From positions 1 through 64,000 of the forward strand of contig JAFKEE010000026.1 in NCBI GenBank assembly GCA_017307505.1: a stretch of 64,000 nucleotides of DNA. Reading direction: 5' to 3'. Position numbers and translations under genes: made by a program. Each line of letters opens with the position of its first letter. The stretch's first letter is position 1. The notes beneath the pieces were generated by a model. The model was not told the origin of the DNA. It saw only the letters and a program-made list of their open reading frames with translations, and did not search any database. This stretch comes from Acidobacteriota bacterium (GTDB lineage Bacteria > Acidobacteriota > Terriglobia > Bryobacterales > Bryobacteraceae). Of the stretch, positions 1 to 64,000 are shown piece by piece.

Positions 1-148
1 GGGAACCTTGCCGCGCCAACGGCAGGGTTCCTTCCTCTCACGCCTCCAGACACAATACCCGACCCAGGATGATGAGCGCCTCCGGCGCGATGATGTCATT
101 GCCTCCGGCTGGGTTCAGAAAACTACGTTTTCAGATGATCGCCGACAT

Positions 149-263
149 CAATCTCCAATCGGTGTGTATCTGTGTCCATCCGTGGCCCAATCAAAGCGAT
201 CCACAAGCCAGCACAAGCTCTCACCAAGTGGAGCGCAAGATTTAGCCACAGATCAACACAGAT
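149..263. repeat. Direct repeat, copy 1 (115 bp)
   Basis: This segment matches 349-463 at an offset of exactly 200 bp, with only about four mismatches that I can see (positions 167, 176, 181 and 254). It ends in a short internal repetition, CACAGATCAACACAGATGAA. That type of sequence is common in intergenic DNA of several phyla and gives rise to artefactual protein annotations. Confidence 0.85.
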
Positions 264-348
264 GAACACAGATGGAAGTCAGAAGGAGAGAGTAACGGAA
301 GAGGCTGGGTAACGTCGAAGTCTGCCCCAATCTCGGTCCTTCTGAACT

Positions 349-463
349 CAATCTCCAATCGGTGTGAATCTGTGTGCATCAGTGGCCCAATCAAAGCGAT
401 CCACAAGCCAGCACAAGCTCTCACCAAGTGGAGCGCAAGATTTAGCCACAGATGAACACAGAT
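349..463. repeat. Direct repeat, copy 2 (115 bp)
   Basis: This is the second copy of the segment at 149-263. Near-perfect identity over the whole length suggests a recent local duplication. The unit plus its unique spacer totals 200 bp. Confidence 0.85.
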
Positions 464-646
464 TCATACGGCAAAGGCATGGCCATTCAGTCGGGTCCGA
501 ACGCACGGTTTGATGAATAACTCCAATAGAATCAACGGAGTAATCGTGATCCCTGCGAACGGAAAATTAATCTTGACCAAGAGATGAAATAAACGGCTCT
601 CTGCTCTCGTCAATATGTGTGACTCCCATATTTGGGGCCAACTCAT

Positions 647-991
647 ATGACCACCTCCTCGCCCGATCGCGAATGGAAAAAGGGCAGCGCCGAGTTCCTC
701 ATCCTCTCCCTGCTCGAGGATCAACCCCGCCACGGCTATGACATCTCCAAGCTGATTGGGATCCGCTCCGGCGGGTCGATTCGCTTTCATGTGACAACCC
801 TCTACCCGCTGCTCTATCGCCTGGAGAGCCGCGGTTGGATCGAGGGACTGTGGGTCGAAAAGCCCGAACAGCGAAGACGGCGGTATTACAGCCTGACTCC
901 TCAGGGCCGCGCCGCGCTCACGTCGCAAAAGCAGAGCTGGAAAGAGTTCGTGGCCGCCATCGCCCGCGTGACAGGAGAGGAGCATGCCTGA
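647..991 (+). CDS. PadR family transcriptional regulator
   Basis: A winged-helix regulator of the PadR family, about 114 residues. The N-terminal segment EFLILSLLEDQPRHGYDI and the following TTLYPLLYRLESRGWIEG are the typical PadR helix-turn-helix and beginning of the wing; RRYYSLTPQGRAAL closes the wing. I chose the ATG at 647; an in-frame TTG at 632 would add five residues. The stop overlaps the start of the permease at 984 by 8 bp, so the two are co-translated. In Acidobacteria such PadR genes regularly precede ADOP-type permeases and probably regulate them. The ligand is unknown. Confidence 0.93.
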   Translation: MTTSSPDREWKKGSAEFLILSLLEDQPRHGYDISKLIGIRSGGSIRFHVTTLYPLLYRLESRGWIEGLWVEKPEQRRRRYYSLTPQGRAALTSQKQSWKEFVAAIARVTGEEHA

Positions 992-3722
992 GTGGAAACG
1001 CGTGGTCAAAACCCGTCTGGCGTCCCTGCGTCTGGATGGCGCCTCCGAAGAGTGTCTGGCCGAAGAACTCGCCCAACATCTGGACGACCATCACCAGGAA
1101 CTTTGTCAGGGCGGTATGGCCCCGGACGAGGCAGATCGCCTGACTCTCGCCGAACTGGATGACCTCTACCCGCTCCGCGTGGAAATCGAAAGGACTCGAC
1201 GCATGACTCACGACTCTTCCATAGTGCCCGGCTCGGTAAGCCCCGCTCTCCTCCTCGAGGATCTGGTGCGCGACATTCGGTTTGCGCTTCGAGCGATGCG
1301 GCAGGCGCCGCTATTCACGCTCTTGGTCGTGATGACCCTGGCCTTGGGCATTGGCGCCAACACCACGGTCTTTACCGTCATCAACACCCTGCTGCTGAAT
1401 CCGGTGCCGGTCTCCGAGCCCTCCCGCCTGGCGGCGGTGGCCATCACCAGAACCACCGGCGCCACGCCCTCCGCTGCGCCGTTGCCGCTGTCGTACGTCA
1501 ACCTGAAGGACTATCAGAGCCGCAATGAAGTCTTCGATGCCCTCGCGGGCTACACCTCGGTGCGGAACATCACCTGGCAGGATGGCTCTTCGTCTCAGGG
1601 GCTTTTCGCGGAACTCGCCACCGCCAATTACTTCTCCACCTTGGGCCTCAGCCCCGCCAAAGGCCGCTTCTTCCTGCCCGAGGAGGACACGTCGCCCGGA
1701 ACGCACCCCGTGGCTGTCATGAGTTACGGCACGTGGCAGATTCGTTTTGGAGGCGCTCAGGACATCGTGGGCCGCACGTTACGGCTCAACAACATTCCCT
1801 TCACCGTCATCGGCGTCGCTCCGCGCAACTTCATCGGACTCAACGCAATCTTCGGCCCGGATGTGTGGATTCCCGCCTCCATGGCGGAATCGCTCCTCCC
1901 CAACATGATGGAGCACAGCCTCAGCGATCGCGCCAGGGCGGCGTTTCAGGCGGTGGGACGCCTGAAACCCGGGGTCACGCCCCGGCTCGCGCAGGCCAAC
2001 CTCTCCACCCTGGCTTCTGCATTGGCTGCCGAATATCCGGAAGCCAATGAAGGCCAGACCGCCTCGGTGCGAACTTTGCGCGAAGCACTCTACGCAGGCA
2101 CCAGCGGAGGCGTCTCCGGAATCGTCTTTGCCGGGACAGGGCTTCTGATCGTGGTGGCCATTGTGCTCCTCATCGCCTGCTCGAATGTGGCCAACCTCCT
2201 TCTGTCCCGCTCGGCGGCAAGGCAGCAGGAAATGGCGGTGCGTCTCGCCATGGGGGCAAACCGCGCGAGGCTGGTGCGCCAGCTGCTCACGGAAAGCGTG
2301 CTGCTAGGCGGCCTCAGCGGCGTGTTCGGCCTCGGAATCGGCTATGCGGGCCTCAGGATCCTCTTCGGAGCTCTGCCTGCCGCCGCCAACTTCGTCACCC
2401 CCAAGCTGGATCTCACTGTGTTCGTCTTCGCTTTGGCCATCTCCCTCGCCACCGGGTTCCTGTTTGGGACCTTGCCAGCGCTCAGGATCGTGCGCACCGA
2501 TGTCGCCGGCACCTTGAAGGATGAGGCGCGCACCACGGGCCGCAGCCGGCGGAAAGTGACGCTCGGCGGCGCCCTGTTGGTGGGGCAGGTCGCATTCTCG
2601 TTCCTGCTTCTGGTGACGGCGGCGCTCTTTCTGCGCAGCATCGGACGGGCCTACGAAATGGATCCCGGCTTTCAGACGACTCACCTGGCCGTCTTCATGA
2701 CCAACCCGGGACAGGCAGGCTACAACCGGCAACAGTCTATGGCCTACTTCAGGGAGGCTCGCGAACGCGTGGCCCGGTTGCCGGGTGTCCGCTCAGTGTC
2801 CTGGGCTTCCAATCTCCCCTTGTGGGCCCGCGTCTCCAGTGGAATCGAGGTGGAAGGCTACCAGCAGCAATCGCGCGCCAGCCGGATCACCGCGGTTCTG
2901 AACACCATTGATCTCGACTACTTCCAGACGGCAGGCGTGACGCTGGAGAGTGGGCGTGAGTTCCAATCATCAGACCAGGCGGCCTCAACGCCCGTAGCCA
3001 TCATCAACGCCAGGATGGCGCGTGACTATTGGCCGAATGGCCAGGCGCTCGGCAAACGGCTGCTGCTGCCCGGCGAGAAACAGACGCGGCAGGTCGTCGG
3101 CATCGCCCGCACCGCCAGCTACACGGCGTGGGGAGAACCTCCGCAGGATTGTGTCTACGTCCCGTTGGAGCAGAACTACACGGATGCGATGACCCTCTAT
3201 GTGCGATCAAAGGAAGATCCGCGTCAGGTCCTCCAGCCGGTCCAACTCGAGCTGAGAACCGCCGCGCCGCAGGTGTTCATCAACAGTGTGCGGACAGGCC
3301 AGGAGATCGTGGACGGCGGCCTGTTCCAGGCCCGCATGGGCGTGGGGCTCCTCAGTGTGTTTGGCCTGCTGGCGCTGGGCCTGGCCAGCATTGGTCTGTA
3401 CGGCATCATGGCCTACTCCGTGAACCTGCGGAAACGCGAGATTGGACTGAGAATGGCCTTGGGCGCCGCCCGGCTCAGCGTCCTGCAACTCGTCCTCAAA
3501 GAAGGCATGTCCCTCGTGCTCGCCGGCGTGGGCATCGGGCTTGTTGCGTCCCTCCTCGTGGGACGCCTGCTGAGCCGCATGCTGTACGGCATCCATGCCG
3601 GTGATCTGCCGAGCCTGGCCGGAGCGGCTGTGGTTCTGCTCGCCATTGCCTTCCTCGCCTGTTACCTGCCGGCCCGCCGCGCCAGTCTCGTGGATCCCCT
3701 GGTTGCGCTGCGCGAGGGCTGA
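984..3722 (+). CDS. ADOP-type duplicated ABC transporter permease (MacB/FtsX-like)
   Basis: A 912-residue membrane protein of the acidobacterial duplicated orphan permease family. The first ~100 residues are a soluble prefix domain. A TM helix follows (LLVVMTLALGIGANTTVFTV), then a MacB-type periplasmic domain, three FtsX helices (around IVLLIACSNVANLLLSRSAA), a second TM and periplasmic domain, and a last FtsX domain (GLYGIMAYSVNLRKREIGLR). The internal duplication explains the length. No ATPase gene is adjacent, which fits the orphan label. The ribosome-binding site AGGAGAGGAG lies just before the ATG. It probably acts in efflux or envelope stress with an unlinked ATPase; the substrate is unknown. 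Confidence 0.93.
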   Translation: MPEWKRVVKTRLASLRLDGASEECLAEELAQHLDDHHQELCQGGMAPDEADRLTLAELDDLYPLRVEIERTRRMTHDSSIVPGSVSPALLLEDLVRDIRFALRAMRQAPLFTLLVVMTLALGIGANTTVFTVINTLLLNPVPVSEPSRLAAVAITRTTGATPSAAPLPLSYVNLKDYQSRNEVFDALAGYTSVRNITWQDGSSSQGLFAELATANYFSTLGLSPAKGRFFLPEEDTSPGTHPVAVMSYGTWQIRFGGAQDIVGRTLRLNNIPFTVIGVAPRNFIGLNAIFGPDVWIPASMAESLLPNMMEHSLSDRARAAFQAVGRLKPGVTPRLAQANLSTLASALAAEYPEANEGQTASVRTLREALYAGTSGGVSGIVFAGTGLLIVVAIVLLIACSNVANLLLSRSAARQQEMAVRLAMGANRARLVRQLLTESVLLGGLSGVFGLGIGYAGLRILFGALPAAANFVTPKLDLTVFVFALAISLATGFLFGTLPALRIVRTDVAGTLKDEARTTGRSRRKVTLGGALLVGQVAFSFLLLVTAALFLRSIGRAYEMDPGFQTTHLAVFMTNPGQAGYNRQQSMAYFREARERVARLPGVRSVSWASNLPLWARVSSGIEVEGYQQQSRASRITAVLNTIDLDYFQTAGVTLESGREFQSSDQAASTPVAIINARMARDYWPNGQALGKRLLLPGEKQTRQVVGIARTASYTAWGEPPQDCVYVPLEQNYTDAMTLYVRSKEDPRQVLQPVQLELRTAAPQVFINSVRTGQEIVDGGLFQARMGVGLLSVFGLLALGLASIGLYGIMAYSVNLRKREIGLRMALGAARLSVLQLVLKEGMSLVLAGVGIGLVASLLVGRLLSRMLYGIHAGDLPSLAGAAVVLLAIAFLACYLPARRASLVDPLVALREG

Positions 3723-3751
3723 TCCCCCGGCCGGTCGAAACAGCACTATCC

Positions 3752-4432
3752 ATGGGAATCCAGGTAGCCCCGATGCAAACCAACCAGACTCTGTCCCTCG
3801 CTGCGCCAGTTCCTCGGCCTCGCTGGCTGCTGGCCTGTTTTTGGCTCTCGATTGTCACTGCGCTGGCGGCGGCGCTGCGGCGGCTCGTCGCCCTGCTGCG
3901 GCCTTCTGAAGGCGGCCCTCCGGCATCGGCCGCCCTCGACTCCTACTTCTCTGCCCACGCAGCACTGACGGCTCTCCACATCCTCCCCGCCGCCCTCTTC
4001 ATCATTCTTGCTGCCTTTGTGATGCTTCGGCGCAGCGGCTCCGATTGGCCCGAGCGGCTCTTCTTTCCGTTCGGGGCTATCACCGCGTTCACCGCCTATG
4101 CCATGAGCCGTCACGCCGTGGGCGGCTGGCTGGAGCGCTCCGCCGTGCTCGTCTTCAATACCTGGTTCCTGTTTTCCCTGGGAATGGCTTACCGCCACCT
4201 CCTGCAGGGTGATTCCGTACGCAAACGTCAGTGGATGACCCGCGCCGTGGCCATCGTGCTCGGCATCGCCACCACTCGCCCCGTGATGGGCCTCTTCTTC
4301 GCCACCAGCGCCCGGACCCATCTGGAGCCCAGTCAATTCTTCGGGGTCGCATTCTGGATCGGGTTCTCGCTGAACAGCGCAGCCGTTGAATTCTGGCTTC
4401 GCTCCAGGCGGGGTTCAACTCTTCCTCGGTAG
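3752..4432 (+). CDS. DUF2306-like integral membrane protein
   Basis: A 226-residue protein with about six hydrophobic segments. Histidine-containing helices (AALTALHILPAALFIILAAF) and the late motif RQWMTRAVAIVLGIATTRPV resemble DUF2306 predicted membrane proteins, whose function is not established. It starts 29 bp after the permease on the same strand and may be co-transcribed with it. An alternative ATG at 3773 would give a protein seven residues shorter. Family assignment is by pattern only. Confidence 0.7.
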   Translation: MGIQVAPMQTNQTLSLAAPVPRPRWLLACFWLSIVTALAAALRRLVALLRPSEGGPPASAALDSYFSAHAALTALHILPAALFIILAAFVMLRRSGSDWPERLFFPFGAITAFTAYAMSRHAVGGWLERSAVLVFNTWFLFSLGMAYRHLLQGDSVRKRQWMTRAVAIVLGIATTRPVMGLFFATSARTHLEPSQFFGVAFWIGFSLNSAAVEFWLRSRRGSTLPR

Positions 4433-5486
4433 AGCGCACTGCGCCCACGCGCGGTATTTCCGGGCCTTTTCCCGGCTTCTGAAAAACCGGTCACAGGCTT
4501 TCAAAATATACCCAGTCCGGCGATAACTGATGGTTATAAAGTCACTTAACTGTGAAGCTGCCCCTGGGCCGGACACTGCCTTGTTGCATGTGGTCCGTTA
4601 CAATCCGGCCCGGGAGATTTATGCAAAGAAACACAGCTTTGGTACCGGGCAGCAAGCCCCCGGCGCGTTCATGCGGTCTGGCTCGACTCGAACGAGACCG
4701 CCTTGCAGGATGGCGGAGCTATGCCTGCTCGCACAGTAACTCCGTCATGCCGGACTATGCCAGGAGGGGACCCGCGAAATCCTCTCTCTGTGAGGGAACA
4801 AAGCCAACAGCCTCGACGGAATCCGAAGCGTTCGCCGGACCGGCCACACCCCAGTCGCCCGCACAAGGCAGGAGCCAGGACAGGATCGCCCCGGCTGCGA
4901 ACGTGAAATCCTCTCTCCGTGAGGGAACAAAGCCAACAGCCCTGGCGGAACCCGAATCGTTCACCGGGCCGGCCACGCCCCAGTCGTCCGCACAAGGGAG
5001 GAGCCAGGGCAGGATCGCCCCGGCTGCGAACGCGAAATCCTCTCTCCGTGAGGGAACAAAGCCAACAGCCCCGGCGGAACCCGAATCGTTCACCAGGCCG
5101 GCCACGCCCCAGTCGTCCGCACAAGGCAGGAGCCAGGACAGGATCGCCCCGGCCGCAAACGTTAATCCTCTCTCCCTGAGGGAACAAAGCCAACAGCCCG
5201 GCCGGCCTGCAAAGCGGGCGATCCTCTCAGGCCACCGCCGGGACTACGGCCGCCCTCGTTAGACGCCGGTCGCCTGGCCGGCGCTCCGGCATTCCACTAA
5301 GACCAATCTCTGCAATTGCTTCCGGGGATCCCCGGGAGTGAACGTCAGGCCGCCTTTCTCCAGTTCTTTGACATCAAAACCGCTCTTCACGCAGCAAGGG
5401 CGCGCAAGGTTCCGGACCCACCTCGCGCGCCCGCTTCTCAGTCATTGCCGGCCGGCTCTCCGGCCCCGGCGGATGCTGTGACTTCC
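4433..5486. other. Long intergenic region with tandem repeats
   Basis: This region holds a 129-bp tandem array (4776-5200). Frames across the array stay open on both strands because the unit is a multiple of three and GC-rich, but none has a recognisable domain, so I do not call a gene. Between 5207 and 5486, downstream of the GH92 gene, I see only an inverted repeat GGGCGCGC (5398-5405) / GCGCGCCC (5425-5432), a weak terminator candidate. Confidence 0.6.
4776..5200. repeat. 129-bp tandem repeat, 3 full copies plus a partial fourth
   Basis: Units start at 4776, 4905 and 5034. A truncated fourth begins near 5162 and ends near 5200. Each unit opens with GAAATCCTCTCTCCGTGAGG and carries AACAAAGCCAACAGCC soon after. 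The first two periods are exactly 129 bp (43 codons); the third has lost one base. Copies 2 and 3 differ at about seven positions, and copy 1 is more diverged. There are no unique spacers, so this is a minisatellite-like array and not a CRISPR. Confidence 0.92.
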
Positions 5487-7763
5487 TTACTTCTTCGCCT
5501 GCCCCGCGCCGCCCTGGCTCGCCGCGAACGTCTCGTCCGGCGTCGGCAGGCCGCCCGTGCCCCATTTCTCGTTCGGCTGCGCCCCCATCCGGAACCGCAG
5601 GGTCCCGCCGTTCAGAATCTCGCTATGCGAGATCCACGACCGGTCCAGCGGCCGTCCATTCAGCGTCGCCGACTGCACATAAATCTCATCCGCCGACTTC
5701 CGCACGGCCTCCACCGTAAACCTCTTGCCATTCTCCAGCCGGATGCCCGCCTTGTTGAACAGCGGCGTCCCGATGGCATAGATCGGCTGCCCCGGATTCA
5801 CCGGATAGAACCCCAGCGCGCTGAAGATATACCAGGCCGACATCTGGCCGTTGTCCTCGTCGCCCAGCCAGCCCGCCGGACCCGGCTTGTAATTCCGCAC
5901 CATCACTTCATGCGCCCACTTCTGCGCCTTCCAGGGCTGGCCCGCATAGTTGTACAGGTAGATCACGTGGTGCACCGGTTCGTTGATGTGGGCGTACTGT
6001 CCCATCTCGCCCATCTTTGCTTCCGTCATCTCGTGGATCACCTGCTTGTAGCCGCCTACCTTGAAATCCGTAGTCGTGGAAAACAGCTCGTCCAACTTCC
6101 TGAGGAACGCCTCCCGGCCGCCCATCAACCCCATCAGGCCCGGCACGTCATGCTGAACTGACCACAGCCACTGCCACGCGTTGCCTTCCGTGAACACGCC
6201 GCCCCAGTCCAGCGGGTCGAACGGCGTCAGCCAGGATCCGTCCCTGTTCCGGCCACGCATATAGCCCGTCGACGCATCGTACAGGTTGCGGTACGACTTG
6301 GCCTGTTTCATAAACCGCTCGTAGTCGTCCATCTTGCCAAGCGCCTTCGCTACCTGGGCGACGCAGAAATCGTCGTAGGCATACTCCAACGTTCGCGCGG
6401 CCGATTCCTGCACGCCGCCATCGGCCGGCACATAGCCGAGCTTCAGATAATCCTCAATGCCCAGGCGTGCTTTGAATACGCCGGTGCCCGGTAGCGTTGC
6501 GTCCTTGCGGATAGCCGCATACGCCTTCTCGATGTCGAACCCGCGGATCCCCTTCATGTATGCGTCCGCCACGGCCGAGTCGCCGTGCGTGCCGATCATG
6601 ACATTCCGCTCGATTGGATTCGGCCACGTCGGGATCCACCCGCCCTCTTCATACGTATGCACCATGGCCCGCATGATCTCGGCATTGCGGCTCGGACTCA
6701 CGACGGTCAGCAAGGGGAATTGAGCCCGGAAGACATCCCAGAATCCGATATCGGTGAACATAGGGCCCGCATGCACCTTGCCGTCGTACAGCCCGTAGTG
6801 CACCGTCTCGCCCTTTGCGTCCGTCTCATTCAGCATCCGCGGGAACTGCAGCGAGTGGTAGTACGCCGTATAGAACGTCTTTCGCTGCTCCGGTGTTCCA
6901 CCCTGGATATCGAACGTGGCCAGGTCGCGATCCCAGACCTTCTGGGCCGCCGCGGCTGCCGCATCCACATCCGCCTTGGGCAACTCGGTCTTCATCGCAC
7001 GCTCCGCCTGCTCCAGGCTGATCAGCGACGTGCCCACACGCACCGTCACCACCTCACCCGCGCGGAATCCTACATAGGCGCCCGTATGCGGGCCCGAGCG
7101 CTTCTTCGACTCATCCTTCGCGCCCTTGATGTCCCATGTGCCCGACGACGTGAAAGGCTTGTCGAACTCGGCCACGAAATAGACCGCAAACCCGGGGACT
7201 GATCCGCGCGCCGTCATCGAGTTCGTGCCCGTGATCCGGTTCGATTCCGGGTGGATCTCCACCGAACTGCCGCCATTATTGGCGTCCAGCACCACCCAGG
7301 CGTCGCCTTCCTTCGGGAACGTGAAGCGCAGGATTCCGCCATGCACACTCGGCGCCATCGAGACCTTCGTTTTGTAATCGTCCAGCAGTACGTCATACCG
7401 GTACGCCTTTGCTGTCTCGTTCGCGTGCTGGAATTTCGAGCCGCGCTGGTCCGGCAGCACCTTCACTGGTCCCGTGCCGGGCATGATCGAGAATGAGCCC
7501 CAGTCAATGGTCCACGCCGAAGGCCGGTGCGTCATCCGGAAGCCGCGGATATTGTCTTTCGCATACTGGTAGGGCCAGCCGCCCTCGCCCGTTTGGGCGG
7601 TCCAGGCCGCCATCGCGTAGGGGATAAAGATGGCTGGATAGGTGTTGCCGCGCGATAGTTCGAATTTGGAATCGGTGCCCACCAGGGGGTCGGGCAGATC
7701 CGACAGGCGCTCGGCGCCGGAACACAGGGACAGGCACAGGAAGGGAAGTAGAAAACGTTGCAT
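5487..7763 (-). CDS. GH92 family alpha-mannosidase, secreted
   Basis: A 758-residue glycoside hydrolase of family 92, calcium-dependent exo-alpha-mannosidases acting on mannans or glycoprotein glycans. It starts with a signal peptide (MQRFLLPFLCLSLCSGA). The N-terminal beta-sandwich begins at DLPDPLVGTDSKFELSRGN. The (alpha/alpha)6 domain shows GGWIPTWPNPIERNVMIGTH, FTEGNAWQWLWSVQHD and DEDNGQMSAWYIFSALGFYP. By spacing, Glu526 and Asp637 match the catalytic acid and base known from characterised GH92 enzymes. The gene is divergent from the esterase at 7942. Length is normal for the family. Confidence 0.96.
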   Translation of the reverse strand: MQRFLLPFLCLSLCSGAERLSDLPDPLVGTDSKFELSRGNTYPAIFIPYAMAAWTAQTGEGGWPYQYAKDNIRGFRMTHRPSAWTIDWGSFSIMPGTGPVKVLPDQRGSKFQHANETAKAYRYDVLLDDYKTKVSMAPSVHGGILRFTFPKEGDAWVVLDANNGGSSVEIHPESNRITGTNSMTARGSVPGFAVYFVAEFDKPFTSSGTWDIKGAKDESKKRSGPHTGAYVGFRAGEVVTVRVGTSLISLEQAERAMKTELPKADVDAAAAAAQKVWDRDLATFDIQGGTPEQRKTFYTAYYHSLQFPRMLNETDAKGETVHYGLYDGKVHAGPMFTDIGFWDVFRAQFPLLTVVSPSRNAEIMRAMVHTYEEGGWIPTWPNPIERNVMIGTHGDSAVADAYMKGIRGFDIEKAYAAIRKDATLPGTGVFKARLGIEDYLKLGYVPADGGVQESAARTLEYAYDDFCVAQVAKALGKMDDYERFMKQAKSYRNLYDASTGYMRGRNRDGSWLTPFDPLDWGGVFTEGNAWQWLWSVQHDVPGLMGLMGGREAFLRKLDELFSTTTDFKVGGYKQVIHEMTEAKMGEMGQYAHINEPVHHVIYLYNYAGQPWKAQKWAHEVMVRNYKPGPAGWLGDEDNGQMSAWYIFSALGFYPVNPGQPIYAIGTPLFNKAGIRLENGKRFTVEAVRKSADEIYVQSATLNGRPLDRSWISHSEILNGGTLRFRMGAQPNEKWGTGGLPTPDETFAASQGGAGQAKK

Positions 7764-7907
7764 AGCTAGAGGTATGAATCCACCTACTATGTTAGTCCGA
7801 ATGAGATGCGTGGCTCCGAAACAGGACCGCCTTCCGCTGCCCGTTCACAATCTGGCAGCGCCCCGGCCTGCCTCGCGCAGGCTTGCCTCCATCCGGCAAC
7901 CACGGCA

Positions 7908-7940
7908 GAATTGATCTTCGCCTAGTGAGGATCTCAATTC
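7908..7940. promoter_or_regulatory. Inverted repeat before the esterase start
   Basis: GAATTGA (7908-7914) and TCAATTC (7934-7940) form a perfect 7-bp inverted repeat with a 19-bp spacer, ending one base before the ATG at 7942. It could be an operator or a 5' hairpin covering the ribosome-binding site GAGGA. It lies in the 178-bp divergent region with the GH92 gene. Confidence 0.3.
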
Positions 7941-7941
7941 G

Positions 7942-9024
7942 ATGAACCACGCCCGCCGCCTTCTCCCGCTCGCGTTCCTCTTTGCGCCCGCTCTACTCCA
8001 GGCGCAACCGCCGGCCGCCGGTCCTCAGCCCACCACTGCCGCCGAGGCGCCTACGCGCAATACGAGCTTCATCGACGCCCAGGGCACTGCCCACATCACG
8101 CGCGTAGTGCCCGTGCCCAAGTCCCTCAGTCCCGAGGCGCGCCGTTCGCTCAGCCGCCAGGTGCCCGATCAAGGGCCGCCTCAGTCCCTGGCCGACCGCC
8201 GGAAAGGCACGGATGCCTACACTGCCCGGGCACGCGTCGAATGGACCCGTCTCTGTCCCAATCAACTGGTCGAGGACAAGATCGCTGGCGTCCCCGTCCG
8301 CATCGTCACACCGGAAGGACTGCCCGATTCCAACAGGGACAAAGTGCTGCTCAACCTCCACGGCGGTGGCTTCAATTCGGATTCCGGTTCCTACACTGAA
8401 TCGATTCCCCTCGCCTCTTACACAAAGATCAAAGTGGTGGCTGTGCTCTACCGGTTGGCGCCCGAGCATCCGTTTCCAGCCGCGGTGGACGACTCCATCG
8501 CCGTCTACAAGGAGTTGCTGAAGACCTATAAGCCCGGGCGCATCGTCATCTACGGCACGTCCGCCGGTGCGATCCTGACCGCCCAGGTCGCGGCCCGCCT
8601 GAAGCAGTTGGGCTTGCCCCAGCCGGCCGCGCTCGGCATTTTCAGCGGGATGGGCGACTTCTCCCGCAATGGCGACTCGCTGGCCCTGTTCAGCCTGGGG
8701 GGCCTGTCGGGCCACCTGGATCTGCCCGACGGCGAACGGCACGACTCCGAGTACGCCGGCAAGACGAACCCGCGGGATCCTGTGCTCTCGCCCATCTTCT
8801 CGGACATGCGCGGGCTGCCGCCCACACTGTTCATCACCAGCGGCCGCGATCTGCTGCTCTCCGGCACCGTGGATCTGCACCGCGCCTACTACAAGGCGGG
8901 CGTGGATGCGCACCTCGTGGTCTACGACGCGCTGCCCCATGCCTTCTGGTACAACCCCAACCTGCCCGAAGCCATCGAGGCGAACCACCTCATGGCCGAG
9001 TTTTTCCTCCGGCAATTGAAATGA
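7942..9024 (+). CDS. Secreted alpha/beta hydrolase, HSL-type esterase
   Basis: A 360-residue carboxylesterase/lipase-like enzyme of the hormone-sensitive-lipase group. After a signal peptide (cleavage near LLQAQ, residues 19-23) comes the oxyanion-hole motif HGGGF at 140-144, then YRLAPEHPFPAAVDD. The nucleophile elbow GTSAG has Ser207. Asp303 (SGRD) and His333 (LPHAFW) complete the triad. HSL-group enzymes hydrolyse short acyl esters, and the secreted location would suit deacetylation of plant polymers, but the substrate cannot be read from sequence. Confidence 0.92.
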   Translation: MNHARRLLPLAFLFAPALLQAQPPAAGPQPTTAAEAPTRNTSFIDAQGTAHITRVVPVPKSLSPEARRSLSRQVPDQGPPQSLADRRKGTDAYTARARVEWTRLCPNQLVEDKIAGVPVRIVTPEGLPDSNRDKVLLNLHGGGFNSDSGSYTESIPLASYTKIKVVAVLYRLAPEHPFPAAVDDSIAVYKELLKTYKPGRIVIYGTSAGAILTAQVAARLKQLGLPQPAALGIFSGMGDFSRNGDSLALFSLGGLSGHLDLPDGERHDSEYAGKTNPRDPVLSPIFSDMRGLPPTLFITSGRDLLLSGTVDLHRAYYKAGVDAHLVVYDALPHAFWYNPNLPEAIEANHLMAEFFLRQLK

Positions 9025-9042
9025 GCTTCCGCCCCGCGGGAA

Positions 9043-9543
9043 TTAGTTCAGGAGAGTGAACCGCTCGGCCTTTGCTCCGCAGATCGGGCAGTTTTCCGGC
9101 GGCGTCCCAAATTCAATGTGGCCGCACACCGGGCAGAGGTAGAAGTTTACTTCAGTCAGGTCTTTTCCCTCGGAAACGGCCTGCAGCGCCAGTTTGTAGA
9201 GCTCCGCATGGACTGCTTCGGCCTTCATCGCGTAGCCGAACATGACCCGCGCCCGGTGGTTTGCCTTCTGCGCCTCTTCCAGCATCGGAGGATACATGGT
9301 GGTGAACTCGTAAGTTTCCCCGTCGATGGCCGACTGCAGGTTGTCTTTTGTCGTGCCGACACCGTCCATGCTCCGGAAATGGGCTTCCGCATGAATCCGC
9401 TCCGCCTCGGCGGCGGTCCGGAACAGCTTCGCCACATTGGGGAATCCATCGGTCTCGGCCCGCTTTGCGAACGCGCGGTACTTCTGATGCGCCTGGCTCT
9501 CGCCGGAGAATGCTTCCTTCAGGTTTTCCGTAGTATTGCTCAT
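9043..9543 (-). CDS. Rubrerythrin
   Basis: A 166-residue rubrerythrin, a cytoplasmic di-iron peroxidase that reduces hydrogen peroxide. The ferritin-like domain has Glu15, ExxH at 48-51 and ExxH at 109-112 as iron ligands. The C-terminal rubredoxin-like domain has CPVCG (137-141) and CPICG (152-156). The frame is open 14 codons further upstream, but AAAGGA lies about 11 nt before the ATG at 9543, so I start there. It ends 18 bp from the stop of the convergent esterase gene. Confidence 0.95.
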   Translation of the reverse strand: MSNTTENLKEAFSGESQAHQKYRAFAKRAETDGFPNVAKLFRTAAEAERIHAEAHFRSMDGVGTTKDNLQSAIDGETYEFTTMYPPMLEEAQKANHRARVMFGYAMKAEAVHAELYKLALQAVSEGKDLTEVNFYLCPVCGHIEFGTPPENCPICGAKAERFTLLN

Positions 9544-9610
9544 CGTCGATACCATCCTTTTACAGGCAACGAACCTGCCGCCCATTGTGCGGGGCAGGCC
9601 TCATGACGGC

Positions 9611-9660
9611 TTGAGCATAGCATGCAGATACCGATAAAATCAGGCCTGAATAGCTATAAT
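9611..9660 (+). promoter_or_regulatory. Candidate promoter(s) for the solute-binding protein/kinase cluster
   Basis: TTGAGC (9611-9616), an 18-bp spacer and TAAAAT (9635-9640) form one possible sigma-70-type promoter. A perfect -10 hexamer TATAAT follows at 9655-9660, without an obvious -35. Both point toward the gene at 9798 and leave a leader of about 130-150 nt. The region is shared with the divergent rubrerythrin. Confidence 0.45.
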
Positions 9661-9702
9661 AGACCCGCCCACGGCAACGATTCAGCCGGCCTGCCGCCTC
9701 CG

Positions 9703-9719
9703 CCTAAATAAACATTTAG
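9703..9719. promoter_or_regulatory. CTAAAT-AAAC-ATTTAG inverted repeat, candidate operator
   Basis: CTAAAT (9704-9709) and ATTTAG (9714-9719) are perfect complements around AAAC. The 16-mer CCTAAATAAACATTTA (9703-9718) recurs with 14 of 16 matches at 14163-14178, just before the receiver-only gene of the same cluster. Such AT-rich words are rare in this GC-rich window. It may bind a cluster regulator such as the FixJ- or NarL-type protein. Confidence 0.4.
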
Positions 9720-9797
9720 ACCTAACCTGGAGGAAGGATGGGATCATGGCATAGCCTGAACCTTCTGTTCGATCGAGTCCCCATCAAAGAGGCAATT

Positions 9798-11204
9798 ATG
9801 CTCGTAGCCGGATCAGACACTCTCCGACTCCCTGCTTCCGCCGCCGGGCTGAGGTTTCACAAGGCCGCGCTCATCGTCCTTCCCCTCGTGTTGCTGCTTG
9901 CCGGGTGCGCCTCGAAGCCCCAGCCGGCCGCCAAAGTCACGTTGGCCCTCGTGGATCGAGGTTTATTCGATAAGGAGTTCAGGGATCTCCGCGACCAGCA
10001 GTACAAGGAGTTCACCGCGCAGACAGGGATCGAGGTGAAGCTGCTGCCAGGCCCGGAAAGCGCCGTCGAACAGCTAAAGCTCTGGCAGAAGCTCCTTGGC
10101 AATGGCCCTGAAACGCTCCAGGTGCAACCCGACGTATTCGGGATCGATGTGATCTGGCCTGGCATCCTGGCCGGGGATCTGCTCGATTTGAAGCCCTATG
10201 TCGGTCAGGACATCGCCGCTCACTTCCCGGAACTGGTAGCCAATCTCACCGTCGACGGCCGTCTGGTCGCATTACCCAGCCGGTTGGATGTCGGACTGCT
10301 TTACTACCGCACAGACCTGCTGCGGCGCTATGGGTACAACGATCCGCCCCGCACCTGGGATGAACTGGAGACGATGGCCGCGCGCATCCAGAAAGGGGAA
10401 CGGGCCGCGGGCAACAAGGACTTCTGGGGGTTCGTCTGGCAGGGCGCGATTTCAGAGGCCCTGACCTGCGATGCCATCGAATGGCAAGCCTCCAACGGCG
10501 GCGGGAATATTATCGATCCCACCGGCAAGGTCACGGTCAACAATGAGCATGCGATTCGAGCCTGGGAACGGGCCGCCCGCTGGGTGGGCTCCATTTCACC
10601 CTCCGGCGTGACCACCTACAAGGAAAGCGACGCCTCCAACATCTGGCGCGCCGGCGAAGCCGCCTTCATGCGGAACTGGTCCGGCGCCTATGCCGTAAGC
10701 AACTCAGAAGGGTCCGCCATTCAGGGGAAGCACGGCGTGACGTTGTTGCCGCGCGGCCGGACCGGCGCCGCGGAGGTATTTGGCGGGGATGGCTACGCCG
10801 TGTCGCGGCGTTCCGCGCATCCCAAGGAGGCCGTGGCCCTGGTTCGCTATCTGTGCGGACGAAGGTCTCAGACGCTCCAGGCGAAGGTGCTCTCCACCCC
10901 GCCCACGATGCCGGATCTGTATAACGATCCCGAACTGCTCAGGGCCAGCCCGCACATCCGGGAGATCCGTGATGCCGTCGGCCATGGACTGGTCGCGCGG
11001 CCCTCGACGGTTACAGGGGAAAAATATACCAGTGTTTCCGCCGCCTTCTCCACGGCAGTGCATTCCGTCCTGGTGCATGAGAAGACAGGCGCCGCGGCCG
11101 CGGCCGAACTCGAGCGCCGTCTGATGCAGATCATCGGGACGCGGTCCGCATCCGGGAGCCAGGAGCCATCTCGAACGGCGAGGCCTCCGCATGCAGACCG
11201 GTAA
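9798..11204 (+). CDS. Extracellular solute-binding lipoprotein
   Basis: A periplasmic sugar-type ABC solute-binding protein, 468 residues from the ATG at 9798. I prefer this start because AGAGG lies 5 nt before it; an in-frame ATG at 9738 would add 20 residues directly abutting a GGAGG. A hydrophobic stretch ending LLLAGC is a lipobox, so Cys37 would be lipidated. Segments such as VALPSRLDVGLLYYRTDLLRR and PPRTWDELETMAARI fit family 1 binding proteins. No permease or ATPase is nearby. Its end overlaps the histidine kinase gene by 14 bp, so it may deliver a ligand signal to the kinase. Confidence 0.85.
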   Translation: MLVAGSDTLRLPASAAGLRFHKAALIVLPLVLLLAGCASKPQPAAKVTLALVDRGLFDKEFRDLRDQQYKEFTAQTGIEVKLLPGPESAVEQLKLWQKLLGNGPETLQVQPDVFGIDVIWPGILAGDLLDLKPYVGQDIAAHFPELVANLTVDGRLVALPSRLDVGLLYYRTDLLRRYGYNDPPRTWDELETMAARIQKGERAAGNKDFWGFVWQGAISEALTCDAIEWQASNGGGNIIDPTGKVTVNNEHAIRAWERAARWVGSISPSGVTTYKESDASNIWRAGEAAFMRNWSGAYAVSNSEGSAIQGKHGVTLLPRGRTGAAEVFGGDGYAVSRRSAHPKEAVALVRYLCGRRSQTLQAKVLSTPPTMPDLYNDPELLRASPHIREIRDAVGHGLVARPSTVTGEKYTSVSAAFSTAVHSVLVHEKTGAAAAAELERRLMQIIGTRSASGSQEPSRTARPPHADR

Positions 11205-13545
11205 GGCGGAACAGACCTCGCCCGCAGCACACTCCATCCTGGCCGCCCTCCGTCCCGGCCGCCTCAGGATCGGCGCGCGATTGACGCTGTCGTTCATCGC
11301 CATCGTCCTGCTGATGGCCGCCGGGTATGCCATCGCCCTCTGGCAGTTCCATGAACTGCAACTCCAGCAGGAAGCGCTCGATCGAGCCACCCGCAAGTCA
11401 GCCGCGGTGCTGAATCTGCAGTCGCACCTCTTCGCGTTTCGAGACAGGCTCGAGGAGCTGTCGGAGAATCACCAGGGCGAGCAGTTCGTCAGGGACGCCA
11501 ATCTCCTGCGGGAAGGCATGCTCTCTGACATTGCCGGCGCCAAACGCGCGCTCGATGAGCCGCCGGCGGGCAGGGAACGCGACTCGTTCGTGATCGTGTC
11601 GCTGGCCGCCATCGAAAGCGCCGTGCCTGTGCAGGTGGACGCCATGGCCGATCTGGCGAAGGCCGGGGATTGGCCGGCGATCCGCCTCCGTTCCGATCAC
11701 CAGTTGCGCCAGTTGAACAACATCACCGCGACGCTCGTGAACCGGGTCGCCGCGGAGGTCTCGGCGGAACGCACGCTCGTTCTGAAGAAGACCCGGCAGG
11801 CTGAGCAGTGGGTGGCCGTCTCCCTGCTGGGCGCGGGTTCGCTGACCCTGCTGGTTGCCGCCGCCCTCGGCGTGTTTGTTACCCGCAGCATCACCCGGCC
11901 CCTCGGAGTTCTGGGCCGCGGGGCGCAAGCCCTCGCCCGCGGTGAATTCGGCTACCAGGTGGAGGTTTCGGGGCGCGATGAACTCGGCGACCTGGGCCGC
12001 GTCTTCAATCGGACCGCCTCCCAACTGCGCGAGCTGTATGCCAATCTTCAGGAGAGTGAGGCTCGCTTCCGCTCCCTCATTGAGCACTCCTCTGATTTCA
12101 TCTTCGTCATCGACCACGACGGCACGGTCAGGTATGCGAGCCCGTCCAGCGAACGGGCCTTGCGCCTTCCCCTGCACAATCTGACGGGCAGGAGTATCTA
12201 CGACTTCATTCATCAGGACGACCTGCCTCGCGCCCGCGCGGCGTTAGGCCGGGGCGCCCCGGACACGATCCGGACCTTTGAATTCCGCTATGGCGCGGCG
12301 GGCGGAGAGGTGCGTACGGTCGAGGCCGTGGTGACGAACCTGCCCCAGTCTTCCGCGATGGCGGGGATGGTCGTCAACGCTCGCGACATCACAGAACGGC
12401 AGCTGGCCCAGGAAGAACTGCGGCGCAGCGAGGCGTTTCTGGCGGAGGGGGAGCGGCTGAGCCACACGGGTAGCTGGGCCTGGAAGCCATGCAACGACGA
12501 GGTGACATGGTCGATCGAGCACCATCGGATTTTCGGCTTCGAGCTCCGCAAGCCGAGCATGGAGATGTTTTGGGAGCGGGTGCATCCCGAGGACCGGCCG
12601 AGGCTGCGTCAGGCCCTGGACAAGGCCATAGGAGAAAAAGGCGAGCTGGAGCTGGAGTTCCGGATTGTCCTGCCGGATTCCTCCATCCGGTTCGTCCACA
12701 CCGCGGGCCATGCCGTGGTGGACGGAACAGGCGGCCTCGTCGAGCTGATTGGAACGACGATGGACATCACAGAGCGCAAACGGGCCGAGGATGCTCTGCG
12801 GCAAGCCCATGCGGAGGTCGCGCATGTGGCGCGGGCCGCCAGCATGGGCGAACTGACGGCGTCGATCGCGCATGAAGTCAGCCAGCCGCTGACAGGCATT
12901 GTGGTGAACGCCACGGCGGGCCTGCGCTGGTTAGCCGCCGAGCCCTCCAACCTGGAAAAGGTGAAGGAGAATCTCGAACGCATCGCGCGGGACGGGGATC
13001 GCGCAGGGGCGGTAGTCACCCGGATTCGCGCGTTCTTCAAGAAGTCGGCGCCGAAGTCGGAGCGCCTGGACATCAACGAGACGATCCTCGAGGCGGTGAG
13101 CCTGATCAATGGGGAACTCCGCTCAAAGAACATCACGCTGGATACTCGCCTGGCCGAAGGCCTGCCGCCGGTGATGGGCGATCGCGTCCAGCTGCAGCAG
13201 GTGGTCCTGAATCTGCTCGTCAACGGAATTGAGGCGATGGCGGATACCGCCGGCGCCAGGATCCTGACGGTGTCTACGGAGCGGGAAGGTCCGCCGGACA
13301 TGATCAAAGTCAGGGTCCGCGATTCCGGTCCCGGGTTGGATGCCTCCATCATCCGGAACCTGTTTGACGCGTTCTACACGACCAAGCCGGCAGGCATGGG
13401 GATGGGCCTCGCCATCTGCCGCTCCATCATCGAGGCACACCGGGGCAGAATTGGCGGATTCTCCAATGAGGGCGAGGGCGCAACGTTTGAATTCACGTTG
13501 CCCGCGGGTGACACTGGATCCATGAAGCTGGGCTCCGCACCATGA
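11191..13545 (+). CDS. PAS-domain sensor histidine kinase
   Basis: A 784-residue membrane kinase. TM1 lies near 30-50, a ~155-residue periplasmic helical sensor at 51-206, TM2 at 207-230, HAMP at 231-284, and two PAS domains at ~291-403 and ~415-530, each ending in DITER. The dimerisation domain has His561 in SIAHEVSQPLTGIVVNA. The ATPase part shows QVVLNLLVNGIEAM (N box), DSGPGLD and GMGMGLAI. The H-box resembles FixL/DctB-type kinases. It overlaps the binding-protein gene upstream and, by 4 bp (ATGA), the FixJ-type regulator downstream, its likely partner. Confidence 0.94.
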   Translation: MQTGKAEQTSPAAHSILAALRPGRLRIGARLTLSFIAIVLLMAAGYAIALWQFHELQLQQEALDRATRKSAAVLNLQSHLFAFRDRLEELSENHQGEQFVRDANLLREGMLSDIAGAKRALDEPPAGRERDSFVIVSLAAIESAVPVQVDAMADLAKAGDWPAIRLRSDHQLRQLNNITATLVNRVAAEVSAERTLVLKKTRQAEQWVAVSLLGAGSLTLLVAAALGVFVTRSITRPLGVLGRGAQALARGEFGYQVEVSGRDELGDLGRVFNRTASQLRELYANLQESEARFRSLIEHSSDFIFVIDHDGTVRYASPSSERALRLPLHNLTGRSIYDFIHQDDLPRARAALGRGAPDTIRTFEFRYGAAGGEVRTVEAVVTNLPQSSAMAGMVVNARDITERQLAQEELRRSEAFLAEGERLSHTGSWAWKPCNDEVTWSIEHHRIFGFELRKPSMEMFWERVHPEDRPRLRQALDKAIGEKGELELEFRIVLPDSSIRFVHTAGHAVVDGTGGLVELIGTTMDITERKRAEDALRQAHAEVAHVARAASMGELTASIAHEVSQPLTGIVVNATAGLRWLAAEPSNLEKVKENLERIARDGDRAGAVVTRIRAFFKKSAPKSERLDINETILEAVSLINGELRSKNITLDTRLAEGLPPVMGDRVQLQQVVLNLLVNGIEAMADTAGARILTVSTEREGPPDMIKVRVRDSGPGLDASIIRNLFDAFYTTKPAGMGMGLAICRSIIEAHRGRIGGFSNEGEGATFEFTLPAGDTGSMKLGSAP

Positions 13546-14171
13546 TGCCCGATCAACCTATCGTCTTCGTGGTGGATGACGACCTGAGTGTCCGGGAGGC
13601 GCTGTGCAGCCTGCTCGAGTCGGTGGGCTTGCGTGTGGCCGCCTTTGGTTCGGCCCAGGAATTCCTGTCGGCGGAGAAGCCGGATGCGCCGGCCTGCCTG
13701 ATCCTGGATCTGAACCTGCCCGGTACGAATGGCCTGGAGTTGCAGAAAGAACTGGCCGCCCAGGCGGCGCCCCCGATCGTCTTCATTACCGGCCATGGGG
13801 ACATCCCCTCCACGGTGCAGGCCATGAAGGCCGGGGCCATCGAGTTCCTCTCCAAGCCATTCCGCGAGCAGGACTTGCTGCAGGCGATCGAGGCCGCGCT
13901 GGCTCTGGACCGGATCGCGAGAACAGAGAGATCCGAACTGGAGCAACTGCAGAAGCAGTACAACCTGCTGACGCCGCGCGAACGGGAAGTGCTTCCTTTT
14001 GTTGTGGCCGGTTTCGCCAACAAGCAGACGGCTGGGGACCTTGGCACCAGCGAGGTGACGATCGGGGTTCACCGCGGCCAGATCATGCGGAAGATGGGCG
14101 CGCGTTCGCTGGCCGAACTGGTCAGAATGGCGGACCGGCTCCGGATCCAGGCGCCGGGTCTTCCTAAATGA
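13542..14171 (+). CDS. FixJ-family response regulator
   Basis: A 209-residue regulator with an N-terminal receiver and a C-terminal LuxR-type HTH. Acidic residues lie at 12-14 (VDDD), the phospho-acceptor is Asp56 (LILDLNLPG), with Thr83 and Lys105 as switch residues. The HTH begins near LLTPREREVLPFVVAGFANK. The 4-bp overlap with the kinase strongly suggests it is phosphorylated by it. The start could be either of two adjacent ATG codons. Confidence 0.95.
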   Translation: MMPDQPIVFVVDDDLSVREALCSLLESVGLRVAAFGSAQEFLSAEKPDAPACLILDLNLPGTNGLELQKELAAQAAPPIVFITGHGDIPSTVQAMKAGAIEFLSKPFREQDLLQAIEAALALDRIARTERSELEQLQKQYNLLTPREREVLPFVVAGFANKQTAGDLGTSEVTIGVHRGQIMRKMGARSLAELVRMADRLRIQAPGLPK

Positions 14172-14180
14172 ACATATAAT
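14163..14180 (+). promoter_or_regulatory. Second copy of the CCTAAATRAACAT motif with TATAAT
   Basis: CCTAAATGAACATATA (14163-14178) matches the motif at 9703-9718 in 14 of 16 bases and runs into TATAAT (14175-14180), a perfect -10 hexamer 36 bp before the GTG at 14216. It overlaps the stop codon of the FixJ-type gene. I read it as an internal promoter with a shared regulatory site. Confidence 0.45.
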
Positions 14181-14215
14181 AGCCGCGCCCTGAGCCTTGC
14201 CCTAAGATCGAGAGC

Positions 14216-14599
14216 GTGCCAGGTTCCACGAAGTATGTAGTCGCCGCTGTCGATGACGATTTTCGAGTCCGCGAGTCCATTGGGAGTCTCATGGAATCCG
14301 CCGGATTTGAACCGCTACTATTCGCCTCGGCAGAGGATTTTCTGAGTTCTGGCGCGCTTCCCCGGGTGACTTGCCTCATTACCGACGTGCGGATGCCGGG
14401 GATGGATGGGATCGACCTGCAACGCCTCGTCCGCCGTCAGCGTGCTGATTTACCTGTGATTTTTATCTCCGCCCATTATGACAACGCGGTTCGGCTGGGA
14501 GCCCTCGAGGAAGGGGCACTGGAGTTTCTTTACAAGCCCTTCGCCCCCTCGCAACTGCTGGCATTAATCGATCGCATCGTGAGTGAGGCGAAAGGCTGA
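14216..14599 (+). CDS. Receiver-only response regulator
   Basis: A 127-residue single-domain receiver. The acidic cluster is at 13-15 (VDDD), the phospho-acceptor is Asp57 (ITDVRMPGMDG), and Ser85 and Lys107 (YKPF) complete the switch set. There is no output domain. The start is a GTG preceded by GAGAG. It sits between the FixJ-type and NarL-type regulators and may act as a phosphate sink or adaptor for the kinase at 11191, or bind a protein target. Confidence 0.9.
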   Translation: MPGSTKYVVAAVDDDFRVRESIGSLMESAGFEPLLFASAEDFLSSGALPRVTCLITDVRMPGMDGIDLQRLVRRQRADLPVIFISAHYDNAVRLGALEEGALEFLYKPFAPSQLLALIDRIVSEAKG

Positions 14600-14635
14600 C
14601 TCTGGTCCGTGCCGTTTCACTCTGGAGATGAACCC

Positions 14636-15349
14636 ATGCACCAAAGCTCGTACGATCGTGGAATTTCGAATATCGGGATCGAGGTAATCCGGTCCCTCTC
14701 ACCCCAGGGGCCTGGCCCCACCGCGGAGCTTGCCTGCATCCGCGTGCTGTGTGTGGATGGTCATCCTCTTCTCCGGGAGGGCGTGGCCAGGGTTCTCAGC
14801 GGACAGCCGGACATGGCCGTGGTGGCCCAGGCCGCAAACGGAATGGAAGCGATCCGGCAATTCCGCGAACACCGGCCCGATGTGACCATCCTGGATCTGC
14901 GCCTGCCGGATATGAGTGGCGCTGAACTGATCCGTGCAATTCGCACCGACTTTCGCGATGCGCGCACGGTAGTCCTGACGACTTCCGATGGCGACGCCGA
15001 GATCCGGCTGGCTTTCGCGGTGGGCGCGCGCGGCTACCTGCTGAAGACCATGTCGCCCGACCACCTGCTGAAGGCGATCCGCGCGGTGCATTCGGGCAAG
15101 AAGAGTGTCGCTCCGGAAGCAGCGGCGCAACTCGCCGAGCATGCCTGCGATGTGGAACTCACCGCCCGGGAGATCGATGTACTCCGCCAGTTGGCCGGCG
15201 GCAACCGGAACCGGGATATCGCCGAGATCCTCTTCATCTCGGAGGACACGGTGAAGGCGCATATCAAGAACATCATGTCGAAGTTGCGGGCCAGCGACCG
15301 GACGCAGGCGCTCGCCATCGCAGTGCGCCGGGGGATCCTGCACCTGTAA
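14636..15349 (+). CDS. NarL-family response regulator
   Basis: A 237-residue regulator with a receiver at ~36-150 and a LuxR HTH at ~170-235 (LTAREIDVLRQLAGGNRNRD). The phospho-acceptor is Asp87 (ILDLRLPDMSG), the switch Thr115/116 and Lys137. The usual acidic pair before the first helix reads Asp41-Gly42 (VDGHPLLREG), so one magnesium-binding acid is replaced. I use the ATG at 14636 with GGAG upstream; a GTG at 14609 is an alternative. It closes the two-component cluster and ends 17 bp from the convergent sulfatase gene. Confidence 0.92.
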   Translation: MHQSSYDRGISNIGIEVIRSLSPQGPGPTAELACIRVLCVDGHPLLREGVARVLSGQPDMAVVAQAANGMEAIRQFREHRPDVTILDLRLPDMSGAELIRAIRTDFRDARTVVLTTSDGDAEIRLAFAVGARGYLLKTMSPDHLLKAIRAVHSGKKSVAPEAAAQLAEHACDVELTAREIDVLRQLAGGNRNRDIAEILFISEDTVKAHIKNIMSKLRASDRTQALAIAVRRGILHL

Positions 15350-15365
15350 CCGGCCCGCGGCCGCG

Positions 15366-16742
15366 TCAGGAATAGAATTCCCTGCGATGCTGTTCCGCAT
15401 AGGACCGCAGGCGCGCGGCCACCTCGGGATACTGCTCGATCACATTGACGGTTTCGAACGGGTCTTTCTCCATGTCGAACAGGGAAAGCTCGATGGTGGC
15501 CTGGCGGAACCGGCCCGGCTTGCCGTCGTTGCCCACCTCGATGAGAGTCCGGTAGCTGTGCGGCACGTGCAGCTTCCAATGTCCGTCGCCGCTAATCACT
15601 CCTTCGAAATTGGGCCCCGTGCAGAAGGCGTAGTAGTCGTGCGGATTTCGGGCTCCGGGCTTGTCGATGATGAGGTCCCACACATTCCGGCCGTCGATGG
15701 GGTTCTTCGGCAGAGGAGCGCCGGCCAGGCCGGCGAACGTGGGCAGCAGGTCGATTGAGTTGAATGCCCTGAAGGACGCCGAGCCTGGTTTGATCCGGCC
15801 CGGGTATCGCATGAGGCATGCGCTACGGGTGCCGCCATCGAAGCCCGTCCCCTTCGCTTCGCGGAAAGGCGTTGCGCCGGCGTGGTTGCCGTAGGAGGTC
15901 CAGGGTCCATTGTCCGAGGTGAAGACGAGAAGCGTGTTGTCTTCCACACCGCTCTGGCGCAAGGCCTTCGTGATCTCTCCAATAGACCAGTCGATCTCCA
16001 TCATTACGTCGCCGTAGACTCCTGCTCCCGATTTCCCCTTGAACTTCTCGCTTCGGAAGAGGGGGACGTGCGGCATCGAGTGGGGTACGTACAGGAAGAA
16101 CGGGTTCGCCTTGCTGCGCTGGATGAAGTCGACTGCGTGTTCCGTGTACCAGGTGGTCAGCATCGGCTGGTGTTCCGGTGTGACTCGCGGGATTTTTACT
16201 CTCCCGTTTTCCCAGAACTGAAGCGGGTACTGGCTGTAGGCTCGCGGGTTCTCGGGATGAAACTCCCACATATCGTTGGAGTACATCAGGCCGCAGGACT
16301 CGTCGAAGCCGCGTGCCGGGGGACGCGTCTCGGGCTGGTCGCCGATATGCCACTTGCCGAAGACGGCCGTGCGGTAGTTCTTTGCCTGCAGGACCTGTCC
16401 GACAGTGGCGAAGCAGGGGTCGAGACCGCGTGCTCCGGGGCCGTGCGCGCCGAAGACCTTCGTGCGGCCGGGATAGCACCCGCTCAGCAGAGCCGAGCGG
16501 GAGGCCGAGCAGACGGCCTGCGGCACATAGAAATTATTGAAGCGGCACCCTTCGCTGGCCAGCCTCTCTACGTTCGGAGTGGGGTAGTTCGGATGCCCAA
16601 AAGGTTTGAAGTCGGCCCAGCCTGAATCATCTAGAACGATGAGGACGATGTTGGGGGTGGTGGCGGCGCGGGCAACCTGCAACAGGCCCGGCGACGATAA
16701 GCCGGCGAATGCCGTCTTGTGGAGGAAGTCTCTGCGGTTCAT
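15366..16742 (-). CDS. Tat-exported sulfatase (arylsulfatase family)
   Basis: A 458-residue type I sulfatase hydrolysing sulfate esters, probably of glycans. The N-terminus has a twin-arginine motif (NRRDFLHKTAFAG). Asp38-Asp39 (VLDDSGWAD) are metal ligands. Cys78-Ser-Ala-Ser-Arg82 is the C-x-A/P-x-R motif in which Cys becomes formylglycine. FGKWHIGD and TSDNGPWTSYGNH are further conserved sulfatase segments. Activation needs a formylglycine-generating enzyme, which is not in this window. Length is normal. Confidence 0.95.
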   Translation of the reverse strand: MNRRDFLHKTAFAGLSSPGLLQVARAATTPNIVLIVLDDSGWADFKPFGHPNYPTPNVERLASEGCRFNNFYVPQAVCSASRSALLSGCYPGRTKVFGAHGPGARGLDPCFATVGQVLQAKNYRTAVFGKWHIGDQPETRPPARGFDESCGLMYSNDMWEFHPENPRAYSQYPLQFWENGRVKIPRVTPEHQPMLTTWYTEHAVDFIQRSKANPFFLYVPHSMPHVPLFRSEKFKGKSGAGVYGDVMMEIDWSIGEITKALRQSGVEDNTLLVFTSDNGPWTSYGNHAGATPFREAKGTGFDGGTRSACLMRYPGRIKPGSASFRAFNSIDLLPTFAGLAGAPLPKNPIDGRNVWDLIIDKPGARNPHDYYAFCTGPNFEGVISGDGHWKLHVPHSYRTLIEVGNDGKPGRFRQATIELSLFDMEKDPFETVNVIEQYPEVAARLRSYAEQHRREFYS

Positions 16743-16891
16743 GTTGTCGCCGCCAGAATATCAGGAGCGCGACCAGCCTGGGCCGCGCGGCAGAGCGGGC
16801 TGATCATCCGCCGAGGTATGCTTTACAGTCAGGTTGCTTCAGGCCGGAGGAGGCTTGGGGCCCCACTCTTCGAAAGCAGATCAGCCGACGC

Positions 16892-18073
16892 GTGAAGACG
16901 CTGTACATCGCGTTCGATATCTTTCCCCGCGCCAAGGGGTCTTCGAGCCATATCGCCTCGATGGTTACCGCTTTGGAGCGGACCTTTGGCGCCGTGGAGC
17001 TCATCTGCCTGGGCACCCCGGAGATGCCGGCCTACCAAAAAGAAGGGGGCATCGAGATCTTCCGCTTCCGCAAGCTGCACCGCGACCTGCTCACCCGGGC
17101 TACGGCTTTTGCTGCCTTTGTGGCAGAGCGGGTGAGGAAGTTGCGCGGGCGTCTGCGCCTGGCGGTCTTTCGCGACCCGTGGGGCGGCTACCCGCTGCTG
17201 CGCACGGAGCCGGGCTGCCCGGTAATCTTTGAGGTCAATGCGCTGCCCACCTGGGAGCTTTCATACTCGCGTCCGGCGCTCGCGTCCAATGCAGCGCTGC
17301 GGGCGAAGCTGGGCGATATGGAGCGCCGCTGCCTTCGCGAGGCGGCCCGCGTCCTCTGCGTATCCTCTGTCACGCGCGATGCGCTGGCCGGGCTGGGCGT
17401 TGAGCGTTCCCGAATCGATGTGATTCCCAATGAGGCGCGCGATGTGTTCTTCAGGCCGCAGGCGCCCTGCCCGATTCCTGCTCTCGAAGCCGGGAAATGG
17501 TTCGCTTATGTCGGCAGCCTGCAATCCTGGCAAGGCGTCGAGGCCCTCATCGATTCGTTCGCGCTGGTGGCGCCGGAGTGCGAAGACAGCCGGCTGCTGA
17601 TTCTCCACGGAGGCCAGGCCCGCCTGGCCCGGCCGGTCGAACGTGCCGTGGCGCGGCGGCAGCTGAGCGGACGGGTGTTCCTGCATCCCCCGTTGGAGCC
17701 GGAGGGTGTGTCCGCGGTGCTCCAGCGCGTTCTTTTCAGCGTGGTGCCGCTGGCCGATACGCCGCGCAACACGGTGCAGGGCTGCTGCCCCGTGAAGATG
17801 ATAGAATCCCTGGCCGCCGCCGCGCCGGTGATCGCGTCCGACCTGGCGGTATGCCGGGAGTGGGTGCGGGATGGCCGGGAAGGATTGCTGGCGGCGCCGG
17901 GCGACACCCGGGGGTGGGCCCTGGCGATCCGGCGATTGTTGCGGGACGAACCATTGCGGCAGACACTCAGCCGCGGCGCCCGCCAGAGGGCTGAAGTGAG
18001 CTTTGCGCCGCCGGTCATCCAGCGGCAATTGGAACAGCAGTTCCTGACAGCAGCGGGAGGAGTTGATCGATGA
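16892..18073 (+). CDS. GT4-type glycosyltransferase
   Basis: A 393-residue GT-B glycosyltransferase, first of a five-gene overlapping run. I start at the GTG at 16892 because the Rossmann strand (KTLYIAFDIFPRAKGSSSHI) begins there; the open frame extends 61 codons upstream without conserved sequence. The C-terminal donor-binding half has FAYVGSLQSWQGVEALIDSF and PVKMIESLAAAAPVIASD. It probably adds a sugar to a surface polysaccharide or lipid-linked glycan. The stop overlaps the next ATG by 4 bp. Confidence 0.88.
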   Translation: MKTLYIAFDIFPRAKGSSSHIASMVTALERTFGAVELICLGTPEMPAYQKEGGIEIFRFRKLHRDLLTRATAFAAFVAERVRKLRGRLRLAVFRDPWGGYPLLRTEPGCPVIFEVNALPTWELSYSRPALASNAALRAKLGDMERRCLREAARVLCVSSVTRDALAGLGVERSRIDVIPNEARDVFFRPQAPCPIPALEAGKWFAYVGSLQSWQGVEALIDSFALVAPECEDSRLLILHGGQARLARPVERAVARRQLSGRVFLHPPLEPEGVSAVLQRVLFSVVPLADTPRNTVQGCCPVKMIESLAAAAPVIASDLAVCREWVRDGREGLLAAPGDTRGWALAIRRLLRDEPLRQTLSRGARQRAEVSFAPPVIQRQLEQQFLTAAGGVDR

Positions 18074-18984
18074 CTGAGGCACCAGCGGCAGCGGCACGCG
18101 GCCGGTTCAAGGGGTTTTCCCCGGAGGCGCAGGCTGCCATCCAGACGCGCACCATTTCGGGCTCGTGGGAGCTGCGCAAGCTGCAGAAGCTGATGACGGA
18201 GCTGTCCCACTTCGACGAGGTGAACGACGCCGCTATCAAGAAGGCAAAGAGCCGCATGATCGCGTGCATCGTGGCCGCGGTGATCAGCTTCTTCGTCGCT
18301 TTCTTCGTGATGGGGTTCACCGAGTCCTGGTGGAGTTTTCTGCTGCCGGTCGCCGTCACCGGAGCGGCGGTGTTTTTCGGCAGGACGCATTCGCGCCTGA
18401 AGAAGGCCGACCTGATCAACGATTTTCGCCTGTGCCTGCAGCCCGGCCTGCGGGATGTCGCCCAGGACCTCGACCCGTCGAAAAAGATCCGGGTCCGCAT
18501 GGACCTGGCCGGCCCGGTGGAGAGCAAGCAGAAGTCCAGGCAGAACCTGCCCGCCGGACGGTTCCTGAAGCAGACGGAGACCATCTTCGACGATCCCTGG
18601 TGCGAGGTGCGGCTGCCGCTGGTGGACGGCAGCACAGCCCTGTTGGAGTTTGCGGTGGAGTGGACCAAACTGGAGCGGCAACGCCGCAACAGCCGGGGCA
18701 AGGTCAAGTCCAAGACAAAGTGGCGGAAGAAGTGCGCCGCGGTGGCGACCCTCCTGCCGCCGGGACCGGCCACCTGGAACGAAGCAGCATTGCGGGCCCG
18801 TCTGGATCCGCGAAAGGAGAAGGCGCAGTTGCTGGAGAAGGACGGGGTGACCGGCGCCAGGCTGGAACGGCACTGGGTATTCAAGGGGGCGGATGATCCG
18901 CCGCAGGACGCGCCCCCGGCGCGGGAGGTGGTGGGCCTGTTGTTGCGTCTGTATTCGGCGATGAACCGGGAGGCTGCGCAATGA
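18070..18984 (+). CDS. Two-TM protein of unknown function
   Basis: I do not recognise the family. The 304-residue protein has a charged N-terminal ~60 residues, two adjacent TM helices at about 64-83 and 88-104, and a ~200-residue soluble C-terminal part rich in basic residues around 200-230. It overlaps the glycosyltransferase before it and the zinc-finger protein after it by 4 bp each, so the three should be made together. It may anchor or organise the glycosyltransferases at the membrane, but this is only positional inference. Confidence 0.8.
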   Translation: MTEAPAAAARGRFKGFSPEAQAAIQTRTISGSWELRKLQKLMTELSHFDEVNDAAIKKAKSRMIACIVAAVISFFVAFFVMGFTESWWSFLLPVAVTGAAVFFGRTHSRLKKADLINDFRLCLQPGLRDVAQDLDPSKKIRVRMDLAGPVESKQKSRQNLPAGRFLKQTETIFDDPWCEVRLPLVDGSTALLEFAVEWTKLERQRRNSRGKVKSKTKWRKKCAAVATLLPPGPATWNEAALRARLDPRKEKAQLLEKDGVTGARLERHWVFKGADDPPQDAPPAREVVGLLLRLYSAMNREAAQ

Positions 18985-19316
18985 GCTGCCAGGCGCATGT
19001 CGGTCTCCTGGTCCTGCGTGCCTGCGGACAGCCCGCGATCGGCTCGTGTGCCAGCTGCGGGATGCCCTTGTGCGGTCTGCACCTGGGCGCGGGCACCTGC
19101 CCCACCTGCCTGCTCACGCGCGGGAATCCCGAAGACAATGAGCTCACCCGCGAGGCGGCCACGCGCAATCAATATTACGAGACTTATGGGGAAAGGTCGC
19201 AGTACGGCGACGCCGGTTTCTTCAACGAGAACGACCGCGAGTCCCTGCGTCCCGCCGCCGCGGGCTTCCTCGCCAGTACGGGGCAGTCGGACGACTACGA
19301 TCCCTTCGAGACATAA
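18981..19316 (+). CDS. Small B-box-like zinc-finger protein
   Basis: A 111-residue protein whose first 43 residues carry Cys3/His6, Cys15, Cys23/Cys26, Cys31/His34 and Cys40/Cys43. Eight of these form four C/H-x2-C/H pairs, as expected for a cross-brace (B-box-like) two-zinc module. The rest (44-111) is polar, acidic and probably flexible. It overlaps its upstream neighbour by 4 bp, and its stop shares a base with the next ATG. Its role among glycosyltransferases is unknown; a protein-protein adaptor is plausible. Confidence 0.78.
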   Translation: MSCQAHVGLLVLRACGQPAIGSCASCGMPLCGLHLGAGTCPTCLLTRGNPEDNELTREAATRNQYYETYGERSQYGDAGFFNENDRESLRPAAAGFLASTGQSDDYDPFET

Positions 19317-20446
19317 TGAACCGGCTGCTCTGGGTCACTGAACACTATCCCCCGGTGAAGGGCGGCATGGCCGTCAGCTGCGCCCGTATCGTGCGCGGAC
19401 TGCGCCGGCGTGGGATCCCCCTGGATTTGCTGGCGCTGGGCGGGGCGCACGAGCCCATCGAGGTGCGTCCCACCGATGGCGGCGCCGATCTGCGGATCCG
19501 CCGCGAGCGTTCGCCCGAGGTGGCGCCAAACCTGGCCTGGAGCCTGGTGCGCGAACGCCACCTGGCTGCGCCGTATTCGGCCGTCGTGTCCTTCGGCGCG
19601 TCGAAGGCCGGTTTCGTTGGCGCGACCTTTGCGGCATGGCTGAGCCTGCCGGGTGTGGTCATGGTGCGCGGCAACGATCTCGACCGCGACTGGTTCCTGC
19701 CTCGCCGCGGCGGATGGGTGAGGGAAGCGCTCGCCCGGGCCGCCGCCATTGGTGCCGTTTCGACCGAGAAAGCGGAGCGGATCGAACGGCTTTATCCCGG
19801 CAAGTGCGTTGTCTGGACGCCGAACGGCGTGGATTCCAGCCGCTGGGAACTGCTGGCCGCCGACGAACGGAGGAGGGACGAGATCCGGTCTGTGCTGAAT
19901 GGCGGAAGCCGCCGGATTTGCGGCCTGTTTGGAGAGCTGAAGTTCAAGAAGCGGATTCCGTTCTGGCTGGAGGCGGTGCGGGACGCGGGTCTGCTGTCGC
20001 GGATCGCCCTGCTGGTGGCAGGGCAGCTGGACGAGGATACGACCCGAATTCTGGACGACCCGGCCATCGCGCCGCGCAGTCTGCGCCTGCCGTTCCTGCC
20101 GCAGGCCGAACTGCCGGCGCTCTACTCGGCGTGCGATTTCGTAGCGATCCCCTCCGCCTTTGAGGGCATGCCCAACGTGCTGCTGGAAGCCGCCGCCTGC
20201 GGCGCCGTGCCCCTGGTGTCCGATGCCGGGGCGATGCGGGACATCGTCGAGGACGGGGTCACCGGCTTCGTCTTCCGGGCAGAGAACCGCAGCGCCGCCG
20301 GCGAGGCGGCCCGCCGCGCGATGGAGCTCGGTGACGACGAGTTGGCCGCGATGTCCGCCACGATCCGCGCCCGCATCCGGGCGAACTTCTCGCCTGAACG
20401 GGAGATCGATACGATCCTGGCGCTGATCGGCCAGGTAGCGCGGTGA
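19316..20446 (+). CDS. GT4-type glycosyltransferase
   Basis: A 376-residue GT-B enzyme. The N-terminus LLWVTEHYPPVKGGMAVSCA has the glycine-rich acceptor-domain loop of GT4 proteins. The donor domain shows GLFGELKFKKRIPFWLEAV and FEGMPNVLLEAAACGAVPLV, which contains the E-x7-E motif of retaining GT4 enzymes. TAATG couples it to the upstream zinc-finger gene, and a 4-bp GTGA overlap links it to the next gene. Sugar specificity cannot be inferred. Confidence 0.9.
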   Translation: MNRLLWVTEHYPPVKGGMAVSCARIVRGLRRRGIPLDLLALGGAHEPIEVRPTDGGADLRIRRERSPEVAPNLAWSLVRERHLAAPYSAVVSFGASKAGFVGATFAAWLSLPGVVMVRGNDLDRDWFLPRRGGWVREALARAAAIGAVSTEKAERIERLYPGKCVVWTPNGVDSSRWELLAADERRRDEIRSVLNGGSRRICGLFGELKFKKRIPFWLEAVRDAGLLSRIALLVAGQLDEDTTRILDDPAIAPRSLRLPFLPQAELPALYSACDFVAIPSAFEGMPNVLLEAAACGAVPLVSDAGAMRDIVEDGVTGFVFRAENRSAAGEAARRAMELGDDELAAMSATIRARIRANFSPEREIDTILALIGQVAR

Positions 20447-21330
20447 ACCGGCCCGCCGTCCTCTACTGCGCACCCGGCTCCGGGCTGGGCCACCTGAACC
20501 GGGCCCTGGCGGTCTGCCTGGAACTTCGCGCACTCGACATCGCGGCGCAGATTGTCACGAACTCGCCTTTCGCGATGGCCCTGGCGCGACTGGCCCGCTT
20601 TCCCGTGGTGGGCATCCAGTCGCAAACCTGGCAGGCGGACGTCCAGGCATTTGCCGGCGCGGTCAGGCCGGATCTTCTGGTTTGCGACACCTTCCCCCGG
20701 GGCATGCGCGGCGAGTGGGCGCAGGGCTTTCCGGCGCCGGCACTTTATCTGGCCCGCCGTCTCAAGGCGGATTCCGTGAGCCTGCTTCTCCGGGATCCCG
20801 GCTGGCAGGAGGGACTTCTGCAGGTCATCGCGGCCGAGGATCTGGCGGACGAGCATGAGGCGGCCCTGGCCGTGAGCGGTCTCCCCGTGGTCCGCTTGCC
20901 GGGCCGGATCCGGCTGCGTCCCGGCCTGCTTCCGGCTCAGATTCCGGCGGAGCTAGAACGCCTGCTGGAGGGCGGGCGCTGCTCACTGGTGGTCCATGGC
21001 GGTCCCGTCGAGGAAGCCGCCGAACTCATCCGGCGCGCCGCCGCCCACGGTGATCCGGCTGTTGTTACGCCGTGGGGGAACGGGATCGCGGGGGCTCCGG
21101 GGTTCGAATACTATCCGGCGGGCAACCTGATGGAACGGGCCGCGCACGTGGTGACGGGCGCCGGATACAATGCCATGGCCGACATGATGTTCCAACGCGA
21201 CCGCCACACGGCCGTCGCCTTTCCCCGCCGCTTCGACGATCAGGCCGCGAGGCTGGCGGCTTGGCAGCCTGCCGGCCGGGATGGTACCCGCGACGCGGCG
21301 CTGGCGATTGCGGCCGCGCTCCACCGCTAG
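20443..21330 (+). CDS. GT28/MurG-like glycosyltransferase
   Basis: A 295-residue protein starting at GTG. The N-terminal GSGLGHLNRALAV is the G-x-GH-xx-R motif of MurG/UGT-like glycosyltransferases. Near the C-terminus VVTGAGYNAMADMMF and FPRRFDDQAARL match the nucleotide-sugar-binding part of that superfamily. At <300 residues it is shorter than MurG (about 350). It is the last gene of the glycan run. Its stop codon interleaves with the stop of the convergent HlyD-like gene over CTAG. Confidence 0.82.
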   Translation: MNRPAVLYCAPGSGLGHLNRALAVCLELRALDIAAQIVTNSPFAMALARLARFPVVGIQSQTWQADVQAFAGAVRPDLLVCDTFPRGMRGEWAQGFPAPALYLARRLKADSVSLLLRDPGWQEGLLQVIAAEDLADEHEAALAVSGLPVVRLPGRIRLRPGLLPAQIPAELERLLEGGRCSLVVHGGPVEEAAELIRRAAAHGDPAVVTPWGNGIAGAPGFEYYPAGNLMERAAHVVTGAGYNAMADMMFQRDRHTAVAFPRRFDDQAARLAAWQPAGRDGTRDAALAIAAALHR

Positions 21331-22319
21331 TTCAGCTTGAGTGTGCCAACTGCCGTCATCCCCGGCCTGACCAGCGTGGAGGGGCTGGAGAACTCCACCA
21401 CCACCTTGCCGTTCTCCACCGACTTGACGGTGGACGGCAGCCCGCCGCCCGGCAGTTCGGCGATCTGGACGACGGCGGGTTGGCCGGCTTTCAGCCGCTT
21501 CAGGACGGGCGGTTCCGGTTCCAGAACGAGCTCGAGCTGGGAAAGGTCTGTGGCGATGGTGATGAGGTCCGGCATCCCTTTGTGCACCTCTTCCCCCGCC
21601 GATTTGCCGATCGCGATAATCAACCCATCCACGGGAGAGAGGATATCGGCCGAGGAGAGGCTCGATTTCGCCGAGTCGAGGTTCTGGACCTTCTCCGCCA
21701 GCGCTTTCTTCGCCAGGTCGATGTCCTTGATCAGGCCCTGGACACGATCCTGCAGTGTGTTCGACAGCGCCTGGAGAGTGTCGGCTTCCTTCTTGGCCGC
21801 TTCGTAGTCCTGAAGGGCCTTTTGATAGGTATTCCGCGGGGTGGCGCCTTCAGCATTCAGCATCTGCTGGCGCTGGTAGGTGCGCTCGGCTCGCTGGAAC
21901 TCGATCCTGGCACGGGAGGCGTCCGCGGCGGCGCGGGAATCCTCCAGGCGGACGGCGATCAACTGGCTCTCGGTGTCATTGACCTTCGCCTGGGCTCGTT
22001 CCACTTCGAGTTCGGCTTCGTGGGCGGTTTCTTTCAGTGTTTCGTTGGCGACTCGGCCCAGGATCTGGCCCTCATAGACCTCGTCGCCGGGCTTCACCGG
22101 AAACTCCTCGGCAACTCCATCCAGGGTGGCCGGCACCTGCACAACATTGACCGCGCGGATCATTCCCGTCAGATGGACCTCGGTGCCCGGCGGCAGAACA
22201 GGGGCAGCGGCCACTTGCACGGACTTGGCCGGCTTCTGACGAAAGTAGTAGGTGAGAGCGCCGCCGCCGGCAGCCAGGAAGAGTGTTCCGCCGGCGAACA
22301 GAAGCCATTTGCCACGCAT
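21327..22319 (-). CDS. HlyD/RND-type periplasmic adaptor protein
   Basis: A 330-residue membrane-fusion protein with one N-terminal TM anchor (WLLFAGGTLFLAAGGGALTY). A lipoyl/biotinyl-like half motif is at GVAEEFPVKPGDEVYEGQIL, a long alpha-helical hairpin at ~95-215, the second lipoyl half at ILSPVDGLIIAIGKSAGEEV, and a beta-barrel follows. Such proteins bridge inner-membrane exporters and outer-membrane channels. No exporter is adjacent, so its partner must lie elsewhere. Confidence 0.9.
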   Translation of the reverse strand: MRGKWLLFAGGTLFLAAGGGALTYYFRQKPAKSVQVAAAPVLPPGTEVHLTGMIRAVNVVQVPATLDGVAEEFPVKPGDEVYEGQILGRVANETLKETAHEAELEVERAQAKVNDTESQLIAVRLEDSRAAADASRARIEFQRAERTYQRQQMLNAEGATPRNTYQKALQDYEAAKKEADTLQALSNTLQDRVQGLIKDIDLAKKALAEKVQNLDSAKSSLSSADILSPVDGLIIAIGKSAGEEVHKGMPDLITIATDLSQLELVLEPEPPVLKRLKAGQPAVVQIAELPGGGLPSTVKSVENGKVVVEFSSPSTLVRPGMTAVGTLKLN

Positions 22320-22423
22320 ACCTCATGATAGGCGAGGGTGGGCGGCCGGGCGTAACAGGGGTGGGGGTAGGTGCCTTTTGGGGTCGATTTTTGATAAAGT
22401 GTGGCTCTTGGGCAGGAGGCCGC

Positions 22424-22690
22424 ATGTCTGCGATTCGCCTTGGCGACGATATTGACGATTACTGCGTCAAGTGCAAAAGGGTGACCAATCACTCCATTCT
22501 TTCACTGGTCGATTCCGAACCCGCGAAAGTTCGTTGCCGCACGTGTTACAACGAAGGTCCGTACCGCAAGGGAGAGATTCCTCCTTCGAAGAAAGACCTG
22601 AAGAAGGCCGCCCTATTCAATGAAGTCCTGGGTGGAATCCCCGGCGCCGTGCCGGCGGAAGCCGACGATAAGGCGAAGAAGCCCAAGTAG
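22424..22690 (+). CDS. Small zinc-ribbon protein
   Basis: An 88-residue protein starting at an ATG with a strong AGGAGG 5 nt upstream. Two knuckles, YCVKCKRVTNH and RCRTCYNEG, 19 residues apart, make a C-x2-C...C-x2-C zinc ribbon, with His between them. The C-terminal half is lysine-rich (PPSKKDLKKAALF; DDKAKKPK), which suggests nucleic-acid or ribosome contact. The family is not known to me by function. The open frame extends 47 codons upstream without support. Confidence 0.8.
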   Translation: MSAIRLGDDIDDYCVKCKRVTNHSILSLVDSEPAKVRCRTCYNEGPYRKGEIPPSKKDLKKAALFNEVLGGIPGAVPAEADDKAKKPK

Positions 22691-22691
22691 C

Positions 22692-22713
22692 CGGACGCGT
22701 TGAAACCCGTCCG
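22692..22713. terminator. Weak inverted repeat between convergent genes
   Basis: CGGACG (22692-22697) and CGTCCG (22708-22713) bracket a 10-nt loop in the 23-bp gap between the zinc-ribbon gene and the permease gene. There is no T-run on either side, so it is at best a weak bidirectional terminator. Confidence 0.25.
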
Positions 22714-24951
22714 CTAATTGGCGTTATCGACCGGCGGGTTGCGCATTTCCCGCTTAAGTTCCTCTACCAATTCATCCCGGCGGTTGGAGTCGAGTTCGTG
22801 CTCCAGGCGGCGCAGGGCTGCGCCCACCACGTCGCGATGGTGCAGGTTGGAGCCGAAGCCTTCCCGTGATGTGAGCCGCAGCCAGATCTCATGCAGCCGG
22901 TCGACATCCTCGGGCCAGAGGCGGGGCGGATGCGGGCCCAGGTTGACGTAGGTAGACGGCCGGTCTGCCGCGATGATCTCCAGGGAGAACGGATGGCGCG
23001 GTTCGGGTAACTGTTCCCAAGCGAGACCGATGCGGCGGGCGAGTTCCTCGCTGGCCATGGTGTGGGAGACGCCGGTGACCAGGCGTGAGGCCTTCAGATT
23101 CTGGGCAGCCTGGACCATGGCGACAAACGGGTCGGTCGCCGGGACGACCAGCAGGTCGACGGGTTTTCCCTCTTTCTCCGCCAGGGTGACTACGCGCGAG
23201 AAGAGCTCCTGTTCATAGGAGCTGAAGATCTGGTCCTCGGCCAGACCGTATTCGCCCGCTCCGGTGGAGACGGGCCGGACCGTGGCGACCACGATATCGT
23301 GGCGGCGCAGGTTGGTCTTCTCCAGGACGCGGCGGAGGTGTTCCATGTTGTACGGGTCGCGGACCGCCACCAGGACACAACCGGGCCGGGCATGCATGCT
23401 GGCAGTGCCGATCTGAGGCTGGTGATCCAGATTGAACTCTTCCAGCCCTTTGCCGTCCTTGGACTGGCGCCGTTTCGCATTCAGGTGCTCACTGATGGTG
23501 AACACAATGAACAGGACAATGGTGAAGCTGACGCCGTAGATGGTGGCGATCTTTTTGGTGAACAGGTTCGCAATGGCGACCAGGAACAGGGCCATCGTCG
23601 TGACGCCCAGGCCGATGGGGATCTCCACCTTGCCGAAGTGCACGTTGAGGGGCATCTTGTACTCCTGGTCGTGGCGCTGGAACCGGAGCGCGAGCACGCC
23701 CATGCCTTTCAAAGCGAAGCTCCACACGACGCCGAAGGCGTATGCTTCGCCCAGCAGGTAGACGTCGCCGCGGGACAGGACGATGGTCGCTAACTGGGCC
23801 ACGGTAATGAGCCCGACGATTCGTGAGGTGGTGCCGTAGGTCTTGTGCGGCTTGCGGAACCAGTCCACCAGCACGCCGTCCTCGGCCACGCGGTTGAGGA
23901 CACCGTTGGCTCCGATGATGGAGGTATTCACCGCGCCGGACAGGATCAGGGCGCCGACAATCACGACGAAGATGTGGAAGCCGAGCTTCAGGATCTCCGG
24001 CCCAGCCAGGCTCATGGCCAGGCCGCCGATGAGGTTGTCGTAATAGTTCGGCCGCACGGCATCGGGGATGATCATCACGGCGAAGAGGGAGACGAGACCC
24101 GTGGACATCAGGGCGTAGACGCAGACGATGTTCGCCGTAATCTTCAGGTTCTTCATCTTCGGGTATGCGATTTCCCGATAGATCTGGGCCAGAGTCTCAA
24201 AGCCGCTCATAGCCAGAAGGGAGTGGCCAAACGCGATGAGCATGGCGGCCGCCCAGATGGAGGGCCACACCGTCCCGTGGAGCCAGCCGAGTGAGTGGGG
24301 TTCAAAGGTGAGGTTCTTCAGCGTGGGGGCCGGGGGCAGTTCCGCATTGCCCTTATACAGCAGCGTGATGGGGCACCAGATGAGCAGAATCACCACCATC
24401 ACGGTTGTGATCTGCATGATGCGCAGCGCTTTACTGGAGGATTCGTGAATGCCCTTGACGTTCTGCCACCAGAAGTAGATGGTGACGACGACTCCGAAAA
24501 ACGCGGAGAAGTAGTTGGGGTTCACGCGGACCGAGGAGTGCGCGAACTCCGACAGCTCATTCAGCAGGCGTCCCAGGTACTGCCCGGCAGATACTGACGA
24601 GATTGGCCCGGTCAGGATGTAGTCGACGACGAGGGCGGAGACCGAGAGCTTGGCCATGCGGGGCCCGATGGAGTCCCGGACGACGACGTAGACGCCGCCG
24701 CGCACAAACATGCCGCAGCTTTCCATATAGATGCTGCGCACGGCGAAGCCGAAGAACATCACTGCGAGCACGAACCAGGGCGCGGATTTGCCGATGGCCT
24801 GCTCCGTAATACCTCCCACGTAGAACATGGTGGAAGCCAGGTCACTGAGAACGATGGAGGCGCCACGCCAGAAGGAGATGAAGGAGAGTGCTACGGTGGT
24901 GGCGACGACAACCTTCGTTGTTGCGCCAGGCCGGTCGAAAGTATCAGCCAT
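22714..24951 (-). CDS. APC-family permease with C-terminal USP-like domain
   Basis: A 745-residue amino acid/polyamine/organocation transporter. Residues ~15-490 contain about 12 hydrophobic helices, including VALSFISFWRGASIVLSDLA and a late VEIPIGLGVTTMALFLVAIA. After a short linker, residues ~520-660 (CVLVAVRDPYNMEHLRRVLE; DLLVVPATDP) look like a UspA-type nucleotide-binding domain, followed by an ~85-residue charged tail. Similar permease-USP fusions exist, and the tail probably regulates transport. The substrate is unknown. It is divergent from the CCA enzyme with only 47 bp between starts. Confidence 0.88.
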   Translation of the reverse strand: MADTFDRPGATTKVVVATTVALSFISFWRGASIVLSDLASTMFYVGGITEQAIGKSAPWFVLAVMFFGFAVRSIYMESCGMFVRGGVYVVVRDSIGPRMAKLSVSALVVDYILTGPISSVSAGQYLGRLLNELSEFAHSSVRVNPNYFSAFFGVVVTIYFWWQNVKGIHESSSKALRIMQITTVMVVILLIWCPITLLYKGNAELPPAPTLKNLTFEPHSLGWLHGTVWPSIWAAAMLIAFGHSLLAMSGFETLAQIYREIAYPKMKNLKITANIVCVYALMSTGLVSLFAVMIIPDAVRPNYYDNLIGGLAMSLAGPEILKLGFHIFVVIVGALILSGAVNTSIIGANGVLNRVAEDGVLVDWFRKPHKTYGTTSRIVGLITVAQLATIVLSRGDVYLLGEAYAFGVVWSFALKGMGVLALRFQRHDQEYKMPLNVHFGKVEIPIGLGVTTMALFLVAIANLFTKKIATIYGVSFTIVLFIVFTISEHLNAKRRQSKDGKGLEEFNLDHQPQIGTASMHARPGCVLVAVRDPYNMEHLRRVLEKTNLRRHDIVVATVRPVSTGAGEYGLAEDQIFSSYEQELFSRVVTLAEKEGKPVDLLVVPATDPFVAMVQAAQNLKASRLVTGVSHTMASEELARRIGLAWEQLPEPRHPFSLEIIAADRPSTYVNLGPHPPRLWPEDVDRLHEIWLRLTSREGFGSNLHHRDVVGAALRRLEHELDSNRRDELVEELKREMRNPPVDNAN

Positions 24952-24998
24952 GGGTAATGAAATCGTGCCCTAGTGAACTATTCTACGATCAAACGGAG

Positions 24999-26321
24999 AT
25001 GCCGGACCTGCTGACCAGATTGTCGACGGAGGTGGCTGCCCGGTTGCGTGGCGCCGGCCATCAGGTCTACTACGTGGGGGGCAGCGTCCGGGACGAGCTA
25101 CTTGGCGTCGAAGTACACGATCGGGATATCACCACCGATGCCACTCCTTCCCAGTTGAAATCCCTGTTCCCGGGCGCCCTGGATGTGGGGGCCCACTTTG
25201 GTGTGATGCTCATCCGCAGGGATGGCGTTGAAGTTCAGGTGGCTACCTTTCGGACGGAGAGCAGCTACCGGAACGGACGGCATCCGGAGGCGGTCCAGTT
25301 TGAAACCGACGTGGTGGCGGACCTGCGGCGGCGGGATTTCACCATCAACGCGCTGCTGAAAGATCCACTCACTGGAGAGGTGATCGACCCGTTGGGCGGT
25401 ATGGCCGATCTGCGGGCCGGCCTGATTCGCGCGATCGGCGATGCGGCGGAGCGGTTCCAGGAGGATCACCTGAGGATGCTGCGGGCGGTGCGTTTCGCCG
25501 CCCGGCTGGGATTCGAGATCGAAGCCGGGACGATGGAGTCGATCCGGACCCTGGCTCCGCAGATCCACCGCATTTCCGCCGAGCGGATCCGGGATGAGCT
25601 CATCAGGATTCTGACCGAGGGCGGGGCCCGCCGCGGCTTTGAACTGCTGGATGAGAGCGGGCTGCTTTCCGAGATCCTGCCGGAGGTTGCGGCCATGAAG
25701 GGGGTCGAGCAACCACGTCAGTTTCATCCGGAAGGGGATGTCTGGATTCACACGCTGGGGCTGCTGGAGCGCCTGGGGAAGCCGCCGATTGAGCTGGCAC
25801 TAGGGTGCCTGCTGCACGATGTGGGCAAGCCGCCCACCCAGACCTTCGAAGACAGGATCCGCTTCAACGGACACGACCGCGTGGGGGCGCGGATGGCGCG
25901 CGGCATTCTTACCCGCCTGCGCTTCCCTTCGGATGTGATTGACGCCGTGGAAGCGCTAGTCGATCAGCACATGAAGTTCAAGGACGCCGGGCGGATGGGC
26001 CTGAGCGCCTTTAAGCGGTTTGTCCGGCAGTCCGGGTTCGACCAGTTACTGGAACTGCACCGTCTGGATATTCTGGCCAGCGGCGGTGGGTTGCAGAGTT
26101 ACGACGCCGTGAAAGAACGGTATGCGGCGCTGCCGGAGGAGCAACTGCGGCCGCCACCGCTGATTACGGGCCGGGATCTGATTGAGCTGGGCTTGCCGCC
26201 GGGTCCGGAGATGGGGGCGATGCTGCGGGCGGTGGAGGAGCAGCAACTGGAGGGGCAGTTAGCGAGCAGGGAGGAGGCGATCGCCTACGTCAGACGAGTT
26301 TGGGGGCAAGCAGCCACTTGA
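24999..26321 (+). CDS. cca: CCA tRNA nucleotidyltransferase / poly(A) polymerase family, with HD domain
   Basis: A 440-residue enzyme that adds or repairs the CCA end of tRNA. GGSVRD at 27-32 and D41-x-D43 (HDRDITTDATP) form the nucleotidyltransferase core, with RRRDFTINAL at 110-119 and RISAERIRDEL at 191-201. An HD phosphohydrolase domain follows with His273-Asp274 (LLHDVGKPPT). I start at the ATG at 24999, where similarity begins; an ATG at 24957 is possible. The 3' end overlaps the convergent sixA by 32 bp. A poly(A) polymerase role cannot be excluded. Confidence 0.93.
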   Translation: MPDLLTRLSTEVAARLRGAGHQVYYVGGSVRDELLGVEVHDRDITTDATPSQLKSLFPGALDVGAHFGVMLIRRDGVEVQVATFRTESSYRNGRHPEAVQFETDVVADLRRRDFTINALLKDPLTGEVIDPLGGMADLRAGLIRAIGDAAERFQEDHLRMLRAVRFAARLGFEIEAGTMESIRTLAPQIHRISAERIRDELIRILTEGGARRGFELLDESGLLSEILPEVAAMKGVEQPRQFHPEGDVWIHTLGLLERLGKPPIELALGCLLHDVGKPPTQTFEDRIRFNGHDRVGARMARGILTRLRFPSDVIDAVEALVDQHMKFKDAGRMGLSAFKRFVRQSGFDQLLELHRLDILASGGGLQSYDAVKERYAALPEEQLRPPPLITGRDLIELGLPPGPEMGAMLRAVEEQQLEGQLASREEAIAYVRRVWGQAAT

Positions 26322-26769
26322 GGACGCCGCGCGGCCGGGGGCCGGCGCTGACCACGTCGATGCGCATCAGGGCTCCCTTTTTGTAGTCGATCTCGAGCGA
26401 CGGCGCCGCCAGCAGAAACGCCGCCAGTTGGCCGCAAAGGGGTTCGTGAGAGGAGCACAGGATCTGGGCGTGATCGCGGTGCAGCCGCAGTTCTTCCCAT
26501 GCCGCGGCTGGGTCGGAATCGGGCGTCAGGGCCTGCGTCTGCAGGACGTCGCCGGTGAAGTTGAACGCTTTGACGGCGATCTCGGCTGTCTGTACGGCTC
26601 GTTTGTAGGGACTGGTGAGGATGAGTGTCGGGGCGACGCCGGAGCTGAAGGCCCGTTTCAGCGTGGCTTGCAGTTTCTTGCGGCCTTCCAGAGTGAGCGC
26701 ACGATCGGAGTCCCGCTGGCCGGCAGAGGGATCCTCAGCGATGCCGTGGCGGAGGATGTAGATCTGCAT
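26290..26769 (-). CDS. sixA: Phosphohistidine phosphatase SixA
   Basis: A 159-residue histidine-phosphatase-superfamily protein. The RHG motif is in YILRHGIAEDP (His8 is the nucleophile), LTSPYKRAVQTAEI follows as the second conserved block, and SSHEPLCGQL holds the second catalytic His. SixA proteins dephosphorylate phosphohistidine on HPt or PTS proteins. It overlaps the convergent cca gene by 32 bp at their 3' ends. Confidence 0.92.
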   Translation of the reverse strand: MQIYILRHGIAEDPSAGQRDSDRALTLEGRKKLQATLKRAFSSGVAPTLILTSPYKRAVQTAEIAVKAFNFTGDVLQTQALTPDSDPAAAWEELRLHRDHAQILCSSHEPLCGQLAAFLLAAPSLEIDYKKGALMRIDVVSAGPRPRGVLKWLLAPKLV

Positions 26770-26814
26770 TGCGCTCTTCTGAATGTCATTGTGTCACACT
26801 GAGTTGCGTCGCAC

Positions 26815-28014
26815 ATGAAGCCAGATTTCCAGCGAATCGCTTACTGGTCCGCACTCGGAGCGGCCGCCGCCTGTGCGGTCTCTATCGCCGCGTGGCAGGT
26901 GCTGCTGGGCCTTGCCCTGGCCGCGATGCTGCTGGGGCGTTTGCCGTGGCGGGTGCCGCGATACTGGCAGGCGCTGGCTCTCTTCGCCGTCTGGACGCTG
27001 CTGTCGGTCGCGTTCAGCGATGCTCCGCGGGCCGGCATGCCGCAGATTAAGAAGTTTTACGCCTGGCTGACGCTGTTTGCGGTGCTCACCGCTCTCCAGA
27101 AGGTGCGGGATGTCTACTGGCTGGCGGTCGCGTGGCTGGCGGGCGGGACGCTTTCGGCGCTCGACGGGCTGCGGCAGTTCGGGATGAAGTGGGCGAAGGC
27201 GTCGGCCGCCGGTAAGGACTTTTACACGGCTTATGTAGCTGATCGGATTACAGGCTTCAACAGCCACTGGATGACATTCAGCGGGCAGATGATGATTGTG
27301 CTGCTGCTGTGCCTGGCGCTGTGGTTCTGGGGCCGGCCGGAAAAGCGTCTGCGCTGGGCGTTTGCGCTGTGCCTGCCGCTGGTTGCGCTGGCTCTGTTAC
27401 TCGCCTTTACACGGGGTATGTGGATTGCGACAGGTGTAGGGGCTCTCTACCTGCTGTGGTGTTGGAAGCGGTGGACGGTGGCACTGGTGCCGGTGCTGGC
27501 CTTGGCCGCGTTCCTGCTGGGGCCGGCGGCGCTGAAGGACCGCGTGATGTCCCTGGTGAAGCCGCACGGCCAGATGGATTCGAACGACCACCGCAAGTAT
27601 GTCTTCCGGACCGGGATCGAGATGATCAAGGCCCACCCCTGGTTCGGCCTGGGACCGCAACGAGTGGGTGCCCACTTCAAGGAGTACATTCCGGCCGATC
27701 TGCCCAAGACGCTGCCGGAGGGTTACTACGAGCACCTGCACAACATCTACATCCACTTTGCCGCAGAGCGCGGGCTGCCTGCGATGTTGGCGGTGATCTT
27801 CTTCTTCGCCGCCACCCTGTGGGACTGGCTGCGCCGGTTGCGGCAGGGGGTAGGGGAGGCGGAATGGGTGTTGCGCGGGGGTGTGGCTGTGCTGATCGGG
27901 GTCCTGGTGGCCGGCTGTTTTGAGTACAACCTGGGGGATAGCGAGATTCTGGGGATGACTTTGGCGGCGGTGGGCGCGGTGAGCGGCGTTGCGCGCTCGT
28001 CGTCCATTTCCTGA
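26815..28014 (+). CDS. O-antigen ligase/polymerase-like membrane protein
   Basis: A 399-residue protein with about ten TM helices. The periplasmic loop around 250-305 (DSNDHRKYVFRTGIEMIKAH, then PWFGLGPQRVG and HLHNIYIHFAAERGLPAM) is the Wzy_C signature of the O-antigen ligase/polymerase family. It would ligate or polymerise lipid-linked glycans in the periplasm, fitting the glycosyltransferase cluster at 16892-21330. Whether it is a WaaL ligase or a Wzy polymerase cannot be told from sequence. Confidence 0.88.
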   Translation: MKPDFQRIAYWSALGAAAACAVSIAAWQVLLGLALAAMLLGRLPWRVPRYWQALALFAVWTLLSVAFSDAPRAGMPQIKKFYAWLTLFAVLTALQKVRDVYWLAVAWLAGGTLSALDGLRQFGMKWAKASAAGKDFYTAYVADRITGFNSHWMTFSGQMMIVLLLCLALWFWGRPEKRLRWAFALCLPLVALALLLAFTRGMWIATGVGALYLLWCWKRWTVALVPVLALAAFLLGPAALKDRVMSLVKPHGQMDSNDHRKYVFRTGIEMIKAHPWFGLGPQRVGAHFKEYIPADLPKTLPEGYYEHLHNIYIHFAAERGLPAMLAVIFFFAATLWDWLRRLRQGVGEAEWVLRGGVAVLIGVLVAGCFEYNLGDSEILGMTLAAVGAVSGVARSSSIS

Positions 28015-28056
28015 CAACGGTATCCTGATCAGGAGGGGCTCGTCCCCAAGGAATTC

Positions 28057-29265
28057 ATGTCAGTGCCTCATATTCTTGTGATCGGCGGCGGAGCCGTAGG
28101 TTTGGCCTCAGCGGTCCGGATTCTGCAGCGGATGCCGGACGCCCGGCTGACCCTGCTGGAGAAGGAAGAAGGCGTCGGCCGCCATCAGACCGGCAACAAC
28201 TCGGGTGTCATGCATTGCGGACTGGCTTACCGGCCCGGAACCGCCAAGGCGCGGCTGGCGGTGCGCGGCATCCGGCAGTTGACCGAGTACTGCCAGGAGA
28301 AGTCGATCCGGCACGAAGTGTGCGGCAAGCTGGTGGTGGCTTCGAAGCAGGAGCAGATTCCGCGCCTGCAGAACCTGTTGGAGCGCGGCACGGCCAACGG
28401 GCTGCGCGGCCTGGAGATTCTGGATCCGCCGCGGATGCGTGAGCTGGAGCCCCATGTCGGAGGGCTGGCCGGGCTGCGGGTGCCGGAAGAGGGCATCGTC
28501 GACTACCCGCTGGTGTGCGAAACGCTGGCCGCCGATATTCAGGCGCGCGGCGGGTCCGTCGAGTGCGGCGCCGGAGTGCGCAGCCTGACTTACCGGGGCG
28601 GGGAATGGATCGCACAAACCGGTCGCGGCGAGTTTAAAGGCGGGTACGTCGTGAGTTGTGCGGGTCTGCAGGCGGACCGTGTCGCGAAGCTGGCCGGAGA
28701 ACGGCCGGAAGTGAAGATCGTGCCTTTCCGGGGCGACTACTACAAACTCAAACCGGAGAAGGAGTACCTGGTCCGCAACCTGATTTATCCCGTGGCTGAC
28801 CCGGCTTTCCCGTTCCTGGGTGTGCATTTTACGCGCATGATCGCGGGTGGGATTGAAGCGGGTCCAAATGCCGTGCTTTCCCTCAAGCGCGAGGGTTATA
28901 CGCGGACCTCGTTCGATCTGCGCGACGCGGCGGATGCCCTGACGTTCATCGGGCTGTGGCGCTTCCTGGGTAAACATTTTTCCATGTGCACGGCGGAGGT
29001 GCGCCGCTCGTTCAGCAAGCAGCTCTTCTGCGCCTCCCTGCAGACCCTGGTGCCGGAGGTTCAGCCGGACGACCTGCTGGAAGCGGGCGCCGGAGTTCGA
29101 GCGCAAGCCATGAAGCCGGAAGGATCGCTGGTGGAGGATTTCGAGATCATCGTCCGGCAGAACGCGGTGCATGTGTTGAATGCGCCGAGTCCGGCCGCCA
29201 CGGCCAGCCTGGCGATCGGGGAAGAAGTTGCTGACCGGCTCTGCACAGTCGTGAAGGGGGGATAG
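28057..29265 (+). CDS. lhgO: L-2-hydroxyglutarate oxidase
   Basis: A 402-residue FAD-dependent oxidoreductase of the DAO fold. The dinucleotide-binding motif is IGGGAVGLASA near residues 9-19. HQTGNNSGVMHCGLAYRPG, PFRGDYYKLKP and the C-terminal SPAATASLAIG are hallmarks of the LhgO family, which oxidises L-2-hydroxyglutarate to 2-oxoglutarate. AAGGA lies a few bases before the ATG. Length is normal. Confidence 0.95.
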   Translation: MSVPHILVIGGGAVGLASAVRILQRMPDARLTLLEKEEGVGRHQTGNNSGVMHCGLAYRPGTAKARLAVRGIRQLTEYCQEKSIRHEVCGKLVVASKQEQIPRLQNLLERGTANGLRGLEILDPPRMRELEPHVGGLAGLRVPEEGIVDYPLVCETLAADIQARGGSVECGAGVRSLTYRGGEWIAQTGRGEFKGGYVVSCAGLQADRVAKLAGERPEVKIVPFRGDYYKLKPEKEYLVRNLIYPVADPAFPFLGVHFTRMIAGGIEAGPNAVLSLKREGYTRTSFDLRDAADALTFIGLWRFLGKHFSMCTAEVRRSFSKQLFCASLQTLVPEVQPDDLLEAGAGVRAQAMKPEGSLVEDFEIIVRQNAVHVLNAPSPAATASLAIGEEVADRLCTVVKGG

Positions 29266-29286
29266 CCCCGCGAAGGGCCATCCCCC
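29257..29286. terminator. Hairpin between convergent genes
   Basis: GGGGGAT (29257-29263) pairs with ATCCCCC (29280-29286), and the inner GCCC (29265-29268) with GGGC (29275-29278) after one mismatch; the loop is six bases. The stem includes the lhgO stop codon. There is no T-run, so it may block transcription or protect 3' ends of lhgO and the SPFH gene. Confidence 0.5.
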
Positions 29287-29298
29287 GGTTCTACGGCA

Positions 29299-31092
29299 TC
29301 AGTTCTTCCTGGCGAGCTGGCTGGCCAGGAGCGCGACCAGAGCCTCGGAAGCCGTGGCGTTCGCGCCGCCACCGGCGACCATGACATCGGGCGTCAGGCG
29401 GATGCCCTTTTCGGCGAGCGCCGTGAAGATCTGCAACAGGCCGTAGTACTCACCCATCGCCTCCACGCCTTTGCGGGCGGCTTCGGCGCGAGCCAGACCG
29501 ACAGCCTGAATGGCCGTGGCTTCGTTGGAACCCTTGATGGCTAGGATCTCGGCCTCGGCCGTACCGCGGCGGCGGATGGCCTCGGCTTCACCGTTGGCGC
29601 GGGTCGACATGGCGGACGAATCGCCTTCCGCCTGCCGGACCGTGGCCTGCGCCTTGCGTTGGGCGATGAGGATGTTCTGTTCCTCGTTCACGAGTTCGCG
29701 CTGCTTCTCGGCCAGGGCTTTTTCGGCTTCGAGGGTCTTGCGCGTCTCCTGCGCCAGGCGCTCGGCGTCGTAGGTCTTCTTCTGCTCCTCGGCGATCTTG
29801 CGCGCGATGAGGGTATCCATCAGCGAAGGAGGCGGCGTGATGTCGCCGATCAGGCTGTCGACACTCTGGACGTCGTATTCGGAGATGGCGCGGCTGATGT
29901 GTTCGCGCGCTTCCTTCTGGCGCTCCGAACGGGCCGACAGGAAGTCGAGAACCGTGTAGTTCTGGGCGCTGTTGCGGAAGTAGTTTCCGACCAGCGGTTC
30001 CAGCACCTGGTTCACGAGATTGCGGACGGAGCCCACACGGCTGATCACCCAGGGCGCTTTGGTGGCGCCGATGTTGATGATCTGGCTGACGTCGAGGTTG
30101 AACGTAAAACCGTCTCGCGAGCGCACGGTAATGGTGGAGAGTTTCTCGTCCAGTTTGTGCGCTTCGCTGCGGGCGTTGGCCCAGTTCAGCACGATGTTGG
30201 TGGTCGGCACCAGTTCGATGCGCAGGCACTCCATGTTCAGGGGGTGTTTGCCGGGGTAGAGGGGCTCACACCAGACGCCCTTGCCGCCGCGAGGCACGAT
30301 ATTGCCGTGCGTGAACGACTCGCCCGAGATGTCCTTTTCGTCGCTGCCGACGAAGCTGACGACGACGCCGACGTAGCCGATGGGGACCTCGAAGAGGTCG
30401 GCCAGCCGCACTTCGACAAACCACGGATTCAGGTTGAACTGGCCGGCCATGATGATCTGCTCCTGCAGACCGCGATGGCCGCCCGCCTGGATGAACGCGT
30501 CAGGATCCTGGAAGTTGGCATGCCCGTCGACGACGGGGGCGGCCATCTGTCCTTTCGGCATCGGAGCGCCGTCCATCGCTGTCACGATGGCCACCTTGTC
30601 GGGCGGGACGTTGGTGATGTCGCTCTTGAAGACGTCGAACAGGACGAGGTTGATGCGGTACATGCCGGCGGTGAGGACCGCGGCCTGTTTGCCCTTCTGC
30701 CCGCCATTGCGCAGGAACGCTTCGGCGTCCTGGAAGTTGTCGCAGGGGACTTTGCGGGCGAGGATCCGGTCCATCGGAAGGAGTTGGCCGTCCTTGGCGA
30801 GAACCAGGCCGATTTTGCCGGGTTCAATCGTGAGAATGGGGCGCTTATCAATGCGGTACTTCCAGGGCCAGTACCACAGGTGGAGTCCGGGGGCGAGGGT
30901 GCGAGCCTGGTAGCCGGCTTCGCCTTCGAGGGCGACGATGCGGCCCTGCGGCAGATCCTTCGACCCGAACTTCTTCACAATGTGGCCGACCTGGTCTTCC
31001 CGGATCAGCACCCAACCGAGCAGAAATTTGCTGAGCACCACAACGCTGAACATGATCAGCGCTGTTACGAGGTACGGAACATACGCGGACAT
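29299..31092 (-). CDS. SPFH/flotillin-like membrane-anchored protein
   Basis: A 597-residue protein with one N-terminal TM helix (ALIMFSVVVLSKFLLGWVLI). Four related segments follow, starting near 31 (REDQVGHIVKKFG), 89 (IEPGKIGLVLAKDG), 162 (VPPDKVAIVTAMDG) and 236 (VPIGYVGVVVSFVG), each of the type seen at the start of an SPFH domain. The core SPFH part and a long coiled coil (~410-530, rich in AEA/EKQRE) end in a hydrophobic C-terminus. SPFH proteins form membrane-associated rings. AAGGAG is 7 nt before the ATG. Repetition of the entry segment is unusual. Confidence 0.88.
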   Translation of the reverse strand: MSAYVPYLVTALIMFSVVVLSKFLLGWVLIREDQVGHIVKKFGSKDLPQGRIVALEGEAGYQARTLAPGLHLWYWPWKYRIDKRPILTIEPGKIGLVLAKDGQLLPMDRILARKVPCDNFQDAEAFLRNGGQKGKQAAVLTAGMYRINLVLFDVFKSDITNVPPDKVAIVTAMDGAPMPKGQMAAPVVDGHANFQDPDAFIQAGGHRGLQEQIIMAGQFNLNPWFVEVRLADLFEVPIGYVGVVVSFVGSDEKDISGESFTHGNIVPRGGKGVWCEPLYPGKHPLNMECLRIELVPTTNIVLNWANARSEAHKLDEKLSTITVRSRDGFTFNLDVSQIINIGATKAPWVISRVGSVRNLVNQVLEPLVGNYFRNSAQNYTVLDFLSARSERQKEAREHISRAISEYDVQSVDSLIGDITPPPSLMDTLIARKIAEEQKKTYDAERLAQETRKTLEAEKALAEKQRELVNEEQNILIAQRKAQATVRQAEGDSSAMSTRANGEAEAIRRRGTAEAEILAIKGSNEATAIQAVGLARAEAARKGVEAMGEYYGLLQIFTALAEKGIRLTPDVMVAGGGANATASEALVALLASQLARKN

Positions 31093-31302
31093 AACTTACT
31101 CCTTAAGCGGACTCTGGATCAAAACTATATGGGGGATTCCTTGCGCGGCGGCAGCCGGACGGCTGCGCTCTATGGCAAGGTTTCAAGGTAGGTCATCGAC
31201 TTGGTGGACCAGCCCGGGGGGACTGCCTCCATCAGCAATATACTCCCACTTGAAGCGGTTTGTTCCAGAAATCGGAAGGAAATCGGAAGGTAGGTAGAGT
31301 TT

Positions 31303-31710
31303 TTATTTTCCGCGTGGGAAGAATGCGGTGATCGGCAGGAGGAGAAAGCTGGCCACCCAGACATAGAAACCGGGCAATACCCGAAGAATGGCGGTTTTGG
31401 TGACGTTTCCTTCATCGGCGGGCAGTTCCCGGCCGAGGTCGGAGAACACGGTGCAGGCGAGGGCCACGGCCAGAACTCCGGCGATGGCGGCCGCCGTGGG
31501 TTTGCGGAGCGCGATGAGTAGCAATCCCAATAGCCACAAGGGGTTGGCGTACCAGCCCAGCACACCGGCGAAGATTCCTGACCAGCCTACCGCCAAAGCC
31601 CGCAGGCCGAGCATGATGTCATCGGGGGAGCCGGTTTTGCGAAAGGCGAGGGCCGGCAGGCAGCACGCGATGGCGTAAAGGCCCAGACTCGCCAGTAAGC
31701 CGCTCTTCAT
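31303..31710 (-). CDS. Small integral membrane protein, unknown function
   Basis: A 135-residue protein with about four TM helices (for example LLASLGLYAIACCLPALAF and LLGLLLIALRKPTAAAIAGV). I recognise no family. It lies 39 bp downstream of another membrane protein gene in the same direction, probably as one transcript. The 210 bp between its stop and the SPFH start contain no other gene that I can support. Confidence 0.65.
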   Translation of the reverse strand: MKSGLLASLGLYAIACCLPALAFRKTGSPDDIMLGLRALAVGWSGIFAGVLGWYANPLWLLGLLLIALRKPTAAAIAGVLAVALACTVFSDLGRELPADEGNVTKTAILRVLPGFYVWVASFLLLPITAFFPRGK

Positions 31711-31749
31711 CCCCGGTATTGTAACCGAGGGCCCGGGCGGCGTAGTTCC

Positions 31750-32265
31750 TCACACCAACAGACCGGCCAGCGCGAGAAGGGCTGCGGCCGTGGAGGCGGC
31801 CCACTTGCCGGTAAAGGGCAACAACACGAGCCCAATCGACAGAACTGCCGCAGCGACGACGAGTTCGACGCCCAGAACGTGGGCGCTGGCCGACTGCAGA
31901 AGACGAACAGCGGTGAATACCGCGGTGACCACGGCGCCTGCTGCCACGGCGGTCCACTTTCCCTGGACGCGCCAGCGGCAGGCGGCGGAGGCCGCTACCT
32001 GCATGCTGAACGGAAAGAACAGACGGCGGTCGCCGGTCCAGTGAAACAGGGCTAGCCAGAAGAGTCCGCTGACCGCGGCCTGCAGCAGGGATCCATTGCC
32101 GTCCTCGCCTGTGCGCAAAGCTACCACCCAAATGGCCGCCATGAGAGCCCAGGGCCAGCCGCCATAGAAGATGGCGAAGCCCAGCAGGAGCAACGCCGCC
32201 AGATATGCCGGGATTGCGTTGAGCAGTGGCTCGGATTGGGCCGGAAGCTGGGTCGTACGTTCCAT
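31750..32265 (-). CDS. Integral membrane protein, unknown function
   Basis: A 171-residue protein with five or six hydrophobic segments. I place the start at the ATG at 32265 (MERTTQLPAQ), because the longer frame starting at 32340 would run into the divergent ACT-domain gene. Apart from general hydrophobicity I see no motif. It is probably co-transcribed with the membrane protein at 31303-31710. Confidence 0.6.
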   Translation of the reverse strand: MERTTQLPAQSEPLLNAIPAYLAALLLLGFAIFYGGWPWALMAAIWVVALRTGEDGNGSLLQAAVSGLFWLALFHWTGDRRLFFPFSMQVAASAACRWRVQGKWTAVAAGAVVTAVFTAVRLLQSASAHVLGVELVVAAAVLSIGLVLLPFTGKWAASTAAALLALAGLLV

Positions 32266-32338
32266 CCAGAATACGATTCCCCAAAAGTACCCGCAGATGG
32301 AATAAATGTGAGGGGTGTCACTCTGGTAGGCTTCGGCC

Positions 32339-32725
32339 ATGGGTCATAGGCTGAAGTTCCGGCATCTGCAGGGCGTTTGGGCGGTCTGCCGCCTGGAGGC
32401 GGCGGCGCCGATTCCGGATTGGGCGGACCGCGGCCGATTTATTTCCATCACGCGAACGCCCGAGGAGTTGTCGGTGGTCTGTCCGGCCGACCAGGTGCCG
32501 GACGGGATTCGCGCACAGGCCGGTTGGGCGTGCCTGCAACTGGCGGGGCCGTTCGATTTCGCATTGACCGGGATCCTTGCGTCCTTCCTGCTGCCTCTGG
32601 CGGAGGCGGAGGTGCCGATCTTCGCGCTGTCGACATTCGACACCGACTGGGTATTGATCCCGGAACAACACCTGGCACGGGCGCTGGATGCGCTGCAGGC
32701 AGCCGGCCACCTGCGAATTGATTAG
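32339..32725 (+). CDS. ACT-domain protein (CASTOR-like)
   Basis: A 128-residue protein that looks like two ACT-type modules, similar to small CASTOR/ACT_7 proteins. The first half ends in RTPEELSVVCPADQVP; the second has AGPFDFALTGILASFLLPLA and EVPIFALSTFDTDWVLIPE, the segment typical of the amino-acid-binding half. It may sense an amino acid. Its stop overlaps the end of the convergent GH43-like gene by 4 bp. Confidence 0.8.
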   Translation: MGHRLKFRHLQGVWAVCRLEAAAPIPDWADRGRFISITRTPEELSVVCPADQVPDGIRAQAGWACLQLAGPFDFALTGILASFLLPLAEAEVPIFALSTFDTDWVLIPEQHLARALDALQAAGHLRID

Positions 32726-33750
32726 GGCTTCGGCTGCGGCATCCAGACGCGCACAGGCGAGTTGCGGTCGCACGTGAGTTCGCCGCCCTTGTACAGCAAC
32801 TCCGCGATCTGCAGAACCGTATGGCGCTGCCAAAGCGGATCCTCCGGCCTGGCATCGGCGCCGCCCTGGTGGGTGAAGTAGATGATGTAGGCGCGATCTC
32901 CACTGACCACGACATCGGCGTGCTGGCCCTTGGAGCGATCTGTCGGGGCAGTGCCTGGCTCACGCAGAATCGGCTCCGCCTGGGCCGTCCATTTCGTGGC
33001 GTCCGGGGACGAGTAGACCGCGAGTCCCTTCCAGAAATCGGTGATCATCCAGTAGCGTCCCTGCCAATGGAAGACTTTGGCGCCCTCGCCGGCGCGATCG
33101 TCGATGGCGACGCCGCCGTGGGTCCAGTGAAACAGGTCCGGACTGTTGGCGTAGTAGATGTGGCTCTTGTCGTTTTCGTTCTTGTACCACAGCCGCCACG
33201 TGTTGTCCGCGAGCCGAATCACGGTGGCGTCGATGACGCGTTCCGACGCTAGAGGCAGCCGTTCGCCGTGGTCCCAATGAAGGAGATCCGTGCTGGTGAG
33301 GTGGACGATGTCGCGTGGAGCGTTCCAGTCGGGGAACGTACCGGGGACTACCGAGAGAAACATGTGGTAGGTCTTGCCGTCGTCGATCACGTCCGGAGCC
33401 CACAGTGAGTAGTCCGGCTTCCCGTAGTTGATGTCGGCGACGCCGCGGTATTTCCAGCTGGCTCCGTTGTCGACGGACTCCGCGATGCCGATGCGGGTGC
33501 CATGGACCCAGGCGACACCCGGCAGGCCCTGCACATTGGCGCGGCGGTTCGTGTAGAGCATGAACCAGCGCTTCTCGGCACGATTCCAGACCAGCACCGG
33601 ATCGGCGGCCCCATCGTGGACGGGATCCCGGAAGAGCGGTTTGGCGGCGACCTTGCCCTGTTGCGCGGGCAGCGGTGTCGAGAGAAGGCAGGCGGCGCCG
33701 AGGACGAGCAACAGCGGCTTCGACAGGCGCGGAAAGATCAATGCGTTCAC
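32722..33750 (-). CDS. Secreted GH43-like (five-bladed propeller) protein
   Basis: A 342-residue secreted protein. I start at the GTG at 33750, with AGGA 8 nt upstream, which places a signal peptide (LLLVLGAACLLSTPLPAQ) directly at the N-terminus; the open frame runs 41 codons further. Blades show DPVHDGAADPVLVWN, DYSLWAPDVIDDGKTYHMFL, ERVIDATVIRLADNTWRLWY and FHWQGRYWMITDFW, as in GH43/GH130-type beta-propellers acting on arabinan, xylan or mannosides. The acid residues DPV, PDV and DAT lie in the expected places, but substrate is open. Confidence 0.82.
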   Translation of the reverse strand: MNALIFPRLSKPLLLVLGAACLLSTPLPAQQGKVAAKPLFRDPVHDGAADPVLVWNRAEKRWFMLYTNRRANVQGLPGVAWVHGTRIGIAESVDNGASWKYRGVADINYGKPDYSLWAPDVIDDGKTYHMFLSVVPGTFPDWNAPRDIVHLTSTDLLHWDHGERLPLASERVIDATVIRLADNTWRLWYKNENDKSHIYYANSPDLFHWTHGGVAIDDRAGEGAKVFHWQGRYWMITDFWKGLAVYSSPDATKWTAQAEPILREPGTAPTDRSKGQHADVVVSGDRAYIIYFTHQGGADARPEDPLWQRHTVLQIAELLYKGGELTCDRNSPVRVWMPQPKP

Positions 33751-33817
33751 GCCGACTATCCTACTCCTTCCGATGGGCGAGCCTGCCCGGTGCGCCGCGA
33801 TCAGGGAAACTGGAGGC

Positions 33818-34711
33818 ATGCACCGATTCGGACGGCTCCTCAGTTTTGCGATGCTGCTGCAGTTCTGCACCATGGCTCAGCAACCGGTCTTCTCCTTCGG
33901 GGCGATCGCCGATGTGCAATATGCGGACAAGGAGGACGCGATCGGCCGGCAGTATCGCGTGTCCACGGCGAAGCTGTCTGCGTGCGCCAATCTGCTGAAT
34001 CGGGAGCGGCTGGAGTTCGTGGTGCAGATGGGGGATCTGATCGACGAAGGCGCGGGCAACCTGGAGGTGATCCGCCGGATTTACGGCCAGATTCAGGCTC
34101 CGCGGTATCACGTCCTGGGCAACCACGATTTTACGGTAGGCCGCGCGACCCTGCTGCCGGCGCTGGGTCTGGAGAAGCCTTACTACGAGTTCTCGAAGAA
34201 GGGCTGGACGTTTGTGGTGCTGGATGGCATGAACGAGAGCGTCGCCGGCGGGTGGCCGGAGGGCGATCCGCATGCGGCGGCCGGCCGGGCGTCGCTGGAA
34301 GCGCTAAAGAAGGCCGGTGTCTCGAATGCGCAGACGTGGAATGGCGCCGTGGCCCCAATGCAACGGCAATGGCTGCGGGAGGCTCTTTCACGGGCCGGCG
34401 CGAACGGGCAGCGTGTGATCGTCTTCAGCCACTTCCCCGTGCTGGCCGCATCCTGCCGGCCGGAACATCTGCTGTGGGATCACGAGGAGGTACTGCGGAT
34501 TCTCGAGTCCAGTCCAGCCACGGCTGCTTACATCAACGGCCATGACCACAGGGGCGGAGCCGCGGTTCATGCCGGTATTCCCTACCTCACCTTGCCCGGG
34601 ATGGTGGAGCACGCCGTGAACGAAAGCTGCCAGGTGGTGGATGTGTATCCGGATGCGCTGGTGATGCGCCAGGCTGGTGCGTCGTCGGGCGTGCGCTTTC
34701 CGCTGCGCTAG
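33818..34711 (+). CDS. Secreted metallophosphoesterase, ADPRibase-Mn-like
   Basis: A 297-residue calcineurin-like phosphoesterase with a signal peptide ending near MAQQ. Metal-binding motifs are IADVQYAD (Asp32, Gln34), GDLID (Asp73), GNHDF (102-106), FSHFP and NGHDHRGG. The Gln in ADVQYAD instead of the usual His is the mark of the Mn-dependent ADP-ribose/CDP-alcohol diphosphatase group. It is divergent from the GH43-like gene with 67 bp between starts. Export is unusual for that group, so the substrate may differ. Confidence 0.87.
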   Translation: MHRFGRLLSFAMLLQFCTMAQQPVFSFGAIADVQYADKEDAIGRQYRVSTAKLSACANLLNRERLEFVVQMGDLIDEGAGNLEVIRRIYGQIQAPRYHVLGNHDFTVGRATLLPALGLEKPYYEFSKKGWTFVVLDGMNESVAGGWPEGDPHAAAGRASLEALKKAGVSNAQTWNGAVAPMQRQWLREALSRAGANGQRVIVFSHFPVLAASCRPEHLLWDHEEVLRILESSPATAAYINGHDHRGGAAVHAGIPYLTLPGMVEHAVNESCQVVDVYPDALVMRQAGASSGVRFPLR

Positions 34712-34883
34712 ACGGGAAAGTGCTCGCGAGGAAGTTGTGGACCCGGCGCGAAAAGCAGGTTGGGGAACAGGAGCCGGTCCGGCGAAGGGAAATTCCTTAC
34801 AATTCACTGGCGCCGGGAGAGGCATACACTGAAGCCACAGGGCCTGAATCCAGGCCGAGATTGCCTGGGAAAGCGGATCACCA

Positions 34884-35348
34884 ATGAACGAAGAGCAAGT
34901 GCCGGCGGCGGGGACCATTCTCAACGCCCGTCCTTACCTACGCCTGAGGCGGGCGGCGGCGGCCATCGATTTCTACAAACAGGCGTTCGGCGCGGAGGAG
35001 GTTATGCGGCTGACCGAGCCCGGCGGGCGGATCGGTCACGCGGAAATCCGCATCGGCCCGGCCACCGTGTTCCTGGCTGACGAGTATCCGGAGTACGGGA
35101 TCCGGGGGCCGGAGTCGCTGGGCGGGGCCACCAGCGCGATTCAGTTGCACGTGGATCAGGTCGATGCCATGGTGGAACGGGCCAGCCAGGCGGGCGCGAC
35201 GATCCTGCGTCCCGCGGGCGATGAGTTCTACGGGCAGCGGGCGGCGGTCCTCCGGGACCCGTTCGGGCATGAGTGGATGCTGGCCCAGACCATCGAGGAG
35301 GTTTCCACAGAGGAGATGCAGCGCCGTTTCGAGGAACTGCTGAAGTAG
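34884..35348 (+). CDS. VOC-family glyoxalase-like protein (PhnB type)
   Basis: A 154-residue single VOC-fold protein. The start ARPYLRLRRAAAAIDFYKQA and the end RAAVLRDPFGHEWMLAQ are typical of the PhnB/glyoxalase-like group, which forms dimers with a metal site. Function is not predictable; related proteins act on small electrophiles or bind antibiotics. The 172 bp upstream hold no gene. Confidence 0.9.
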   Translation: MNEEQVPAAGTILNARPYLRLRRAAAAIDFYKQAFGAEEVMRLTEPGGRIGHAEIRIGPATVFLADEYPEYGIRGPESLGGATSAIQLHVDQVDAMVERASQAGATILRPAGDEFYGQRAAVLRDPFGHEWMLAQTIEEVSTEEMQRRFEELLK

Positions 35349-35549
35349 CCTGCCGCAGTTCCCTCAAGCGGGCAAAATGGGCCCTGCCCTGTAACCTTTC
35401 GATAGCAGAGCGCGCATCCACTTAGTGTGCGTTGGGGTCCCCCCTCTTTCCGGAACGCGGCGAGGCTGCGCTCCGCCGGGCGGGTGATGGATGCCAGCGC
35501 AGGTATGCAATTCGAAGCAGCTCATACCAATCGAGAAGGGAATACCAAA

Positions 35550-36641
35550 TTGCAGAACAAGCCTACTCAAGGGACCGGCCGCAGGACGTTCCTCCAGACC
35601 GCCACGGCCGGTGTTGCGCTTGCCGGCTCAGTCAACGCAGGGACGGGGACCGGCGTCGCGCGCGCTCTTACTGAGAAGGAAAAGCTCGCACGCCTGGCAT
35701 CCAACACTTGGCCGCTCAGAACTCTCTTCAAATCCCGGCCCTCCAGTCGGCCGGTGAGCCCCGAGACCGAAGCCTTTCGCAAAAAGTACGGGCAGATCAC
35801 CATGCTCGACTTCCCGCAGTTCACGAAGGATACCTTCCCCGGTGTCTGGCACATGGATCTGTGGTCGTCGCTGTTTGGCGATGTCACGGACCAGAGCATG
35901 TATGTCGGATCGACGGTGATGATGGGCGAGAACAAGCGCACTGTCTACGAGTTCGATCCCTCCACGCCGTCCTCCAAGAAATGGCTCAACACGCTGGCGA
36001 GCAAGATGGCGGCCGGCGGAGTCCGCTGCCACCACATCTCCAACAACGCGCCGCGCGATATCTGTGATCTCGACCCGGAGAAGCGGAAGGCCGGCATTGA
36101 AGTGGCAAAGAAGTGGCTGGACGGCGCCGCCATCCTCGGCGCCAAAACCATGCGCGTCAATACGGGCGGGCCGCGCATCGCCCCCAGTGCCGTGGCCACG
36201 TCAGACTACCCTCGCAATGACGAAGTGGTGAAGTACCTGAGCAACGCCATTGAGTCGTTCAAGGAGATGGCCGACTACGGGCAGAAGGTCGGCGTCAAGG
36301 TCACCATTGAAAACCATTGGGGCCTGAGCGCGAATCCGCTTCATGTCCGTATCATCCTGGACGAAGTGAACCATCCCTTCTGCGAAGCGTCGCCCGACTT
36401 CTGCAACTGGGAACACGAGTACATGCTGTACCACGCGCTGGACGACCTGGCGCCCTATGCACACTCCACGGTGCATGCCAAAACCTGGAGCCGCTGGAAG
36501 GAAGTGGACGTGCAGCGGTGTGTGCGCATCATGACAGCCAACAAGTTCCAGGGCATCTTCGCGCTGGAGTACGAAGAGGGTCCGTGGGATGGCGTGGATG
36601 GCGCCCGCTACCTGATGAAGGAAGTGCTCGCCGCGCTCTAG
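35550..36641 (+). CDS. Tat-exported xylose-isomerase-like TIM-barrel protein
   Basis: A 363-residue sugar phosphate isomerase/epimerase-family protein. The probable start is TTG at 35550, with AAGGGA 8 nt upstream; it puts the twin-arginine motif GRRTFLQTATAG near residue 10. The barrel shows AKTMRVNTGGPRI, KVTIENHWGLSANP (metal-binding Glu) and HSTVHAKTW. Such secreted paralogues are abundant in Acidobacteria and Planctomycetes, mostly without known substrate. A strong terminator follows at 36654. Confidence 0.85.
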   Translation: MQNKPTQGTGRRTFLQTATAGVALAGSVNAGTGTGVARALTEKEKLARLASNTWPLRTLFKSRPSSRPVSPETEAFRKKYGQITMLDFPQFTKDTFPGVWHMDLWSSLFGDVTDQSMYVGSTVMMGENKRTVYEFDPSTPSSKKWLNTLASKMAAGGVRCHHISNNAPRDICDLDPEKRKAGIEVAKKWLDGAAILGAKTMRVNTGGPRIAPSAVATSDYPRNDEVVKYLSNAIESFKEMADYGQKVGVKVTIENHWGLSANPLHVRIILDEVNHPFCEASPDFCNWEHEYMLYHALDDLAPYAHSTVHAKTWSRWKEVDVQRCVRIMTANKFQGIFALEYEEGPWDGVDGARYLMKEVLAAL

Positions 36642-36653
36642 ATTGAAGTGAAA

Positions 36654-36690
36654 ATGCCGGCAGACGTCGACCGTCTGCCGGCATCTTTGT
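36654..36690. terminator. Bidirectional rho-independent terminator
   Basis: ATGCCGGCAGACG (36654-36666) and CGTCTGCCGGCAT (36672-36684) form a perfect 13-bp stem with a 5-nt loop. CTTTGT follows on the plus side and ATTTTCAC on the minus side. It separates the convergent TIM-barrel gene and the HbpS-like gene. Confidence 0.92.
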
Positions 36691-36710
36691 GTTCGCTGGA
36701 GGAGTTGGCG

Positions 36711-37595
36711 CTAGGGCCGGACAGCCGGCAGCGTGTTGGACCCGCTGGTGTTCAGGCAGGTGGGGTGGCCGAAGCCGCTCACGCTGTTGCCTGTTCCGCC
36801 GGCCGGGTTGACGGTGATGTCGAAGATGATGTTGTCGGGGCGTGTGGGATCGGAGTTGAAGAGACCGGCAGCTCCCGGCACACCGAGCAGTGTTCCACTG
36901 GCGGCCATGTGGTCGAGCTTGAGGATATTCCTCACGCGCCAGGCGATGTTATGATCCGCGCAGGAAGTGTCCCCGCTGACGCCCACGCCACCAATTAGCT
37001 TGTGACCCTCGGCATACAGGGCCAGGCCCCCGCCAAAGACATTCACGCCGCCGATCGTGCCTCCGACCATCGGGTCGTTGGCGGTTCCGTTTTTGGAGGC
37101 GGGTCCTTTGTAGGCGACGCTGGGATCCACCGGGTTGCTGTGTTGCAGACCGTACAGGCTGCCACCGGGCTGCACCGCCGAGTAAAGGTTGGCGGTGGAG
37201 AGCGCCAGGCCATACGCCTGGCCTGAGCCCTTGTCGTCGGATGAGGAATCCAGGCTGAAGGCGTTTGCGGCATTGGCCTTCTGGGCGGAGATCACGCGGC
37301 TGCCGGGCCACTGGGCGCCACGATTCTCACCCGAGAACGCCACCGCGCAGACGACGCCGTCGCGATTCACAAGCGTAGCCCACATCTGGTTGTTCAGGCC
37401 GCTGGTCTCTGCGGCGGTGGCGGCTGCCAGCGCCGACTTCAGCTCTGAATAACCGGGCAGTTTGGAGCATTCCGAATTGTTGTTGTTGTCACCATTGCCG
37501 GGGTTGTCATCGAAAGATGCCCGCGCGGACAAGGAAGAAAAGGAGAAAACCAGGCAGAGTGTCAGAAACTTTGCCGGACCCCAGGATCGCATCAT
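36711..37595 (-). CDS. Secreted GlcG/HbpS-like protein (DUF336)
   Basis: A 294-residue exported protein. I start at the ATG at 37595, with GGAGG 7 nt upstream, giving a signal peptide (FLTLCLVFSFSSLSARA). The mature part matches the GlcG/HbpS fold: NQMWATLVNRDGVVCAVAFS, VISAQKANAANAFSL, GGVNVFGGGLALY and GGVGVSGDTSCADHNIAW. HbpS proteins bind haem outside the cell and some feed two-component systems. Several Cys residues suggest disulfides. An asparagine run (NGDNNNNSEC) marks the linker after the signal. Confidence 0.85.
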   Translation of the reverse strand: MMRSWGPAKFLTLCLVFSFSSLSARASFDDNPGNGDNNNNSECSKLPGYSELKSALAAATAAETSGLNNQMWATLVNRDGVVCAVAFSGENRGAQWPGSRVISAQKANAANAFSLDSSSDDKGSGQAYGLALSTANLYSAVQPGGSLYGLQHSNPVDPSVAYKGPASKNGTANDPMVGGTIGGVNVFGGGLALYAEGHKLIGGVGVSGDTSCADHNIAWRVRNILKLDHMAASGTLLGVPGAAGLFNSDPTRPDNIIFDITVNPAGGTGNSVSGFGHPTCLNTSGSNTLPAVRP

Positions 37596-37788
37596 GTTCG
37601 TCCTCCGAAAACTCATCTCTCCTGACCGACCGAAATCTGCCTTCGGCGTCAGGGACGCTCATGACCGGGCCTCCCTCCGATTTCTCTCTTCCGCTCTATT
37701 GTCTGGCGGTTCGAAAGTCTTCGGAGCCAATCAAATATAGCGCAAGACGGAGGGTCTGGGAAGAGAATCTTGCGTTTTAAGTCGTCGT

Positions 37789-38397
37789 TTATTCGCCGCT
37801 GCGCAGGCTTTGCAGGGCGAGAGGCCGGTAGAAAATGTCGTTGAACCGCACTTCGCAGCCCTGGCCCATGGGGGATTGAACCAGAAAACCGGCCTTCACC
37901 GGCAGCGGGGCGAGGCCGAAGGCCCGGACCAGATGCCATGGACCTTCGGCGCCGGCCGCGTAGTGGAAGCCGTAGCCGCGGCCGATGCGTCCCAGCCTGA
38001 GGAAGACGCGATGCCCGCCGATCACCACGGAATTGCAGTCGTCCGAAACGCCGCGGGTGACCACGGAGACCACCATGGGTTGGCGCTGAGGCGAGAACTC
38101 GAAGCAGAGTTTTGCCCAGTTCGATTCATCCTGGTAGAGCACCAGCACTCCGGCATCGAACGTACCCTGGAATCCAACTTCCACACAGGCGCCGAGGGTG
38201 AACTCCGCGTCCGGTTCGAACAGGAGCATGGCTGCGTCCAACTTGCGGACGTCGCCAATCGGGTCCAGGAAGAGGTCCGTCTCCGGCAGTGCGCTCCCAT
38301 GGAGGCCGCCTGCTTCCAGACGCCACACACCCTGATGGGTGGACTGGGGCACACCGGGCAGGCCCGGCAGCTGGATGGATGTTTCCGGCAATGTCAT
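37789..38397 (-). CDS. DUF1349 (concanavalin-like) protein
   Basis: A 202-residue cytoplasmic beta-rich protein of the DUF1349 type, related to concanavalin-A-like lectin/glucanase folds. Typical segments are LEPDAEFTLGACVEV-like LFEPDAEFTLGACVEV, GVLVLYQDESNWAKLCFEF and WHLVRAFGL. I start at the ATG at 38397, downstream of the SDR stop at 38423, which gives a two-gene operon with 25 bp spacing. Carbohydrate binding is possible but not shown. An inverted repeat CGCAAGA (37741-37747)/TCTTGCG (37768-37774) lies downstream. Confidence 0.82.
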   Translation of the reverse strand: MTLPETSIQLPGLPGVPQSTHQGVWRLEAGGLHGSALPETDLFLDPIGDVRKLDAAMLLFEPDAEFTLGACVEVGFQGTFDAGVLVLYQDESNWAKLCFEFSPQRQPMVVSVVTRGVSDDCNSVVIGGHRVFLRLGRIGRGYGFHYAAGAEGPWHLVRAFGLAPLPVKAGFLVQSPMGQGCEVRFNDIFYRPLALQSLRSGE

Positions 38398-38422
38398 CAC
38401 CTCGAATTCAGATTGCACGTGA

Positions 38423-39193
38423 CTAACGGGCGGTCCAACCGCCATCGATCAACATCGTATGCCCTGTGACCATGGAAGCCGCGTCCGATGCCAGGAAGAC
38501 TACTGCCCCGGCCACTTCCATGGGTTCGCCGATGCGGTGCAGGGCGGCGATCCGCTCCACCACATCGGCCCGGAACGCCTCGTCCGCCAGGACTTCCGCA
38601 TTGCCCGGGGTCGCGATGAAAGTGGGCGCCACGGCGTTGACTCGAATCCCGTGCTGGCCCCATTCCACGGCCAGGCACTTCGTCATATGTACGAGCGCGG
38701 CCTTCGTCATGCAATACACGGATACACCGGGCAAGGCCACAAATCCGGCTTGTGAACTCAAGGTCACAATGGAGCCGCCATGCTGCTGCATCATCACACG
38801 GGCGGCGGCCTGGCTGGCGAAGAACGCGCTCTTGACGTTCAGCGAGAACTGCCGGTCGTATTCGGCTTCGTTTACGGCCTCGGCCGGATTTACCTCGGCC
38901 ATACCCACATTGTTCACCAGAACATCCAGGCGGCCGAACTCTTTTGCGGTGGTCTCCACCGACTCCTGGATTTGCTGTAAGGAGGACACATCCATCTGGA
39001 GCCGCACGGCGCGCCGGCCCATCGATTCGATCTCCGCCGCCAGCCCGCCATCGGAAGCGGCATCGCGCAAGCCCAGGGCGACATCGGCTCCGGCATGCGC
39101 CAGGGCCAACGAAATGGCGCGGCCCAGGCCGCGGGCGGCGCCTGTGACGAGAGCGGTGCGGCCCGTCAGATCAAATCGTGGATACTCAGCCAT
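38423..39193 (-). CDS. Short-chain dehydrogenase/reductase
   Basis: A 256-residue classical SDR. The NAD(P)-binding motif is TGAARGLG near residues 17-24, NNVG near 92-95, the catalytic Ser in TLSSQAG and Tyr-x3-Lys in VYCMTKAA. It resembles the FabG/gluconate-5-dehydrogenase group. The start at 39193 follows the fold; the open frame runs 44 codons upstream into the neighbouring gene. The substrate is unknown. It is divergent from a second SDR with 64 bp between starts. Confidence 0.92.
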
Positions 39194-39257
39194 CCCGACC
39201 AGCTTACCCGCTCCCGCATGCGGCTGGTCCGGGGTGATAGACAATGGAGCATTCGCC

Positions 39258-40034
39258 ATGAATTCCTCCACGCAGCCCGAGATCAACCGACGCATCGCCC
39301 TGGTGACGGGAGCCGGAAGCGGCATTGGCCGGGCCTGCGCCCTGGCGCTGCAGTCCGCCGGCTATTCGGTCGTTCTGGCCGGTCGCCGGGAGGCTGCGTT
39401 GCAGGAGACCGCCGCCCTGGCCGCGCCCGGCGGCGGCAGCATGCTGGCCGTGCCCACGGATGTGAGCATTCCGGAGTCGGTGGAGGCGCTGTTCGGAGCC
39501 GTACGCGCCAGGTTCGGCCGGCTCGACCTGCTCTTCAACAATGCCGGCGCCAACGCTCCTGGCATCCCCATGGAGGATCTCAGCTTTGAGCAGTGGAACT
39601 CCGTGGTGGCCGTGAATCTCACTGGTCCTTTTCTTTGCGCCCAGCAGGCGATCCGGCTGATGAAGGAGCAGGACCCGCGTGGAGGGCGCATCATCAACAA
39701 CGGGTCGATCTCAGCCCATGCGCCGCGGCCGGGTTCTGCACCTTATACCGCGACCAAACACGCCATCACGGGCCTGACCAAGTGCATTTCGCTGGATGGC
39801 CGCGACTACAACATAGCCTGCGGCCAGATCGACATCGGGAACGCTGCCACGGATATGACGCAGCGCATGACTTCCGGGGTGCGGCAGGCTAACGGCTCGA
39901 CGATGGTGGAGCCCCGCATGGACGTGAAGCATGTGGCCGATGCCATCCTCTACATGGCCGGGTTGCCGCTGGAGGCCAACGTGCAGTTCCTGACGGTCAT
40001 GGCCACGACAATGCCATTTGTCGGACGCGGCTAG
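39258..40034 (+). CDS. Short-chain dehydrogenase/reductase
   Basis: A 258-residue classical SDR with TGAGSGIG near residues 18-25, NNAGANAPG, the Ser in NNGSISAH and Tyr-x3-Lys in [12 protein letters not shown] lies 9 nt before the ATG. The open frame continues far upstream through the antisense of the other SDR, which I regard as a shadow. Two SDR genes sharing one divergent promoter region may act on related substrates. Confidence 0.92.
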
Positions 40035-40143
40035 GCACTTTCTGCAAAAACCCGTTCCCTGGGCGCCTGACCCGTGTCTGACCGAGCAACCCCGGACGCT
40101 TGCACACTGCACGGCCGGTACTGGACACAAGGGGATTCACCAC

Positions 40144-41613
40144 ATGCTGCGAAGGTTCGCACTCTGTCAGGACACGTTTGCCCGCTCACTGAAGCGTGGC
40201 GTTTTTTTGCTCGCCGCCCTCTCCGCGGCTGTCTGCGCCCAGGCCCAGACACCGGTCACTCTTTTCGGGGCCTTATCCAATTTCGACGTGCTGAATGACA
40301 CGAAGGAGCCTGCCTACGGGTTTGAGATCGAACTCCACGGCATCTCCAGTGTCGGCGGTACGTTCAATTGGAATCGCTTTGGCGCGGCCAACATTGTGCC
40401 GTTCCAGGGTGGTGTCTATGTGCGTTACCTGGCGGGCTACGACCCGGCCACCAAGCAATACCTGACAGCAACACCGGCTGCCGTGGACTTCACGCCGACG
40501 AACGGCCACCAGTGCGTTCTAGGGACTCTGAACTACCAGACCAGCGGCTGTGAGCACTTCGGGGTGTGGACGTATCAGAATCCCACCGCCACCTACTACT
40601 ACTGGCTGGTGGCGGATCCCGCCAATCCTGGAACCCTGAAGCGTTACGGCTCGCCGGTTTCCATTCCCGCGCCTGTGTGGACCGTGATCCAGCCCGCGAA
40701 GCCGGCCGATCCGGTGCAGGTGGCGGCCGACATTGTGGCGCCCATCCAGCCGGTAGCGGCATTCCAGTATGGTGACGCCCAGTGGATGAAGGTGTATAAG
40801 ACCGAGCATAAGCGCAAGGTTGGCCTGGACGAACTCGTCACCGACAACGCGGTGGTTCCGGAGGATCCGGCGCAGGTGGAGACCTCCTGGTATCTGGTGC
40901 AGGCCAAGATCGGGGGCAAGGGCAAACGCAATCAGAAGCGCAATCAGGGTGCACTGGGCGGCGGTTCGCAGGCTGTGGTGCGCCGCTATGAGTTCTATAA
41001 GTTCGCCGGCACCTATGACGCCATTACGCACGAAGCGATCTGCGCCGACGGCCTCTGCAACGTACCGGCCGATGCCGAAGTGGGCAACTACATCGGCGCG
41101 CAGATGGCCGCCGCGGATCTGGATGGGCCCGCAGTGGTCGATCTGACGGTGGCTACCACCGGCAGCGGCTTAGTCACCGGCAACGTCGGCTCCATCAAGT
41201 GCCCCGGCGTCTGCTCGGCTTCGTTGAACACCGGCACCTCGGTGACGCTCTCCGCCTCTACCCCCTCCGGCGTAGTTTTCGCGGGTTGGGGCGGCGCCTG
41301 CCAGGGGACGTCACTCATTTGCAACTTCACGATGAACGCGGCCACGTCGGTGACAGCCACGTTCAAGAACCTTTACACACTGGGCGTCAGCCGCTCCGGC
41401 AAGGGTGTGATTAACAGCGCTCCGGCCGGTATTGGTTGCGGCTCAGGCGGCAGTTGTTCCGCCAAGTTTGCCGAGGGCACCGCAGTGACCCTCACAGCGG
41501 TGCCCGACGCCGGTTCCGTCTGGACCGGTTGGGGCGGCGCGTGCTCCGGCACCGCGCTCTCCTGCACGTTGAGCGTAACCAAGGACACTTCGGTGCAGGC
41601 AAACTTCCGCTAG
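40144..41613 (+). CDS. Secreted protein with two C-terminal InlB-like repeats
   Basis: A 489-residue exported protein (signal LLAALSAAVCAQA). Residues ~36-330 form a domain I do not recognise, with repeated aromatic segments (YYYWLVADPANPG). The last ~160 residues are two related modules (~331-408 and 409-489), each with a GSGLV/GKGVI start, a Cys pair, FAGWGGAC or WTGWGGAC, and a final ATF/ANF, like divergent InlB B-repeats. Such modules often form extracellular stalks. A strong terminator follows. Confidence 0.83.
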   Translation: MLRRFALCQDTFARSLKRGVFLLAALSAAVCAQAQTPVTLFGALSNFDVLNDTKEPAYGFEIELHGISSVGGTFNWNRFGAANIVPFQGGVYVRYLAGYDPATKQYLTATPAAVDFTPTNGHQCVLGTLNYQTSGCEHFGVWTYQNPTATYYYWLVADPANPGTLKRYGSPVSIPAPVWTVIQPAKPADPVQVAADIVAPIQPVAAFQYGDAQWMKVYKTEHKRKVGLDELVTDNAVVPEDPAQVETSWYLVQAKIGGKGKRNQKRNQGALGGGSQAVVRRYEFYKFAGTYDAITHEAICADGLCNVPADAEVGNYIGAQMAAADLDGPAVVDLTVATTGSGLVTGNVGSIKCPGVCSASLNTGTSVTLSASTPSGVVFAGWGGACQGTSLICNFTMNAATSVTATFKNLYTLGVSRSGKGVINSAPAGIGCGSGGSCSAKFAEGTAVTLTAVPDAGSVWTGWGGACSGTALSCTLSVTKDTSVQANFR

Positions 41614-41662
41614 CGGTCCAGGGATCGGGCTCCCGGCCCGAGCCGCTCTCGTCTGAACTGCG

Positions 41663-41696
41663 CGCCCGGAGCCTCCTTCCGCTCCGGGCGCTTTTT
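41663..41696 (+). terminator. Rho-independent terminator
   Basis: CGCCCGGAGC (41663-41672) pairs with GCTCCGGGCG (41681-41690) over an 8-nt loop, followed by CTTTTT. It ends the transcript of the secreted repeat protein. Confidence 0.93.
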
Positions 41697-41706
41697 CGTT
41701 CCTGGC

Positions 41707-43587
41707 TCAGTCCCGATGGAAGAAGATTGCGCCCCAGTTCGAGCCGATCTCCACGCTCAGACGGCCATCGGGGGCCGTGACTGTGTTCCCGCTGATCAGA
41801 TCGATCCACGGGCCTGCGTCCGGCACCTCAAAGGACACCCACTGGGTGAACTGCGAGAAGTTCAGGGCGATGTAGAAGCGCTCCAGATGCCCCTCGCCGT
41901 CGTCGCCCCAGCGGTGGTAGACCACGATGTTGTTCCAGCGATCGATGCCGAAACCGTGCTCATTGCGCAGAGTGTTGGATTCATCCCAATTCGCAGGGTA
42001 GAAGTTGTTGCTGCGCAGAGCCGGGTGGGCGTTCCGGATGTTCATCATCTGCTGATAGCGGGCGAAGACGGTGGGGCCTGGTTCGGCTTCCCGTAACAGC
42101 CAGTCCAAGGGTCGTGGAACCACGCGGCCCAGGCCATCCTCCGGCATGTCGTTGTCCAGCCCGAACTCCTGCCCGTTGTAGATGAGCACGGCGCCGGGCG
42201 CGGTGAACAGGGCAATGACATACGGCTGGGTCAGGTACCAGAAGTCGCGCCCGCCGGCCTTCAACATGAAGCGGCGGTGGTCGTGATTCTCGATGTAGAT
42301 GGTGGGCGTATGATCCGTGCCGAAGTCGCGGTGCGCGTCCAGCAGGCGCATCAGGCCGGGCTCCACCTGCGGGTGCCCTTCCGGCCGGTTGCCCAGGTAG
42401 TCCATGTTGCGGCTGCGGAACGGATCGAGCCAGCAACTGGTGGCGCCGACCTTGTTGGTGACGTCGATGGCCTCGAAGTCCCAGCTGTGCTCCAGGATCA
42501 GGGCAAAGTTCTTATTGCCGGTTTCCGTACAGTGGGTGCGGAGATCGGCGAGCAGCTTGGGCAGGCCGTGCGCACGATCGTCGGCTTTGTACATGCCCAG
42601 TGTATTGTCCAGGCGGATACCGTCGATCTGGAACTTGTCCATCCAGTAGATGCAGGCATCGCGGATGTACTCATAGGTGCATTGGTTGGCGTAATCCAGA
42701 TCCTGGAAATAACTGTGGTCGGCAAAGTTGCCGACGTAAGGGGAATCCGCCGGTTCCTGATAGAGCCAGTAGTAGGGGAAGCCGCGGTCGGGCGGAGAGG
42801 CATCGGCGTGGTTGAAGACGCCGTCCATGATGACCTGGATATCGCGCTTGTGGCACTCGTTGATGAGGCGCTTCAAGTAGACGAGTTTGTCCACCTCAGT
42901 ATCCGGATTGAGGGTGTACTTGTGGGCCACCGAGAAATACTGCACCGGGTTGTAGCCCCAACTGAAGTCCTGCGTGGCGTCCACGGGATAGGTCCAGGCG
43001 GTCCACGGCATGAACTCGATCGCATTGATGCCCAGCGCCGCCAGATCGTCGAGTTTCCGGACGATGGTCTGGAGCGGCGCCTCGTCTGAACGTTTCAGGT
43101 TGGCCGTGAAGTCATCGATCATCAGTTCGTAGACGATCAGGTCACCATAGGGGCGGCGCGGGCTGGCCAGTGGTTGGACGGTGGCGACCGCACCGCCCAC
43201 GACGAACGCCGAGTTCTGATTCTCGGTGCCGCCGTAGCGGGAGCACGGATCGGTGATCTGGCGTGGCGCTGCTTCCGTGAAGTGCAGCAGGTATTTGTAC
43301 TCGTAGAAGCCGTCGGGCAGCGGCTGCGAGACAAAGGTGTACACGATGCCCTTCACCGTGGCGGTTTGAGGATCCGTATAGTTCGACGGGCTCATCGGGA
43401 CGGGGTGGTCCGGATCCCAGATCCGCGTTTGCGGGTTCTGAAAACCGCCGACGACGAACACACCGGTCAGGCCGGGCGAGCCGCCGCTGTCGTACTGGCC
43501 GGGGTCCAGCGTGTTGTCGGGCACAAACAGGCGGAAGGTGACGGTTTTGTCGTTCTGATCGACAATGGCGCCAAACTGCTCATACAT
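41707..43587 (-). CDS. GH13 alpha-amylase-family glycosidase
   Basis: A 626-residue cytoplasmic (no signal peptide) GH13 enzyme. Residues ~1-140 are a beta-rich, CBM48-like N-domain. The barrel has DGVFNH (255-260), nucleophile Asp327 (GIRLDN), acid/base Glu366 (LILEHSW) and NHD at 434-436 (transition-state Asp436). A C-terminal beta domain ends the protein. The N-domain plus barrel layout resembles branching, debranching or trehalohydrolase-type enzymes; the exact activity is undecided. It is transcribed toward the terminator at 41663. Confidence 0.92.
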   Translation of the reverse strand: MYEQFGAIVDQNDKTVTFRLFVPDNTLDPGQYDSGGSPGLTGVFVVGGFQNPQTRIWDPDHPVPMSPSNYTDPQTATVKGIVYTFVSQPLPDGFYEYKYLLHFTEAAPRQITDPCSRYGGTENQNSAFVVGGAVATVQPLASPRRPYGDLIVYELMIDDFTANLKRSDEAPLQTIVRKLDDLAALGINAIEFMPWTAWTYPVDATQDFSWGYNPVQYFSVAHKYTLNPDTEVDKLVYLKRLINECHKRDIQVIMDGVFNHADASPPDRGFPYYWLYQEPADSPYVGNFADHSYFQDLDYANQCTYEYIRDACIYWMDKFQIDGIRLDNTLGMYKADDRAHGLPKLLADLRTHCTETGNKNFALILEHSWDFEAIDVTNKVGATSCWLDPFRSRNMDYLGNRPEGHPQVEPGLMRLLDAHRDFGTDHTPTIYIENHDHRRFMLKAGGRDFWYLTQPYVIALFTAPGAVLIYNGQEFGLDNDMPEDGLGRVVPRPLDWLLREAEPGPTVFARYQQMMNIRNAHPALRSNNFYPANWDESNTLRNEHGFGIDRWNNIVVYHRWGDDGEGHLERFYIALNFSQFTQWVSFEVPDAGPWIDLISGNTVTAPDGRLSVEIGSNWGAIFFHRD

Positions 43588-43780
43588 GCGAGGGTCCTCC
43601 GAGAGTGGGGCGGGCGCAGTGCAGCCTCAGCCCGGGCGATGGGCACGACGGAACATGCTCCCCTGGCTGCACGCGTAGCTGTTGATCCGCCTGGTCCGGC
43701 CTCTTGTACGGGCGGACTCCGGCTTATCGCATCGCGCGATCGGGGATGACGCGATCCCCTTCCCGTATTGTGCAGTTCAA

Positions 43781-43806
43781 GGCCCGGCCGTTACGAAAAC
43801 CGGGCC
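43781..43806 (-). terminator. Hairpin downstream of the aminotransferase
   Basis: GGCCCGG (43781-43787) and CCGGGCC (43800-43806) pair over a 12-nt loop. On the minus strand the stem follows the aminotransferase stop at 43814 and is followed by TTGAACT. It is a plausible but not canonical terminator. The rest of 43588-43780 holds no gene; GGGGAT (43742-43747)/ATCCCC (43754-43759) is another short inverted repeat there, upstream of the GH13 start. Confidence 0.4.
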
Positions 43807-43813
43807 ACTGGAT

Positions 43814-44947
43814 TTACTTGCCGTAGCCTTCGGCCTGGAAGGCATCCTTCAGGGCGCCCAGGAGCAACTGGACGTTCTCCGGGCTGGAGCCGTAGCCCAT
43901 TGTGCCGATGCGGAAGACCTTGCCGCCCAACGGCCCGAGTCCGCCCGCGATTTCGATGCTGTGCTCGGCCATGAGCTTTTTGCGGACGTTCATGTCGTTC
44001 ACGCCCGCCGGCACGAAGGGCGTGTTCAAGGTCCACAAACGGTGGCCTTCGGCGACCAGCATGCCTACGCCGATCTCGGCCAGGCCGGCGACAAAGGCCT
44101 CGTGGTTCGCCTTATGGCGGGCCCAGCGGTTTTCCAGGCCCTCTTCCGTGATGATGGCCAGGGACTCGTGCAGGGCGTAGAACATCGAAATAGGCGCCGT
44201 GTGGTGGTAGCGGTGGGCGCTCTCGTAGTAGTCCAGCAGGAGCTTGAGGTCGAGATACCAGCTCACCGTGGTGGTCTTGCGAGCCTTCAGCCATTCGAGG
44301 GCTCGCGGAGAGCAGGTGATGGGCGCCAGCCCGGGCGGGCACCCCAGCGCTTTCTGGGTGCCGCTGTAAGCGATGTCGATTCCCGATTCGTCGACCAGGA
44401 CAGGCATGCCGCCCAGGCTGGTGACACAGTCGGCGATGACCAGCGCGCCGGCATCATGCGCGGCCTTGCAGATGGCATGGCCGGGCTGATAGGCGCCGGT
44501 GGAGGTTTCCGCCTGGACAAACGCGACCACAGCCGGCTTCGTGCTGGCGATGAACTCGCGCGCTTCGGCGTCCGTGTAGGTCTCGCCCCAGGGCTTTTCG
44601 AGCCGCACCACGTCGCCGCCGTGACGGCGTGCCATCTCCGTCAGCCGGTCGGAGAAGTAGCCGTTGGCGAAGACGGCCACCTTGGCGCCCGGCTCCACGA
44701 AGTTGGTGACCGCGCATTCCATGCCGGCGCTGCCGGTGCCCGAGATCACCATGGTGAACTCGTTGGCCGTGCCGAAGCAGGTCTTCAAGCCCTGGCGAAT
44801 GTCCTCATTCACCTGGAAGAAGAACGGATCCAGGTGGCCCACAATGGGCTGCCGCATGGCTTCGTAAACGCGCGGATGGACCGGCGAAGGACCGGGTCCG
44901 AAGAGCAGCTTCGTGGGTGCTTTGAGTGCGGAGGCTGAGGTGGACAT
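43814..44947 (-). CDS. Class V aminotransferase (serine/alanine-glyoxylate type)
   Basis: A 377-residue PLP enzyme. The N-terminal LLFGPGPSPVHPRVYEAM and SGTGSAGMECAVTNF bind the cofactor phosphate. Asp173 (IADCVTSLGG) contacts the pyridine nitrogen, and Lys199 (SGTQKALGCPPG) is the Schiff-base lysine. These are the signatures of the alanine-glyoxylate/serine-glyoxylate/serine-pyruvate aminotransferase group. I start at the ATG at 44947; the frame is open 14 codons further. The start is only 20 bp from the divergent hrpB. Confidence 0.93.
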   Translation of the reverse strand: MSTSASALKAPTKLLFGPGPSPVHPRVYEAMRQPIVGHLDPFFFQVNEDIRQGLKTCFGTANEFTMVISGTGSAGMECAVTNFVEPGAKVAVFANGYFSDRLTEMARRHGGDVVRLEKPWGETYTDAEAREFIASTKPAVVAFVQAETSTGAYQPGHAICKAAHDAGALVIADCVTSLGGMPVLVDESGIDIAYSGTQKALGCPPGLAPITCSPRALEWLKARKTTTVSWYLDLKLLLDYYESAHRYHHTAPISMFYALHESLAIITEEGLENRWARHKANHEAFVAGLAEIGVGMLVAEGHRLWTLNTPFVPAGVNDMNVRKKLMAEHSIEIAGGLGPLGGKVFRIGTMGYGSSPENVQLLLGALKDAFQAEGYGK

Positions 44948-44967
44948 CACTGACCAGTTTATTCTGA

Positions 44968-47283
44968 ATGGTAGGTCTCGTGATCGCACTCCCCGTGGAT
45001 GCGCTGATCCCCTCGATTCTCGAGTCGCTGTGCACCACCCCGAATCTCGTACTCGAAGCCCCGCCCGGCGCGGGTAAGACCACGCGCGTACCGGCGGCCC
45101 TGCTGGGCGCGATGAAGGGTCAGATCCTGGTGTTGGAGCCGCGCCGGCTGGCGGCCCGACTGGCGGCGCGGCGGGTCGCGTCTGAGTTGGGCGAGCAGCC
45201 CGGCCAGACCGTCGGGTATCAGGTGCGGTTTGAGCAGGTGGGCGGGCCGGCTACGCGGCTGCGGTTCCTCACTGAGGGTGTGCTGACCCGGCAGCTGTTG
45301 TCCGATCCGGACCTGAAGAATGTCGACGCGGTGATCCTGGATGAGTTCCATGAACGGCATCTGGAGGGGGATCTCGCACTGGCGCTGCTCCACCGGTTGC
45401 AGCAGTCGCGGCGGCCGGATCTGCGGCTGGTGGTGATGTCGGCAACGCTCCATGGCGAGCCCATCTCTGCGTTTCTGGGTGGATGTCCGGTGTTGCGCAG
45501 CGAAGGCCGGTTATTTGACCTGACCGTCGGGTATACGCCGCATTCCGCGGATTCGCTGGAGACCCAGGTGGCCGAGGCGGTGGAGTCGCTGGTGAAGGAG
45601 CAGGCGCAGGGCGACATCCTCGTGTTCCTGCCGGGCGCCGCCGAGATCCGGCGCTGCCAGCGCTCGCTGCAAAAGTTTGCGGAGCATCGCGGCGTGCTGG
45701 TTCTGCCGCTGTATGGGGACCTGACCCCGCAGGAGCAGGATCGCGCTGTCTCGCCCGCTGAACAGCGGAAGGTGATTCTGTCTACGAATGTGGCCGAGTC
45801 GTCCATTACGATCGAGGGCGTCCGGGCGGTCGTGGATTCGGGCCTGGCGCGGATCCCGAAAGACAATCCGTGGACCGGCCTGGCTCGCATCGAGATTCAA
45901 CGCGTGGCGCAGGCGTCCGCCGTCCAGCGGGCTGGACGCGCCGGGCGCACCGGGCCGGGGCGCGTCATCCGGCTCTATACCCAGGAAGACTTCCTGCGCC
46001 GTCCGGCCTACGACACGGCCGAGATCACGCGCCGGGAACTGGCCCAACTGTGCCTGGACCTGCATGCCGCGGGTTTGCGCAATCCCCTGGAACTGCCATG
46101 GTTGGACGCACCGCCTGAGACTGCACTGACCGCCGCCGAGGATCTGCTCCATCGTCTGGGTGCCCTGGACGCAAACGGAGCAATTACTCCGTTCGGGCGC
46201 CGGATTGCCGCACTGCCCTTGCATCCTCGATTGGCGGCGCTGGCGATCCACGGCGGCGCCGAGGGTTGTGCCGCTGCGGCCGGATTGGCTGCGGGGAACC
46301 GCCCGCAGGCGGCGCAGATCGAAGACCAGTTGGTGCGGCTGACTTCGCCGAAACGAAGCCATCCCGACCCGCTGCCTCAAGCGTACCTGCGCGCGTTTCC
46401 GGATCGTGTGGCCCGCCGTCGCAAGTCCAACGAATTGTTGCTTAGCGGCGGGGCCTCGGCCGTCCTGTTGAACGACAAGGGCGTCGAAACGGCGGAGTTT
46501 GTTGTTGCGGTCGACATTGAAGACCGGCCGGACCAGGGGTTGCCGATTGTGCGCCAGGCGTCCCCCATCCAGGCCGACTGGCTGCTGGACCTTTTCCCTG
46601 ACCGTGTCACTGCGCGCGAGACCGTCACCTGGAATCGTACGGCGGAACGGGTGGAGGCTGTCAGCGCACTGCTGTACGACAGCCTGGTGTTGGAGGAGTC
46701 GAGGGGGCAAACCACCGATTCTGAACAGGCGGCGGCCCTCCTGGCAGCGAAGGCGGTGGAAGCCGGAGTGCACCGGTTTGCCGCTGCGGAATCGATTCAG
46801 TTGTTGAGGAACCGGGCGGCGTTTGCCGGACTCCCCGATGTCGATCTGGAAGCCGCCCTCCGCACCCTGAGCCACGGCCTGAGTTCGTTTCGCGAACTGG
46901 AACAGATGACACGCGATGGCGGATTGGAGCGGGCGCTGGTGGACGGCCTTGGACCGAATGCGCAGCGCACGCTGGAACGGGCGGCACCCGAATCCATCAA
47001 ATTGCCATCGGGCCGCCGAGCCAAAGTGCAGTATGCGCCGGGCCAGGCGCCGTGGGTCGCGTCGCGGCTGCAGGACTTTTTCGGTATGGCAGAGTCGCCG
47101 CGGATCGGGGACGGAACGCCGCTGGTGGTTCATTTGTTGGCGCCGAACCGGCGGCCGGTCCAGATGACCCAGGATTTGGCGGGCTTCTGGGAGCGGTTGT
47201 ATCCTCAAGTGCGAAAAGAGCTGTCCCGACGATATCCCCGGCACTCCTGGCCGGAAAATCCGTATAATGTCTATAGAGATTAA
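44968..47283 (+). CDS. hrpB: ATP-dependent RNA helicase HrpB
   Basis: A 771-residue DEAH-type helicase. Walker A is APPGAGKTT (31-39), the DEAH box reads DEFH (125-128), followed by VMSATL, STNVAESSITI and [12 protein letters not shown]. The C-terminal region (for example LLYDSLVLEES and the final YPRHSWPENP) is specific to HrpB. The middle HA2-like part after AAGLAAGNRPQ is shorter than in the ~810-residue enterobacterial proteins. HrpB's cellular role is poorly known. A TATAAT at 47263-47268 near its end may drive the next gene. Confidence 0.94.
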   Translation: MVGLVIALPVDALIPSILESLCTTPNLVLEAPPGAGKTTRVPAALLGAMKGQILVLEPRRLAARLAARRVASELGEQPGQTVGYQVRFEQVGGPATRLRFLTEGVLTRQLLSDPDLKNVDAVILDEFHERHLEGDLALALLHRLQQSRRPDLRLVVMSATLHGEPISAFLGGCPVLRSEGRLFDLTVGYTPHSADSLETQVAEAVESLVKEQAQGDILVFLPGAAEIRRCQRSLQKFAEHRGVLVLPLYGDLTPQEQDRAVSPAEQRKVILSTNVAESSITIEGVRAVVDSGLARIPKDNPWTGLARIEIQRVAQASAVQRAGRAGRTGPGRVIRLYTQEDFLRRPAYDTAEITRRELAQLCLDLHAAGLRNPLELPWLDAPPETALTAAEDLLHRLGALDANGAITPFGRRIAALPLHPRLAALAIHGGAEGCAAAAGLAAGNRPQAAQIEDQLVRLTSPKRSHPDPLPQAYLRAFPDRVARRRKSNELLLSGGASAVLLNDKGVETAEFVVAVDIEDRPDQGLPIVRQASPIQADWLLDLFPDRVTARETVTWNRTAERVEAVSALLYDSLVLEESRGQTTDSEQAAALLAAKAVEAGVHRFAAAESIQLLRNRAAFAGLPDVDLEAALRTLSHGLSSFRELEQMTRDGGLERALVDGLGPNAQRTLERAAPESIKLPSGRRAKVQYAPGQAPWVASRLQDFFGMAESPRIGDGTPLVVHLLAPNRRPVQMTQDLAGFWERLYPQVRKELSRRYPRHSWPENPYNVYRD

Positions 47284-47286
47284 GTA

Positions 47287-48474
47287 ATGAGACTTCAGGC
47301 CCTTCTTTTTCTGTTGCCCGCGAGCTTGCTGGCGCAAGCGCCCCGAGGCATCTGGGACGCGGCGGTGACTTCGGAAGGGCAGCCTGTCGCCTTCCGTTTG
47401 GAGTTCTCGGGCAGTCCGTTGCGCGGCGCGATTCTGGACGGCGAGAAGCGGATCTGGTCGAGTTCCGGCACTTTCGCCAAGGGTGCGCTGGAACTGAAGT
47501 GGGACTACTTCGATGCGGTCCTCAAGGCGTCGATGGAGAATGGGGTGTTGAAGGGTGCCTATGTCCGCAGGAAGCGCATCGGGCCCGTGACCTTGCCGTT
47601 CACCGCCAAGCCGTTCCAATCGCCGTCGCCCAGCGCCGCGAAACCAGCGCAGTTTGCCGGCTTGTGGCGGCTGGAGACCGAGGCAAAGCAGGGCGTGCGG
47701 GTGATGGACGGGCGGTTCCGGCAGTCGGGCGACCAGGTGACGGGGACCATCCAGCGGATCGATGGAGACTTTGGGACGCTCAGCGGGCAGGTTGATGGGA
47801 ACCACCTGATCTTGACTCATTTCGATGGGATCCGGGCTACGCGTATCGAACTCGAGATGCAGGCCGATGGAACGCTGCGCGGGGTGACGACCGGCGGCCC
47901 GAAGTTCCGCGGCGTCCGTGCGGAGAAAGCCACTCAAATGGGGATCCCGGAACCGCCGGATCCAACCCGCTACATTGCAGTGAAGAATCCGGCGGAGCCG
48001 TTCGCGTTTCGATTTGACGACTTGGACGGCAAGCCGGTCTCGCTGGCCGACGCGAAGTTTCAGGGCAAAGCCGTGATTGTGACCATTACGGGCAGCTGGT
48101 GCCCGAACTGCCACGACGAGGCTCCGTTCTTACTTGAGCTTTATCGCAAGTATCAGGCGAAAGGGTTGGAAATAATCTCGTTAGGCTTTGAATACACAGG
48201 GGAAATCGAGCGCGACCGGGGCCAGTTGCGGGCCTTTGCGCGGCTGCTGCACATCCCCTGGACTGTGCTGCTGGCAGGCACTACCGAGGACGGTGAGGTG
48301 CAGCGCAAGCTGCCGCAACTGGCTAGCTTCGGCGCCTTCCCAACTACCCTGTTTCTTGGCCGGGACCACCGTGTCGAAGCGGTGCATGCCGGGTTTGCCG
48401 GGCCCGCCAATCCGGAGGAACACCGCAATCTGAAGGAAGAAACGGACTCGCTGGTCCAAAAACTTCTGAAATAA
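47287..48474 (+). CDS. Secreted TlpA-like thioredoxin-fold protein
   Basis: A 395-residue exported protein (signal LQALLFLLPASLLAQ). Residues ~20-215 are beta-rich and contain two similar lipocalin-like stretches (RGIWDAAVTSEGQPV and AGLWRLETEAKQGV). The C-terminal ~150 residues are a redoxin domain with the active site WCPNC (Cys272, Cys275) and cis-Pro region GAFPTTLFL. It probably works as a periplasmic thiol reductase. It starts 3 bp after hrpB; TATAAT (47263-47268) just upstream suggests its own promoter. Confidence 0.9.
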   Translation: MRLQALLFLLPASLLAQAPRGIWDAAVTSEGQPVAFRLEFSGSPLRGAILDGEKRIWSSSGTFAKGALELKWDYFDAVLKASMENGVLKGAYVRRKRIGPVTLPFTAKPFQSPSPSAAKPAQFAGLWRLETEAKQGVRVMDGRFRQSGDQVTGTIQRIDGDFGTLSGQVDGNHLILTHFDGIRATRIELEMQADGTLRGVTTGGPKFRGVRAEKATQMGIPEPPDPTRYIAVKNPAEPFAFRFDDLDGKPVSLADAKFQGKAVIVTITGSWCPNCHDEAPFLLELYRKYQAKGLEIISLGFEYTGEIERDRGQLRAFARLLHIPWTVLLAGTTEDGEVQRKLPQLASFGAFPTTLFLGRDHRVEAVHAGFAGPANPEEHRNLKEETDSLVQKLLK

Positions 48475-48511
48475 GACTAAAGAATCCCGGCTTGTCATCG
48501 ATTTGTAAGAC

Positions 48512-49933
48512 TTGGTACTCAACGCCAGAACTGCGACCTGTGTTTCCGCGGCTGAAGCGGCCCTGCAACTCCGGGCCGATCGCGACTTGGCTCGCCGCAG
48601 CCGGGTGTCGAGTGTGGGCCAGGTCTTCTGCGTGGCGCTGCTCAGCTTAGGCGGAGACTACTACCGCGATCTTCCCCTCCCATTCTCGCTGCTCGCTGTC
48701 TGGATGGTGCTCTTCACCCTGTTGCGCTTCCGGTTGACGCTCAGGATGCCGGACGGTATGGCCTTGAGCCGGGAATTCAAGCTTCTGCTCCACGCCAACG
48801 TGATTGGCACCGCGGTGGGTTGGGGTGCTTTCTTCGGCCTGGTGGTTTACCACTATCCGGTAGGCTCCTGGAACTCGAACTTCGCGCTGCTGCTGATGCT
48901 GGGGATCGGTTCGGGGTCCATTGCGACACTCATCTCGCACTACGATCTGCTGCGGCTGAATCTGCTGGTCTATTCGCTGCCAGTGATCGTGATGCTGGTT
49001 CTGGACTCCGGGCAGCGCGGGATCGTGCTGGCTTGCGGAATCTTTGCATACAGTCTCTTCATGATCTGGCAGGGCCGCAACCTGAACCACTGCTATTGGG
49101 CCGGGCTCCACGACCATGCCCTCATCCAGGTGAAGGTGGAGGAACTGGAGCAGGCACGGTTGGAGGCCGAACGGGCGAACCGGGCTAAGAGTGAGTTCCT
49201 GGCCAACATGAGCCACGAACTGCGGACGCCCATGAACGGCATTCTGGGCATGACCGGGCTGACTCTCGACACGGAGCTGACCGCGGATCAACGCGACTAC
49301 CTGGAGATGGTGCAGACCTCGGGCAACGCACTGCTGAGGCTGCTCAACGAAGTGCTGGATCTCTCAAGGATTGAGGCCGGGCACCTGGAGTTGTTCGAGG
49401 AGCCGTTCGACCTGCACCTGGTGCTGGACGATGTCCGCCGCATGTTTGCGGTACAGGTGCATCAGCGTGGCCTCGAGTTCAGCTTCAAAACCGCGCCCGA
49501 TGTGCCGCGCATGGTCGTGGGCGATGCGGGGCGGCTCCGCCAGGTGCTGATCAACCTGGTCGGAAATGCGACAAAGTTCACCACGCAGGGCGGAATCTAT
49601 GTGGAAGCATCGAGGAGCGGGACCGCGGATCCGGCCGATCACGGAGTAGCCGTGGTGCAGTTTGCCGTGCGGGACACCGGCCTGGGCATCCCGCCGGAGA
49701 TGCAGGACGCGGTATTCCATTCCTTCGTGCAGGTGGATGGATCTCTGCGAAGGCAGCATGGAGGGGCGGGCCTGGGCCTGGCCATCTGTTCCAAGCTCGT
49801 GGACCTGATGGGCGGCACGATCACTCTGGAATCCACCCCACAATCGGGCTCGACTTTCCGCTTCAGCGCCAGGCTGCGGCTGGCCGCCAGTTGCATGGAA
49901 GACCCCGGCGCCCGCCTGCCCATCTCCGCCTGA
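48512..49933 (+). CDS. Membrane sensor histidine kinase
   Basis: A 473-residue kinase. Residues ~35-190 hold six or so TM helices of an integral membrane sensor (for example [20 protein letters not shown] and [17 protein letters not shown]). A short coiled coil leads to the dimerisation domain with His235 ([18 protein letters not shown]). The ATPase has [24 protein letters not shown] and GGAGLGLAI. It has no receiver, although the H-box is of the type common in hybrid kinases. The start is the TTG at 48512; no ATG is available before the first TM. No regulator is adjacent. Confidence 0.87.
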
Positions 49934-49972
49934 TGGATCCTCCCCGGTTTCCCCTCTTCCGGCTGTGCCCGA

Positions 49973-51181
49973 TCACCTGGCCTGTGCGGCTACGGGCAGT
50001 GCCGCCGTGCGTTGGGCCGCGGGGGCCAGCGGAGGCAGTCCGTTCTCGGGGGCGTTCAAATAGAACAGCGCCACCGCACTGACATCCTGCCGCTGGTACA
50101 TATTCACCCAACTGTCGGCGGGAGCCGGATCGGCGGCGAGGCTGTAGCCGGCGGGTTTGTCCATGAGCGGCACCAATTTACCCGCGACATCCATGCTCAC
50201 CGGGCGGACAGGCGCTCCGCCTTCGAGCAGTTTCACCACGTTGGCCTTGCTGTCTCCGCCCATCTGCTGGAGTGTGACGCGGAGGCCGGTGTGGAAGTAG
50301 ACCGGGTCTGGGACATGGTAGCGGTAGAAGGCGTACTGGCGAGTTTCCTTGTCGCCCACCGTGCTGCCCATGAAGCGGGTCTGGTAGAGGCCCTGGCCCC
50401 AGCCGGTACCGATGTAGTCTTCCGTCCCGGTTCCGGCAATTGTCGGATGCGCCATATCGCCGTCGAGGAACATCTTGACCTCACCCTCGCCCCACCAGCC
50501 GGTGATGCCGGGCGCGGCGATGACCCCGACGTGCGTACCGAGGAACCGGCCCTCGCCATTCACCTGAGGCAGAATCTCAAAGTCGCGGCCGAGTTCGGTG
50601 GGCTGTTCGCGGCGCCAGATGGCGTGGAAGTAGAGGGCCTCGGGATCGGGTTTCGCAGTGGAGAGGATGTCGACGTCGTAGAAGAGGTGTTTCACCAGGT
50701 GGCCCGATTCGTTGGTGAGCGTGATGCGGGCCGCAGTGCGGAACGGCATGGGAATGTAGCAGTTGAAGGAGCGGCCTTCCGGGTTGACGAAGAACTCGTT
50801 CTCCAGCTTGATGGCCCGGCCGTGGATTGCACCGAAGAAGTCGCCGAAGGGGACGGAGACGGCCGGAGTCTTTGCGCCGTCCCAATACATGTCAAGCTTC
50901 AGGCCGCGCAGGGTAGCGGGATCGCGATCGGAGATTGTGATCCAGATGCGGCGGACGCTGCCGCTGCCGTGGACGTCCAGCAAGGTCTTGGTTTCTCTGG
51001 CGGCCAGGGGTTCGAAGGGATGGCCCTTGGCACCCTTGTTCTCCAGCGCGGCCTGGCCCTTGGCCGCCTTGGGATTCTCGAATGTCGCCCAGCGGGTTTG
51101 CGAGTCCGGCTGACGGCGGTAGAGTTCCTGGGCGGAGCAGGTGAACGCGAGAGCGATCAGGACGGCGGCAAGGGTCTTCAT
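49973..51181 (-). CDS. Secreted DUF2961 / GH172-type protein
   Basis: A 402-residue exported protein (signal LAAVLIALAFTCSAQ) of the DUF2961 family. Members of GH172 act on fructofuranosides or arabinofuranosides. Conserved acids lie in WWGEGEVKMFLDGD (Glu232, Glu234) and AGTGTEDYIGTGWG (Glu254), where the catalytic glutamates of the family are found. The N-terminal part (SGSVRRIWITI) is the first jelly-roll. Substrate is unknown; furanoside-containing polysaccharides are likely. It is convergent with the kinase at 48512. Confidence 0.9.
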   Translation of the reverse strand: MKTLAAVLIALAFTCSAQELYRRQPDSQTRWATFENPKAAKGQAALENKGAKGHPFEPLAARETKTLLDVHGSGSVRRIWITISDRDPATLRGLKLDMYWDGAKTPAVSVPFGDFFGAIHGRAIKLENEFFVNPEGRSFNCYIPMPFRTAARITLTNESGHLVKHLFYDVDILSTAKPDPEALYFHAIWRREQPTELGRDFEILPQVNGEGRFLGTHVGVIAAPGITGWWGEGEVKMFLDGDMAHPTIAGTGTEDYIGTGWGQGLYQTRFMGSTVGDKETRQYAFYRYHVPDPVYFHTGLRVTLQQMGGDSKANVVKLLEGGAPVRPVSMDVAGKLVPLMDKPAGYSLAADPAPADSWVNMYQRQDVSAVALFYLNAPENGLPPLAPAAQRTAALPVAAQAR

Positions 51182-51281
51182 GAGAAGGCAAGTCTATCAC
51201 CGCCATTTGCGCCGCGGCCGCAGGAGCAGGATGCCGGCAAGTCCTGAATCGCCGCGCCGTTCCGGATAATCCTAGCTAACT

Positions 51282-51686
51282 GTGAATCCCAGACCACTCC
51301 TGCACCTGGAAGGGGCCGCCGTTCTGGTTTTCAGCCTTTGCGCCTATCACTGGCAGCATGGGAGCTGGAGCCTGTTCGCGCTTCTCCTGCTTGCTCCAGA
51401 TCTTTCGATGCTCGGCTACCTGGTGAACGTCCGAGCGGGAGCCCAACTCTACAATGCGGTCCACACCTATGTGGGCCCTCTGTTGCTGGCGCTCTACTCC
51501 ATGGGGGCTAGCCATCCGGTGCTCTTACCTCTCACGCTCATCTGGTTTGCGCATATTGGCATGGATCGCATGCTGGGCTACGGCCTGAAGTACCCGACCC
51601 ATTTCAAGGACACGCACCTCAGCCCGGAGCGGCATGGTATCCGACTGGCGGAAGCGGCTCCTCACGTTGTTGCAAAGACGGAGTAG
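51282..51686 (+). CDS. DUF4260 small membrane protein
   Basis: A 134-residue protein with four TM helices, starting at GTG. LLHLEGAAVLVFSLCAYHWQ, PDLSMLGYLVNVRAGAQLYN and HIGMDRMLGYGLKYPTHFKD are typical of the DUF4260 family, whose function is unknown. The His and Asp residues in the helices are conserved in the family. Its last 25 bp overlap the end of the convergent GNAT gene. Confidence 0.9.
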   Translation: MNPRPLLHLEGAAVLVFSLCAYHWQHGSWSLFALLLLAPDLSMLGYLVNVRAGAQLYNAVHTYVGPLLLALYSMGASHPVLLPLTLIWFAHIGMDRMLGYGLKYPTHFKDTHLSPERHGIRLAEAAPHVVAKTE

Positions 51687-52432
51687 CGGGTGGTGCGGCG
51701 GAAGCCGAGGCGGCGGTAGAGGTCGAGTCCGGCCGGCGACGACTGCAGGACCAGCGGGCCGCGGACACCGCGCTGCCGCAGGTCGCCGACGGCGTGGCGC
51801 ATGATGGCTTCGCCCATGCCGCGCCCGCGCCAGGGCGGCAGAGTGGCCACCGAGTAGATGCCTAGCGCTCCAGCAGCCTCAATGACAGCGGTGCTCGTGA
51901 CGGCATAGCCATCGAAATAGCCGAGCCAGATCTCGAGCGGCGCATGCCAGGGCTCATTGGATTCATAGATCCGTTGGGCGATGGCCGTCGGGATGTGGAA
52001 GCACTGCGAGACGACACGGGAGAAGTCGGAGCGTGTGGTGCGATCCTCGACCCTGCGGTACTCCAGTTGGGGCAGTTCGCGGCGCGGCGCGACCATCTCC
52101 TCCGTCTCCATGCCGGGCGATTCGGCGATGCAGACGAGGCCGGCGTTTTCGAAGATTTTCAGAATACGGCGGGCCGTGCGGGCACCAAGGAAGTCCTCGC
52201 AGACCCAGAACGACCACTGGCGCTGTTTGGCCGCGTAATGGGCATCGGCAATGCGGATGCGGCGCTCCATCTCGCCTTCGAGATCGGAAACGGGATCGGT
52301 CAGTAGCGCGATATTGAAGACGGAGTAAGTGACGGGGGACGTGATGAGTTTCACGCCGCCGCGCATCTCCCACGGGCCATAGAAAGAGAGAGAGGCGGAC
52401 AGGTTGCCCGCGTTACGTTCCCAGCCTCTCAT
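51662..52432 (-). CDS. GNAT-family acetyltransferase
   Basis: A 256-residue protein with an N-terminal ~120-residue extension (MRGWERNAGNLSASLSFYGP) and a C-terminal GNAT domain with the acetyl-CoA loop LPPWRGRGMGEAIM and the end LYRRLGFRRTTRY. I start at the ATG at 52432, which overlaps the priA stop by 4 bp (ATGA); the longer frame lies inside priA. The acceptor substrate is unknown. Translational coupling to priA does not by itself imply a role in replication restart. Confidence 0.9.
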   Translation of the reverse strand: MRGWERNAGNLSASLSFYGPWEMRGGVKLITSPVTYSVFNIALLTDPVSDLEGEMERRIRIADAHYAAKQRQWSFWVCEDFLGARTARRILKIFENAGLVCIAESPGMETEEMVAPRRELPQLEYRRVEDRTTRSDFSRVVSQCFHIPTAIAQRIYESNEPWHAPLEIWLGYFDGYAVTSTAVIEAAGALGIYSVATLPPWRGRGMGEAIMRHAVGDLRQRGVRGPLVLQSSPAGLDLYRRLGFRRTTRYSVFATT

Positions 52433-54849
52433 AGAAGACTCATCGGGTCGACATCCACCACTAGCGCTGTCGCCGGCCACTTGTCGTCCAGGGCGTGCTG
52501 GCGCAGCCGTTTCAGCAGTTCATTCAGTTTGGGGCGGGAGATGGCTTTGATCAAGGTCTGATAGCGGAATTCGTTCTTGAGGCGCGACACGGGGGCTTCC
52601 GCCGGACCCAGAACCTTGATCCCCTCCTCCGGAGTGCCGAGCAGATGGGCGATCTGGCCGCTCATACGCAGTGCGTCCTCCTGCTTTTCCGCCCGCACGA
52701 CGATATTGGCCATGGCGCAGAAAGGAGGGTAGCGCATGAGGCGGCGGAACTGCAGCTCTTTCTCGTAGAACTTGCCGAAGTCCTGGTCGGCCGCACAGCG
52801 GATGGCGTAGTGGTCCGGGTTGATGGTCTGGATCAGCACGGTGCCGGGTAGGGAGTGGCGCCCGGCTCGGCCGGCGACCTGGGTGAGAAGTTGGAAGGCC
52901 CGCTCGGCGGAGCGGAAGTCGGGCATGGCCAGGCCAATATCGCCGGACACCACACCCACGAGCGTGACGTTCGGGATGTCGTGACCCTTGGCAATCATTT
53001 GTGTCCCGACGAGGATATCGTAGTTGCCCTCCCGAAATCCGCCGAGGATCTGTTCGTAGCGATTCTTGCCGGTGACGGTGTCGCGGTCGAGCCTCGCGAT
53101 GCGGGCACGAGGCAGGTGGCGATGAAGCTCGTCCTCGACTTTTTCGCTGCCGCTGCCCAGGAAGTAGATGTGCTCGCTGCCGCAGTGGGGGCAGACCTGC
53201 GGCACGCGCTGGGCGAAGTTGCAGTAGTGACACAGCAGGCGGTTGTCGCGGCGGTGAAACGTGAGGGCGACGGCGCAGTTGACGCACTGGATGCGCTCGC
53301 CGCACGAGCGGCAGGCGACCGAGGCGGAGAAGCCGCGCCGGTTCATCAGCAGGACCGTCTGCTCTCCGCTCTCGATCTTGGCGCCGATGGCTTCGATCAG
53401 TCTGCGGGAGAACAGGGCGTTCTGGCGGGTCTCCAGAAACTCCTCGCGCATGTCGATGAGTTCGACCGATGGCATGGGCCGGTCGCCGACGCGGGTGGGT
53501 AATTCCAGCAGGCGGCTCTTGCCGCGCTCGACGTTGTAGCGGCTTTCCAGGCTGGGGGTGGCTGAGCCGAGCACCACCACGGCCTTGGCTTCGCGGGCTC
53601 GGACAATGGCGACGTCGCGGCCGTTGTAGCGAGGGGTCTCTTCCTGTTTGTAGCTCTGGTCGTGTTCTTCGTCGACGATGATGAGGCCCAGGTCCGCCAC
53701 CGGGGCAAAGACGGCGGAGCGGGTGCCCACGCCGACCTTGGCGATCCCGCTGCGCAGGCGGCGCCACTGCTCGGCGCGCTCACTGTCATTAAAGGCGGAG
53801 TGGAGGATGGCGACCTGATCGCCGAATCGGGCGTGGAACTGCCCGGCCATGGCGGGGGTGAGGGCGATTTCGGGGACGAGGAGGAGGGCTCCGCGATCGA
53901 GCTGGAGGGCGGCTTCGATGGCGCTGAGGTAGACCTCGGTTTTGCCGGAGCCGGTAACGCCGCGCAGCAGGAAGGTCTGGTAGTGACGGGCGTCCAGGGC
54001 CTTGCGGATCTCGTCGTAGGCGGCCTGCTGCTCGGGGTTCAGGTCGTGGCGGGGCCGGGCCCAGGCGGTGTCGGCGGCCAAGGCTTCCGGCTTGAGAATC
54101 AACAGGTTGCGCCGGGCCATGGCACGTGCGGCCTGGGAGGCGCCCTTGACCAGGAGTTCCAGTTCCTCGAGATTGTGGGTGCCGGGGTGGAGTTCGAGAT
54201 AGGCGACGAGTTCGCGTTCCGACTTGGTGAGTTTGACCTCGGCCGGGCGTCCCTGGAATTCGACGCGCAGGCGGGCGGCGGGCGCGCGCATGGGGTCGCG
54301 CTCGGCCAGGTTCTGCTCCAGTTCGATCAGCCCTTTCTTTTCCAGGCTTTTCAGGAGTTTTTTGGCGCCGGGAAACTTGCGTTCGAGGGTGGTTTCGGAG
54401 AGGGCGCGTTGTTCGAGAAGGCGCAGCAGGTCGACGGCGGTGTCGTTGCCGGGTTCGCCGATGAGGAGTTGCCGGATGACGGAATGGCCCTTGTCGGTGA
54501 GGGCCCAGACGCGGGTGCGGCGCACCTCACCGGTGAGCGGAGCCATGCTGCGCAGGACTTCGCCCAGGGGGGCGCAGTAATAGTCGGCCACCCACCGGCC
54601 GAGGGCCAGAAGTTTTTCTTCCAGAACGGGTTCCGCGTCGAGGAGGCGCAGCGCTTCCTTGGCGGGGACGGAGGGCGGGTCGTTATGAGCGCGCAGGATG
54701 ACGCCGGTGAGCTTGCGGGGGCCGAAGGGCACGATGATGCGGCATCCTGGCGCGACGCGGTGGCGCAGGGTCTCCGGCAAACGATAGGTAAAAGGCCGAT
54801 CGATAGGAACGGGCAGGCTGACGTCGATGTATTCAAAAAAGGTCGGCAC
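52429..54849 (-). CDS. priA: Primosomal helicase PriA
   Basis: An 806-residue replication-restart helicase. The N-terminal 3'-end-binding domain starts at YIDVSLPVPIDRPFTYRLP; a winged-helix region follows. Walker A is GVTGSGKT at 297-304, the Walker B box reads DEEHDQSYKQ, then LGSATPSLES. The zinc cluster has CRSCGERIQCVNC, CHYC and CPHCGS, inserted in helicase domain 2. GTQMIAKGHDIPNVTLVG and QVAGRAGR complete the motor. Length is slightly above E. coli PriA (732). Confidence 0.96.
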   Translation of the reverse strand: MPTFFEYIDVSLPVPIDRPFTYRLPETLRHRVAPGCRIIVPFGPRKLTGVILRAHNDPPSVPAKEALRLLDAEPVLEEKLLALGRWVADYYCAPLGEVLRSMAPLTGEVRRTRVWALTDKGHSVIRQLLIGEPGNDTAVDLLRLLEQRALSETTLERKFPGAKKLLKSLEKKGLIELEQNLAERDPMRAPAARLRVEFQGRPAEVKLTKSERELVAYLELHPGTHNLEELELLVKGASQAARAMARRNLLILKPEALAADTAWARPRHDLNPEQQAAYDEIRKALDARHYQTFLLRGVTGSGKTEVYLSAIEAALQLDRGALLLVPEIALTPAMAGQFHARFGDQVAILHSAFNDSERAEQWRRLRSGIAKVGVGTRSAVFAPVADLGLIIVDEEHDQSYKQEETPRYNGRDVAIVRAREAKAVVVLGSATPSLESRYNVERGKSRLLELPTRVGDRPMPSVELIDMREEFLETRQNALFSRRLIEAIGAKIESGEQTVLLMNRRGFSASVACRSCGERIQCVNCAVALTFHRRDNRLLCHYCNFAQRVPQVCPHCGSEHIYFLGSGSEKVEDELHRHLPRARIARLDRDTVTGKNRYEQILGGFREGNYDILVGTQMIAKGHDIPNVTLVGVVSGDIGLAMPDFRSAERAFQLLTQVAGRAGRHSLPGTVLIQTINPDHYAIRCAADQDFGKFYEKELQFRRLMRYPPFCAMANIVVRAEKQEDALRMSGQIAHLLGTPEEGIKVLGPAEAPVSRLKNEFRYQTLIKAISRPKLNELLKRLRQHALDDKWPATALVVDVDPMSLL

Positions 54850-54860
54850 TCAGGTAACCT

Positions 54861-54888
54861 TTGACACGGGCAACGGCTCTTTCATTGT
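54861..54888 (+). promoter_or_regulatory. Candidate promoter of the small secreted protein
   Basis: A consensus -35 TTGACA (54861-54866) is followed after 16 bp by the weak -10 CATTGT (54883-54888). The ATG at 54904 has AGGAG 7 nt upstream, which would give a very short leader. Confidence 0.45.
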
Positions 54889-54903
54889 TGCAGGAGCTGT
54901 TCC

Positions 54904-55290
54904 ATGAAAACTTTCATCACTCTATGTGTGTGTGTTCTGATGCTTGCGGGCGTTGCCTTGGCCGCCGCGATTGACGGCAAGTGGGTGGCCGAGACGAAGA
55001 TGAACCGCAATGGCAATGAGATGGTCATCGTGAGTACGTTCGACCTCAAGGCGGACGGCAACACGTTGACGGGTTCGATTACCCGTAAAATGGGCGATCG
55101 CGATCCTATGACGTCCGAAATCAAGAATGGCAAGATCGACGGCAACAAGTTTTCTTTCACCGTCGTGACGAATACGCCCAATGGCGAGATGAGCATGACG
55201 TACGAAGGCACGGTGGATGGCGACACGCTGAAGGGTACCTCAGCGCGCGAAGGCGGCCAGGGCCGTCCGTTCGAGGCGAAGAAGAAGTAG
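54904..55290 (+). CDS. Small secreted beta-rich protein
   Basis: A 128-residue exported protein (signal ITLCVCVLMLAGVALAAA). The mature part has alternating strands, with IDGKWVAETKM, GNTLTGSITRKMGD and KIDGNKFSFTVV, resembling a small lipocalin/avidin-like barrel seen in many Acidobacteria and Planctomycetes proteins of unknown role. It is monocistronic, with AGGAG before the ATG and a very strong terminator after the stop. Confidence 0.82.
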   Translation: MKTFITLCVCVLMLAGVALAAAIDGKWVAETKMNRNGNEMVIVSTFDLKADGNTLTGSITRKMGDRDPMTSEIKNGKIDGNKFSFTVVTNTPNGEMSMTYEGTVDGDTLKGTSAREGGQGRPFEAKKK

Positions 55291-55317
55291 TCCAGGCAGC
55301 GAAAGTTTTGAAAACAG

Positions 55318-55354
55318 AAGCGGCGCGCCAACCTGCGGGTTGGGGCGCCGCTTT
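55318..55354. terminator. Strong bidirectional terminator
   Basis: AAGCGGCGC (55318-55326) pairs with GCGCCGCTT (55345-55353), and inside it CCAACC (55328-55333) with GGTTGG (55338-55343) over a 4-nt loop. T-runs follow on both strands. It separates the small secreted protein from the convergent kinase gene. Confidence 0.93.
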
Positions 55355-55381
55355 TGCGTTTGGGGTAAGTTCCGTTCCGGC

Positions 55382-56362
55382 TTATTCCCCGTGTATTTCC
55401 CGCACACTCTCTTCCAATTCCCGTGGATTGACGGTGGCGGTGCCCAGTTTTCCGACGGCGACTCCGCTGGCATGGTTGGCCAGTTCGGCGGCCTCCGCGG
55501 GCGAGGCTCCGGCGGCGAGGCCCAGGGTGAAGACGGCAATCGCCGTGTCTCCGGCTCCGGAGACGTCGAAGACTTCGCGGGCCCGGGTGGGGGTGTGATA
55601 GACCGCTTCGCCCTGGTGGAACAGCAGCATGCCCTGCTCGCCCATGGTGAGCAGAACCATCTCGGTCCCCCAGCGCCGCAGCAGTTCCGTGCCGGCGGCC
55701 TCCGGCTCCGCTTCGTCTCCTAAACCCGACGCCGCGCGCGCCTCTTTCAGATTCGGCTTCACGGCGGTGACGCCCTGCCAGGGGAGCGGATTCTTCGGGC
55801 TGGGATCCACGGTGATGATCTTGCCCCTGGCGAGACGGCACAGGCCCTGCGCGACCTCGGGCGTCAGGAAGCCTTTGGCGTAGTCGGACAGCAACAGGGC
55901 ATCACAGCGGCTGAGGGCGTCTTCCAGGCGGGCGAGCAGGTCATGGGTCTGGCGTTCGTCGGGCTTGAGGCGCGATTCGCGGTCGATGCGCACCACCTGC
56001 TGATGGCGGGCGACGACGCGCGTTTTGACGATGGTGCGGCGGGCCGGGTCTTCCAGGATGCAGGTGGAGTCGATGCCTGAGTCGCGCAGCAGACCGGTGA
56101 GGCGTTCTCCGGCGGAATCGGCTCCGGTGAGTCCGGAGACGCTGACGCCTGGGGTGAACTCGCGCAGGTTGCGGGCGACGTTGGCGGCTCCGCCGGCGTA
56201 AAAGGACTCTCCGGTGACCTCCACGACAGGCACGGGGGCCTCGGGCGAGATGCGGGCGACGTTGCCCCAGACGAATTCATCCAGCATCAGGTCTCCGGCG
56301 ACCAGGACCCGGAGATCCGCGAAACGGCGGATCAATTCATTAGCGCGGCGGGCGTTCAACAT
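55382..56362 (-). CDS. rfaE1: D-glycero-D-manno-heptose-7-phosphate kinase (RfaE1-type)
   Basis: A 326-residue PfkB-family sugar kinase. LVAGDLMLDEFVWGNVARIS and EVTGESFYAGGAANVARNL are typical of the HldE/RfaE kinase domain, and DVSGAGDT (266-273) is the PfkB signature with base Asp272. There is no nucleotidyltransferase domain, so it corresponds to the kinase half only; the partner RfaE2 must be elsewhere. It would phosphorylate heptose-7-phosphate for LPS core synthesis. I start at the ATG at 56362, not at the frame's upper limit 11 codons upstream. Confidence 0.9.
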   Translation of the reverse strand: MLNARRANELIRRFADLRVLVAGDLMLDEFVWGNVARISPEAPVPVVEVTGESFYAGGAANVARNLREFTPGVSVSGLTGADSAGERLTGLLRDSGIDSTCILEDPARRTIVKTRVVARHQQVVRIDRESRLKPDERQTHDLLARLEDALSRCDALLLSDYAKGFLTPEVAQGLCRLARGKIITVDPSPKNPLPWQGVTAVKPNLKEARAASGLGDEAEPEAAGTELLRRWGTEMVLLTMGEQGMLLFHQGEAVYHTPTRAREVFDVSGAGDTAIAVFTLGLAAGASPAEAAELANHASGVAVGKLGTATVNPRELEESVREIHGE

Positions 56363-56400
56363 CCAGATCCAGTATCCTATGCAGGCGGTGCACACGGGCC

Positions 56401-56436
56401 TTGCGCGGGCCCTGGTTTAGTGTAAGAATTTACACT
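56401..56436 (+). promoter_or_regulatory. Candidate promoter with perfect inverted-repeat operator
   Basis: AGTGTAA (56419-56425) and TTACACT (56430-56436) are perfect complements around GAAT. The repeat ends 10 bp before the ATG at 56447. A possible -35 TTGCGC (56401-56406), a 17-bp spacer and -10 AAGAAT (56424-56429) would place the -10 inside the repeat, the geometry of a repressor site. I found no second copy in the window. A LexA-like SOS operator is an attractive reading but is not proven. Confidence 0.6.
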
Positions 56437-56446
56437 GAAAGCCAAC

Positions 56447-57619
56447 ATGCGCACCGTAGTCCATTGGGATGGCGACCGGTTCTTCGCCTCCATCGAGCAG
56501 GCTGCCGATAAGCGGCTGCGGAGCAGGCCTGTGGCTGTGGGCGGCGCGCGGCGCGGGGTGGTTTTGTCGGCGAGCATGGAGGCGCGGCGGCTGGGGATCC
56601 GGCCCGGCTGGCCGATGGCGCGGGCGCGGCGGGCGGTGCCTGCCCTGGTGGTGCTGCCGGCGCATTTCGATCTCTACGAACGATTCTTCGACCAGATTCT
56701 GGGACTGTGCCGCGAGACGACGCCTCTGGTGGAACCGGCCGAGGTGGGCGCGGCGTGGCTGGACCTGACCGGAGCGGAGCGCTGGAACCGGCAGGATGCC
56801 GAGCACGTGATCGCGAAGCTGCGCGGCACGGTGCACGAGTGGCTGCGGGTGTCGATCTCGGCGGGCATCGCCAGCAACAAGATGGTGGCGCGGATTGCGG
56901 CGCGGCTGCGGAAGCCGGGGGCGCAGACGGTGGTGCCGCCCGGGACGGAGCGCGGGTTTCTGGCTCCGCTGCCGCTGCGGATTCTGCCCGGGCTGCAGGC
57001 AGGTTCACTGGATGCACTGGAGGTGGCGGGGCTACGGACCATCGGGCAGTTCGCGGGCGCGCCCATTGATGCGCTGGCAGCGGTGCTGGGCCGCAGTGCG
57101 CTGCCGCTGCTGCGCCGGGCGCAGGGTGTTTCCGAAGAGCCGGTGGGCCGTAAGCGGGTGTCGGAACCGGGGTGGAGTGAATTTCTCGAGTTTCCGGAAG
57201 ACGTGTGGGAGGAACCGGTGCTGCTGGCGACATTGCGGCGCATGCTGGAGCGGCTGATGGCGCAGGTGCGCGCGGCCGGTGTCGAGGTAAGGCGGCTGGC
57301 GCTGGAAGTGCGGTATACGGATCACGAAGAGTCGCGCAAGAGTCTGGAACTGGCGGAGCCGACGGCGCTGGAGAGCGAGACATTCGCGCTGCTGCCGGGC
57401 CTGCTGGAAGGGGCGTGGACGCGGCGGGTGCGGCTGCGGGCGCTGACGTTGAAGGCAGGCCGTGTGTACCGGCCTTCACCACAGATGGAACTGTTTGCGC
57501 CGAACTCCACGCGGCGCGAGCACGATTTGAAGCTGGCTGCGATTGTCGACCGCCTGCGGCGGGAACACGGCGCCTCGATTGTGCGCCGCGGCGACGAACT
57601 GCAGTTGAAAACGGCATGA
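56447..57619 (+). CDS. Y-family DNA polymerase homologue lacking the second acidic motif (ImuB-like?)
   Basis: A 390-residue protein with the full Y-family layout. The palm starts at VVHWDGDRFFASIEQAADKR with Asp8 in place; fingers show VVLSASMEARRLGIRPG, then ISAGIASNKMVARIAA, a thumb helix-hairpin-helix (LPGLQAGSLDALEVAGLRTI) and a little-finger domain. At the site of the usual S-x-DE-A-Y-L-D, it reads Val-Gly101-Ala102-Ala-Trp-Leu-Asp, so the Asp-Glu pair is absent. QMELF (346-350) resembles a beta-clamp-binding motif. A non-catalytic role as in ImuB is likely. It overlaps the helicase gene by 4 bp. Confidence 0.88.
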   Translation: MRTVVHWDGDRFFASIEQAADKRLRSRPVAVGGARRGVVLSASMEARRLGIRPGWPMARARRAVPALVVLPAHFDLYERFFDQILGLCRETTPLVEPAEVGAAWLDLTGAERWNRQDAEHVIAKLRGTVHEWLRVSISAGIASNKMVARIAARLRKPGAQTVVPPGTERGFLAPLPLRILPGLQAGSLDALEVAGLRTIGQFAGAPIDALAAVLGRSALPLLRRAQGVSEEPVGRKRVSEPGWSEFLEFPEDVWEEPVLLATLRRMLERLMAQVRAAGVEVRRLALEVRYTDHEESRKSLELAEPTALESETFALLPGLLEGAWTRRVRLRALTLKAGRVYRPSPQMELFAPNSTRREHDLKLAAIVDRLRREHGASIVRRGDELQLKTA

Positions 57620-59505
57620 CGGCCGAGACGATACCGGGCGCGCGGGTGGGGCATGCGGTGTTCGGGCACGGCACGGTGGTGCGGGCGTGGAACGAACGGG
57701 TGGAGATTCGTTTCGACTCGTTTGGCGCGCTGACGCTGCCACGGCGGGCGCATCCGCTGGTGGCGGTGAGTACGCCGGAGCCCGAGGGCGCGCAGGTGGA
57801 TCAACGGGTATTGAACGAGATCCGCGCGGCGGTGCAGGCGGAACGGCAGGCGGGCGCGCGGCCGGTGGAGTGCGAAGTGGAGGAGGTCCACCGGGACGGT
57901 CCGCTGTGGTGCCTGCGGGTGGTGTCGGACGAGTTGGACGTGTCGCTGGAAGGGGCGCGGGCGTGGTGGCCGGACCCGGGCAAGGGCGCGGCGGAGATCG
58001 TGTCGATACTGCCGGAAGAGGGGGTGCTCTGGCTGCGCGGGCCCAGTGCGGCGGTGCCGTGCGCGGGCCGCAAGATCTACCTGTATCCGCCGGAGTTCCT
58101 GCAGAAGCTGGCCGACTTGTGGCAGGACAAGCAGTGGTCGGCGCAGGCGCTGGAGTGGTATGAAGCGATGTGCGCGGGCGCGAATCCGGCCGGCAGCGAG
58201 GGGTTGGACGATGCTCCTTATCCCTGGTTGAGACGGGCGCAGCGGCGGGCATTTCGATTGCCGCGGTGGCGGTTCTCGCTGCTGCACGGGCCGCCGGGTA
58301 CGGGCAAGACCACCACGTTGGGCGCGCTGCTGGCGCAGTTCCTGTTGCAGCGGCCGGAGGGGCGTGTGCTGCTGGTGGCGAATACGAATGCCGCGGTGGA
58401 CCTGGCTCTGCTGGCCGTGGACAAACAGTTGGAGCAGCGCGGCGAGCGTCCGGTGTGCCAGCGGATTGGAACGAATTTCGATACAGCGCAGTATGTGACC
58501 AGGCCGCACCTGCTGCCGGCGCACAGCCTGCACTTATTGGACTCGCTGGCGAAGCTGGAGGCGCAGTCGGCCGATCCGGCGGATGGGCCGACGTATGCGA
58601 CCTGGAAGGATGCGGTGGGCAAAGTGCGGTCGAAGCTGCGGGCGCGGCTCCTGGCGGCCTTGAAGCGGGCGCGGCTGGCGGCGATGACAACGGCGCGGGC
58701 GCTGATGGGTGTGCAGGATCTGAAGGACACGGGCGCGTACGACCTGATCGTCTTCGACGAAGCGAGCCAGGTGAGCCTGGCGCACGCGCTGGCGCTGCTG
58801 CCACTGGCGCGCAGAGCCCTGTTTGCCGGGGATCCCAGGCAGTTGGCTCCGGTGGTGAAGGCGTCGGCGGCGAATGGGCCGGCGGTGCGGTGGCTGGGCC
58901 GGACTGCCTTCGATGTGGTGGAGCAGGGTGAGGCGACCGAGTTTCTGGATGAGCAGTCGCGCATGGCCGAGCCCATCTGCCGGCTGGTGAGCGAGGCCTT
59001 CTATGAGGGACGGCTGCGGGTGGCGGGCGATGCGCTGGCCAGCCCGTTGTGGCATGCCGAGCGGGCCGGGCACGAACTGCGGGTGACTCGGGTGCGGAGC
59101 CAGGCGCTGTGGTCACCGCTGTACCAGGGTCTGGTGCGCGAGGAGTCGGCCCGGGCGATCGCGGAGGTGGTTCCACGGTTGTTGCTCGATGCGCGGCCGG
59201 CGCAGATCGCGGTGGTGACTCCGTATCGCGCGCAGCGGGCATTGCTCGAGCATCTGCTGCGGCGGCAGGGCTGCGGCGGGGTACTGGTGACCACTGCGCA
59301 TGCCGTGCAGGGCAGCGAACGTCACACCATCCTGTTCGATCCCGTGGACGCGGCGGGCCGGTTCTTGAGCCGCGAAGATCTGGGGCCGCGGCTGATCAAT
59401 GTCGCCTTGAGCCGGGCACAGGCGCGGCTGCTGCTGTTCCTGTCCGATTCGGACTGGAAGAATCCGGCGCTGGCCGGAGCACAGGGCTACCTGGCGGCCC
59501 AATAG
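57616..59505 (+). CDS. SF1 helicase (Upf1/Dna2-like) with N-terminal UvrD-type Tudor domain
   Basis: A 629-residue helicase. Residues ~8-50 (GARVGHAVFGHGTVVRAWNE, then VEIRFDSFGALTLPRRAH) resemble the small Tudor-like domain at the C-terminus of UvrD/PcrA. The motor has Walker A GPPGTGKT (225-232), Walker B DEAS (381-384), GDPRQLAP (405-412), LDEQSRM (445-450), HAVQGSE (562-568) and NVALSRAQARLL (595-606), typical of SF1B AAA_11/AAA_12 helicases. ATGA couples it to the polymerase-like gene. It overlaps the convergent redoxin gene by 19 bp. A role in DNA repair with its neighbour is inferred. Confidence 0.88.
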   Translation: MTAETIPGARVGHAVFGHGTVVRAWNERVEIRFDSFGALTLPRRAHPLVAVSTPEPEGAQVDQRVLNEIRAAVQAERQAGARPVECEVEEVHRDGPLWCLRVVSDELDVSLEGARAWWPDPGKGAAEIVSILPEEGVLWLRGPSAAVPCAGRKIYLYPPEFLQKLADLWQDKQWSAQALEWYEAMCAGANPAGSEGLDDAPYPWLRRAQRRAFRLPRWRFSLLHGPPGTGKTTTLGALLAQFLLQRPEGRVLLVANTNAAVDLALLAVDKQLEQRGERPVCQRIGTNFDTAQYVTRPHLLPAHSLHLLDSLAKLEAQSADPADGPTYATWKDAVGKVRSKLRARLLAALKRARLAAMTTARALMGVQDLKDTGAYDLIVFDEASQVSLAHALALLPLARRALFAGDPRQLAPVVKASAANGPAVRWLGRTAFDVVEQGEATEFLDEQSRMAEPICRLVSEAFYEGRLRVAGDALASPLWHAERAGHELRVTRVRSQALWSPLYQGLVREESARAIAEVVPRLLLDARPAQIAVVTPYRAQRALLEHLLRRQGCGGVLVTTAHAVQGSERHTILFDPVDAAGRFLSREDLGPRLINVALSRAQARLLLFLSDSDWKNPALAGAQGYLAAQ

Positions 59506-60632
59506 GCGCGGTGGCCGATATAGTCGGGATCCGGCAGATTGCCCAGAATGACGCGTCGCAGTTCCAGGATGTCCACCTCCCCCTGCTTCTGATAGAGCAC
59601 CTTGCCGCCCGGCGCCAGTAGGACCGTGTACGGGACCCCGGCTTCCCACTTGGCGTCGAAGGCGGCCTGCATGGCGTAGGTGTCGTCGGAGGCGAACTGC
59701 AGGTTGGTGTTGGAGGCGTGCTGCTTCTCCAGCGCCTTGAGGACACCGGCTCGCTCGTCGGGCAGGTTGGTGGAGACGGTGACGAGGTTGAAGTCGCGGC
59801 CGCGGTACATGCGGAAGGTGGTCTCCAGGGCGGGGAACTCGCTGATGCAGGGCCCGCACCAGGTGGCCCAGAAGTTGATGAGCACCACCTTGTCCGTCGC
59901 GTTGGCACGCAGTTTCTTCAGGTCTTCCGCGGTGGCGGCGGTGACGGTGACCGGTTCGGCTTCGATCTTCTTCATCTCCTCCACCTGGCTGGCGTGCTTG
60001 GAGCGCCACTTGGTGGAACAGCCGAAGACAGGCGTGTGCGGCACGGCGACGGGCTTGCCGGCGAGCATGGAGTCGAGCGCATTGCGCAGATCCTGGATTT
60101 TTACCAGCGATTCCCGCTGGCTGTTGTCGATGCGGCCTTCATAGCGCAGCTTGCGCTCGGCATCGAAGACGAAGACGTGCGGCGTGGCCTTGGGCCCATA
60201 GGCCTCGGCGACAGCCTGCGTTTCGCCGTCGTTGAGGTAAGGGAAGTTGAACTGGCGGTAGGCGGCGCGGATCTTCATGTCGTCGAACGTGTCGCCCACA
60301 TCGGTGTAACCAAGTTCGTTTAAGCGAACGGCATCGGCGGCGTTGGGTTGAATGGCGACGAAGGTGACGCCCTTGCCTGAGTAGTCGCTGACCAGTTTCT
60401 TAATGCGGCCTTCGTAGAGCTGGGCCGTAGGGCAGTGGTTGCAGGTGAAGACGATGGCCAGGATCGGGCTGGACGAATACTCGCTGAGCTGGTGCGTCTT
60501 GCCGTCGATGCCGGGCAGGGAGAAGTTGGGCGCTGGAGAACCGATAGCCAGCGTGCGGTGAGTGTCTTCCTCGCCGAAGGCCAAGGCGGCCGCGGCCAGG
60601 CTCAGGAGGACGAAGGAGGTGCATCTCATCAT
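59487..60632 (-). CDS. Secreted protein with two tandem thioredoxin-fold domains
   Basis: A 381-residue exported protein (signal SFVLLSLAAAALAFG). Residues ~28-190 are an AhpC/TSA-like redoxin with Cys64-x2-Cys67 (FTCNHCPTA). Residues ~225-365 are a second, TlpA-like domain with WCGPC (Cys259, Cys262) and the cis-Pro region GVPYTVLL. A linker with one Cys joins them. Both active sites look intact, so the protein may pass electrons internally or have two reductase functions in the periplasm. Confidence 0.9.
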   Translation of the reverse strand: MMRCTSFVLLSLAAAALAFGEEDTHRTLAIGSPAPNFSLPGIDGKTHQLSEYSSSPILAIVFTCNHCPTAQLYEGRIKKLVSDYSGKGVTFVAIQPNAADAVRLNELGYTDVGDTFDDMKIRAAYRQFNFPYLNDGETQAVAEAYGPKATPHVFVFDAERKLRYEGRIDNSQRESLVKIQDLRNALDSMLAGKPVAVPHTPVFGCSTKWRSKHASQVEEMKKIEAEPVTVTAATAEDLKKLRANATDKVVLINFWATWCGPCISEFPALETTFRMYRGRDFNLVTVSTNLPDERAGVLKALEKQHASNTNLQFASDDTYAMQAAFDAKWEAGVPYTVLLAPGGKVLYQKQGEVDILELRRVILGNLPDPDYIGHRAYWAAR

Positions 60633-60703
60633 GGGCTCAGCTCCTCAGGTAATGGGTACAGCCTATCGCGGATCGGGCCGTCAGTTGAAGGATAATCGTC
60701 ACC

Positions 60704-61795
60704 ATGATTCTTGCACTCCTTCTGCTGTGGAGCCAGGCGGCCACGGCGCCGCCCGGCGTGGTGATCGATCATCATCCCGGGAAGACACAGCAATACATTG
60801 GATCGCCCTCCATCGCGATTGTGCCCGGCGGGGCGTATGTAGCCTCGCATGACTTCTTCGGAAAGGGGTCGACGCAATCGACATCGGCGGTGTCGCGGGT
60901 GTTCCGGTCCACCGATCGGGGCAGGACGTGGACGAAGACGGCCGAGTTTTCCGATCAGTTCTGGTCGAACCTGTTTATGCACCGCGGGCAGCTCTACCTG
61001 ATGGGGACGACGTGGGAGTACGGGCGGATCGTGATCAGAAAGTCGGCGGATGGGGGTGTGACGTGGAGCGCTCCGGCGTTCCTCACGGAGGATACGGGCT
61101 ATCACACGGCTCCAGTGCCGATGGCGGAGAAGGGCGGCCGGCTGTGGCGCGGCTTTGAGTTTCATCCGCAGGGCAAGTGGGGCTTCTTTGAGGCATTCCT
61201 GATCTCGGCTCCTCTGAAATCGGACCTGATGGATCCCAGAAGCTGGACGAAGACGGAGCGGATGCGGTACCCGAAGGAGCTGGCCGGCGAAGGGGATCAC
61301 TGGCTGGAGGGCAATGCGATCGTCGACCGCAAGGGTGAATTGCTGGACATTCTGCGGGTGGCGAACATCGAGAAGGCCGCCATCGTCAAGCTGAAGGGTG
61401 GAAAGTTCGAGTTCGAGGGCTTGGTGCCGTTTCCGGGCGGGGCGAAGAAGTTTACGATCCGCTGGGATAAGAAGAGCAAGCGCTACTGGACGCTGTCGAA
61501 TCCGGCGCTGGAGAAGTATGAGCGGTCAGCCAAGGACCCGGCGTCGGTGCGGAACACACTGGCGTTGATGTCGTCGCCGGACCTGCGGCATTGGACGGTG
61601 GAGCGCATCGTCCTGTCGCATCCGGATGTGGAGAAGCACGCGTTCCAGTACGTGGACTGGCAGTTCGACGGCGAGGATCTGATCGTGGCTTCGCGCACGG
61701 CGTTCGATGATGAAGAGGGCGGCGCGCCGCGCGGGCATGACGCGAACTTCCTGACCTTTCACCGCGTGGAGAAGTTCCGCACCAATTCGAAGTGA
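60704..61795 (+). CDS. Sialidase-like exo-glycosidase (BNR/Asp-box propeller)
   Basis: A 363-residue protein with a short signal peptide (ILALLLLWSQAATA). Asp-box motifs STDRGRTWT and SADGGVTWS mark a six-bladed sialidase propeller. Conserved Arg and Glu residues surround HWLEGNAIVDRKG. Secreted propellers of this type are common in Acidobacteria; many are not true sialidases. The stop overlaps the next gene's GTG by 4 bp (GTGA). Confidence 0.82.
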   Translation: MILALLLLWSQAATAPPGVVIDHHPGKTQQYIGSPSIAIVPGGAYVASHDFFGKGSTQSTSAVSRVFRSTDRGRTWTKTAEFSDQFWSNLFMHRGQLYLMGTTWEYGRIVIRKSADGGVTWSAPAFLTEDTGYHTAPVPMAEKGGRLWRGFEFHPQGKWGFFEAFLISAPLKSDLMDPRSWTKTERMRYPKELAGEGDHWLEGNAIVDRKGELLDILRVANIEKAAIVKLKGGKFEFEGLVPFPGGAKKFTIRWDKKSKRYWTLSNPALEKYERSAKDPASVRNTLALMSSPDLRHWTVERIVLSHPDVEKHAFQYVDWQFDGEDLIVASRTAFDDEEGGAPRGHDANFLTFHRVEKFRTNSK

Positions 61796-62139
61796 GCCGG
61801 GCGGTGCAGTTCGTACAGATCAACGCGTCGACGAAGCAGGACCGGCATGTGGTGACCGCCCAGGTCAAGGACGCGATTGTGGCCGCCGGCGGCTGGGTGA
61901 CGGGCTTCCAGCAATTCTCGAATGTCTCGGTGTGCATCCAGTTCGAGATGGAGGCCGCTTGCATGGCCCGGCTGTTTGAGAGGCTGGAAGGTCTGGAGCT
62001 ACAGCTCTCGGAAGCATCGCGGCGGCTGCCTGGCGAACTCACGGCGAAGCCGGAGACCGAATTGATGGGGACGTTCCAGCTCACCTTCTTTCACTCGGAT
62101 CCCGACGAGCGGATGGTGATACCGGCGGTGCCAGGCTGA
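61792..62139 (+). CDS. Small conserved-type protein, unknown function
   Basis: A 115-residue soluble protein starting at GTG and overlapping the sialidase-like gene by 4 bp. RAVQFVQINASTKQDRHVVT and the end MGTFQLTFFHSDPDERMVI suggest two beta-alpha units. I do not recognise the family. Its coupling to the propeller gene may be incidental. Confidence 0.65.
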   Translation: MSRAVQFVQINASTKQDRHVVTAQVKDAIVAAGGWVTGFQQFSNVSVCIQFEMEAACMARLFERLEGLELQLSEASRRLPGELTAKPETELMGTFQLTFFHSDPDERMVIPAVPG

Positions 62140-62144
62140 GCCAG

Positions 62145-63734
62145 TCAGTTGATCTCGTGGTAAATCGTGCCGGATTCGGCGGAGACCAGGCCGAGGTGGA
62201 ACCGGATGGATTCCCCCAGCGCCTTGAGGGAAACACGGGTGACGGCCCAGGCGCCGGCAGCCACAATCGCGGTTGCGCCCAGGACAGCCAGCCGTGAGCG
62301 AAAGATCACGAAGTACTGAACGGCCACGATGGCGGCCATGACTAGGCCGCCGCCCAGCATCAGCGGCACCATGAACGGGCTGCGTGTGGTTTCGGGTTGC
62401 TTGCTGAACGGCAGTCCTTCAATGAGCCGCAGTTCCAGACCGAGATAGAACGACGCCATGGCGATGCTGAACGCCACAAACAACAGCGCGTCGAGCGGTC
62501 CCCAAAACCAGGCGGTCGCCAGCAGCAGGATCCCGTGCGGCGCCAGGATGATGCGCGTCCATAGGGCGGCGTGGGTCCCATTCGCCACGCTTTGCAGACT
62601 GCCGGAAGGGGCCAGCAGGAAGATCCACGTTCCCTTGTAATCGCTGCCGAAGACGAGGAGCGTGCTGATGAAGAACAGCAGGGCTCCGATGACGTGCGGC
62701 ACGAGGTGTACCGGCGAGAAACCGGGGGCGAATACGCTGGCGGAAGGAATGCGGCGCATCTCGAGGAACGGAATGATGAGCATGGGCAGCATCGGCACCA
62801 GTTGGCGGCGGAACTGCCAGTCGCGCCACATCATGGCCGAGACGTAGTGGAAGCCGGCGCGTGCTGGAGGGCCTCCGTACAGCCGGGCCGTAAGATCGCC
62901 GAGCCGCGATCGCCGGCTACCGCGGGCACGAGTGCCGCGCCCCTGCACCATGCTCGAGACGCGAACCAGGAAGTCGGCCGAGAGCGCTCGAATCCCGAAG
63001 CTGCCCACCACCAGCGCCAGCACGGCGAGAGCTGCGATGAGCGTGTTGCGCCAGGTGGGATCCTGCGGCAGGGCGATCCGGAAAGGCAGGTGGGTGAATA
63101 CACGCGGCACGAACTGCAGCAGGGAGAGGAAGATCAGGGGTACCAGTTCGATTGCCTGGCCCCACGATTTCACTCGCGACGGAGGGGCGATGCGCAGTAG
63201 CCAGCCGAAAATCGAACAGCACAGGAGGGCGATGAACAGTCCGACAGCCAGCGCGCCGGCCAGGTGCAGCAGCGGGTAGTAGAGGGGACAGCCAGGTATG
63301 AACAAGGCCACCAGGGCGGGCACCACATTTAACCCGGGCGCCAGGTAAAGCACGATACGCAGCAGGTGTGTGAGTTTGGCCGCTGTATAGGTCGCGCCGT
63401 CCACCGGTTGATGTGCCAGGACCAGGGCTTCCGTGGGATTCACCAGGCTGTTGCTGGTCTCCGTCAACAGGATGATGAACAGCAGGAAGGCGGTCATGAA
63501 GAAGAAGATTCCGGCGTAGCCGGACAGGGATCGCTGTGCCAGGAGCATCAGCACGCTCAGCAATGCCGCCATGACAGCGTAGAGCAGGGTGGCGGCCTTC
63601 AGGGTGAAGCCGTCCCGGCCCAGGTGGCCCAGCATCTCGCGCCGTTCGCTGATCTTGCCGAATAGGCCGAGCAGCAGCCAGTAGCGCACGGGGTCGATAC
63701 CGCACAGGCGCAGGAGCGGAGCGAGGGCGTTCAT
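62145..63734 (-). CDS. ABC-2-like transporter permease
   Basis: A 529-residue protein with about 12 TM helices in two halves, separated by a basic cytoplasmic region (GRGTRARGSRRSRLGD, near residues 265-280). It overlaps the ATPase gene upstream by 4 bp (ATGA), so the two form an exporter. Large ABC-2-like permeases of this kind lack clear substrate motifs. Confidence 0.8.
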   Translation of the reverse strand: MNALAPLLRLCGIDPVRYWLLLGLFGKISERREMLGHLGRDGFTLKAATLLYAVMAALLSVLMLLAQRSLSGYAGIFFFMTAFLLFIILLTETSNSLVNPTEALVLAHQPVDGATYTAAKLTHLLRIVLYLAPGLNVVPALVALFIPGCPLYYPLLHLAGALAVGLFIALLCCSIFGWLLRIAPPSRVKSWGQAIELVPLIFLSLLQFVPRVFTHLPFRIALPQDPTWRNTLIAALAVLALVVGSFGIRALSADFLVRVSSMVQGRGTRARGSRRSRLGDLTARLYGGPPARAGFHYVSAMMWRDWQFRRQLVPMLPMLIIPFLEMRRIPSASVFAPGFSPVHLVPHVIGALLFFISTLLVFGSDYKGTWIFLLAPSGSLQSVANGTHAALWTRIILAPHGILLLATAWFWGPLDALLFVAFSIAMASFYLGLELRLIEGLPFSKQPETTRSPFMVPLMLGGGLVMAAIVAVQYFVIFRSRLAVLGATAIVAAGAWAVTRVSLKALGESIRFHLGLVSAESGTIYHEIN

Positions 63735-64000
63735 GGCCTGAGCGCGTCGACAATGCGCGCGACTCCGGGATCGGTGTCCACCGAGTGAGTCAGCTGGCGG
63801 AAAACCTGCTCCAGCGTTGCCTGGCTGGTGGACTCGCGCAGCGCTTCCGGCGTGTCGTTGGCGATCAGGTTGCCCTGGTGAATGATCATCACCCGGTCGC
63901 AGATCTTTTCCACCACGTCGAGCACATGCGAGCTGTAGAGGATGGTCTTACCGGCCGCCGCCAGAGCGGCCAGCAGGTCCTTGATAAGGATCGCGGCGTT
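63731..64000 (-). CDS. ABC transporter ATP-binding protein (partial, N-terminus beyond the window)
   Basis: Only the last 89 residues are inside the window. The visible part begins NAAILIKDLLAALAAAGKTI and reads on to YSSHVLDVVEKICDRVMII, the H-loop region of ABC ATPases (His in SSH), then LIANDTPEALRE and a short C-terminal tail. The Walker A, Walker B and signature motifs lie beyond 64000. It is coupled to the permease at 62145 by a 4-bp overlap. Confidence 0.9.
   Translation of the reverse strand, partial: NAAILIKDLLAALAAAGKTILYSSHVLDVVEKICDRVMIIHQGNLIANDTPEALRESTSQATLEQVFRQLTHSVDTDPGVARIVDALRP

What the first reader, a model, noticed from the sequence alone, without database searches (positions are those of the whole stretch)
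56447..59505. Two-gene operon: catalytically defective Y-family polymerase plus Tudor-tagged SF1B helicase
Sequence: the polymerase homologue keeps Asp8 but has Gly101-Ala102 where Y-family polymerases carry the catalytic Asp-Glu, and it keeps a QMELF clamp-binding-like motif at 346-350. It overlaps by ATGA a full SF1B helicase that carries a UvrD/PcrA-like Tudor domain at its N-terminus instead of the C-terminus. Knowledge: ImuB is a non-catalytic Y-family protein that links DnaE2 to the sliding clamp. Inference: this may be a different damage-tolerance module, in which a non-catalytic clamp adaptor recruits a helicase.
Basis: partly seen in the sequence, partly recalled or inferred. Interest (0 to 1): 0.88.

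Follow-up and report, generated by a model that had tools for sequence, protein, structure and literature searches.

The report
Dead polymerase partnering a mutagenic DnaE2
This bacterium carries a polymerase relative that has lost its catalytic residues and most likely acts, when DNA is damaged, as a docking platform for a second, error-prone DNA polymerase in place of the usual ImuA-ImuB kit; the helicase gene beside it is an addition of this one lineage.

Summary
The two genes are real. The Y-family protein (56447-57619) keeps Asp8 but has Gly-Ala where the catalytic Asp-Glu should be; no orthologue read has Asp-Glu. It keeps a QxxLF clamp motif and a RecA-like tail, and overlaps an SF1B helicase gene by ATGA. 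The helicase pairing is not conserved: 1 of 15 genomes with the Y-protein has a close relative of the helicase, and 0 of 19 named loci. A sister genome keeps the helicase but has deleted the Y-gene. The conserved partner is a second DnaE, present in 14 of 15 Y-protein genomes and 0 of 45 others. Both genes sit behind a LexA box; the own genome's only three boxes precede lexA, this gene and that dnaE. Family members with the Y-protein lack imuA-imuB; the other 39 have imuB. The DnaE groups with DnaE2s lying beside inactive Y-proteins in Desulfobacterota. Best reading: a DnaE2B-iPolY(-RecA) mutasome, a type already predicted (PMC6511836, PMC12926913), here in Bryobacterales, with a helicase inserted in one lineage.

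The parts
56419..56436 (.). LexA (SOS) box AGTGTAA-N4-TTACACT, 10 nt before the Y-protein start
   Evidence: Perfect match; the own genome's 3 sites (<=1 mismatch; reversed control pattern: 1) precede lexA, this gene and the second dnaE; box with <=2 mismatches within 80 nt upstream of 27 of 30 named orthologues. LexA binding itself not tested
56447..57619 (+). Catalytically defective Y-family protein (iPolY), 390 aa
   Evidence: Pfam IMS/IMS_C; AlphaFold pLDDT 87.5, pTM 0.59, Foldseek best matches DinB/Dpo4; own clade 99/99, apart from ImuB, active PolY and DinB rows
56468..56470 (+). Codon of Asp8 (retained)
   Evidence: Aligned with DinB D8; invariant in 12
56747..56752 (+). Codons of Gly101-Ala102 in place of the catalytic Asp-Glu
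57482..57496 (+). QMELF, sliding-clamp-binding-like motif (residues 346-350)
   Evidence: Q346, L349, F350 invariant in 12; QxxLF in 25 of 25 named; binding not tested
57527..57598 (+). RecA-N-terminus-like C-terminal segment (residues 361-384)
   Evidence: Best-scoring window against five RecA N-termini lies here in 26 of 26 orthologues; 8 of 26 beat all 1000 shuffles, but the window's own score is reached by 180 of 1000; helix 355-374 in the model
57616..59505 (+). SF1B (UPF1/IGHMBP2-like) helicase, 629 aa, overlapping ATGA
   Evidence: Pfam AAA_11, AAA_12; PDB relatives include DNA2, SMUBP-2, UPF1
57637..57699 (+). Weak PcrA/UvrD-Tudor-like stretch (residues 8-28), unproven
   Evidence: PF21196 14.4 bits, below cut-off 23.9
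58288..58311 (+). Walker A GPPGTGKT of the helicase (residues 225-232)
   Evidence: read in the sequence, aligned

Best explanation
The Y-family gene encodes the non-catalytic platform (iPolY) of an SOS-induced mutasome whose working polymerase is a DnaE2B-type C-family polymerase encoded elsewhere in the genome (G000 contig C66:79584-82595). Proposed mechanism: DNA damage inactivates LexA, derepressing both loci; iPolY docks on the sliding clamp through QMELF and on RecA through its C-terminal RecA-like segment, and brings DnaE2B to stalled or gapped DNA for error-prone synthesis, taking the place of ImuA-ImuB-DnaE2A. The SF1B helicase was added to the operon in this genus, so it would be co-induced, but it is not a core subunit. 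Shown by computation: residue loss, motif conservation, shared box, co-occurrence, mutual exclusion with ImuAB, phylogenetic placement of the dnaE, non-conservation of the helicase pairing. Inferred: all physical contacts, LexA binding and induction, and the mutagenic activity.
For: Second dnaE at >=60% identity in 14 of 15 iPolY genomes and 0 of 45 others (G125 counted as iPolY+ because its contig starts with the first codons of the gene beside a perfect box). Parsimony on a one-gene DnaE1 tree needs five switches; in 5 of 5 independent pairs the dnaE goes with iPolY. 27 of 29 sites (<=1 mismatch) in the 15 genomes lie before lexA (6), recA (3), dinB (1), iPolY (11) or this dnaE (6); reversed control 4. 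LexA of the own genome: TIGR00498, 149.5 bits, over its cut-off. iPolY and dnaE are linked in 7 of 30 named loci (7 of the 19 with >=2 kb downstream), in three of them within 25 nt or overlapping. imuB in 0 of 15 iPolY genomes and 39 of 39 others of the family: 36 found, and complete divergent imuA-imuB-dnaE2 cassettes in G198, G021 and G181. DnaE tree: this dnaE plus nine DnaE2s adjacent to inactive Y-proteins in Desulfobacterota form one clade, SH-aLRT 98; 10 of 10 keep the Asp pair ADIDLD. AU test does not reject one clade for the two groups of inactive Y-proteins, p 0.42, and Gly at position 101 is shared by 8 of those 9.
Against: G113 has iPolY but no such dnaE was found (98% complete draft). 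In the window genome and most others the two genes are unlinked. Five pairs cannot reach p<0.05 (0.0625). ImuAB was scored in that test as the complement of iPolY, so its 5 of 5 adds nothing. Only 11 of 15 have the box before iPolY at <=1 mismatch. The RecA-like tail is not individually significant in the window protein and similar tails occur in active PolYs and in the own DinB. The two groups of inactive Y-proteins are not sisters in the best tree. The third catalytic Asp of the dnaE was not located. No expression or binding data.
Confidence: 0.8

Rival explanations
1. First reader's module: the non-catalytic clamp adaptor exists to recruit the SF1B helicase to stalled forks.
For: ATGA overlap and a shared upstream box, so probable co-induction.
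Against: The pair occurs in 1 of 15 iPolY genomes; 0 of 19 named loci with >=2 kb downstream have the helicase; G198 deleted iPolY and kept the helicase, dN/dS 0.061; the helicase relatives in G193 and G225 stand elsewhere in genomes without iPolY.
Confidence: 0.06
2. Compatible with the main explanation, about the helicase only: it is a lineage-specific member of the SOS regulon that shares the promoter but has its own role (fork or R-loop clearing, or defence), independent of any mutasome.
For: The same syntenic spot holds iPolY+helicase (G000), iPolY alone (G080), helicase alone behind a perfect box (G198); purifying selection between G000 and G198; weak similarity to helicase parts of anti-phage proteins PLuB and ProA, far below their cut-offs.
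Against: Only two close genomes to judge from; function not testable here.
Confidence: 0.6
3. The Y-protein is a true ImuB orthologue that diverged.
For: Same loss of active site and same presumed role; found where imuAB is absent.
Against: Separated from 12 ImuBs of the family by a 100/100 branch and from 7 by 99/99; the proteins end within about 25 residues of the RecA-like segment, so no room for an ImuB-C domain; its dnaE is not in the DnaE2A clade.
Confidence: 0.03
4. The Y-protein still polymerises, using other ligands or a rearranged metal site.
For: D8, D10 and the overall fold are kept.
Against: Two of three catalytic carboxylates are Gly-Ala or Gly-Ser in every orthologue read; no conserved acid nearby.
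Confidence: 0.05

Closest known systems
DnaE2B-iPolY-RecA putative mutasomes (scDinB2-like in Streptomyces; gbDinB2-like with wider spread), PMC6511836 and PMC12926913
   Same: Inactive Y-family protein with clamp motif and RecA-NT-like tail, a DnaE2 outside DnaE2A, no imuA or imuB found in the genome, SOS setting
   Different: Keeps Asp8 (8 of the 9 Desulfobacterota inactive Y-proteins fetched lost it); genes mostly unlinked but sharing a box; a helicase inserted in one lineage. 'Acidobacteri' has 0 occurrences in the main text of PMC12926913 (supplements not read)
ImuA-ImuB-DnaE2A mutasome
   Same: Dead Y-family platform plus error-prone C-family polymerase, SOS-controlled; mutually exclusive with the system here in 54 of 54 family genomes
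   Different: No ImuA, no ImuB-C domain, different DnaE2 clade; the S-x-D-F-x C-terminal end of 12 of 12 DnaE2A-type rows is absent in 10 of 10 rows here
DinB (Pol IV)
   Same: Fold; best NCBIfam hits
   Different: Catalytic Asp-Glu lost; every Pol IV cut-off listed is missed; the genome has a separate DinB with Asp-Glu (L001)
IGHMBP2/UPF1-like SF1B helicases (TIGR00376)
   Same: AAA_11/AAA_12 core
   Different: 104 bits against a cut-off of 348.9; own N-terminal region

Membership tests
DnaE2B-iPolY-RecA mutasome | Y-family protein with disrupted active site | tested here: met
   Gly-Ala in 12 of 12; Gly-Ala in 23 and Gly-Ser in 2 of 25 named (9 of the 25 are the same contigs as in the 12)
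DnaE2B-iPolY-RecA mutasome | Associated DnaE2 outside DnaE2A | tested here: met
   Co-occurrence; one clade with DnaE2s adjacent to inactive Y-proteins, 98.
DnaE2B-iPolY-RecA mutasome | No imuA or imuB in the genome | tested here: met
   0 of 15. The ImuA query gave only matches over query residues 12-145 at 30-36% in frames of 247-450 aa there, taken for RecA homologues; only some were checked as RecA
DnaE2B-iPolY-RecA mutasome | RecA-NT motif in the iPolY tail | tested here: inconclusive
   Best window at the same place in 26 of 26, 8 of 26 with 0 of 1000 shuffles as good, but 180 of 1000 for the window protein
DnaE2B-iPolY-RecA mutasome | Member of the gbDinB2-like group (G. bemidjiensis DinB2) | tested here: inconclusive
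   Reference not held; Desulfobacterota inactive Y-proteins next to dnaE2 used as proxy, common clade not rejected, p 0.42, not recovered in the best tree
DnaE2B-iPolY-RecA mutasome | Physical complex | not testable with these tools
   No complex prediction offered
ImuB | Phylogenetic place within ImuB | tested here: not met
ImuB | ImuB-C domain after the RecA-NT motif | tested here: not met
   Proteins end within about 25 residues of the motif
ImuA-ImuB-DnaE2A | DnaE2A-type polymerase (NF004225, cut-off 939) | tested here: not met
   582.3 bits; the G029 and G198 DnaE2s score 1272.8 and 1329
DinB / Pol IV | Catalytic Asp-Glu | tested here: not met
UvrD/PcrA Tudor domain (helicase N-terminus) | PF21196 over its cut-off | tested here: not met
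   14.4 of 23.9 bits
IGHMBP2 family (TIGR00376) | Score over cut-off | tested here: not met
   104 of 348.9 bits

The most novel reading that the evidence does not exclude
The SF1B helicase has become a working subunit of SOS mutagenesis in this genus: first coupled to the iPolY-DnaE2B mutasome by the shared operon, then retained behind the same LexA box in the sister species when iPolY and its DnaE2B were exchanged for a divergent ImuA-ImuB-DnaE2A cassette, so that it serves whichever mutasome is present.
Probability: 0.12. Interest if true: 0.7.

Novelty: new member of a known kind. Interest (0 to 1): 0.48.

Why it matters
[quoted passage not shown] A family in which the two kits exclude each other in 54 of 54 sampled genomes, with at least five switches by parsimony and one of them back to ImuA-ImuB-DnaE2 inside the window's own genus, is a natural replacement experiment: it predicts that the two kits do the same job and makes that testable by swapping them between close relatives.

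Tried and rejected
Considered and rejected: a helicase-recruiting adaptor (pair not conserved); ImuB orthology; a decaying gene (Y-gene of G000 against G080 dN/dS 0.22; frame open to a stop codon in the 25 named orthologues); phage origin of the helicase (no match in 50,697 phage records; 78 of 72,556 plasmid records match, none over 80% of the query, the 12 rows shown cover 36-39%). Led nowhere: single-sequence model of the Tudor-like stretch; Pfam on the same stretch, below cut-off; looking for inactive Y-proteins among the 30 best Desulfobacterota loci of the Y alignment: 23 gave a frame, 22 active and one misframed. The inactive ones were found instead where a second search, with the dnaE, gave hits next to Y-hits.

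Rows left out or changed: three rows (G133, G117, G105) with extreme branches, probably wrong-frame translations, were dropped from the second DnaE1 tree; the first tree with them, and with G125 scored as lacking iPolY, gave 6 changes and 5 of 6 concordant pairs, the sixth not differing. G101, G165 and G222 of the 54 family genomes were in neither tree (DnaE1 fragmentary or not found). In both calls ImuAB was scored as the complement of iPolY. The Fisher values printed ignore relatedness and are not used.
Full report
Observation. The reading frames are as described: 56447-57619 (390 aa) and 57616-59505 (629 aa), overlapping by ATGA. The first is a Y-family protein (Pfam IMS 123.5 bits, IMS_C 43.9 bits), aligned over residues 2-297 with solved E. 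coli DinB at E 3e-39. In that alignment D8 and D10 are kept while the catalytic pair of SLDEAYLD reads EVGAAWLD. In 12 sequences (window included) G101, A102 and A103 are invariant, and so are Q346, L349 and F350 of the clamp-like motif. AlphaFold gives pLDDT 87.5 and pTM 0.59 and Foldseek returns DinB/Dpo4 structures, but no residue-level superposition of the metal site was obtained.

The second protein is an SF1B helicase of the UPF1/IGHMBP2 kind. The Tudor domain remains unproven: one sub-threshold Pfam hit, 14.4 of 23.9 bits, and an uninformative model.

The pair is not conserved. Among 250 genomes of the class, Y-proteins at 53% identity or more occur in 14 (the next best match is 35-36%), and in a fifteenth, G125, whose contig begins inside the gene; all 15 belong to one family of which 54 genomes were sampled. 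Helicase matches of any strength occur in 57 of 250, but close ones over most of the length in only 4: the own genome, G198 (96%), G193 (47%) and G225 (39%). Only the own genome has both. The same syntenic place, between a kinase-like and a sialidase-like gene (names recalled), holds both genes here, the Y-gene alone in G080 and the helicase alone in G198. In G198 the box and about the first five codons of the Y-gene survive and then run into the helicase start, a deletion scar; the helicase evolves under purifying selection (dN/dS 0.061 against the own genome). Of 30 named loci with the Y-gene, 19 have at least 2 kb downstream (from the lengths); none has the helicase.

The conserved partner. 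In G080 a second DnaE lies about 1.2 kb downstream of the Y-gene. Searched in 60 genomes (54 of the family, 6 of the order), relatives of it at 60% identity or more occur in 14, all among the 15 Y-protein genomes, and in 0 of the 45 others, whose long matches are at 27-37% (DnaE1 and other DnaE2s; short fragments reach 44%). G113 is the exception. In the window's genome it is at C66:79584-82595. Among the named loci the two genes are linked in 7 of 30; in L137 and L142 they are about 20 nt apart, in L140 they overlap.

Shared regulation. The palindrome AGTGTAA-N4-TTACACT stands 10 nt before the window's Y-gene. With at most one mismatch it occurs three times in the 9.39-Mb genome (reversed control: once): before lexA (TIGR00498 over cut-off), before the Y-gene and before the second dnaE. 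In the 15 Y-protein genomes there are 29 such sites: 11 before the Y-gene, 6 before the second dnaE, 6 before lexA, 3 before recA, 1 before dinB, and two (G219:C4, G057:C28) before other genes; the reversed control gives 4. In the 45 other genomes there are 4 sites against 10 for the control: two in G198, before lexA and the helicase, and two in G029, which lacks the Y-gene, before recA and before imuA of an imuA-imuB-dnaE2 operon. With two mismatches allowed, 27 of 30 named Y-genes have the site within 80 nt upstream (41 of 6000 random 80-mers from the same loci, draws over true sites included). No site with 4 mismatches or fewer stands before imuA in ten other fetched imuAB cassettes, that of G198 included, so the box is a feature of this sub-lineage.

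Replacement. An ImuB query over the 54 family genomes finds imuB in 36. G198, G021 and G181 gave only weak hits, but each has a complete imuA-imuB-dnaE2 cassette of one divergent type (L110, L111, L252). The 15 Y-protein genomes have none, and the ImuA query gives only RecA-like matches there. On a DnaE1 tree of 48 family genomes plus 3 outgroups (quick method, one gene) the state changes five times; in 5 of 5 independent pairs the second dnaE goes with the Y-gene; p 0.0625 is the smallest value that five pairs can give. G198 is nested among Y-protein genomes and has exchanged the whole kit.

Placement. The Y-protein forms its own clade (99/99), apart from ImuB, active PolY and DinB rows (the first, smaller tree gave it 70/65 but already a 100/100 split from ImuB). 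In a sample of 297 genomes of the phylum of G250 (a Candidatus Zymogenaceae MAG; Desulfobacterota by recall) I found Y-proteins lacking the catalytic pair directly beside a dnaE2, and used nine. All nine lack Asp-Glu; 8 of 9 have Gly at position 101, as here; 8 of 9 have lost Asp8, which the window lineage keeps. The window lineage's dnaE groups with those nine dnaE2s (SH-aLRT 98), apart from ImuAB-linked DnaE2 and from DnaE1, and both have [PA]WD after the catalytic Asp motif where ten of the twelve DnaE2A-type rows have PSG. The two groups of inactive Y-proteins are not sisters in the best tree, but sisterhood is not rejected (p 0.42). So inactivation may have happened once or twice.

Known kind. 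Timinskas and Venclovas 2019 (PMC6511836; abstract and passages seen) and the 2026 survey (PMC12926913; abstract and passages, part 1 of section 19, and section 22 seen) describe DnaE2B-iPolY-RecA modules in genomes without imuA/imuB, supported there by AlphaFold models; [quoted passage not shown] The present system fits that description. 'Acidobacteri' does not occur in the main text of the 2026 paper; supplements were not read. In the listings of literature searches I saw no paper on this lineage's system or on its box; PMC8565304 (passages) does not mention Acidobacteria.

Mechanism. Most likely LexA cleavage co-induces iPolY (with the helicase, here) and DnaE2B; iPolY bridges clamp, RecA filament end and DnaE2B; DnaE2B does the error-prone synthesis. 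Contacts, induction and mutagenesis are inferred. The helicase is a lineage-specific SOS gene that is maintained without iPolY.

Noticed in passing
L110 (G198), L111 (G021), L252 (G181): A divergent type of imuA-imuB-dnaE2 cassette (ImuB 53-64% alike among the three, about 25% to the family's usual ImuB), one of them in the window's sister genome.
   Followed up: partly
L093 (G029:C24), site 6850: A canonical imuA-imuB-dnaE2 operon behind the same LexA box, in a genome on the branch next to the main Y-protein clade; recA there has the box too.
   Followed up: partly
G113 (L251): The only Y-protein genome in which the second dnaE was not found; its contig ends 1.8 kb after the Y-gene.
   Followed up: no
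L137 and L145: Records titled Acidimicrobiia and Arcobacter carry Bryobacterales-type Y-genes (60 and 72% identity); the taxon labels of these MAGs look wrong.
   Followed up: no
L089 site 4982 and L092 site 5026: LexA-box-like sites with one mismatch before unidentified genes; chance or new regulon members.
   Followed up: no
lexA loci L079, L084, L085: The box touches the predicted lexA start codon (gap 0 nt), so LexA would cover its own start region.
   Followed up: no
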